DNA from: Dehalococcoidia bacterium
GTDB lineage: Bacteria; Chloroflexota; Dehalococcoidia; Lucifugimonadales; Lucifugimonadaceae
Direction: 5' to 3'
NCBI GenBank assembly: GCA_014239685.1
Contig: JAAZYK010000002.1
Location: forward strand, 1-39,232
Length of the DNA stretch: 39,232 bases
Position numbers and translations under genes: made by a program. The notes below the pieces were generated by a model. That model did not search any database, had not been told where the DNA came from, and was given only the letters and a program-made list of their open reading frames with translations. Below, piece by piece: positions 1-39,232 of the stretch (position 1 is its first letter; every line of letters starts with the position of its first letter).

Positions 1-369
1 GACACCGTGGAGGCCGCCGGAAACCTGGTATGACTTGCCACCAAACTTGCCACCTGCGTGGAGTGTGGTCATGACGGTTTCGACACCGGTTTTACCAGTG
101 GTTTCGTGCTTGTCGACGGGAATCCCGCGACCGTTGTCTATGACAGTTACTGAACCGTCACCGTGGATGGTGATGTCTACTTGATCGCAGAAGCCTGCCA
201 TCGCTTCGTCTACGGCGTTGTCTACGATTTCCCAGATGAGGTGTTGCAGACCTGACGGGCCGGTGCTGCCGATGTACATTCCGGGGCGAAGTCTTACAGC
301 CTCTAGACCTTCGAGGACGGTGATATCGGAGGCGTCATAACTCTCCGGGTTGACCGGGGCCTGTGCCAT
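1..369 (-). CDS. gyrB: DNA gyrase subunit B, N-terminal part (truncated by window edge)
   Basis: Reverse-strand translation from ATG at 369 gives [63 protein letters not shown]..., the canonical GyrB GHKL ATPase N-terminus. Confidence 0.96.
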
Positions 370-658
370 CGAGTCTCCTTAGCGATCGTTGGGCGCGTTT
401 GTCATTGTCCCGGGGTGAGAATCCGGAATAAAAATGAACGCGTGACGTTTCTGATGAGGACGGGGTTAATGGGGCGTCGATTTCTAGATTAGCGCCGCAT
501 CGGCGAGTAGCCAGCCCAAGGGGCGAAGCCTCGCGCGCGCTTGTCCCTATGTATGGACGGTACGCGATGTCTCAATCGTAACACAAACGTGGAGACGTAT
601 CGAAAATACCGCCTGGTTATTTCGATGATTCACCGGGGCTGGAAAGGGCCAGTTTTGC

Positions 659-946
659 ATGAATGATTTCACCGTATTCGGGGTCGTCGCCGGGTACTTG
701 AGCGTGGTCAATATCTGGTCTGCCGCACTCGTTTGGTGGGATAAACGTCACGCTAGGCTCGGGCGACGCCGTATTCGGGAACGTACGTTGTACCTGTCTG
801 CTTTCCTAGGAGGATTTTTCGGTGGAGTGTGGGCGATGCGTGGTTTCCGTCATAAAACAGTGAAGAGTGCGTTCATCTGGCGTTACGCTGTGGCCGCCAC
901 GGCACATTTATCGATCTGTATTGTTGCGATTGTGCTGATGATTTGA
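659..946 (+). CDS. DUF1294-family small membrane protein
   Basis: 95 aa; WWDKRHARLGRRRIRERTLYLSAFLGGFFGGVWAMRGFRHKTVKSAF matches the DUF1294 pattern (DKxxAR...RIpE..L...GG..G......RHKT.K..F), with hydrophobic segments. Confidence 0.8.
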   Translation: MNDFTVFGVVAGYLSVVNIWSAALVWWDKRHARLGRRRIRERTLYLSAFLGGFFGGVWAMRGFRHKTVKSAFIWRYAVAATAHLSICIVAIVLMI

Positions 947-1114
947 AGTGAATTCTGAGGCGTGGGCAGAAACAGATTTCTATGCGGGGATATAATCACG
1001 CTGCCTCGCGGGGATATCAGGCTCCAGATTTTGATCGTTATAGATCGGACTTCATGAACTTCCCGATATCTTCAAAGTAAGTACAACCTTTCAAAACGCC
1101 TGAGGAGGCATCCC

Positions 1115-2104
1115 TTGGCCATCGATAAAGATCTCTTGATGCTGATGCTCCGACGCATGTGGACGATCCGACATTTCGAGGAGACGGTGATCGACATCTA
1201 CGCCAAAGGCGAGTTCGGCGGCGCCGCCCACCCGTATATCGGCGAAGAGGCTGTGGCCGTGGGCGCCTGCGTCGCCATGCAGGACACTGATTACATCGCC
1301 GGCAACCACCGCTCACACGGCCACCCACTTGCTAAGGGGGGAGACCCAAAGCGCGCCATGGCGGAGTTACTCGGCCGTGTAGATGGCTACTGCAAGGGCA
1401 AGGGAGGCTCTATGCATCTTGCTGACTTTTCCGTCGGGATCCTCGGCGAGTCCGGGATTCTTGGATCCTCACTGCCGGTGGCGACCGGAGCGGCGTTGGC
1501 ATCCAAGATCAAAGGCGATGACTTTATATCGGCGGTGTTCTTTGGTGACGGAGCTTCGAACCAGGGCGCTTGCCACGAGTCTATGAACCTGGCGTCTGTT
1601 TGGAAGCTGCCGATCATCTTTATTTGTGAGAATAACCAGTACGCCGTGACGACGTCGTACCGGGACACTGTTGCGGTGGAGCACGTCTCCGACCGCGCGA
1701 GTGCCTACAACATGCCAGGAGTGCTTGTAGACGGCCAGGACGTGGTCGCCATGTATGAGGCGGTCAGCGTGGCGATCGAGCGCGCTCGTGCCGGCGAAGG
1801 GCCGAGCCTTGTCGAGGGCCTTACCTATCGATATGAAGAACACTCGCTGGGCCTAGGGCGGATCCGCCGTGGCGAGTACCGGCCGGAAGAAGAAATTGAG
1901 AGGTGGCGCGAGCGTGATCCGATCGTGATCCACGAGAAACGCCTGGTTGAACAGGGGATTGCGACACAAGAAGAGTGCGATGCCGTGAAGGACGAGGTCA
2001 GAAAAGAGATCGATGAGGCGTTGGAATTCGCCCGAAACAGTCCGTTCCCGGAACCCGAGGAATTGTTTGACGACATGTTCGCGAACCCGATTCCGCAAGC
2101 CTAG
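1115..2104 (+). CDS. Thiamine-diphosphate-dependent dehydrogenase E1 component alpha subunit (pyruvate/acetoin dehydrogenase type)
   Basis: HPYIGEEAVAVG, HRSHGHPLAKG, GKGGSMHLAD, and the ThDP motif GDGASNQGACHESMNLASVWKLPIIFICENNQYA. TTG start with GAGGAGG upstream. Confidence 0.93.
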   Translation: MAIDKDLLMLMLRRMWTIRHFEETVIDIYAKGEFGGAAHPYIGEEAVAVGACVAMQDTDYIAGNHRSHGHPLAKGGDPKRAMAELLGRVDGYCKGKGGSMHLADFSVGILGESGILGSSLPVATGAALASKIKGDDFISAVFFGDGASNQGACHESMNLASVWKLPIIFICENNQYAVTTSYRDTVAVEHVSDRASAYNMPGVLVDGQDVVAMYEAVSVAIERARAGEGPSLVEGLTYRYEEHSLGLGRIRRGEYRPEEEIERWRERDPIVIHEKRLVEQGIATQEECDAVKDEVRKEIDEALEFARNSPFPEPEELFDDMFANPIPQA

Positions 2105-2175
2105 TCGCCCGAAATATTTCAGGGTAAGCCTCCAAATTTCCGGAAACGACCGGACGTAAAGCGAGTTTTAAAACC

Positions 2176-3159
2176 GTGCCAGAAACAGTATTTGTAAACG
2201 CAATCAATGAAGCGCTACAAGAAGAGATGGAGCGGGACGAGTCCGTTTTCATCATGGGCGAGGACATCAAACGCTCGATTTACGGAGCGACGATGGGTCT
2301 CCTCGAAGAGTTTGGAGAGAAGCGTGTACTGGATACACCCCTGTCCGAGAACGCTTTCTTCGGCGCCGCTGTGGGGGCTGCAGCTGTCGGAATGAGGCCA
2401 GTGGTCGAAACGCTGACGAGCTTTATGTGGGTCGCGATGGACCAGCTCGTGAGCCAGGCCGCCAAGATGCGTTATATGTTTGGTGGACAGGTCAACCTAC
2501 CTGTCGTTTACAGGGCCACGATGTACTACGGTGGAGGATCGGCGGCACACCACTCGGATCGCTCGTACCCGATGTTTATGAACATGCCGGGTCTTAAGAT
2601 CGTTGCGCCTTCGAACTCGGCCGACATGAAGGGACTGATGAAGACGGCGATCCGAGATGACGATGTAGTGATCATGTTTGAGGACGGGACCCTATTTGGG
2701 AATCGGGGTGATGTGCCGGCCAACGAGGATCTGCCTAACGGTGAGCTGCTTATCCCATTTGGGCAGGCGAACACGCTCCGCGAGGGAACCGATGTCACAG
2801 TGGTGGCAATTGCTGGTTCTGTGCCGCACGCGATAGCCGCTGCGGACGAACTTGAGGCCGATGGTATATCGGTCGAGGTGATCGACCCACGAACGCTTGT
2901 CCCATTGGACAAAGGGGCCATCCTGGAATCTGTCGAGAGGACGGGACGGCTTGTGATTGCAGACCCAGCACATAAGGTGTGCAGCGCGGCGTCGGAGATT
3001 GCGTCTATCGTGGCCGAAGAAGGCTTCTGGTCCCTGCAGGCGCCGATCGTTAAGGTGGCCTCAGAGCAGGTCCATATCCCATACAGCCCGGTACTGGAAA
3101 AGCTGGTCTACCCCACGAAAGAAAAAATTGTCACCGCGGTGAAGGGCACGCTGGAGTAG
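2176..3159 (+). CDS. 2-oxoacid/acetoin dehydrogenase E1 component beta subunit
   Basis: MGEDIKRSIYGATMGLLEEFGEKRVLDTPLSENAFFGAAVGAAAVGMRPVVE and VIDPRTLVPLDKGAILESVERTGRLVI are typical of E1 beta. Confidence 0.94.
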   Translation: MPETVFVNAINEALQEEMERDESVFIMGEDIKRSIYGATMGLLEEFGEKRVLDTPLSENAFFGAAVGAAAVGMRPVVETLTSFMWVAMDQLVSQAAKMRYMFGGQVNLPVVYRATMYYGGGSAAHHSDRSYPMFMNMPGLKIVAPSNSADMKGLMKTAIRDDDVVIMFEDGTLFGNRGDVPANEDLPNGELLIPFGQANTLREGTDVTVVAIAGSVPHAIAAADELEADGISVEVIDPRTLVPLDKGAILESVERTGRLVIADPAHKVCSAASEIASIVAEEGFWSLQAPIVKVASEQVHIPYSPVLEKLVYPTKEKIVTAVKGTLE

Positions 3160-3262
3160 GCTTCGGCGTCTTTTGTGTTATTGAAACGGGGCTCTTGGGC
3201 CGGTTTTGAAACCGTGCACGGGGGTCCCGTTGTTAGGTTGGCATTAGAACGGAGCGGATCTG

Positions 3263-3964
3263 TTGAATCCGGAGCTCGAGAACTGTAAGGCCCTTACTTT
3301 TGATCTGTTCGGGACTGTGTTGGATCTCGGAGGCAGTTTGACGCCGTTTATTGGCCAATTTTTGACGGTAAAAGGATCGGATGCTGATCCGGCAGAGTTC
3401 TGGGCGCAGTGGCGGTATCGGCAACGAATTGAGCAGTATCAGGACAATATCGTTGATCTTGGCCACTCTGGTTATCTCGAGGTCGCTCGACGAGCTTTTG
3501 CCTACGTCCTCAAGTTGAACGATGTTGAGGCGACCCGGGATGAGATTAAGGATTTCATGGTCGCCTGGCAGAGTCTGACGCCGTTTCCTGAAGTTGTTGC
3601 TGGTCTTGAGCGTTTGAAGACCAGATTTAAGCTTGTTGCGCTTTCAAACGGCGAGCCAGATTTCCTTGCCCACCTGGTGAAGAACCGCATCAAATGGGAC
3701 TTTGATGATGTTATTTCGGTACAGGTCGTGGGTGCGTTTAAACCACATCCCGGTGTCTACCGGCGGGCGGCACACATTCTTGGGCTTGAGATAGGTGAGT
3801 GTTTGATGGTTTCGGCGAACTCGTTTGACGTGATGGGGGCGCGGGCATGCGGTATGCGTGGTGCGTTCGTGAATCGTTACGCGCTGCCGTATGAGGATTC
3901 GCCGCATGTGCCTGATGTGACGGTAGCCAACTTTACGGAGCTCGCAGATTCGCTCCTAGCATAG
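3263..3964 (+). CDS. HAD-superfamily hydrolase, haloacid dehalogenase type II-like
   Basis: Motif I LTFDLFGTVLD, motif II ALSNGEPD, K/D motifs FKPHPGVYRRA and SANSFDVMGARACGM. Confidence 0.87.
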   Translation: MNPELENCKALTFDLFGTVLDLGGSLTPFIGQFLTVKGSDADPAEFWAQWRYRQRIEQYQDNIVDLGHSGYLEVARRAFAYVLKLNDVEATRDEIKDFMVAWQSLTPFPEVVAGLERLKTRFKLVALSNGEPDFLAHLVKNRIKWDFDDVISVQVVGAFKPHPGVYRRAAHILGLEIGECLMVSANSFDVMGARACGMRGAFVNRYALPYEDSPHVPDVTVANFTELADSLLA

Positions 3965-3985
3965 GGGGCGTATGACAATCCACCA

Positions 3986-4690
3986 TCAATCTCCACCCAG
4001 GTATCTCGCATCGAGCGGCGTCTCTTTGTAGCCGTCGCCGTCTCGTTCAACACGGTATGCTCGGCAGCCCGGGTCCTGGGTGACGATTTCGTGCAACTCG
4101 TCGCCTATGTAGTGGATGGCGCAGTTGTCGTCCGTGGCAATCCCGCCAGAGACCTCGCCGGAAGCGATCAGTCTTCGGTATGTGGACGGTCGCTCTGGAT
4201 GACCGCTGTAGTGGGTGGAGTTGCTGCCCTTGAGCAGGCCAGTGCACTTCAGTGCCGTCAGCCCGCCGGGAATCGAGTCCGTGATGCAGTCGTCGAACCA
4301 GCAGATTGACCCAGCACTAGTGCCTGAGAGGATGATTCCGGCCTCCCAAGCCTCGCGCATGATCTCACCGAACCCCCACTCGTTCCACAGGGCCATCAGA
4401 TTCTTGGTGCTGCCTCCGCCGACATAGATTATGTCGTGCTTCATCACGTAGGAGCGAATGTCCTTCTGTGGCGGTGAGTACAGGCTCAAGTGAGACGTCT
4501 CAGTGTTATGCCGGCCGAATTCTTGATAAAAGGTCGCGATGTTCTGGGCGTTGTCGCCGGTGGCAGATCCTACGTAACAGACTTTCGGCCGCGATTTATC
4601 TGACAGTGTCAGGAGGTGCTCACGAAGTAGCGGGCGTTTCCACTGTGGGGGGAAGAAGTCGCCGCCGATGCCGAAGATTTGCTTGTCCAA
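3986..4690 (-). CDS. Peptidase E-like (S51 family serine dipeptidase)
   Basis: IYVGGGSTKNLMALWNEWG and nucleophile motif LSGTSAGSICWFDDCITDS are diagnostic of S51/PepE. Confidence 0.9.
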   Translation of the reverse strand: MDKQIFGIGGDFFPPQWKRPLLREHLLTLSDKSRPKVCYVGSATGDNAQNIATFYQEFGRHNTETSHLSLYSPPQKDIRSYVMKHDIIYVGGGSTKNLMALWNEWGFGEIMREAWEAGIILSGTSAGSICWFDDCITDSIPGGLTALKCTGLLKGSNSTHYSGHPERPSTYRRLIASGEVSGGIATDDNCAIHYIGDELHEIVTQDPGCRAYRVERDGDGYKETPLDARYLGGD

Positions 4691-4749
4691 TTCCGCTGCT
4701 CCTGGAACTCAGATTGTCTGTGAATACCTGATGACTACCGGAACCGGGA

Positions 4750-5310
4750 TCATACTTCGTTGTAGCGGAAGCATGTGATTACATGATCATTCACCATGCC
4801 GGTTGATTGCATATATGCGTACACGGTTGTTGGTCCTACAAAGCGAAATCCTCGATTCTTGAGGGCTTTGCTCATCGAAATCGATACCTCGGTTGTAGTT
4901 TGAACGTCACTGATCGTCTCTGGCGAGTTCTTGATCGACTGGCCTCCAGCCAAACTCCACAGGTAGGTATCCAGACTTCCAAACTCGGCCTGTATGACCA
5001 ACGAGGTAATGGCATTGTGGATGGTCGCTTCGATCTTGCCCTGATGCCGCACAATCCTGGCGTCCTGGGCGAGTCTTTCGACATCAGATTTACCGTAAGT
5101 TGAAATAGTGGCTAGATCGAAGTTCGCAAACGCAGCTCGATAGCCTTCGCGCTTGTTGAGGATCGTTTGCCAGCTTAATCCGGCCTGCGATCCTTCTAGG
5201 ACCAGCATCTCAAACAAGTGGATGTCGTCGTGCGACGGCACGCCCCATTCAGTGTCGTGATACTCGGCCATCAGGTCGTTCCTTGAGGCCCATTCACATC
5301 GAGCAATCAT
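4750..5310 (-). CDS. tag: DNA-3-methyladenine glycosylase I
   Basis: CEWASRNDLMAEYHDTEWGVPSHDDIHLFEMLVLEGSQAGLSWQTILNKREGYR..., with conserved Cys/His near both termini (zinc-snap pattern). Confidence 0.95.
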   Translation of the reverse strand: MIARCEWASRNDLMAEYHDTEWGVPSHDDIHLFEMLVLEGSQAGLSWQTILNKREGYRAAFANFDLATISTYGKSDVERLAQDARIVRHQGKIEATIHNAITSLVIQAEFGSLDTYLWSLAGGQSIKNSPETISDVQTTTEVSISMSKALKNRGFRFVGPTTVYAYMQSTGMVNDHVITCFRYNEV

Positions 5311-5645
5311 TCAGTTGGTATCACCGGAGGCACAAATTTTATAAACCCGCTGTATCCACACGGCATCGTACCTGTTAGTCGGTGCTCCTTGCCGCCGTCA
5401 TGTCGCCTACGGCTGTGGCGTGTGCGTCCGATCGCGATGTGAAGGACACCAGATTGAACGGCCCTAGTGGTGCACTTACTTCTGTTCTGGACGGTGAGAC
5501 GGTGTTATTGGATACGCTTGTGGTCGGGTAGATCACTCTCCACCTCTGGCTGAACACATCCGGTGCGATGTATGCTTTCGCCGCTGGCGTGATTTGTTTG
5601 CGCCGCTCTTAGTCCACTCGTTATCAGCAGACCAGGGAACGCCGT

Positions 5646-6866
5646 ATGCCGACCAGAGTTCTTCTCCCCCAATGGGGTATGGGCATGAACGATGGGACCA
5701 TCGTGAAGTGGCTCAAGCATGAAGGCGACGCCGTTGAAGAGGGTGATCCACTCTGTGAGGTCGAATCCGCCAAGGTCAATAGTGAGGTGGAGTCGCCGGG
5801 AGCAGGGACGTTAGCCCGCATCGTTGTTCCTGAGGGGATGACGGTCGATACCGGCACGGTTCTTGCCGTGCTTCTTGCTGCCGGTGAAGAGGCAATAGAT
5901 CTGCCCGAACCGATGATCGATACAAAAGCAAGCGCTCCGGCACCATCGCCGACTCCAGTGGCTGGCCCGCCGGCCGGACCTCGAGGAGCTGTGGGTGGCC
6001 GGCGCCAGATCACCCCGATCGCACGTAAGGTTGCTCGTGAATTGGGAATCGATGTTGAATCGGTAACGGGAAGTGGACCGGGGGGCCGGATACTCGAAGA
6101 CGACGTTCGAGCCGCCGCCGCTGGACCACGCCCGGCAGCGCCAGTCGCTGCGCCGTCGTACCCTGTAGAAGAAGGGCCACCTGTTTCTGAAACCATTCCA
6201 CTAACCGGTCTACGGGCTACCATTTCGAGGCGAATGACCGAAAGCGGTGGCATCCCAACGGTCACGCTGACAACCGAGGCGGATGTCACAAACGCAGTTG
6301 CTATGCAGCGCCAGCTTGTGGGTGAATGGCGATCGCACCGGTTAAGACCGCAGTTCCAGGATTTGGTTCTGGGAGCAACTGCCAGGGCACTAAAAGACCA
6401 CCCACGTATGAACGCCCACTTTGCCGGCGACGAGATTCGGTTGATCGCCGATGTGAACCTGGCGTTTGCCGTTGCCATGCCGGATGGACTTATCGTCCCT
6501 GTCATCCACGGCGCTGGCGGCATGACAACGCTGGACATCGCCCGTCGGGTCCGTGAAGTGATGTCGCGTGTCAAATCCAATGATTTGAAATCGGACGATA
6601 TGCGCTACGGAACTTTCTCCGTCACAAATCTTGGATCTGCAAATGTGGACGCATTTGATCCGTTACTGGACCCACCCCAGGTTGGAATACTTGGAGTTGG
6701 GCGCGTGGTGCAGAAACCTGCCGTGTTTGAGGGTGACATAGTGGCCCGGTCGATGTGCTTCCTGAGCCTGACATTTGACCACCGTGCGGTAGATGGCTTT
6801 CCGGCTGGAGAACTGCTCCGAGCGGTGGTGGCGAACCTTGCGGAACCCGCGTGGATGGCGTCCTGA
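5646..6866 (+). CDS. Dihydrolipoamide acyltransferase E2 (lipoyl, peripheral subunit-binding and catalytic domains)
   Basis: Lipoyl-type EVESAKVNSEVES, PSBD ITPIARKVARELGIDVESVTGSGPGGRILEDDV, catalytic DHRAVDGFPAGELL. Confidence 0.94.
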   Translation: MPTRVLLPQWGMGMNDGTIVKWLKHEGDAVEEGDPLCEVESAKVNSEVESPGAGTLARIVVPEGMTVDTGTVLAVLLAAGEEAIDLPEPMIDTKASAPAPSPTPVAGPPAGPRGAVGGRRQITPIARKVARELGIDVESVTGSGPGGRILEDDVRAAAAGPRPAAPVAAPSYPVEEGPPVSETIPLTGLRATISRRMTESGGIPTVTLTTEADVTNAVAMQRQLVGEWRSHRLRPQFQDLVLGATARALKDHPRMNAHFAGDEIRLIADVNLAFAVAMPDGLIVPVIHGAGGMTTLDIARRVREVMSRVKSNDLKSDDMRYGTFSVTNLGSANVDAFDPLLDPPQVGILGVGRVVQKPAVFEGDIVARSMCFLSLTFDHRAVDGFPAGELLRAVVANLAEPAWMAS

Positions 6867-7855
6867 TTACCGTCGGTATCATCGCCAACCCTGCCGCGGG
6901 CAAAGACATTCGTCGGCTAGTTGCAGCGGGGAGGGTCGTTTCCAATCAGGAGAAGGCCAACACGCTTCGGCGCGTATTCGCCGGGTTGGTCTCGACCGGT
7001 GTGGAGCGTGTAATCGTAATGCCGGACTTGAGCCGACTCGCCGCGCCGGCGATGGAAGACGTCCAAGAGCATATCGAAGCCAGCTATCTGGAGATGCCGC
7101 GTATCGATCATCAGGACGGCTCAACTCGGGCTGCGAAATTGATGGCGGATGAGGGAGCAGGCGCCATTGTGACGCTTGGCGGTGACGGTACGAATCGAGT
7201 CGTCGCCAAGGGCGCGGGTGATGTCCCGCTGGTTCCGATCTCTACTGGTACGAACAATGTGTTTCCTCAGATGGTCGAGGGCACGCTCGCTGGCATTGCT
7301 GCTGGTTCGATTGCCGCCGGCGTAGAGGGTGTAGATGCGGCGATCACCCGGTGCAAGCAGCTCGATATTTTCGTAGATGATGAATGGGTAGATATGGCGT
7401 TGATTGACGCCGCTGTTTCTACCGAGATGTTTGTTGGAGCGCGCGCTGTTTGGAACATGGACACGGTGGAAGAGGTGTTTTTGACTCGGGCGGAACCTGC
7501 CAGCATTGGGATTTCCGCTGTAGGCTCGCGCCTTCAACCTGTATCTATCGACGAGCCGTTCGGACTGCGTATTCGGCTTGGTAATGGTGATGGCCCAACA
7601 GCCCGATCCGTGAGTGCGCCTATAGCGCCCGGGATGGTCCCCGAGGTATTGGTGTCAGAGTGGGGAGTGTTGCAGCCGGGCGAAAGACGGCTTATCGAAA
7701 GACGGCCGGGGACGATCGCACTGGATGGGGAGCGTGAGGTGACATTGCTCCCGGGCCGAAAAGTGGAGATAGTGCTAACGCTCGACGGCCCGAACGTGGT
7801 CGACGTCGCGATGGCGTTACGTTTGCTAGCGCCAAAAACTGACAAAAACGAGTAG
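6851..7855 (+). CDS. ATP-NAD kinase/AcoX-family protein
   Basis: GIIANPAAGKDIRRLVAAG and nucleotide-binding GGDGTNRVVAKGAGDVPLVPISTGTNNVFP. Overlaps the 3' end of E2 by 16 nt. Confidence 0.87.
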   Translation: MDGVLITVGIIANPAAGKDIRRLVAAGRVVSNQEKANTLRRVFAGLVSTGVERVIVMPDLSRLAAPAMEDVQEHIEASYLEMPRIDHQDGSTRAAKLMADEGAGAIVTLGGDGTNRVVAKGAGDVPLVPISTGTNNVFPQMVEGTLAGIAAGSIAAGVEGVDAAITRCKQLDIFVDDEWVDMALIDAAVSTEMFVGARAVWNMDTVEEVFLTRAEPASIGISAVGSRLQPVSIDEPFGLRIRLGNGDGPTARSVSAPIAPGMVPEVLVSEWGVLQPGERRLIERRPGTIALDGEREVTLLPGRKVEIVLTLDGPNVVDVAMALRLLAPKTDKNE

Positions 7856-7955
7856 GGGCGCCGGTGATCCACATTGGATGTAACGGATCGACGGCAAATG
7901 CAAAAGCGCAGCCTCCCGTGAGTGAGTCCCTTGTAGGTAACCGGCCCCACCGGGG

Positions 7956-8765
7956 TCACCAGATGGACCAACCGCCATCGACTATCAGGTTGTGGCCGGT
8001 AATCCATGCTCCTGCGGGAGAAGCCAACAGCGCTATAGCACCTTTTAGGTCGTCAGACGTTCCTGTTCTTTGTAGTGGAATCGCCTGTCGTGATCGTTCG
8101 ACGTGACCCTCGTCCGTGGTCGCTTTTGGGATCTGACCTGGGCTGATGCAATTGACCCTAATGCCGTACTCGCCCAGTTCGGAAGCCAGTCCACGAGTCA
8201 GGTTGATGATGCCGCCCTTAGCTGCCTGATACGGCGGCCCCGAGCGCTTGAAAGTCGGCAAATCCTCGTACATTCGCTTATCGGAGGTCAGGAAACCGTG
8301 GATTGACCCCAACGTGATTATTGAACCCCTGCGCTTCGGCATCATCACCCGTGCAGCGGACTGGGAGCAGATGTAGGTCCCGGTTAGGTTTAAATCCACG
8401 GTGCGGCGGAACTCATCGATGCTGGCGTCCGGGATGTAGGAGTTCGTAAATGCACCGCCAGAGTTGGCAACCATCACATCCAATCGACCCCGGTCCGTCA
8501 TCACCCTGTCGACCAGTGCATCGACCTGGGCTTCGTCCGTGACGTCACAGCCGATACCACTTACATCGAGGCCGAGCCCTTGAAGTTCTTTGGCTGTCTC
8601 TTCACACAGATCAGCGCGACGGCTGGCGATAAATACCGATGCGCCCATCTCCGCCAGCGCGCTCGCCATGGCGCGGCCGAGGTGCGTGCCACCGCCGGTG
8701 ACGATGGCGCTTCGACCGCTCATATCCATCATTTCGAAGACCGTGGGCATTTTCGGGATCTCCAC
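7956..8765 (-). CDS. Short-chain dehydrogenase/reductase (SDR)
   Basis: VTGGGTHLGRAMA cofactor motif, VANSGG, YQAAKGG active site, and C-terminal ITGHNLIVDGGWSIW. Confidence 0.93.
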   Translation of the reverse strand: MEIPKMPTVFEMMDMSGRSAIVTGGGTHLGRAMASALAEMGASVFIASRRADLCEETAKELQGLGLDVSGIGCDVTDEAQVDALVDRVMTDRGRLDVMVANSGGAFTNSYIPDASIDEFRRTVDLNLTGTYICSQSAARVMMPKRRGSIITLGSIHGFLTSDKRMYEDLPTFKRSGPPYQAAKGGIINLTRGLASELGEYGIRVNCISPGQIPKATTDEGHVERSRQAIPLQRTGTSDDLKGAIALLASPAGAWITGHNLIVDGGWSIW

Positions 8766-8797
8766 CTAGTGGCTTCGCGAGATTGATCGGGATCGGG

Positions 8798-9127
8798 TCA
8801 GTCGACACGCATTTTTTGGTACATGCTGCTGAAGATCTTTCCAAAAACCCAGCCCCAGAATGCTCCAACGCTCGTCCCAATTATCTCAAGAGCAACTATC
8901 CATTCAGGCGCGAGTCTACAGTTGGTCTGGGACAGGCAGAAAAAATACGAATTGAGCAGGTAACCGAACGTTATTCCGCCGCCGATTAGGCTTCCGACAA
9001 TCACGCTCCAACCCGGTCGCCGTGGCCATGAGCGTTTGGTCTCGCGATAGGCTCTTGAGGGTTCAGAGTTTTGTGGGTCGTATGTGGATGCGCCGATAGA
9101 ACTATCGGGCGTTGGTTGTTCTGTCAT
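8798..9127 (-). CDS. Hypothetical membrane protein
   Basis: 109 aa with two hydrophobic Gly-rich segments (WSVIVGSLIGGGITFGYLLNSYFF; WIVALEIIGTSVGAFWGWVFG). Confidence 0.6.
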   Translation of the reverse strand: MTEQPTPDSSIGASTYDPQNSEPSRAYRETKRSWPRRPGWSVIVGSLIGGGITFGYLLNSYFFCLSQTNCRLAPEWIVALEIIGTSVGAFWGWVFGKIFSSMYQKMRVD

Positions 9128-9139
9128 AGATGCCTTAAA

Positions 9140-10906
9140 TCATCGCGCCATTGAGTACGCATCGGCGCGCAAATCTGAAGCCGCGGTGACCGTACCGTCT
9201 TCGTGGGCACGTGTAATTCCGCAAACGTCGCCCGTGATGCGCGCCCAGTCGTCGATCCTATTCACAAGATGCCCGCGGCGTGACAGCTCTTCTGCGGTCT
9301 CGTCGTCGATACGCCCCTCTAGATCCAGTCGTCCCGGGTGATAGGCGTGCGGCCAGAATGAATCCGGGAAGCTTTTTGACTGGAAGCGCGGGGCTTCGGC
9401 CGCCTGCTGCGGGGTCATCCCGAAGACGGCTTGATTGAGGAAAAACTGAAGTGTGGTCTGGACCTGGGCATCACCTCCCGGCGTGCCGAACGGCATCCAC
9501 GGGTGCCCGTTTTTGAACGCCAGAAGGGCATTGGGTGTCAGGCGAGGACGCTTACCTGGTTCCAGGGCGGATGGGTGCGTCGGATCGAGCCATGACTGGG
9601 TGCCACGACCAGATGGGGTGAAACCAAGACCTTTGATCACCGGCGCCATACCGATCGTGTCGCTTGGGGTCGCCGAGAACATGTTGCCCTTGCCGTCCAC
9701 TACACATGCGTAGCTCGTGTCACCCTCGCTACCTGCATTCAGCGGCTCCGGCGGTTGATAGGCGTACTCGGTCGGAGCTGACCGGCCTTCGAAGCGCCAG
9801 GGATCACCTGCTGACGGCATCGCGGGGGATGCAGCCTCAAGGTCTATTTGCGATCGCCGGCTGGCTGCATATGAGGGATCAAGCAGGCCCTTGATTGGCA
9901 CGTCCACCATGTCTGGGTCACCGTAGAAAGCGTCACGGTCGGCGAACGACAACTTGAGCGACTCGGTTACGACGTGAATATAGTCGGCGGAGTTGTGGCC
10001 CATAGAGAGGAGATCGTGCCCGTCAAGTATCTGGAGGGCCTCGGCGAATGAAGGTCCCTGGCACCACACGCCGCAGGTGTAGACCTCGAATTCTCCGTCG
10101 GGTCCGGAAAAGTGGCCCGTCTCAGGCTCTTCTTTGCCGACTCGGAACGAGGCCATGTCTTCCATTGTCAGGAAGCCGCCACCTTCTTGAACAGCCGCCA
10201 CGATCTCTTCACCGATTTCACCTGAGTAGAACAAATCACGCGCTGCACGTATGGCGGCCTCCCGCCCCTCGCTGGCTGCGTTGCACTCAGCTTCGATGAG
10301 TCGTTCGAACGTTCTGGAGAGGTCTGTCCGGACCATACGTTCGCCTGCCGCGATGGGACGGCCCTCCGGGGCAAAAACCTCCATTGTGGACGGCCAGTCG
10401 CTAAAACCTTCAAATGCGGCTGCGATGCGCCGGCCGACACCCCGGCTGACAGGAAATCCGTCACGCGCAAGTTCCAACGCCGGAGTGATGACCTGTTTCA
10501 GGGTCATCGTGCCGTGATCGGATAGAGCGGTTAGCCATGCGTCGGGGGCGGCAGGAACGATAACCCGCTCCATGCCTGTCGGGATATCGCCTCCGCGGTC
10601 GTCCAGAAAGTGTTCAAGCGTGGCGGATTTGGGCCAGCGCCCAAGTCCAGAGAGTGTGAAAACACGATCAGCCTCGGCATCGTAGATCACAATGGGGGCA
10701 ACGCCTCCGAAGCTGGTGTTGTCGGCGACCACGACGTTGATGGCGATACCCGTTGCGACTCCGGCGTCGATGGCGTTCCCGCCTTGCTCAAGAATGCGGA
10801 ACCCAGCGGCCGTTGCGAGATGGTGGCCACTTGAAACGGCGTGGGTGTTGCCTGCAAGGTCCGGCCGATAGGATGCAATGCCGGTCGGCTTGTGGCTCGT
10901 CGTCAT
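9140..10906 (-). CDS. Gamma-glutamyltransferase family protein
   Basis: Ntn-type GGT with catalytic region GDTSYACVVDGKGNMFSATPSD and FGTPGGDAQVQTTLQFFLN. Start reassigned from 10948 to ATG 10906 (MTTSHKPTG...) preceded by GGAG. Confidence 0.92.
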   Translation of the reverse strand: MTTSHKPTGIASYRPDLAGNTHAVSSGHHLATAAGFRILEQGGNAIDAGVATGIAINVVVADNTSFGGVAPIVIYDAEADRVFTLSGLGRWPKSATLEHFLDDRGGDIPTGMERVIVPAAPDAWLTALSDHGTMTLKQVITPALELARDGFPVSRGVGRRIAAAFEGFSDWPSTMEVFAPEGRPIAAGERMVRTDLSRTFERLIEAECNAASEGREAAIRAARDLFYSGEIGEEIVAAVQEGGGFLTMEDMASFRVGKEEPETGHFSGPDGEFEVYTCGVWCQGPSFAEALQILDGHDLLSMGHNSADYIHVVTESLKLSFADRDAFYGDPDMVDVPIKGLLDPSYAASRRSQIDLEAASPAMPSAGDPWRFEGRSAPTEYAYQPPEPLNAGSEGDTSYACVVDGKGNMFSATPSDTIGMAPVIKGLGFTPSGRGTQSWLDPTHPSALEPGKRPRLTPNALLAFKNGHPWMPFGTPGGDAQVQTTLQFFLNQAVFGMTPQQAAEAPRFQSKSFPDSFWPHAYHPGRLDLEGRIDDETAEELSRRGHLVNRIDDWARITGDVCGITRAHEDGTVTAASDLRADAYSMAR

Positions 10907-11079
10907 CACCAACTCCAGTCCTGAGATTTGTCCCGCAAATTTTGGCAACCCCGCGAATCAAGTCGCCCCGGTCGCTGTTGTTAGAGCGAGTGTAATCCAA
11001 TATGGATTTGGGGCCGACGGAGTGTGGTAGGTAGACTATCGTGCATTAGATATACGATCGAGTTCTCAAGGACAGCAAC

Positions 11080-12477
11080 GTGGCCATGTCGCCTCAGGTA
11101 AATGTTCCAGCTAACGATGACGTTAACGGCCTTCACATGGCGGCCGTTGAACACTTGTTTGTCGGGACGCGTAACGCAACGCAACTTGCCGAAGAGGGTG
11201 GACCTCTGATGCTGGTCGGCTCAGACGGTATTTACGTCGATGACATCGAGGGAAAGCGCTACATAGACGGTATTGGCGGAATGTACTTCCGCAATACCGG
11301 ACATGGGCGTAACGAGGTGGCGGAGGCGATATACAACCAGCTCAAAGATGTGTCGATGCACGTGTACGCTGGCAGTACGCCGAGCACAGTGCGGCTCGCG
11401 GCGAAGTTGGCTGAGGTGACGCCGGGCGACCTCACAAAAACCTTCTTTACGAGCGGCGGATCGGAATCTAACGAGTCCGCCTTGAAGCTGGCTCAGGGCT
11501 ATCACAATCGCGTGGGCGAGCGTGGCCGCTACAAAGTTATTAGCCGCAAAGGCTCGTACCATGGCGCAACATGGGGGACGATGTGGCTCGGCTCGCATCC
11601 GTTCCTGCCGCGTGAGGAGTACCAGCCTGTTCCGTCCCACGTGGTGCACATCGCAGACCCTAACCCGTACCGGTGCCCGTTTGGGGGTGAGACGCCGGAG
11701 GAGTGTGCCGAGTTGTGCGCCAACTCTTTGGAAGAGGCGATTCTCTTTCACAGTCCAGATTCGATATCGGCGTTTATAGCGGAAACGGTGTCGCAACCGC
11801 TGGGCGGGGTGGTGTCGGGACCGGGTTACTTCCAGCGGGTCCGGGAGATCTGCGACAAGTACGGTGTGCTACTGATATTTGACGAGGTGATCACCGGATT
11901 TGGCCGGACCGGTAAATGGTTCGGAGCCGACACTGTGGGGGTGACGCCTGACATTATGACAATCGCTAAAGGTCTGACCGGTGGTTACTTCCCGATGGGC
12001 GGCGCGATCGCATCGAAACGCGTTTCGGATGCTTTCACGGGAGGGCCTGACGCCACGTTCAAGCATATGTTCACTTATACAGGTCATCCGGCAGGATGCG
12101 CGGCGGGGCTGGCGAATATCGAGATTATCGAACGTGAGGGCCTGGTCGAGAACTGCCGAATCCAAGGAGAACGACTGTGGGATCGACTGCAGGAGATCAA
12201 GGACAAGCACCCGATCGTGGGTGATGTTCGAGGTATCGGCCTATTGCAGGGGCTGGAACTGGTGAAAGATCGGAATACAAAGGAACACTGGCCAGCATCG
12301 GCGGCGATCGGCGAAAAGATCACGCAGGGCCTGATGGACCGAGGAGTCTGGATCCGGGTGGGCAGCTACATAGTGCCGCTAGCACCTCCACTAACTATCA
12401 CGGCCGCCGAGGTAGACGATCTAGCAGCAGCAGTCGACGGTGCAATTGGGGACGCGGAGCGGGCGTTGGGGGTTTAG
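11080..12477 (+). CDS. Class III pyridoxal-phosphate-dependent aminotransferase
   Basis: LIFDEVITGFGRTGKWFGADTVGVTPDIMTIAKGLTGGYFPMGGAI motif with PLP lysine; TSGGSESNESALKLA. Confidence 0.95.
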   Translation: MAMSPQVNVPANDDVNGLHMAAVEHLFVGTRNATQLAEEGGPLMLVGSDGIYVDDIEGKRYIDGIGGMYFRNTGHGRNEVAEAIYNQLKDVSMHVYAGSTPSTVRLAAKLAEVTPGDLTKTFFTSGGSESNESALKLAQGYHNRVGERGRYKVISRKGSYHGATWGTMWLGSHPFLPREEYQPVPSHVVHIADPNPYRCPFGGETPEECAELCANSLEEAILFHSPDSISAFIAETVSQPLGGVVSGPGYFQRVREICDKYGVLLIFDEVITGFGRTGKWFGADTVGVTPDIMTIAKGLTGGYFPMGGAIASKRVSDAFTGGPDATFKHMFTYTGHPAGCAAGLANIEIIEREGLVENCRIQGERLWDRLQEIKDKHPIVGDVRGIGLLQGLELVKDRNTKEHWPASAAIGEKITQGLMDRGVWIRVGSYIVPLAPPLTITAAEVDDLAAAVDGAIGDAERALGV

Positions 12478-12482
12478 GGGCC

Positions 12483-13589
12483 CTATGCGGTCGGAAGCTC
12501 CAGGCCCAGATCCAGTTCGTTTGAGATCGAATGAAACCATTCGATTACTGAGCGGTGGTACGGGATACCGTCTCGTAGTCGAATCTCGGTCTCTTCTGCT
12601 TCTGGCAGACCAGGGTAGACGACCCGGTCGTGACCAGGCGCTGGCTTGGTGTTAGCGAGGCCTTCTAGGAAGTCATCCATATCTGTTTTGAAGCGATCAA
12701 CATCCGTGAAGGCGTCGACCTTGTAGACCTGCACAAAGTGGCCCATGACCCCGGGAGGCGCTTGCGGCATCAGGAAGCCTGCGCCTTGTCCGGATAGAAC
12801 ATCGCACAGGATTTCGCATACAGCGGCGAAACCGTAGCCTTTGTGGGACCCCTGATCTCGAGTACCGCCAAACGGGAGCATGTGATAGTCGTCCCGGTTA
12901 GCGGGTAGTGGGGTCTCTTCCATAATCGGCGTGCCATCCGGCTTTGCGATCCAACCGGGTGCCATCGGGGCACCGACGCGCGAAGCGAGCCGCAGTTTGT
13001 TGCCTGCGACTTGAGTGGTGGCAAAGTCCATTACAAACGGGGGCTGTTTGTTGGCCGGGGCGGCCCAGGCCCATGGATTCGTCGAAAATCGCTTTTCTGC
13101 GCCGAAGGTCGGCAGCATCGACATCGGGTTTCCAGCAGTCATGCAGACGCCAATCATGTCGTGTTTGATTGGAAGCATAGCGTGATACGCGAGCATTCCG
13201 AGATGGCGGCCATTGTTCATGATCACGGTGCCCATCCCGTGTTTGTCAGCCTTCTCGATCGCCATCTCCATCGCCTTCGGAGCGACGTGAAGGCCTAGGC
13301 CGGTGTCACAGTCGAGCGTGGCGGTGGTGTCACTCTCCCTGATCACCCGCACATTTGGCCTAGGGTTGATGGTGCCTGCGCCGTACTGCTCCACGTAACT
13401 GGCGAGCATGTTGGAAACGCCATGGCTTTCGCAGCCCCGAAGGTCGGATAGCATGAGCACGTCTGCAGACAGTACTGCGTCGTCGTCGGTCTGGCCCATC
13501 TTCCGGAATATGGCTTCGGCTGCTGCGCGCATCTGCTGCTGGTCTACGTATATCCGGTCCTCTTCAGGGACGAAGAATCGTTCCAGCAT
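12483..13589 (-). CDS. Malate/L-lactate/ureidoglycolate dehydrogenase family (Ldh_2) oxidoreductase
   Basis: LSDLRGCESHGVSNM, MNNGRHLGMLAYHAM, DQGSHKGYGFAAVCEILCDVLSGQGAG. Confidence 0.92.
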   Translation of the reverse strand: MLERFFVPEEDRIYVDQQQMRAAAEAIFRKMGQTDDDAVLSADVLMLSDLRGCESHGVSNMLASYVEQYGAGTINPRPNVRVIRESDTTATLDCDTGLGLHVAPKAMEMAIEKADKHGMGTVIMNNGRHLGMLAYHAMLPIKHDMIGVCMTAGNPMSMLPTFGAEKRFSTNPWAWAAPANKQPPFVMDFATTQVAGNKLRLASRVGAPMAPGWIAKPDGTPIMEETPLPANRDDYHMLPFGGTRDQGSHKGYGFAAVCEILCDVLSGQGAGFLMPQAPPGVMGHFVQVYKVDAFTDVDRFKTDMDDFLEGLANTKPAPGHDRVVYPGLPEAEETEIRLRDGIPYHRSVIEWFHSISNELDLGLELPTA

Positions 13590-13808
13590 TGTTGGGGCCT
13601 CAATTCGATGGTTATAAGCGGCGTGATGTCTGCTTTATACGAGTCTGGCACAGGATGGCCCGAGTGGAAGTCGAACGCAAGGGCACAATGTGGCGTTTAT
13701 TTGTGGAGCTCGGCGGGAGAGGTTTGTTGAAACAGCAGCTGGCTGTGTTTGGATGATGGGCGCGCGGGTGGATTGGTTTCCGCCGATGTGCATCGTGAGA
13801 CAGTGCCG

Positions 13809-14666
13809 TTACAGTTCGACCTTGGCCGGGCCGTCCCCGAACGCATAATAGTCATGTTCCACACGATCTGCGTGTACTTTGACGATTCTGTAACCGGATG
13901 GATCATCGCCAAGTGGGTACCCGACAGGCCCTGAGGCCACAACCTGCATCTCTCCATATGAGGAGTAGTTGTTGCGGTGCCAGTGGCCGGAGAAGACGGC
14001 GCTGGCGTTGGCATCTCGCAGCATCCGGAGCAACGGCTCCCGGCGTTCGAGTGGCCAATTCCAGTAGTCATTCGGCTCGTCAGGCGTCTTCAGGAATGCC
14101 GGGTGGTGTGAGAAAGCGATCACTGGCCCACCGCGGAATCGCGCTGCCGCTAACTCGGTTTCCACGAATGCCAATTGTGCTTCCCACTCACCGGGAACAG
14201 GGGTCGGGTTTTCGATCGTGATGCTGTCCAAGACCAGGAACGACGCACCGCCATGCTGAAATGCGAAGTAGTCGGGGCCGAAAGCCTGACGGTAGATCCG
14301 CAGGCTTTCCGGCGTTGCGTTCACAAAATCGGTTGCTGCGTCGTGGTTGCCTGGGACCCAATGGATCGGGATATTCGGGTGAAGCTTCCTTGCGACGCGC
14401 AGTACCTCGGCACGCTCGTCTTCTGAGACAGGATTGTTCACCATGTCACCGCAAACTACGACAAAGGCGGGTTTGAGCCTGTTCGCCTCCGAAATCGCTT
14501 CTGTAAATAGCCGGGTTTCATCCTCAAAACCAGTGATAGATGGCGCCTTACGGATCTTGAATCCTCTGGAGAGTTGTGCCTCGATCACCTCGTCAGATAC
14601 ACCGCCCCATCGAGCGAACATGCCGAATTGAGGATCCGCGAGTTGAATGAAGAAAAAAGGGTTCAT
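13809..14666 (-). CDS. Calcineurin-like metallophosphoesterase (CPPED1-like)
   Basis: QLADPQFGMF, VVCGDMVN, GNHDAATD, AFSHHP, SGHWHRNN metal-binding motifs. Confidence 0.9.
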   Translation of the reverse strand: MNPFFFIQLADPQFGMFARWGGVSDEVIEAQLSRGFKIRKAPSITGFEDETRLFTEAISEANRLKPAFVVVCGDMVNNPVSEDERAEVLRVARKLHPNIPIHWVPGNHDAATDFVNATPESLRIYRQAFGPDYFAFQHGGASFLVLDSITIENPTPVPGEWEAQLAFVETELAAARFRGGPVIAFSHHPAFLKTPDEPNDYWNWPLERREPLLRMLRDANASAVFSGHWHRNNYSSYGEMQVVASGPVGYPLGDDPSGYRIVKVHADRVEHDYYAFGDGPAKVEL

Positions 14667-14880
14667 ACGAACGTCCGTGACTGGGGCCGGGTTCTAGAGA
14701 GGTTGCCGCAACTGAGTTGTTAGATGAGCAGCGTAGTTACGACAAGCGTGGCGATCGCGTAAAGATTGAGGAGGGTCTAAACGACCCATGACATGCCCGT
14801 TGGCCGGGATATCTTAAACCAAGCGAATGCCAAGACCGCCGTTGCGGTAATAAAGCTATTGATTATCTGGTTGGGGACGC

Positions 14881-15789
14881 TCAGGTTGCACTGATCGCGT
14901 TAGGGATGCCGGGAAGCTCATCCATCGCATACCAATCGTGTTTCAGCCCATCCTTGTTCAGGTGTACAACTCGGTATCCAGAAGGGTCGTCACCGAATGG
15001 GTATCCGACCGATCCGGATGCGACCATCTCCATATTTCCACCGGTGGTGTAATTATTCCTGTGCCAGTGTCCGGCAAAAACAGCGTCGACGCTGTACCTC
15101 TCAAGTAGCTCAAGTACGGGACGTCGTCGTTCGATTGGGATCGTGAGATGTGCTTCACCCACTATATTTTCGTCTGGCCGCTTTAGGAAAAACGGATGAT
15201 GAGTAAATATGATCGTGTGATGACTCTGGCGAGTCCGAGCGGCGCGTAGTTCTAGTTCCAGGAATTTCATCAGCGCTTCGAGTTCCTCCGGTGTTTCTTC
15301 CGGATGTTGCAAGACTGCTGTGTTGAGCACGATGAAACTGGCCTTTTCGTGCTGAAATGCGTAGTTATCTGGTCCGAAATTGGCGCGATATCGTGCCAGG
15401 CTCTCGTGGGTCGGGATCTCGTGTCTGTCATCAGCTCCTACGTCGTGATTCCCGGCTACCCAGTGGAGATCGATGTCATCATCGAGGAGTTCGCCTATTC
15501 GCAACGCCTCCTCGGTCGCGGCAGTGTCGTTCCACTGGTTGACGATGTCTCCACACACGACTACGAATGCCGGCCGCAGGATGTTGGCGATGTTGATCGC
15601 GGCCTCAAACAATCGAGTTTCGTCGGAGAATCCTTTGATTTGAGGTGCCGGTTTTATGTTGAGCCCGCGTGCTCGGAACCCGGCAATCGCCTCTGCTGTT
15701 TGGCCGCTGAATCGGGCGAAAAGTCCGAATTGGGGATCGGCGAGTTGCATGAAGGTGAAATCGCCTCGATTGGAAGTGTTATCGGTCAT
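14881..15789 (-). CDS. Calcineurin-like metallophosphoesterase, paralog of 13809..14666
   Basis: LADPQFGLFARF, VVCGDIVNQW, GNHDVGADD, FTHHPFFLKRPDE, AGHWHRNNYTT; collinear similarity with the neighbouring gene. Confidence 0.9.
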   Translation of the reverse strand: MTDNTSNRGDFTFMQLADPQFGLFARFSGQTAEAIAGFRARGLNIKPAPQIKGFSDETRLFEAAINIANILRPAFVVVCGDIVNQWNDTAATEEALRIGELLDDDIDLHWVAGNHDVGADDRHEIPTHESLARYRANFGPDNYAFQHEKASFIVLNTAVLQHPEETPEELEALMKFLELELRAARTRQSHHTIIFTHHPFFLKRPDENIVGEAHLTIPIERRRPVLELLERYSVDAVFAGHWHRNNYTTGGNMEMVASGSVGYPFGDDPSGYRVVHLNKDGLKHDWYAMDELPGIPNAISAT

Positions 15790-16537
15790 GAGATCCCATC
15801 CTCTCTAAAAACCCGGTTGCACCGGCAGCAAGCCAGGGTTGCCAGGCCATACCGACGCATCGAACGCCCTTCGCTATGTAGGCTTCTACCGTACCGTCAT
15901 TGACCAGAGTCCCGGCCACACGTCCGGCGTCCATGATGACGCCGAGCCCGTCTTCGACCGCTTGTAGGACTTCTGGGTGTGACACATCGCCGGTGTGCCC
16001 CATGCTCTGTGCGAGGTCGCCGGGGGCAACGTAGAACACGTCGATGCCGTCCGCCTTGACGATCTCTTTCATATTGCGAATGGCAATGATGTCTTCTAGC
16101 AGAATCGTGACTAGCGTATTTTCGTTGGCCTTACGGTGGTAGTCGCTAATTCCTAGCGCCCGGCGTCCGCCAAACGCCCCACGGTTGCCCTCGGGGCCAT
16201 AGTAGGACGAACGGGCCACAAGCTCTGCCTCTTCCCGAGTATTAACATGCGGCACCATAATCCCGTTTGCGCCGCGATCCAGTGCTCGGGTCACAAGTGC
16301 CGGGTCGTTTCTATGTACCCGAACGATCGATGCCATGTCCCATAAATCACATGAGCGTGAGATATCACCAATGGCGTCCCATGAGATTGGCCCATGTTCG
16401 CCTTCTGCCAGGATGGCGTCGAAACCCAGGTTCCCGAAGATCTCGACGGTATCGCCATCATTTACGCCATTCACGATCGATATCACGCCGCCGGCTCGGA
16501 GCTTTTCTTTAGCTTTGTTTATGCGGTATTCAGCCAA
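15779..16537 (-). CDS. HpcH/HpaI aldolase/citrate lyase family protein
   Basis: GFDAILAEGEHGPISWDAI, DRGANGIMVPHVNTREEAE, DVFYVAPGDLAQSMGHTG. Confidence 0.92.
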   Translation of the reverse strand: MAEYRINKAKEKLRAGGVISIVNGVNDGDTVEIFGNLGFDAILAEGEHGPISWDAIGDISRSCDLWDMASIVRVHRNDPALVTRALDRGANGIMVPHVNTREEAELVARSSYYGPEGNRGAFGGRRALGISDYHRKANENTLVTILLEDIIAIRNMKEIVKADGIDVFYVAPGDLAQSMGHTGDVSHPEVLQAVEDGLGVIMDAGRVAGTLVNDGTVEAYIAKGVRCVGMAWQPWLAAGATGFLERMGSHDR

Positions 16538-16854
16538 GTGTGTTGCTCCTGTTTATGGGACGGAATTTGTCCCGATTATGGGGAAGAAGTCTTCGGGCGC
16601 CTACATCAAGCGGGTAATTGGCGCTACCGCCGGTAGGATCGCTTGCCGATATCACTACGCCATCCAAGGGACTAGAATTCCCGAAATTGCCACGTCACAG
16701 ACTCCAGACTGAGGGTCACATTCTCGCGCCAACGCCCATCCATGTAGGTAACTGCGACAAGATGTGACGTATTTGACTCGTTGCAGCGCTTTGGCTGGTG
16801 GCGCCGGTACTGGCACCACAAACGGCCCCGGTAAATTATTTTTGGAGGATATGG

Positions 16855-17811
16855 ATGTCGACGGTCAATTCAGTACTTGGGCCGATAGAAACCTCGGATA
16901 TGGGGGTCACCCTGTCCCATGAACACGTTCTGATCACGTCAGCAGGCATCCAGACGACCTTTCCGGAGTTCGTTCCCCGAGACGAGGCGATCTCCGAGGG
17001 GATCCGGCTTTTTAAGGATGCATACCAAGGCGGATTACGGACGATCTTTGATCTTACGACGCACGACCTGGGGCGCGACATTGGTGTGATCGAGGCTGTA
17101 TCGCGCGGAAGCGGCGTCAACATTATCGCCGCGACCGGAACCTGGCGTGACATCCCGAGAGTGTTTTGGACGGCGGAATCGAACGAAATTGCGGGCCTTT
17201 ATGTGCGTGAGTTGGTGGAGGGGATTGAGGGGACAGGTATTAAGCCCGGCATCATTAAGGTCGCCAACGACGTCGGAGGAGTCACGCCGGAAGGCGAGAT
17301 CGTTCTTCGGGCGGCGGCGCGGGCACATCAGAAAACGGGTGCTCCTATATATACGCATACCTGGGCGCCGGAACGTGTGGGCGATCAACAGGTCAAGATT
17401 TTTGAGGACGAGGGCGTCGACTTGAATCGTGTCTGCGTGGGCCACAGTAACGACACAACGGACCTGGATTACCTGAAAGGGCTTCTTGATAAGGGTGTGT
17501 GGATTGGGATGGACCGGTATCACCCGGTGGCCCGACCGGGTATGCCTGACTGGCGCACCCGAACCGAGACCACGAAAGCCCTTATCGATGCCGGGTACGG
17601 TGATCGTCTGATGCTCGGGCACGACGCTCAGGTGCAGTTGCGGATCGCTTCCAAGCAGGCATTTGCCGAACGGATGGCCCAGAATCCGGACAAGTTCTTG
17701 TTCATCTCTCGGAATGCGCTGCCATATCTTAAGGAAATGGGCGGTACGGACGCCGATATCAAGAGCGTGATGGTCGACAACCCACGTCGCTTTATTGAGG
17801 GCGCATTTTAA
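16855..17811 (+). CDS. Phosphotriesterase-family amidohydrolase
   Basis: SHEHVLI, TYTHTWAPER, CVGHSNDTTDLDYL, LGHDAQVQ. ATG 16855 preceded by GGAGG is preferred over 16798. Confidence 0.9.
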   Translation: MSTVNSVLGPIETSDMGVTLSHEHVLITSAGIQTTFPEFVPRDEAISEGIRLFKDAYQGGLRTIFDLTTHDLGRDIGVIEAVSRGSGVNIIAATGTWRDIPRVFWTAESNEIAGLYVRELVEGIEGTGIKPGIIKVANDVGGVTPEGEIVLRAAARAHQKTGAPIYTHTWAPERVGDQQVKIFEDEGVDLNRVCVGHSNDTTDLDYLKGLLDKGVWIGMDRYHPVARPGMPDWRTRTETTKALIDAGYGDRLMLGHDAQVQLRIASKQAFAERMAQNPDKFLFISRNALPYLKEMGGTDADIKSVMVDNPRRFIEGAF

Positions 17812-17852
17812 GAGTATTGACCCCGGTGAGCCGTCACTAATTTAGATGCCTG

Positions 17853-17891
17853 AAAAAAATGACCCCTCCCCGGATGCGGTGGGGAGGGGTC
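17853..17891 (-). terminator. Rho-independent terminator downstream of the ParB-like gene
   Basis: Perfect 11-bp stem GACCCCTCCCC (17861-17871)/GGGGAGGGGTC (17881-17891), 9-nt loop, followed on the minus strand by T7 (A7 at 17853-17859). Confidence 0.85.
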
Positions 17892-17966
17892 GAGGGTCCG
17901 GCGTTTCAACGGGGGGTTGGGGGGGGCCGAGAAGCGCCGGTTGGGTTTGTAGTATTCAGTATTCGT

Positions 17967-18905
17967 CTATCTCCGGGACGCCGCCCCCACCAGTGCTGGC
18001 GGCATGCCGGCCCCTGGGATTTGCGCACCGGCCAGGTGATGCAGAGCGAGCTGAACTCGGCTATCCAGAATCCGAAGTGTCGAGACTAGCTTGAGGCGTC
18101 GATACTCCGGGATCGTCTGAAGCGGGAGACTATCAAGCTGCCCGGCCAGTTGCAGGAGCATGCCCTCTAGGTCTTTCCGATGATGGATCACTGGCTCTGG
18201 CGCTCTGGGCAGAGGTGCGGGCTCAGGTTCTGGGGCGGGTTTCGCGCCGTTGACCACTTCATCAAGCAAGTCATCGATTGATTTGGTTGGGAAATTTTTG
18301 GCGCGCCCGACGATCCGCTCAACGTATACGGAACTCAGTTGCCCGGAGACAAATGGTCCGGCAATCTCACGTTGGCGGGCATAGTCGTCAATGTCTGCGA
18401 TGCTGCGAGCTTCTTTAAAAGTGAGCTCGCCGGAATCAACTTTCTTTCCGAGCTCCGGGTCCAGGTTTCGAATCAGACTCTCATAGTGGTGAATTGTCCC
18501 CGGGGTGATAGCGGTACGGCGGGCAAGCTCCTGCTGTGTGACGGAGTGCTCCTCCCTGTATTCAAGGAAAGCGCGCCCGAGCTGCATGGCAGGAATTTTC
18601 TCATGATGGTAGTTCTCGCTGAGACGCAATTCCCGGAGTTCTTGCTCATCAATGCCAGCGCGGAGTTGTGCGTCTATGTCAGTAAGTCCGGCTCTGCGCG
18701 CCGCCATCCACAGGCGCTCACCAACGACTATGACGTAAGGGGCAGCTTCCAAATCACTATCGCAAGCCGGGTTGGGCCTCACGATGAGAGGTTGACGCAA
18801 CTCCAATGTGCGCAGGTCGTCTGACGTGTTCGCACTACGCCCTTTACGGGGCAACTTGCGCGGCTGATCGGGGTCTGGAATTATGGAGTGGACCGGTAGG
18901 AGCAT
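17967..18905 (-). CDS. ParB/Srx-domain DNA-binding protein, solitary ParB-like
   Basis: LLPVHSIIPDPDQPRK...LRQPLIVRP..YVIVVGERLWMAARRAG...LRLSENYHHEKIPAMQLGRAF and HTH VTQQELARRTAITPGTIHHYESLI. RBS GGAGG upstream of ATG 18905. Confidence 0.87.
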   Translation of the reverse strand: MLLPVHSIIPDPDQPRKLPRKGRSANTSDDLRTLELRQPLIVRPNPACDSDLEAAPYVIVVGERLWMAARRAGLTDIDAQLRAGIDEQELRELRLSENYHHEKIPAMQLGRAFLEYREEHSVTQQELARRTAITPGTIHHYESLIRNLDPELGKKVDSGELTFKEARSIADIDDYARQREIAGPFVSGQLSSVYVERIVGRAKNFPTKSIDDLLDEVVNGAKPAPEPEPAPLPRAPEPVIHHRKDLEGMLLQLAGQLDSLPLQTIPEYRRLKLVSTLRILDSRVQLALHHLAGAQIPGAGMPPALVGAASRR

Positions 18906-18991
18906 GCCAGCCTCCCGCTTTAGATGGTGTGTTTGCCGGGCTATCTCGCTCCCCGATTGGGATGTGAGGAAGCCCTAGTTCGACTGAGAAC

Positions 18992-19034
18992 ATTCTGGAC
19001 GGTCGAAGGAGTAGTTTCCAAAACTGTCCAGAAT
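18992..19034. repeat. Imperfect inverted repeat in the ParB-like/DUF5343 divergent intergenic region
   Basis: ATTCTGGAC (18992-19000) and GTCCAGAAT (19026-19034) are exact reverse complements. Extending inwards gives 11/12 (ATTCTGGACGGT / ACTGTCCAGAAT). Confidence 0.7.
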
Positions 19035-19126
19035 TAAAAAGGCGGCGTTCTGAATATGCATTGACTTTGGAATTAGGCTGGGATAGTTTGATATCGCTAC
19101 GATCAAACCCTTCCCGATTTCCCATC

Positions 19127-19852
19127 GTGATAAACGTGACATCTCCTTCCCCCACGATACCCCCATATGTCCCGTATCGGACATTCCGAAATTTCTTGGA
19201 ATTTCTAGGGGAAGGCATGCCTGCAAGGATAGATAGAAGCGTCTGGGGCCAGCGGGCGTCCGGAAGTACGGGTATCCAGCTAATGACGGCGCTTAGAGCT
19301 CTGGAGCTTGTGGATGACGATAGCCGGCCGACTGAGGACCTTGAACATCTGGCGGGCTTGGAGGGTGACGAGCGGCGCTCCACATTGGCTACGCTGTTGC
19401 GACGGCACTATCCGCCGGTGTTCGCTCTGGATTTGACGCGGGCGACCCGCGCACAGTTCAGGGAGGCGTTTCGAAATTTCGGCGCCAAGGAGGGCGTGCT
19501 AGCCAAATGTGAGGCGTTCTTTATCCAGGCTGCGCAGGACGCCGGCCTTGAGCTTTCGTCATACGTTCTGGCTGGACGGCATGTATCGAGAAGAGCTTCA
19601 AGCGCTTCCGTCAGATCTCGTCAGCAGTCGGTAGAACGTTCCTTGTCCCAACCAGCACCGGTAGCGGTAGCCGCTCCGGTGCAGGCCGCGGGCGTTTCTA
19701 TCGCCGAGATGGTCCTCAGAAAATACCCGGATTTTGATCCGAACTGGGATGTGATTACACAACAGAAGTGGTTCGACGGGATGACTAAACTTATGGAGTC
19801 CCTCGGCCAGGGCGGCGGCGATCAGGCATCCGGGGACTCTGGGGGCGGATAG
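19127..19852 (+). CDS. DUF5343-like protein of unknown function
   Basis: PYVPYRTFRNFLEFLGEGMPARIDRSVWGQRASGSTGIQLMTALRALELVDDDSRPTEDLEHLAG..., resembling the DUF5343 N-terminal pattern. Start uncertain: the ORF track's TTG 19061 overlaps a possible -35 element; in-frame GTG 19127 or 19136 is more plausible. Confidence 0.7.
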   Translation: MINVTSPSPTIPPYVPYRTFRNFLEFLGEGMPARIDRSVWGQRASGSTGIQLMTALRALELVDDDSRPTEDLEHLAGLEGDERRSTLATLLRRHYPPVFALDLTRATRAQFREAFRNFGAKEGVLAKCEAFFIQAAQDAGLELSSYVLAGRHVSRRASSASVRSRQQSVERSLSQPAPVAVAAPVQAAGVSIAEMVLRKYPDFDPNWDVITQQKWFDGMTKLMESLGQGGGDQASGDSGGG

Positions 19853-20445
19853 GTCACGTCCGTGAAATGTGACGTGTCTGAAACGTAGACGATCTCGAAG
19901 CCGGCCGGCTCTTGTCTCAGCAACGTTATCGACGCCGTCTCTATGTTCCAGTTGAGCAAACCGGTGAACTTGCCGTGCTCGATCCAATCGAGGATAGCGT
20001 TGATAGGCCCGCCGTGTATGACAAGAACGACGCGTTGCTGACTTTCGAAACGATCCAGAACCCGGGTTTGCAGTGCGTTGATTACTCGTCCTGCAAATTC
20101 TGTTGAAGATTCACCGTCATAATCTGAGAAGTCGGCGATAAATGGTTTTTGGAAGATCTTCGCTTTCACCACCGCAAGGTCACGACTGCGGAGGTCGCCG
20201 ATGCCGATTTCGTCAAACTCAGGAACGAAGTCTGGTTGGGTCTGAGAGGATGCGATGTAGGGTGCAGCCGTTTCATCGGCCCGATCAAGGCCGCTGGTGA
20301 TCACCACGTGCGGGTCGATCGATTTCAGCCTTAGTGCGAGTGCGCTGGCCTGAGCTTGACCGAGCTCACTCAGGTGAGCGGGGTCTGGATAAAGGCCGTT
20401 CGGACCGACCTCGGTATCGCCGTGCCTGACAAGGTATAAGTCCAT
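19822..20445 (-). CDS. Histidine phosphatase (phosphoglycerate mutase-like) family protein
   Basis: YLVRHGDTEVGPNGLYPDPAHLSELGQAQASALALRL and VLVIHGGPINAIL. Start set at MDLYLVRHG (20445). Tail-to-tail overlap with the DUF5343-like gene. Confidence 0.87.
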   Translation of the reverse strand: MDLYLVRHGDTEVGPNGLYPDPAHLSELGQAQASALALRLKSIDPHVVITSGLDRADETAAPYIASSQTQPDFVPEFDEIGIGDLRSRDLAVVKAKIFQKPFIADFSDYDGESSTEFAGRVINALQTRVLDRFESQQRVVLVIHGGPINAILDWIEHGKFTGLLNWNIETASITLLRQEPAGFEIVYVSDTSHFTDVTYPPPESPDA

Positions 20446-20538
20446 GACGACATAGTAGAGCTTCAAGATCGGGTCTACGCTTGGCCCAGAAGAGTGTTTC
20501 AGTGGCGTTGGAAACATCCATTCAGGAAAGATGAACCC

Positions 20539-21252
20539 ATGAAGGGTGTGTTCAAACTCACGACGGTTGCCGGTGTCGATATCGGCGTCCACTACACGTG
20601 GCTATTCGCGTTCGCCCTGATCACTTGGACGCTTGCGAGCAATTGGTTTCCGTCTGACTACCCTCACTGGCGTGCGTACACCTACTGGGTGACAGCGATT
20701 TTGGCGGCGTTGTTGCTGTTCGCCTCCCTTCTCGTTCATGAGATGGCGCACTCGCTGGTGGCGATCGCTCGGGGGCATGTTGTTCGGGGAATCACGCTCT
20801 TTATATTCGGAGGCGTGAGCGACATTGGAAGCAAGACTCGATCCGCAAGGGACGAGTTCCTGATCGCCTTCGTTGGCCCGACGAGCAGCCTTGCGCTCTC
20901 ATTGGTCGGATTCCTGGCATTGCGGGCGGGAGTCGGTGGAGGGGGCTCCCCGGTCGAGGGGATCCTCATCTATTTCACACTCGCCAATCTCCTCGTGGGG
21001 TTGTTCAATCTGCTTCCTGGATTCCCGTTGGACGGCGGACGGGTGTTGCGGTCGATCATCTGGGCTACCACCGGGAGCGTGTCACGCGCCACCTCGACCG
21101 CAGCTATGGTTGGCATCGGGTTTGGCTGGCTTCTGATTAGCGGAGGAGTGTTCATCGCCATTACCGACGATGTGGTATCCGGATTGTGGATGGGTTTCAT
21201 CGGCTGGTACCTGAAAGACTCTGCCGTCGCGGTGCGCCGAAGCGAACACTGA
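20539..21252 (+). CDS. M50-family (site-2 type) zinc metalloprotease
   Basis: LLVHEMAHSLVAIARGHVV (HExxH), NLLPGFPLDGGRVLRSIIW, multiple TM segments. Start at MKGVFKLTTVAGVDIGVHYTW. Confidence 0.9.
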   Translation: MKGVFKLTTVAGVDIGVHYTWLFAFALITWTLASNWFPSDYPHWRAYTYWVTAILAALLLFASLLVHEMAHSLVAIARGHVVRGITLFIFGGVSDIGSKTRSARDEFLIAFVGPTSSLALSLVGFLALRAGVGGGGSPVEGILIYFTLANLLVGLFNLLPGFPLDGGRVLRSIIWATTGSVSRATSTAAMVGIGFGWLLISGGVFIAITDDVVSGLWMGFIGWYLKDSAVAVRRSEH

Positions 21253-21412
21253 TTCGTGCGACGCCTTAGATGGTGTTTTGGTGAGAGCAGTCATGTCATC
21301 ACCCTCCCGACCCGTCGAACAGGGGATATCGATCGCAGAACTTGCGGACGACCAACAGACGGATTTGAAGGCCCTGTCGCCCGAAGTCAAACACCCGCGT
21401 AAGGGTTCTTGT

Positions 21413-24400
21413 CTAGAGCAGCGGTTGCATGCGCGGGCGCGGCGTTTCAAGCAGTTCTGATGTAGATTTTGGAGACGTGGCTTCTCCGCCTGTGGCGTCG
21501 GCCTCTCCGGTGATATTCAGAGCGCCGGGGGAGAGATCCACCACGTTTGGGGATTCGATTCCAGCCTCCTTTGCCGCACTCTGAAACATGGTCACTGTAT
21601 CGGGGTGACACGTCAGTGCTATCACCTGATGGCGTTTCGAGAGTTCAATTACGGCGGCGGCAGCGGCGCGTGCCCTGACAGGGTCAAAGTTGACGAGAAC
21701 GTCATCGAGCAACACCGGCATGGATTCTGTATTCCTGCAATACTCCTCGACAAGGGCGAACCGCAGCGCTAGGAACAACTGCTCGGCAGTGCCGCGGCTA
21801 AGTTGCTCCGGGCGCTTGCCTATCGAATCGTCCATCACCACCTCGAACCGATTCTCTCCAAGAACGGCGCGGACATTGGAATACCGGCCGAGGGTCATTC
21901 GACGGAAATGTTCAGAAGCTAAGCCGAGAAGAGCCGGTTGGCGGGACTCCTGGAACTCATCACGAGTCCGGTCCAAGAGTGTTCGGGCGACCGTAAGTAC
22001 GCTCCAATTTCGGCCTGCGATCCGAGTCTCTTCTGTGAGACGATCTATCGTGGCGTGAAGTTGGCTGATGCCCTCTTCGGCCTCTAGTTGTTGAAGTCGA
22101 AGTTTGAGTTCACCCGATCGCTGCAGTCCATCGACACGTTCGATATCAAGTTCGGTGAGTTGATCTTCCAGACCCGCCGCCTGTGCCTCAAGGGCATCCG
22201 GCGACATGAGGTCAAGCTCTTTTGCTATTTCCGGAGCGTCCGGCCCGATGAGCTCTGGCTGAGCGATGTTTAACTGTCGCAGTTCATTTAGGATCTGTTT
22301 CTTGTCGGAAAGCGCGGCCGCGGCGCTCCGGAACTCCTCAACGGTTTCGAATCCGGCCGCCCCGATCAACTCGTCCAGTGATGCCCCGGATGTTGTTGCC
22401 CGCGTTTCAAGTGCCTTGCGTTCGGTATTCCAAGATTGTGAAGCGTGTTCGATATTGCGTCGATGGGCGAGGGCGTCCCTGTGTTTGTTCCAGCGGCCCT
22501 CCAGGTCCCTGAGCGCATGCAGGCCATCCCCCGGCTCGAACCCGGGTAGACTCGCCGCATTCAAAATTTCGGCGAGTGCGCGATCTGTCTGGCCGTTTCG
22601 CTGTGTCATACCGGCAATACGGCGGCGGGTTTCGTCGAGTAGTCGAAGTTCTGCCTGTCGGGTCGATATATTGCCGACCGCAGTGAGCGCGCGTGGCATG
22701 TCCAGATTTGTGTGCAATGCGAGGCTTGAGAGCGTCTCGTTCCACTGATCTACGGCCTCTTTGTGGGCGTCGGCAGCAACGATCGAGGACTCTTCGGACA
22801 TCCTCACGCCGTTTGATGCCGTCACGACAACGTTGTCCAACTCCTTCAATTCGGCCACTCGACGTTCGTACTCCGCACGCCTCTCGACCGCCCGATCCAT
22901 CGCGCTCAACGCTTCGACGACGCCACGCATCGGTACCGGAGTTGTCATCCCTAATTCGTGTGCAAGGGATTCGATTTCGTGCGAGACCCGGTTCATACGT
23001 TGGCCGGGTGCATCGATTTTGACATCAGATACGTCGCCGTCCGATTGACGGGTTACGGATCGATATCCAAGCGTGATTGCGACGCCGACCGTGATCATCC
23101 CGGACAGTACGCCTGATAGCTCGCCCGCCACCAGGCCCCATCCCGCTGCGCCCAACCCAACCAGCCCGAGTGCTGATGCAACAGCCAAAGATCTTCCTGT
23201 ACTCGGCCGAACGTCCGTAGTGTGGCGTCCGGCACCCGTTGCAAATCGCTCAAGATCACCGAACTCGGCTAGTGCGGCCTGCAGTCGGTCAAGCTGATCG
23301 CGCCGGGTCGCTAACGCCTCCCCCGATTCAGAGGGAACGTCTGTGAGCGATCCAAGGCGATTCTCGCCGTGTGTCGCAGCCTGGGTCGCCTCATTCAACG
23401 CCGCTTTTGCCCTGTCAATGTCCGTGACGGCCGTCTCGTAAGAGCGTTTCGCCAGCGATTCGGTTTCGCCAGATTCCTGGAGTCGAACCGCGGCTCCCGA
23501 GGCGTCTTTGAACTCCCGTAGTCTCTGCTCGCTCCAATTGGGGCCAAGCTCATCCCTGGCGCGTTCGATGTCTCGTGCAGCCTCGCGTTCTTCGGCCGTT
23601 TTCCCGGGGATGTCGCGGGCCGCTTCAGCGTAATAGCCAATCTGTTGCACGACGCGTGCGATCTTGGCCTCGTGTTCTATAAATGCCTCCACTACAGGGA
23701 GAGCGGAGATCTCCGCTCGCTGCATCTCGTCCGAAACGTCACCCTCCGAGATTTGCTCGTGGAGGTGACCCTGCTCAGCCAGCAACTCCTCAAGGCGCTC
23801 GCTCCCGCGCTCCGGGAACCCGGGTCGTTCCGGAACCGCGTCCAGTCGGGTTTGCAGTTCGCCTGCGCGTATCCAGTGCGGCCGTAAGGTGATCACCCGG
23901 GCGTTGTGGTTGCGAAGTCTCCTGATGTCCTCGATCCGAGAGTCCAGGTCGGCCAGTTGTCCCGAGAGTTGGGCTAGCTCACCGGCCAGTTGTTCGTACC
24001 CGGCCAGTTCCGAACGTTTGTCCTCAAGGCGCGCGTTTGCCTCGCTGTATTTTTTCTCCAAGTCAAACAACTGGCCGGACCGGGTCTTTCGGAACACTCC
24101 GATCCGGTCGTCCAGCTCCTTCGTTACGAAGGGAAGGCTTACGTTTACGAGGCCCATTCCGGCGGAGTAGATGCGGTCCCGGATTTCGTCTCTGTTCAGA
24201 GATTCAAACGATTGGAGTTCGGTGAGGCCAACGCTGAATACGTTCTGGTATAGATCGGCGTCAATCCCGGCCAGTAAGCGGGTCAGGGATTCGCCGCCGC
24301 CGTCCATGTCACCGGCCACAGCGACCGGCCCGCCTTTTGAGCCTTCAGAGCGGTGTATCGAGTAGCTCGACCCGTTTGCCATTGACAGATGGAGTGAGCC

Positions 24401-24619
24401 GCTAGCTTCTCCGCCTAGGTGGGGTGCATAGTAATAGTCGTTCCAGGCGGACTGAGCACGCGTTGGGAATCCGAACAATATGACGCGAATGAAGGCGCGC
24501 AGAGCGGATTTACCAGCCTCGTTTGGTCCGAGTACCACAGTTAATCCGGGCGGGATCGGGGCGATGAGATCGCCGTTGAACGGGCCGAAATTGTCCAGAT
24601 TCAGGCGCGAGATATACAT
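21413..24619 (-). CDS. YhaN/SbcC-like AAA ATPase with coiled coil and central hydrophobic segment
   Basis: MYISRLNLDNFGPFNG, Walker A GPNEAGKSALRAFI, C-terminal signature/Walker B LSRGTAEQLFLALRFAL...MPVLLDDVLVNFDPVRARA. 1068 aa, abuts the YhaO-like gene. Confidence 0.88.
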   Translation of the reverse strand: MYISRLNLDNFGPFNGDLIAPIPPGLTVVLGPNEAGKSALRAFIRVILFGFPTRAQSAWNDYYYAPHLGGEASGSLHLSMANGSSYSIHRSEGSKGGPVAVAGDMDGGGESLTRLLAGIDADLYQNVFSVGLTELQSFESLNRDEIRDRIYSAGMGLVNVSLPFVTKELDDRIGVFRKTRSGQLFDLEKKYSEANARLEDKRSELAGYEQLAGELAQLSGQLADLDSRIEDIRRLRNHNARVITLRPHWIRAGELQTRLDAVPERPGFPERGSERLEELLAEQGHLHEQISEGDVSDEMQRAEISALPVVEAFIEHEAKIARVVQQIGYYAEAARDIPGKTAEEREAARDIERARDELGPNWSEQRLREFKDASGAAVRLQESGETESLAKRSYETAVTDIDRAKAALNEATQAATHGENRLGSLTDVPSESGEALATRRDQLDRLQAALAEFGDLERFATGAGRHTTDVRPSTGRSLAVASALGLVGLGAAGWGLVAGELSGVLSGMITVGVAITLGYRSVTRQSDGDVSDVKIDAPGQRMNRVSHEIESLAHELGMTTPVPMRGVVEALSAMDRAVERRAEYERRVAELKELDNVVVTASNGVRMSEESSIVAADAHKEAVDQWNETLSSLALHTNLDMPRALTAVGNISTRQAELRLLDETRRRIAGMTQRNGQTDRALAEILNAASLPGFEPGDGLHALRDLEGRWNKHRDALAHRRNIEHASQSWNTERKALETRATTSGASLDELIGAAGFETVEEFRSAAAALSDKKQILNELRQLNIAQPELIGPDAPEIAKELDLMSPDALEAQAAGLEDQLTELDIERVDGLQRSGELKLRLQQLEAEEGISQLHATIDRLTEETRIAGRNWSVLTVARTLLDRTRDEFQESRQPALLGLASEHFRRMTLGRYSNVRAVLGENRFEVVMDDSIGKRPEQLSRGTAEQLFLALRFALVEEYCRNTESMPVLLDDVLVNFDPVRARAAAAAVIELSKRHQVIALTCHPDTVTMFQSAAKEAGIESPNVVDLSPGALNITGEADATGGEATSPKSTSELLETPRPRMQPLL

Positions 24620-24620
24620 A

Positions 24621-25883
24621 TCAGGCGTCTCCCTCGAACAGGCTGGCCAGCTCCCAGCGCGCTTCGTCGATTATTCGACTGAGCTCCTCGTCGTCTGGCG
24701 CGTCCAGGACATCTGCAAACCTACGGCTGTTAAATACCGAAGCCAGAGCAGCACGCAGCTCCTCACGTTCGTCCCCCTCGTCTCTGGCAGTACCAGCGCG
24801 CCGCAAGATAGCTCCCAGGAAATCGTCTCGGCCGGCCAGCATGTCTATGTCGATTTCCGCCCGCGTCTCGTCCGAGATGCGTTCGATCCAGACGAATGGA
24901 CGCCCCCGTCCGAACGAACGTCGTAGCTCCTCAGCAATTTCGGACAAAGTTTCACCATGGCCGAGTTCTTTATGCAGAGGGCCGCGGCCGGTCATCAGAA
25001 CCCGGACGATGAGATCGCGTCCTCCGGCATCCGAACGTGCGATATCGAGCGCTTCCGAGACGGCGTCTACAAGCTCGCCCAGGTCGAAACGTCCTTCGAT
25101 AGCGACCTCGATCGTCTCCCAGCGAACTACATCGAGGGGCCGGAACGCTAGTTCGACTCTTCCGGTACCGTCCACATCAACGACAAGCGCGCCGCGTTCT
25201 CCCGGCTCGTTCGGGTGACGTCCCTGGGTATTGCCCGGGTAGGCGATAGTCGGTCTGTGTTCACGCAATGTCCGGCGCGTGTGGACATGTCCGAGCGCCC
25301 AGTAGTCGATGGGAATGCTCGCTAGATCGTCGACCGTGCACGGCGCGTAGTCGTCATGCGCCGGATCACCTCCAACGTTGCAGTGGAGTAGGCCGATGCT
25401 GAACACATCGTCGGGAGGCGGAGCGGCAAAAGTTATGGCGATGTTCTCCCGGACCTCCCGATGCGGGTAGCTCGCGCCTTGGATACGCGCGATTACTTGA
25501 TCGTTGGATCTGACATCCGCCCACTCCGGCTCGGCGCCGAAGGTGTGGACCAGCGCGGGCAAGCGGATCGATCCAGACCATCCTTCAAGGGGGTCGTGGT
25601 TGCCATGAACGACGAAGGTCGGGATTCCGTGATCCGAAAGGCGCGTCAACCCTTCCCGGAACCTGAGCTGGGCGCGGACGCCGCGATCTGCTCCGTCGTA
25701 CACATCCCCGGCGATGACGAGGAAGTCCGCATGTTCGTTAATGCACAGGTCGATCAGGTTTTGATACGCCTCGAAGGTAGCTTCGTGGAGCCGTTTCGCT
25801 ATGGCGTCATCCGTCTTCAGCAGCCCCTTAAATGGGCTGTCGATGTGGAGGTCAGCTGCGTGTACAAAGCGGAAGGGTTGCAT
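24621..25883 (-). CDS. YhaO/SbcD-like DNA repair metallophosphoesterase (exonuclease)
   Basis: FVHAADLHIDSPFKGL, VIAGDVYDGADRGVRAQLRF, VVHGNHDPLEGW, LLHCNVGG, ALGHVHTRR. Confidence 0.91.
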   Translation of the reverse strand: MQPFRFVHAADLHIDSPFKGLLKTDDAIAKRLHEATFEAYQNLIDLCINEHADFLVIAGDVYDGADRGVRAQLRFREGLTRLSDHGIPTFVVHGNHDPLEGWSGSIRLPALVHTFGAEPEWADVRSNDQVIARIQGASYPHREVRENIAITFAAPPPDDVFSIGLLHCNVGGDPAHDDYAPCTVDDLASIPIDYWALGHVHTRRTLREHRPTIAYPGNTQGRHPNEPGERGALVVDVDGTGRVELAFRPLDVVRWETIEVAIEGRFDLGELVDAVSEALDIARSDAGGRDLIVRVLMTGRGPLHKELGHGETLSEIAEELRRSFGRGRPFVWIERISDETRAEIDIDMLAGRDDFLGAILRRAGTARDEGDEREELRAALASVFNSRRFADVLDAPDDEELSRIIDEARWELASLFEGDA

Positions 25884-25998
25884 GAGCGCCAGTTACCCGT
25901 GGGAACCTAAGATTTAATCTGGCGATTGTAGCAACGGGCCGGGGGAGTTCAGGGGGCTCGTGTCATCGGAACTAAGATACTTGCTGAATTTTCACGCG

Positions 25999-26034
25999 AA
26001 AAAGGGGTCAGGCCCGAAGGCCCGACCCCTTTTC
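25999..26034 (-). terminator. Rho-independent terminator downstream of groEL
   Basis: AAAAGGGGTCAGGCCCGAAGGCCCGACCCCTTTT forms a long GC-rich hairpin; on the minus strand it is followed by a T-run. Confidence 0.85.
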
Positions 26035-26072
26035 TCTGAAGCGTGTAGCGCTCCCGGTTCGTGTTGGGAAGA

Positions 26073-27734
<1,662 letters not shown>

Positions 27735-27764
27735 CTAATAACCCGCCCTATGAAGGGCAAGGGC

Positions 27765-28064
27765 CTAGATGGTGGCGAGGATGTCGCTCTCTCGAACCAC
27801 CAGGTACTCGGTCCCGGCCTCGGTGTACTCGGTTCCCGCGTACTTGGAATAGATAACGTTGTCACCAACCTTGATAGTCAGGGCGATGGTCTTGCCATCT
27901 TCGCTAACTCGTCCGGGGCCGGTGGCAACTACTTTGCCGGTCTGGGGCTTCTCTTTTGCGGTGTCCGGAATGTAAATTCCACCCGCGGTTTGTGAGACCT
28001 CGTCGTCGCTCGGCTCGATCACGATACGATCAGCCAGCGGCTTGATTTTGACCTTTGCAGCCAC
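27765..28064 (-). CDS. groES: Co-chaperonin GroES (Hsp10)
   Basis: [48 protein letters not shown]...[13 protein letters not shown]. Confidence 0.99.
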
Positions 28065-28205
28065 TCTTAGTTTCCTCCTGATTCCTTTGAGTCTTTCTGT
28101 TGGCGAAGACTTGGTCGCAGGACGTTCTGAGATAAACCTCGAAACATCCTGAAACGACCCGCGCGAATTCGCTTTTGATTAACCCGTCTGTGTTTCCCAC
28201 CGGAA

Positions 28206-28232
28206 TTGGCACTCAGGTGACCCAAGTGCTAA
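28206..28232 (-). promoter_or_regulatory. CIRCE element (HrcA operator) upstream of groESL
   Basis: TTGGCACTC-N9-AAGTGCTAA at 28206-28232 versus consensus TTAGCACTC-N9-GAGTGCTAA: 16 of 18 positions with exact 9-nt spacing. Confidence 0.92.
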
Positions 28233-28240
28233 GAGAGTGA

Positions 28241-28269
28241 ATTTTATGAGCGCAGCTACGAAGTGTCAA
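28241..28269 (-). promoter_or_regulatory. Sigma70-type promoter for groESL
   Basis: Minus strand reads TTGACA-N17-TAAAAT (28269 to 28241). The CIRCE begins at the predicted transcription start region. Confidence 0.85.
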
Positions 28270-28404
28270 CGAATAAGTTGTACTTAGGCTGAACACAGTC
28301 GAAAGAGCACTGGCACACGCCTTTACGGCGCGCGCAGGCAACACTGCCGATTATTTAGACTCACGGGGCTATTTTCGGTTCTCTAATAAGCTAAAAGGCA
28401 GCGC

Positions 28405-30699
28405 TTAGTCGCCGGCGGCGTCCAGGCTACCGTTTACGGCTTCGCGCATGGCCCAGAACACTCGTTCCGGACTCATGGGTAATTGCGTCATTCTTGTTCC
28501 GACCGCGTCGTGTATGGCGTTGGCGATCGCTCCGGCCGGGGGAACAATCGGTGGCTCACCTACTCCGCGAACGCCGTACGGGCCTTCGTCCGCCGGTGTC
28601 TCAAGAATTACACAATCAATCCGCGGCAGGTCAAGTGCCGTCGGCATTCGGTAGTCGAGCAGGCTGGCGTTCTGGAGCACGCCGGTATCGTCGTACACAT
28701 ACTCTTCGTTCAGCGCCCAGCCGATCCCCTGCACAGCCCCGCCCTGGATCTGTCCCTCCACCGCGTCCGGGTTGACCGCTTTCCCGACGTCCTGAAACGC
28801 AGTGAAACGCGTCAATGTCGGCTTGCCGGTGTCCGGATCTACATCCACGTCTGCGATGTTCAGGGCGTAGCCGTTTGCCGCCCGCATGTTGGGGTCGTTT
28901 GAAGCTGATGCCACGATGTCGTTAGAGCCCGAAGCAGCTTCTTTGGCCGCATCACGGAAGGACATCGAGTTGTCCGGCACGTCACGAGCGGAAAATTCGC
29001 CGTCTGAGAATTCAACGAACTCATGGGTAACACCGAGTTTTGATGCGATGCGCTCTTTGATCTGGGCCACGATATTCTGAGATGCATCGTATATGGCAGA
29101 GGCCATGGATCGCGTGACGCGGCTTCCTCCGGCGGTTCCGGAGTACGGAATGCTGCTGGTGTCGCCGGTGGTTATTTTGACCTCAGACGGATCCAGCCCC
29201 AGTGTCTCCGCCGCAAGCTGTACGAAACCGGTACGGGTGGACGAAAGGTCCATCGTTCCCACGATCAGGGAGACTGTGCCGTCCTGATTGACGATCATCC
29301 GGCAACTCGAAACGCCGATGCCGTTTGGCCACCACCCGATTCCGACGCCCCGCCCGGAATTTTTGCCCTTGAGTGGCGCTGTGTAGTGCGGATGGGCCTT
29401 GGCCGCCAACAGCATCTCCTCGATACCTATGGCCGTGAACTCCATGTCGTTCATATTCTGGTCGCCGGTTTTGCTGATATTGGCGAGTCGGAAATCGATC
29501 GGATCCAACCCGAGCTTATGCGCCATCTCATCGACCGCGGATTCGGCGGCGTAGGACGCAACCGTTGCGCCCGGCGCACGGTACGCGGCGACCCGTGGCG
29601 TGTTTGTGACTACATCGTAGCCGTCGATGCGGGCCGCTTCCGGTTGGTAAGGGGCGAATGAACAGAGACATCCGATCGCCACAGGCGCACCCGGAAAAGC
29701 TCCCGCTCCGTAAACGAATCGGGCCTGTACGGCCTTCATCTTGCCGTCGTTCGTTGCACCAATTTTTATGGTGACCGTTGCGGCTGCGCCGGGGCCTGTG
29801 GCCGTAAGTACCTCGGTCCTGCTCAGGACGATCTGGACCGGTTTTCCGGAACCTTTCGATAGCAAGATGCAAAGCGGCGAGATGCGGGTCTGTGCTTTCG
29901 CTCCAAACGCGCCGCCAACCTCGGTTCCTCTGACGAGGATGTTGCCCGGCTCCAACTCGAGGATGTTGGACAGCTGGGTACGGTGGTCGAAGATGCCTTG
30001 GGTGTTCGCCCAGACCTCTATCGTGCCGTCGCTGTGGTACCAGGCGGTCTCTGCCTCGGGCTCGATGTAGCCCTGGTGGACGATAGATGTCTTGTAGGTT
30101 TGCTCCACTATGTGGTCTGAGGCGGCGAATCCTGCCTCAACGTCGCCTCTTCCCAGTTCCACGTGGAGGGCGACGTTGCTTGGGGCGTCCGCTTCTCCGC
30201 CGATCGACTTGGTGAGCATGTCGTTGTGCAATAAAGGTGCGCTAGGCGCCATCGCTTCTACCGGATCTTGGACTGAAGCTAGAACTTCATATTCGACCTT
30301 AATCAGGTTGGTGGCCTCTTCGGCAATGTCGGCCGTTCGTGCGGCGACCGCCGCCACCGGGTGACCCTGGAACAGTACCTTGCCTCGGGCGATCACCAGT
30401 TCGGACAGGTAACGAAGTGAGATGTCCACCTCGCCAGTGCCAGCAGAACCGCCGGCCTCGATCGTAGGGAAGTCGGCCCCCGTGACCACGGCTTCAACAC
30501 CAGGGAGGGCCTCTGCAGCCGAGATGTCTATAAATTTGATGTTGGCGTGCGCGTGAGGACTGCGAAGAATCTTCGCTTGCAACAGTCCAGGAAGGTCAAT
30601 ATCCGCTCCGAACTCGGCGCTACCGGTGACCTTGGGAAGGGCGTCGACCTTTGCCAGTCTCTCGCCTGATAGGTTGATCTGTTCTGCGGTCCCGACCAT
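28405..30699 (-). CDS. Xanthine dehydrogenase/aldehyde oxidase-family molybdopterin-binding large subunit
   Basis: EVGGAFGAKAQTR, PRVAAYRAPGATVASYAAESAVDEMA, GGAVQGIGWALNEEYVYD, GVRGVGEPPIVPPAGAIANAI (active-site Glu motif). Confidence 0.93.
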   Translation of the reverse strand: MVGTAEQINLSGERLAKVDALPKVTGSAEFGADIDLPGLLQAKILRSPHAHANIKFIDISAAEALPGVEAVVTGADFPTIEAGGSAGTGEVDISLRYLSELVIARGKVLFQGHPVAAVAARTADIAEEATNLIKVEYEVLASVQDPVEAMAPSAPLLHNDMLTKSIGGEADAPSNVALHVELGRGDVEAGFAASDHIVEQTYKTSIVHQGYIEPEAETAWYHSDGTIEVWANTQGIFDHRTQLSNILELEPGNILVRGTEVGGAFGAKAQTRISPLCILLSKGSGKPVQIVLSRTEVLTATGPGAAATVTIKIGATNDGKMKAVQARFVYGAGAFPGAPVAIGCLCSFAPYQPEAARIDGYDVVTNTPRVAAYRAPGATVASYAAESAVDEMAHKLGLDPIDFRLANISKTGDQNMNDMEFTAIGIEEMLLAAKAHPHYTAPLKGKNSGRGVGIGWWPNGIGVSSCRMIVNQDGTVSLIVGTMDLSSTRTGFVQLAAETLGLDPSEVKITTGDTSSIPYSGTAGGSRVTRSMASAIYDASQNIVAQIKERIASKLGVTHEFVEFSDGEFSARDVPDNSMSFRDAAKEAASGSNDIVASASNDPNMRAANGYALNIADVDVDPDTGKPTLTRFTAFQDVGKAVNPDAVEGQIQGGAVQGIGWALNEEYVYDDTGVLQNASLLDYRMPTALDLPRIDCVILETPADEGPYGVRGVGEPPIVPPAGAIANAIHDAVGTRMTQLPMSPERVFWAMREAVNGSLDAAGD

Positions 30700-31052
30700 G
30701 TATCGACCTCGAAGTGTGTATTTTGCGTGTGCTTTTCTTGCCTGACGCTCCGACTACGCCAGCCAGTTGATGTGCGATGGTAGCAGAGGGCTTGTATGTG
30801 ATGTCTGAAGATTGAATAAACACAAGCGTTTGATACCAACTAGGGACTGTCATCCAGAGTTGCGCTGCATAGTAGCTGTCGGTATTGAGGGGCATGACGA
30901 TTATCTACGCACTCGCGTTATGGCGCGAAAGGCGACACGATTCGTCAAAATGAGAATTACAGGTCAGCTCGATTGCTATTCTGTGATTCTGGATGAGACC
31001 GGGCCGATCAATGCACTCGACAGACAGTACCGGTGCTGTGAGCGGTTTTCAC

Positions 31053-32129
31053 TTACAGCGTTTCCAACTTCTTGCTGGCTATCGCTGCCGTCTCCAGTCC
31101 GGGCGGTGTGCCTGCCGAGCGTCCTAGGTTGATTGCCTCTTGGAGTGAGTCTCTGGCTGCGGGGGTGATTCCGGCTGCAACTTCGAGTTCAGATCGGCTA
31201 ATGGCGGCTTGTGCGGCTAGGACAATGCCATTGGCGGTCCGGGATCGTTTGCCAAACTCTATGGCCTCGTCTAGCGAGGCAGCGGCTTCTGTGGGGCGAT
31301 CTTTATCGAGTAGAAGAACGCCTAGGTTGTATGAACAGACGGCGGCGATGATTAGAGAGTCTGGAGATCCGGATTCCTTGCCAAGCGTAACGGCGTCTCT
31401 ATAGGCAGCTTCCAGTTTGGGATCGGACAGATTCGCCAGACTCGTCGCAAGTCCATATGCCGCAACAGCGGCGCGCTCAAGTGCTCGTGGTGAACCGGAA
31501 GCCGTGCCGAATGCCATGGCTTCACGCCATGCGTCTGCTGCCTCTGCTGGGCGATCGGATTGCACTAAGTGAACGCCGAGGGCCTGCGCTGCCCGCGCCG
31601 CCGTTTCCAGCCCCCTATCTCCAGCGGCGCGCCCGAAATCCACGGCGTTTCTCCAAGCGGCTTCTGCCTGTTCAGGGACGCGGACCTCCAGCAACAATGC
31701 CGCAAGGTTATGAGATGCGCGGGCCGCCCAGACGGAGCCTCTTTCGGTTTTGGAAGATCTACCCAATTCGATGGATTGTCGCCACGATTTGTCCGATTCA
31801 GCGTTTCGTCCACTATCCGCATGGAGAACGCCGAGGTTGTGTGCTGCCCTGGCTGCCCATGCCATTCCATCGCCGGGCCCCGACTTTTCTCCCAGTGCTA
31901 TGGCGTCACGACAGGCCGATGCGGCTTCACCAAATCGACCCGTATAGCGAAGTACCACCCCCAAGCCGGACGCCGCCGCCGCGGCCCATGCGAGCGCTTC
32001 TGGATCTTCAACTATGCGGCCCAGTTCGACCGCTTGGCGAAAAGCTTTTTCCGCCCCTGAGTCACTGCCACGGTGTCGGAGGGCTTCCGCGCGCTCGTAC
32101 TCTTTGCGAACGGCTTCGGCATCGGTCAT
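31053..32129 (-). CDS. Tetratricopeptide-repeat protein
   Basis: About seven tandem repeats of ~42-43 aa (e.g. AWAARAAHNLGVLHADSGRNAESDKSWRQSIELGRSSKTERG) with TPR-like helix-pair pattern. Confidence 0.83.
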   Translation of the reverse strand: MTDAEAVRKEYERAEALRHRGSDSGAEKAFRQAVELGRIVEDPEALAWAAAAASGLGVVLRYTGRFGEAASACRDAIALGEKSGPGDGMAWAARAAHNLGVLHADSGRNAESDKSWRQSIELGRSSKTERGSVWAARASHNLAALLLEVRVPEQAEAAWRNAVDFGRAAGDRGLETAARAAQALGVHLVQSDRPAEAADAWREAMAFGTASGSPRALERAAVAAYGLATSLANLSDPKLEAAYRDAVTLGKESGSPDSLIIAAVCSYNLGVLLLDKDRPTEAAASLDEAIEFGKRSRTANGIVLAAQAAISRSELEVAAGITPAARDSLQEAINLGRSAGTPPGLETAAIASKKLETL

Positions 32130-32396
32130 CTAGTTGGCACCTGATTGAGGTGTACGTGAGGCGCGTTCATTAAGTCCAGATCCATCCCGTCATGAAGTTC
32201 CACCGGTAAGCAATCACTTCAGTGGCCACGTAATTATAAAGACGATGTTTTGCTGACAAAAGTTCCCGCCAGACGGCTCGCGCCACGTGCAAGATGGGAA
32301 AGCGGAGTTACAATCCGGCAACGCCCAAGAGAATGCGCGGCCTAAACCGCGGGCGTCATATATCGACCACTCGAAATTACGGAGACCACTGAACGT

Positions 32397-33389
32397 ATGA
32401 AGTACCGACGTCTAGGCAGTTCCGGGCTGCTCGTGTCCACCATCGGCCTCGGGACCAACAACTTTGGCGAGATGCTCGGCCGGATGGACTACGAGTCCGC
32501 CAAGTCGGCGTTGGACGCCTGCCGCGACAATGGCATCAATTTCATTGACACTGCCGATTCGTACTCGGGTGGTATATCTGAAGATTTCATCGGGAGGGCC
32601 GTGAAGGACTATCGGCAGGAAGTCATCATCGGTACGAAGGCCGGGATGCCATGGGCGGGCAAAACAAACCGGGAAGGTTTGTCCGCGGCCCATCTGAAGT
32701 ACTCGGTGGATCAGAGTCTCATTAATCTTCAGACCGACTACATCGACCTGTACCAGATGCACATAGTCGACCCGCTCACACCCATTGAGGAGACCCTTAG
32801 AGCCCTCGACGATCTCGTTCACCAAGGCAAGGTGCGCTACATCGGCTGCTCAAACTTCATGGCATGGGAGATGGTGGAAGCCATCCACGTGTCGCGCCGT
32901 TACGGCTGGCCGGAGTTTGTCAGTAACCAGCCTGAGTATTCGATGCTGAAGCGTGACGCCGAGACTGAATTGATTCACTCAAGCGCTAAGTACTCGACGG
33001 GCATCCTGCCCTACTTCCCGCTCGCCTCCGGATTCCTCACCGGTAAGTACAAGCGAGGTGCGGACCTCCCGGAGGGTACCCGTCTTGCTTCGACGCAGCG
33101 GATGGCGGATGCACAGCTCACAGAAGCCAACTTTGACGTGTTGGAGTCTTTGGAATCCTTCGCCGGGGAGCACGGCCACACAATGGTGGAGCTGGCGTTC
33201 GCGTGGTTGCTTGGCCACCCGGAAGTTTCTTCCGTGATTGCGGGAGCGACTCGTATCGAGCAGATTGAACAGAACGCTGCTGCGAGCGAGTGGGAGCTTA
33301 CGGCCGAGGAGATGACGGAGCTGGATGCGATCCTGCCTGGTACGCCCGGACCTGGAGTTGGCAACCTCCCACGAAGGCGTGGAATTTAA
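32397..33389 (+). CDS. Aldo/keto reductase
   Basis: MKYRRLGSSGLLVSTIGLGTNNFGEML, FIDTADSYSGGISEDFIGRAV, YIDLYQMHIVDPLTPIEETLRALDDLVHQGKVRYIGCSNF. Confidence 0.95.
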   Translation: MKYRRLGSSGLLVSTIGLGTNNFGEMLGRMDYESAKSALDACRDNGINFIDTADSYSGGISEDFIGRAVKDYRQEVIIGTKAGMPWAGKTNREGLSAAHLKYSVDQSLINLQTDYIDLYQMHIVDPLTPIEETLRALDDLVHQGKVRYIGCSNFMAWEMVEAIHVSRRYGWPEFVSNQPEYSMLKRDAETELIHSSAKYSTGILPYFPLASGFLTGKYKRGADLPEGTRLASTQRMADAQLTEANFDVLESLESFAGEHGHTMVELAFAWLLGHPEVSSVIAGATRIEQIEQNAAASEWELTAEEMTELDAILPGTPGPGVGNLPRRRGI

Positions 33390-33439
33390 CCTCGCAGATC
33401 AGATGGCTTAGTCGCTCTTTAGCAAATTAGGAGTAACAG

Positions 33440-34936
33440 GTGCCTGAAGGTCGACACATTCTTGCGATCGATCAGGGTACGACCAGCACGCGTGCCATCG
33501 TATTTAACGACGAGGCACGCCCGGTAGGTTCTGCCCAGGTTGAACTTGAGCAGCACTTCCCGCAACCGGGCTGGGTGGAGCATGACGCGTCGAAGATATA
33601 CAGGGACGCAGTAAGCGTTGCGCGGCGCGCGGTTGAAAAATCAGGCCTTGGTTTGAACGAGATAGCGGCGATCGGTATCACCAACCAGCGCGAAACGATC
33701 GTGGTGTGGGATCGATATACCGGCGAACCTGTATCGAACGCGATCGTATGGCAATGTCGACGTACGGCCGATGACTGCGCTGAACTTGTTCATGCCGGGC
33801 ACGCGGCCGACATACGTGGTCGCACGGGCCTCGTTGTGGATCCGTACTTCTCTGCCACAAAACTTCGATGGCTGCTCGATCGAATCCCGAATGGTCAGCG
33901 TAGGGCGGAGGATGGAAAGCTTTGTTTCGGGACGGTCGATTCCTGGTTGATGTATCGGCTCAGCGGCAGGCAGAGCCACGTCACGGACGTTAGCAACGCA
34001 TCCCGCACAATGCTACTGAATATCCATGACCTCGATTGGGATCCGGCCATGTTGGCATTGTTCAACGTGCCGAGGGCGATTCTCCCGGAGGTGCGGCCCT
34101 CTGCCGGAGATTTCGCGATCACTGATGGCTCTGAGTTTGGTGGGGAGATCCCGGTTACAGGTGTTGCCGGGGATCAGCATGCGGCGCTTTTCGGGCAGGC
34201 TTGCTTCAAGAGCGGGATGACAAAGTGTACGTATGGGACGGGCGCTTTTGTACTGACGAATGCCGGGGGTAGGGTGCCATCTCCGGAATCTGGAATACTG
34301 GCAACGGTTGGCTGGCAGGTTGGCTCCAAACGGACGTATGCAAGTGAGGGTGGCGTTTTCGTTACGGGAGCGGCCGTGCAGTGGTTACGGGACGGGCTAG
34401 GGATAATCGGTTCGGCATCTGACACGGACGACATGGCAGAGATGCTGGGCGATAACGACGGCGTGTATATGGTCCCTGCATTTGTCGGCTTAGGTGCGCC
34501 CAGATGGGATCCGGGTGCGCGGGGAACGATAACTGGGTTGACCCGAGGTTCGTCCGCTGAGCACTTGGCGCGTGCGGCGCTGGAGTCGACGGCCTATCAA
34601 GTGAGGGACGTAATACACGCGATGTCTCCGTCTGGCCGGACTTCTTCTACTCCGATCCGCGCGGATGGCGGACAGACGGCGAGTCGATTTTTGATGCAAT
34701 TCCAGGCAGACATCCTGGATAGGCCAGTAGAGGTATCCGAGATCGCTGAAACCACGGCTATCGGGGCGGCGTTCCTGGCGGGACGTGGAATCGGACTATG
34801 GCGCAGCGACGGTGAGCTCACGCGCCTGCTACGAACTGGAGCGCGTTACGATCCGGCCATGGCGGAGGGGCAGCGGGCGCGCCTTATAGCGGGCTGGTAT
34901 GACGCTTTGGAGCGCACGGCCAGCGTCATCGGGTAA
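33440..34936 (+). CDS. glpK: Glycerol kinase
   Basis: ILAIDQGTTSTRAIVFNDE, QHFPQPGWVEHDASKIY, AIGITNQRETIVVWDRYTGEPVSNAIVWQCRRT, GTGAFVLTNAG. Confidence 0.97.
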   Translation: MPEGRHILAIDQGTTSTRAIVFNDEARPVGSAQVELEQHFPQPGWVEHDASKIYRDAVSVARRAVEKSGLGLNEIAAIGITNQRETIVVWDRYTGEPVSNAIVWQCRRTADDCAELVHAGHAADIRGRTGLVVDPYFSATKLRWLLDRIPNGQRRAEDGKLCFGTVDSWLMYRLSGRQSHVTDVSNASRTMLLNIHDLDWDPAMLALFNVPRAILPEVRPSAGDFAITDGSEFGGEIPVTGVAGDQHAALFGQACFKSGMTKCTYGTGAFVLTNAGGRVPSPESGILATVGWQVGSKRTYASEGGVFVTGAAVQWLRDGLGIIGSASDTDDMAEMLGDNDGVYMVPAFVGLGAPRWDPGARGTITGLTRGSSAEHLARAALESTAYQVRDVIHAMSPSGRTSSTPIRADGGQTASRFLMQFQADILDRPVEVSEIAETTAIGAAFLAGRGIGLWRSDGELTRLLRTGARYDPAMAEGQRARLIAGWYDALERTASVIG

Positions 34937-35313
34937 CGACTCTTAACAGACAGCACGGTGTCAGGAACGGATCAGGCGACCGCAATGTACTCGACGGATT
35001 TTTCTTTGACATCGATTCCAGCAGTGAACTGTTCAGGTACCAGGGGACATACGCTTGAATTCAAGGCTGATACCGGGGCAGTGGTAGAAGATGTCAATGC
35101 ACTGATTAAAACCTACTCGCGGGGTTAACCCCAGGTTACCGCTTTAGGTTGTTCGTCCACTTCCGCATCTGGCACTGTCACTGGGGCGGCGGTCTGAAGA
35201 GCCGCATATGTTTCCAGGCCGAATCGTTGTGTAGCATTGCCTTGTTTTTTAACGTAGACGCCTGGGGACAGTCACCCACGGGCCGAACTGAATCCACAGA
35301 TTGAAACAGGAAT

Positions 35314-36663
35314 ATGAAACTAGGATTGAATTTCTCCGGTGTTGTTCATCCAGATAAGGGAGAGCATCAGTCGGTCGTATACCAGGGATGCGACACGATG
35401 GTCTCTACGGGCGCCTCTTCGAGTGGTGGCGGAACCCTGTTTGCAAAGAATAGTGATCGCCCGTCGGACGAAGCGCAGCCTCTTGAGTTACACGCGGCAG
35501 AAGGTTCCGTTGTATCTGGAACGCAGTTTGTGGAGATCGATGGTCCAGCTGCGGCATTTCGGCATATTGGCTCCCGTCCGGACTGGTGCTGGGGGTATGA
35601 ACACGGGTTCAACGAACATCAGGTGGTGATCGGCAACGAGGCGCTTCCCACTCTTCTCCCGGAGACGGATGAGCAGAAGTTGGTCGGTATGGAGATAGTG
35701 CGGCTAGCGCTCGAGCGTGGATCGACTGCGCATGAGGCCGTGAACGTGATCACGGGCCTCGTTGAAAAGCATGGCCAGGGCAAATTTTCAAATGACGCCG
35801 GGGTACGGACCTACGACAACATCTACATGGTGGTTGACCCCGGCGAGGCATATGTCGTTGAAGCTATTGGCCATGATTGGGCAGTCTGGCAGGTGTCCGG
35901 TGTACACAGCATCAGCAACGTCAGCCGAATGAGTGGCGATGCAAGAATATCGAAAAGCGCACAGACTACGGCGATACACCACCGTTTGTTTGACCCGGGT
36001 AGCGGGGCAGATTTCTCATGGTCGGCTGCCTACTCCGCGGTCGATAACGCAAAGTCCGGAGCACGTAGACAGTCCCGTTCATCCTCAATCCTTGGGCATC
36101 ATGATGGAGGGATAGATTTCGGCAAACTGATGCTCACGTTGTCTGATCACGGTGCCCCGGAATCAGACCCGGCTAAATTCGAGTCGATTCCCGGCGACCT
36201 CCGTGGGATCTGCACGCATCCGCAGCACGAGGGTGGTGTGACGGCTGCAAGCCTTGTAGCGGATCTGTGTGCTGACGAGTCACGTCTCCCGGTCTACTGG
36301 TGTGCAATGTATTCGCCGTGCATGGCATTGTTCTTCCCGGTGTTCATAGAGGGAGAGTTACCTGATGCGTTGTCGATCGGTGGGAGCGCCCACTCAAAAG
36401 AGAGCCCATGGTGGATGTTTCACGCACTTGGGCAGGTTGGTTTTGCCGCTGGGCCAGACCGAATGAAGGAGATTCACGAGGGTTGGTGGGATCTTCAAAA
36501 GGGCATGTTCGGATCGGCTTACGTAATGGCAGCGCAGGGGCGAGAGATGATCGACGCCGGCGACAAGGACGGAGCAAACGAGATGCTTACCAGGTACATG
36601 GCGGATAACACCGACAACATGCTCCGAGTGGGACGTGAAATGCTCAGTTCCGCGGCTGTTTGA
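35314..36663 (+). CDS. Peptidase C69/secernin-like Ntn hydrolase
   Basis: GCDTMVSTGASSSGGGTLFAKNSDRPSDEAQPLELHAA resembles the C69/secernin N-terminus with a Cys nucleophile (Cys26); DAGVRTYDNIYMVVDPGEAYVVEAIG. Confidence 0.83.
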   Translation: MKLGLNFSGVVHPDKGEHQSVVYQGCDTMVSTGASSSGGGTLFAKNSDRPSDEAQPLELHAAEGSVVSGTQFVEIDGPAAAFRHIGSRPDWCWGYEHGFNEHQVVIGNEALPTLLPETDEQKLVGMEIVRLALERGSTAHEAVNVITGLVEKHGQGKFSNDAGVRTYDNIYMVVDPGEAYVVEAIGHDWAVWQVSGVHSISNVSRMSGDARISKSAQTTAIHHRLFDPGSGADFSWSAAYSAVDNAKSGARRQSRSSSILGHHDGGIDFGKLMLTLSDHGAPESDPAKFESIPGDLRGICTHPQHEGGVTAASLVADLCADESRLPVYWCAMYSPCMALFFPVFIEGELPDALSIGGSAHSKESPWWMFHALGQVGFAAGPDRMKEIHEGWWDLQKGMFGSAYVMAAQGREMIDAGDKDGANEMLTRYMADNTDNMLRVGREMLSSAAV

Positions 36664-37475
36664 CCGCGTTGACTGAGTTCAATCGCAGGGACGCCTTACT
36701 GGCGGCGATCACGGCATGTGGCGCCGCAGCCGAGGTCCTATTGGCGCGTTTTCGTGATGCAGGTGACACCACGCTTGAGCGTTGCTTTAAATCGGACGGG
36801 GGCATCGTAACAAACGCCGATATTGCAGCAGATGAGGCGATTGCGGAGGCGCTCGGGACATACGATGTGACGGGCCGAATCGAGTCCGAAGAGAGTACGG
36901 CGGGCTCCGAAAACTCGGAACTACGGTGGGTGGTCGATCCACTGTGTGGCACTGCACCGTACGCCGCCGGGTTGGGCCACTGGGGTGTGAATGTGGCGTT
37001 GATGGATAGATCCGACCCTCTGTTGGGGGCGATTACGGTGCCCACGATGCGCGAGACGCTGACCTCCGTATCTGGTCGAGGTGTGTCTCGAAATGGCAAG
37101 CCGTGGTCTCCTGAGCCGCCTTTTGGAAAATTATCTGAACAGCTTGTTGACCTTGAAATCAACGGCTCTGAACTTGCGGCTCAGAAGATGCGCGATGGCA
37201 GTCTGGGCTGGGTACATGGAGTCGATCACACGACGACCTTTGCATCAATGGCGTACCCGCTTAGCCAGCTATGTCTCGGACGGCTCGCCGCGGTTGTTGC
37301 GTATGACGTCGGCACGGTGCACCTCGCCGCTGGATTGGCGATTGCGCAGGAGCTTGGGTTGAAGGTCACTGATGGCTCTGGAGATGCGTTGGACTGGAGC
37401 ACGAAAGACGCTTGGCCCGTAATGATCACAGCATGGCCCGCTGCACATGAAGGGTTACTGGAGTTAATGCGGTGA
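36660..37475 (+). CDS. Inositol monophosphatase-family-like protein with atypical metal-binding motifs
   Basis: GGIVTNADIAADEAIAEAL, ESEESTAGSENSELRWVVDPLCGTAPYAAGLGHWGVNVAL aligns to the IMPase fold pattern. 4-nt overlap (TTGA) with the upstream stop. Confidence 0.83.
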   Translation: MTALTEFNRRDALLAAITACGAAAEVLLARFRDAGDTTLERCFKSDGGIVTNADIAADEAIAEALGTYDVTGRIESEESTAGSENSELRWVVDPLCGTAPYAAGLGHWGVNVALMDRSDPLLGAITVPTMRETLTSVSGRGVSRNGKPWSPEPPFGKLSEQLVDLEINGSELAAQKMRDGSLGWVHGVDHTTTFASMAYPLSQLCLGRLAAVVAYDVGTVHLAAGLAIAQELGLKVTDGSGDALDWSTKDAWPVMITAWPAAHEGLLELMR

Positions 37476-37561
37476 CTTCCAGGCAGTCTCATGGCGCCTC
37501 ATCTTCTGGAATTTTGAGGAACAATCCAACTGATAACTCTGCTATCTGAAGGAGATAAAAC

Positions 37562-38296
37562 ATGAGCACGGATAATTCGCAGAAGCTACTTACTCTGGAT
37601 GAGGACTGGGATCGCGCCGTTGCCGTGGCTGCTCACCCGGATGACCTCGAGTATGGCGCTGCGTCTGCGATAGCGCGCTGGACAGATCAGGGTAAAGAGA
37701 TCACGTATTTGCTTCTCACACGCGGAGAGGCAGGGATCGATGGCATGCACCCACGTGATGCAGGGCCTCTACGCGAGGCGGAAGAGGTGGCTGGGGCTGC
37801 GCAAGTCGGCGTGACCGTGGTCGACTTTTTGGACTACACCGACGGCGTCATTGAGTACGGCATGGACCTTCGTCGTGACATCACTCGGGCGTTTCGGAAG
37901 TATAAGCCGGACATCGTGATCAGCGGAAATCACCGACTGTTATTCCCGAGTGGGAAGTTGAACATGGCGGACCATCGCTGGGCGGGGCTAGGGGTGCTCG
38001 ACGCGGCGCGAGATGCTGGAAATCGATGGATATTTCCTGAGCTACTGGCAGAGGGTTACGAACCCTGGGATGGTATTCGTTCGGTACTGACCGGTGGATC
38101 CGGAAGCCCGACGCACGGGGTGGATGTAACGGACTCGCTTTCGCGCGGTATCGCTTCGTTGAAGGAGCACAAGAGGTACATCGAGGGCTTGTCGTTCGAT
38201 TTCGATCCTGAGGAGTTCCTCACATGGGGCGCAGCGGCGGCGGGAGAGCGACTCGGCGTGGACTATGGTGTCATGTTTGAGGTGATCGGTATCTAG
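37562..38296 (+). CDS. PIG-L/LmbE-family deacetylase
   Basis: DRAVAVAAHPDDLEYGAASAIARWTDQGKEITYLLLTRGEAG (AHPDD motif) and NMADHRWAGLGVLDAARDAGN. Confidence 0.93.
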   Translation: MSTDNSQKLLTLDEDWDRAVAVAAHPDDLEYGAASAIARWTDQGKEITYLLLTRGEAGIDGMHPRDAGPLREAEEVAGAAQVGVTVVDFLDYTDGVIEYGMDLRRDITRAFRKYKPDIVISGNHRLLFPSGKLNMADHRWAGLGVLDAARDAGNRWIFPELLAEGYEPWDGIRSVLTGGSGSPTHGVDVTDSLSRGIASLKEHKRYIEGLSFDFDPEEFLTWGAAAAGERLGVDYGVMFEVIGI

Positions 38297-38518
38297 CCCG
38301 CGTGTGGGTTTTGTTTGAAATAACGCCAACAACGTGAATTTGTTATACCGGTGCGTTCTGCGATAGCTCATTAATGTCAATACGCTTCCAACCGAGCAAG
38401 TTGATACCGAACAATGCAGATGAACATCTCCTTGACCGGCTTATGTGCGGGGCATAATCTCGTGCGGCTACTGATAACACTTGAAACAGGTGGCGGCTAA
38501 GACTGCCAGAGGAATTTC

Positions 38519-38917
38519 ATGGGACACATCGTTAACCACGTACATCTGAAGTCTGAAGACCCGGGGAAGACCGCCGACTGGTTTGTTAAGGCGTTCGGCA
38601 TTGAGATTCGCGCGGACGACTTGCGGGAGGCCGGAGGCGACCGATTCCTGCGCTGTTACGACGGCAACGGGTTCAACATCAACATTTCCGGCCAGCGCGA
38701 CAAGCTTGGCGAAAAGCTGGACGCGGCTAGTGCCGAGCCTCGCTTTGGCCTAGAGCACTTTGGGTTCGATGTCGATGACATGGACTCCGAACTTGAGCGG
38801 CTCACAGGCCTCGGCGCCGAGCTCAAGGAAGGCCCGATTGATGCTGGCGGCGGATTGAAGATCGCTTTTATCTCAGTCCCTGGCCCGATCCGGATCGAGC
38901 TTATCCAGCGGCCATAG
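38519..38917 (+). CDS. VOC/glyoxalase-family protein
   Basis: IVNHVHLKSEDPGKTADWFVKAFG...GLEHFGFDVDDMDSELERLTGLGAELKEGP...ISVPGPIRIELIQRP. Confidence 0.9.
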   Translation: MGHIVNHVHLKSEDPGKTADWFVKAFGIEIRADDLREAGGDRFLRCYDGNGFNINISGQRDKLGEKLDAASAEPRFGLEHFGFDVDDMDSELERLTGLGAELKEGPIDAGGGLKIAFISVPGPIRIELIQRP

Positions 38918-38936
38918 TAGTCAACGGACCTTATAG

Positions 38937-38973
38937 AAGACGTCCGGGCATAGAGGCTCGGACGTCTTTTTTT
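38937..38973 (+). terminator. Rho-independent terminator downstream of the VOC gene
   Basis: AAGACGTCCG (38937-38946)/CGGACGTCTT (38959-38968) 10-bp perfect stem, followed by T-run. Confidence 0.88.
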
Positions 38974-38996
38974 ACCCATTGATAGTGAGACGTTAG

Positions 38997-39232
38997 TTGG
39001 CATTCGAGATAAACCATATTCATTTGAAAGCACCGGACCCTCGTCGTACCGCCGAGTGGTATGTCAAGGCGTTCCAGTTTGAAATTCTCAGCGATACGGT
39101 TCGCTCTTTTGGCGACCGTCGTCTGAACTGTCAATCTCCGGGCGGGTTGATTGTGAACATATCTAGCGCCCGTGATGGTGAGTCGATGGCGGAGGGAGAC
39201 GCTGGGACGCACTGGGGACTGGAGCATTTCGG
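38997..39232 (+). CDS. Second VOC/glyoxalase-family protein, truncated at window end
   Basis: TTG start at 38997 gives MAFEINHIHLKAPDPRRTAEWYVKAFQFEILSDTVRSFGDRRLNCQSPGGLIVNISSARDGESMAEGDAGTHWGLEHF..., collinear with 38519..38917. Not listed in the ORF track. Confidence 0.88.
   Translation, partial: MAFEINHIHLKAPDPRRTAEWYVKAFQFEILSDTVRSFGDRRLNCQSPGGLIVNISSARDGESMAEGDAGTHWGLEHF

Follow-up and report, generated by a model that had tools for sequence, protein, structure and literature searches.

A divergent ParB-like and DUF5343 gene pair is a conserved, origin-linked locus of SAR202 group I Dehalococcoidia

Results

A divergent gene pair with a shared regulatory region

The window, by which we mean the whole stretch of 39,232 nucleotides analysed here, comes from a marine SAR202 bacterium and carries a ParB-like gene transcribed away from the gene of a DUF5343 protein (Table 1). 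A sequence-only reading of this DNA had proposed a ParB protein with a helix-turn-helix (HTH) domain and a DUF5343-like partner, and both identifications held. In a profile search, the window ParB-like protein matched ParB_N (E = 1.4e-10) and HTH_ParB (E = 2.7e-8). The window DUF5343 protein itself remained below the Pfam gathering cut-off (E = 0.002); the label is nevertheless probably right, because all 12 family members that were scanned match the profile (PF17278) over the domain, the best with E = 5e-8.

The divergent arrangement was also confirmed, with one correction. Alignment with relatives places the true DUF5343 start at GTG 19136 and not, as first read, at TTG 19061; the peptide 'PPYVPYRTF' is encoded and conserved in every aligned relative. 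The gap between the two genes is therefore 230 bp. TTG 19061 is part of a -35 box rather than a start codon, since TTGACT is conserved in 37/67 loci and is followed, after a 17-bp spacer, by a -10-like hexamer. The ParB-like gene does possess the strong terminator of its own that had been described (an 11-bp GC stem followed by U7, fold z = -3.75) and, as stated earlier, neither parA nor an integrase gene was found near the window pair. An AAA_27 (YhaN-like) ATPase gene and a metallophosphoesterase gene (21413-25883 of the window) are kept near the pair in several genera, and groES-groEL (26073-28064) is likewise conserved beside it.

Table 1. Features of the locus in the window, with examples of a dispersed repeat from Candidatus Lucifugimonas marina (G018) in the last row.
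Feature	Position	Strand	Description
ParB-like protein gene	17967..18905	-	312 aa; degenerate ParB CTPase fold, intact HTH, family-specific C-terminal domain
DUF5343 protein gene	19136..19852	+	238 aa; disordered linker and conserved C-terminal tail KYPDFDPxW..Q.KW
Divergent regulatory region	18906..19135		230 bp between both genes; kept across the family
Intrinsic terminator of the ParB-like gene	17853..17891	-	stem arms 17881-17891 and 17861-17871; U-run 17853-17859
Sigma-70-like promoter of the DUF5343 gene	19061..19089	+	-35 TTGACT 19061-19066, 17-bp spacer, weak -10 TAGTTT 19084-19089
Inverted repeat ATTCYRA-N13-TYRGAAT over the -35	19047..19073	.	window copy GTTCTGA...TTGGAAT, one mismatch
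Inverted repeat ATTCCGAAATTTCTTGGAAT within the DUF5343 coding sequence	19183..19202	.	synonymous constraint
AAACTGTCC element (AAAYTGTCC)	19021..19029	+	most conserved non-coding block
ATTCTGAACTTGATTCAGAAT repeat examples, G018	43000-43121, 48615-48736, 2955777-2955898

The pair is a single-copy core locus of the family

The distribution of the pair was determined across 61 genomes that share the window's GTDB family (SAR202 group I), its own genome (79% complete) among them. The ParB-like gene was present in 57/61 genomes and the DUF5343 gene in 58/61; the pair was single-copy, adjacent and divergent in 57/61. All 57 genomes with the ParB-like gene have its partner on the same contig in divergent orientation, and the four without it are 56-74% complete. 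A second, partial DUF5343 relative lies distant from the pair in one family genome (G014:C38:38133-38615). The other families of the order were represented by 39 genomes, of which only one gave a weak ParB match and four a partial DUF5343 match. The best ParB hit outside the family (G267, E = 4e-31) was rejected as an ortholog: its CTP boxes are intact and it has no adjacent DUF5343 gene.

A scan of named records covering 84,980 species returned 70 loci. Both genes were found at 66 of them, and three of the four exceptions lie at contig ends. Two records bear the names Woeseia and Wildermuthbacteria, labels that possibly reflect mis-binning; the labels of all others read Chloroflexi, Dehalococcoidia or SAR202. 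At the locus labelled Candidatus Wildermuthbacteria (L138), a SAR202-type ParB-like gene stands without partner on a scaffold whose flanks resemble another phylum, and the scaffold is probably a chimeric assembly. The records holding the locus include Candidatus Lucifugimonas marina JH1073 (CP046147; G018), a cultured SAR202 group I isolate (PMC10444878).

The earlier reading had proposed a linked module sharing a regulatory intergenic region, to be recognised by co-occurring homologs and by gene content that varies between relatives. The homologs co-occur without exception (57/57) and the promoter and repeats are conserved, which strongly supports the module; the gene content is invariant between relatives, and that part of the proposal did not stand. 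The conservation pattern contradicts a mobile or defence locus, patchy presence and mobile or defence neighbours not having been found.

The ParB-like protein keeps its HTH, and its CTP boxes are degraded in most members

The ParB-like protein is the sole ParB_N match in the window's genome and usually the sole one in those of its relatives. Its sequence and fold matches in PDB and fold searches are ParB and Noc (model pLDDT 81). No strong ParA was found beside the ParB-like gene in the family; as positive controls, ParA adjoins ParB in four genomes of the class and in G067 (E at most 2e-52). The ParA-binding motif LG[RK]GL, present in three canonical ParBs of the class, occurred in 0/38 ParB-like members. 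The GxxR of Box II is gone in 34/38 members, and the N..R of Box III (ENxxR) is found in 0/38. As GxxR survives in 4/38, nucleotide binding may persist in some members. Mean identity is 0.76 in the HTH versus 0.40 in the N-domain, and two stretches are near-invariant: TQQELARRTGITPGTIHHYESL in the HTH and IPEYRRLKLIS.LRILDSR in the C-terminal domain. Judging from this pattern, selection appears to have favoured recognition of a single DNA sequence and an interaction through the C-terminal domain, and not obviously the action of a CTP clamp.

Conserved inverted repeats travel with the ParB-like gene

Elements of the intergenic region and of the 5' end of the DUF5343 gene were counted over 67 loci with shuffled controls. 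The promoter pattern TTGAYT-N17-TANNNT occurred at 37/67 loci and in none of the shuffles; in a separate scan with the promoter consensus, the window copy fell under the threshold. With at most one mismatch, the repeat over the -35 was found at 39/67 loci and the internal repeat, ATTCCRA-N6-TYRGAAT, at 57/67, again with no occurrence in shuffles. The AAAYTGTCC element was exact at 62/67 loci and present at 67/67 when one mismatch was allowed, against three expected.

The internal repeat is written in frozen synonymous codons (TTC 61/61, ACA 87%, TTT 88%, TTG 76%, GAA 97%); outside it, 0/75 other conserved DUF5343 codons exceeded 75%. In DUF5343 relatives that have no ParB-like neighbour, the codons at this position vary freely and the repeats are absent both upstream and inside. 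The internal site thus travels with the ParB-like protein, which is therefore predicted to be the likelier binder. The repeats at the locus have two different spacings, unlike the ungapped parS.

A genome-wide search for a regulon of these repeats returned only the locus itself and near-chance matches. With a loosened pattern, about 55 dispersed palindromes were obtained in Ca. L. marina; these were rejected as binding sites, their flanks showing an interspersed REP-like repeat. The palindromes are 21 bp long (ATTCTGAACTTGATTCAGAAT); many occur as two inverted copies spaced by about 101 bp, with TTGTC/GACAA on the outer sides. Another genome (G057) carries the variant ATTCCGAATCAAGTTCGGAAT.

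Relatives of the DUF5343 protein adjoin ftsA-ftsZ elsewhere in the class

We searched 294 genomes of the class by profile and, with score as the sole criterion, inspected the 20 best loci from beyond the family. The gene of the full-length DUF5343 relative was divergent from ftsA-ftsZ at 15/20 loci and from tandem ftsZ-like genes at 2/20, that is at 17/20 in all; the FtsA and FtsZ identities were confirmed by Pfam on example loci. At two loci of family f83 (L278 and L279, in G260 and G149), three tandem ftsZ-like genes with no recognised ftsA are divergent from the DUF5343 gene, and the DUF5343 protein has a duplicated tail motif. In two members of the order (G062 and G075), the DUF5343 gene lies between gyrA and recA. 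In the SAR202 group I family itself, the pair is not adjacent to ftsAZ. In most cases, the orthologs outside the family share the K[FY]PxFDPxW tail, preceded by a disordered linker. Compared with the described DUF5343 domain (PF17278), which the 12 scanned members match, this branch has in addition the disordered linker, the tail and the linkage to ftsAZ or to the ParB-like gene.

The structure model of the DUF5343 protein is helical and has a weak fold resemblance to BrxA (probability 0.94, E = 0.16), with no ATPase match. A search of solved structures by sequence gave nothing significant, the protein had no match in PHROG, and our literature search found no paper mentioning DUF5343. From the ftsA-ftsZ linkage elsewhere in the class, we infer that the DUF5343 protein is a division- and chromosome-linked factor.

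The pair lies close to the replication origin

In 29 family genomes, dnaA and the pair are on one contig, 4-76 kb apart in 28 of them, short contigs biasing these distances downward; such co-occurrence in half of the genomes is far above chance. Among the three complete genomes, the distance is 21 kb in one and 75 kb in another, and it reaches 502 kb in the third (G034). The GC skew of Ca. L. marina stays positive between the neighbourhood of the pair and about 1.4 Mb and is negative over the rest of the chromosome; its minimum, at 3,026,300, falls about 7 kb away from the pair. In G008 and G034, both complete genomes with noisy skew, local minima were located at distances of 51 and 58 kb. No cluster of DnaA boxes was found at the pair, and Ca. 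L. marina has one next to its dnaA gene. We read the pair as origin-proximal; the case is firm for one complete genome and is based on linkage to dnaA for many others.

Discussion

The pair is thus family-core, single-copy and divergently linked. With somewhat better than even confidence, we read it as a core chromosomal module in which an orphan, origin-linked derivative of ParB regulates a division-linked protein through specific DNA sites and acts as its partner. As part of this reading, and at the same level of confidence, the ParB-like protein would descend from a chromosomal ParB that became an orphan. Relative to such an ancestor, the HTH and the location of the gene near the origin have been retained, ParA and, in nearly all members, both of the CTP boxes that bind phosphate have been lost, and the C-terminal domain is a new acquisition. 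The protein is most likely a site-specific DNA binder; its putative sites are the inverted ATTCCRAA/TTYGGAAT repeats, which cover the -35 and occur again in the 5' part of the DUF5343 gene. Bound there, it may tune the expression of the divergent DUF5343 gene, by repression or activation, in a manner linked to the cell cycle, a role suggested by conservation and genomic context. The DUF5343 protein would be the division- and chromosome-linked factor; this link is drawn because its relatives are divergent from ftsA-ftsZ or ftsZ-like genes at most of the loci inspected. Several observations count against the reading: the two spacings of the repeats, the survival of GxxR in 4/38 members, the lack of ftsAZ beside the pair in this family, and, in the complete genomes G008 and G034, noisy skew, with a distant dnaA in G034.

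Comparison with known systems shows what has been kept and what is new. The N-domain and HTH fold and the near-origin gene are those of the chromosomal ParB (Spo0J) of ParABS systems, but the pair has no parA, no ParA-binding motif and degraded CTP boxes II and III, and the conserved C-terminal domain is unrelated. No canonical parS with fewer than two mismatches was found in 400 kb around the Ca. L. marina origin. Orphan ParBs are an established category (PMC12704722), and the protein described here fits it, being a homolog of ParB that is not part of any parAB operon and belongs to a lineage from which parAB has been lost. It differs in that its nucleotide boxes are mostly gone and in having a fixed divergent partner and a conserved putative operator; it appears to stand further than the usual orphan ParB from a nucleotide-binding state. 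That paper names neither Chloroflexota nor DUF5343.

Could the ParB-like protein work as Noc does, occupying many chromosomal sites and, with the DUF5343 protein replacing membrane binding, blocking division over DNA? The resemblance is consistent: like Noc, the protein is ParB-derived and ParA-free, the curated subfamily model TIGR04285 (nucleoid occlusion) was the best one in 12/12 members, Noc structures are among the top sequence and fold matches, and DUF5343 genes adjoin ftsAZ in relatives. However, the window protein scores 63 bits against a Noc model cut-off of 315, its CTP boxes are degraded and it has a fixed DUF5343 partner. Moreover, dispersed sites of the Noc-binding type (NBS) were not found: none occurs in 400 kb around the Ca. 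L. marina origin, where the best match has two mismatches or more, and the locus motif forms no genome-wide set, although other site sequences are possible. We consider Noc-like action unlikely.

A marginally less probable arrangement, also doubtful in our view, has the DUF5343 protein bind the repeats and autoregulate, leaving the ParB-like protein to other sites, for example parS-like ones near the origin. The weak likeness of the modelled fold to BrxA would agree with this, and the AAACTGTCC block, separate from the repeats, may belong to the other protein. Against it, DUF5343 relatives with no ParB-like gene have the repeats neither upstream nor internally.

Still less probable is a reduced segregation system, in which the locus itself would carry a centromere marked by the ParB-like protein, with its DUF5343 partner substituting for ParA or for a condensin-loading factor. 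While an origin-proximal locus without ParA and an extremely conserved intergenic region are what such a system would show, the DUF5343 model is helical with no ATPase match, and ParB spreading requires the CTP boxes that are degraded here.

Finally, the accessory or phage-defence regulator locus suggested by the sequence-only reading is very improbable: the wider DUF5343 domain does match a PADLOC candidate model (PDC-M34A, E = 4e-4), but the pair is core, single-copy, vertically kept and linked to dnaA and the origin, its neighbours are housekeeping genes, the DUF5343 protein has no PHROG match, and relatives of this partner lie beside ftsA-ftsZ or between gyrA and recA.

Returning to the orphan ParB derivative with a division-linked partner, a more specific version may be proposed only tentatively, and we would not expect it to hold in full. 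In SAR202 group I, a ParB derivative that sits at the origin and works without nucleotide would have recruited a tailed DUF5343 protein of the divisome, such that origin position or nucleoid state would control division independently of ParA, Noc and SlmA, in a so far unrecognised cell-cycle module of the Dehalococcoidia.

The linkage to ftsAZ and to ParB-like genes is the first functional lead that we found for DUF5343. Both halves of the proposal can be tested, in cultured Ca. Lucifugimonas marina and in cultured relatives with an ftsAZ-linked ortholog. The case bears on how ParA-less bacteria position their origins and time division: here a whole, ecologically abundant family without a recognisable parAB operon retains what appears to be a ParB derivative devoid of the CTP switch, beside a partner that is probably linked to division.
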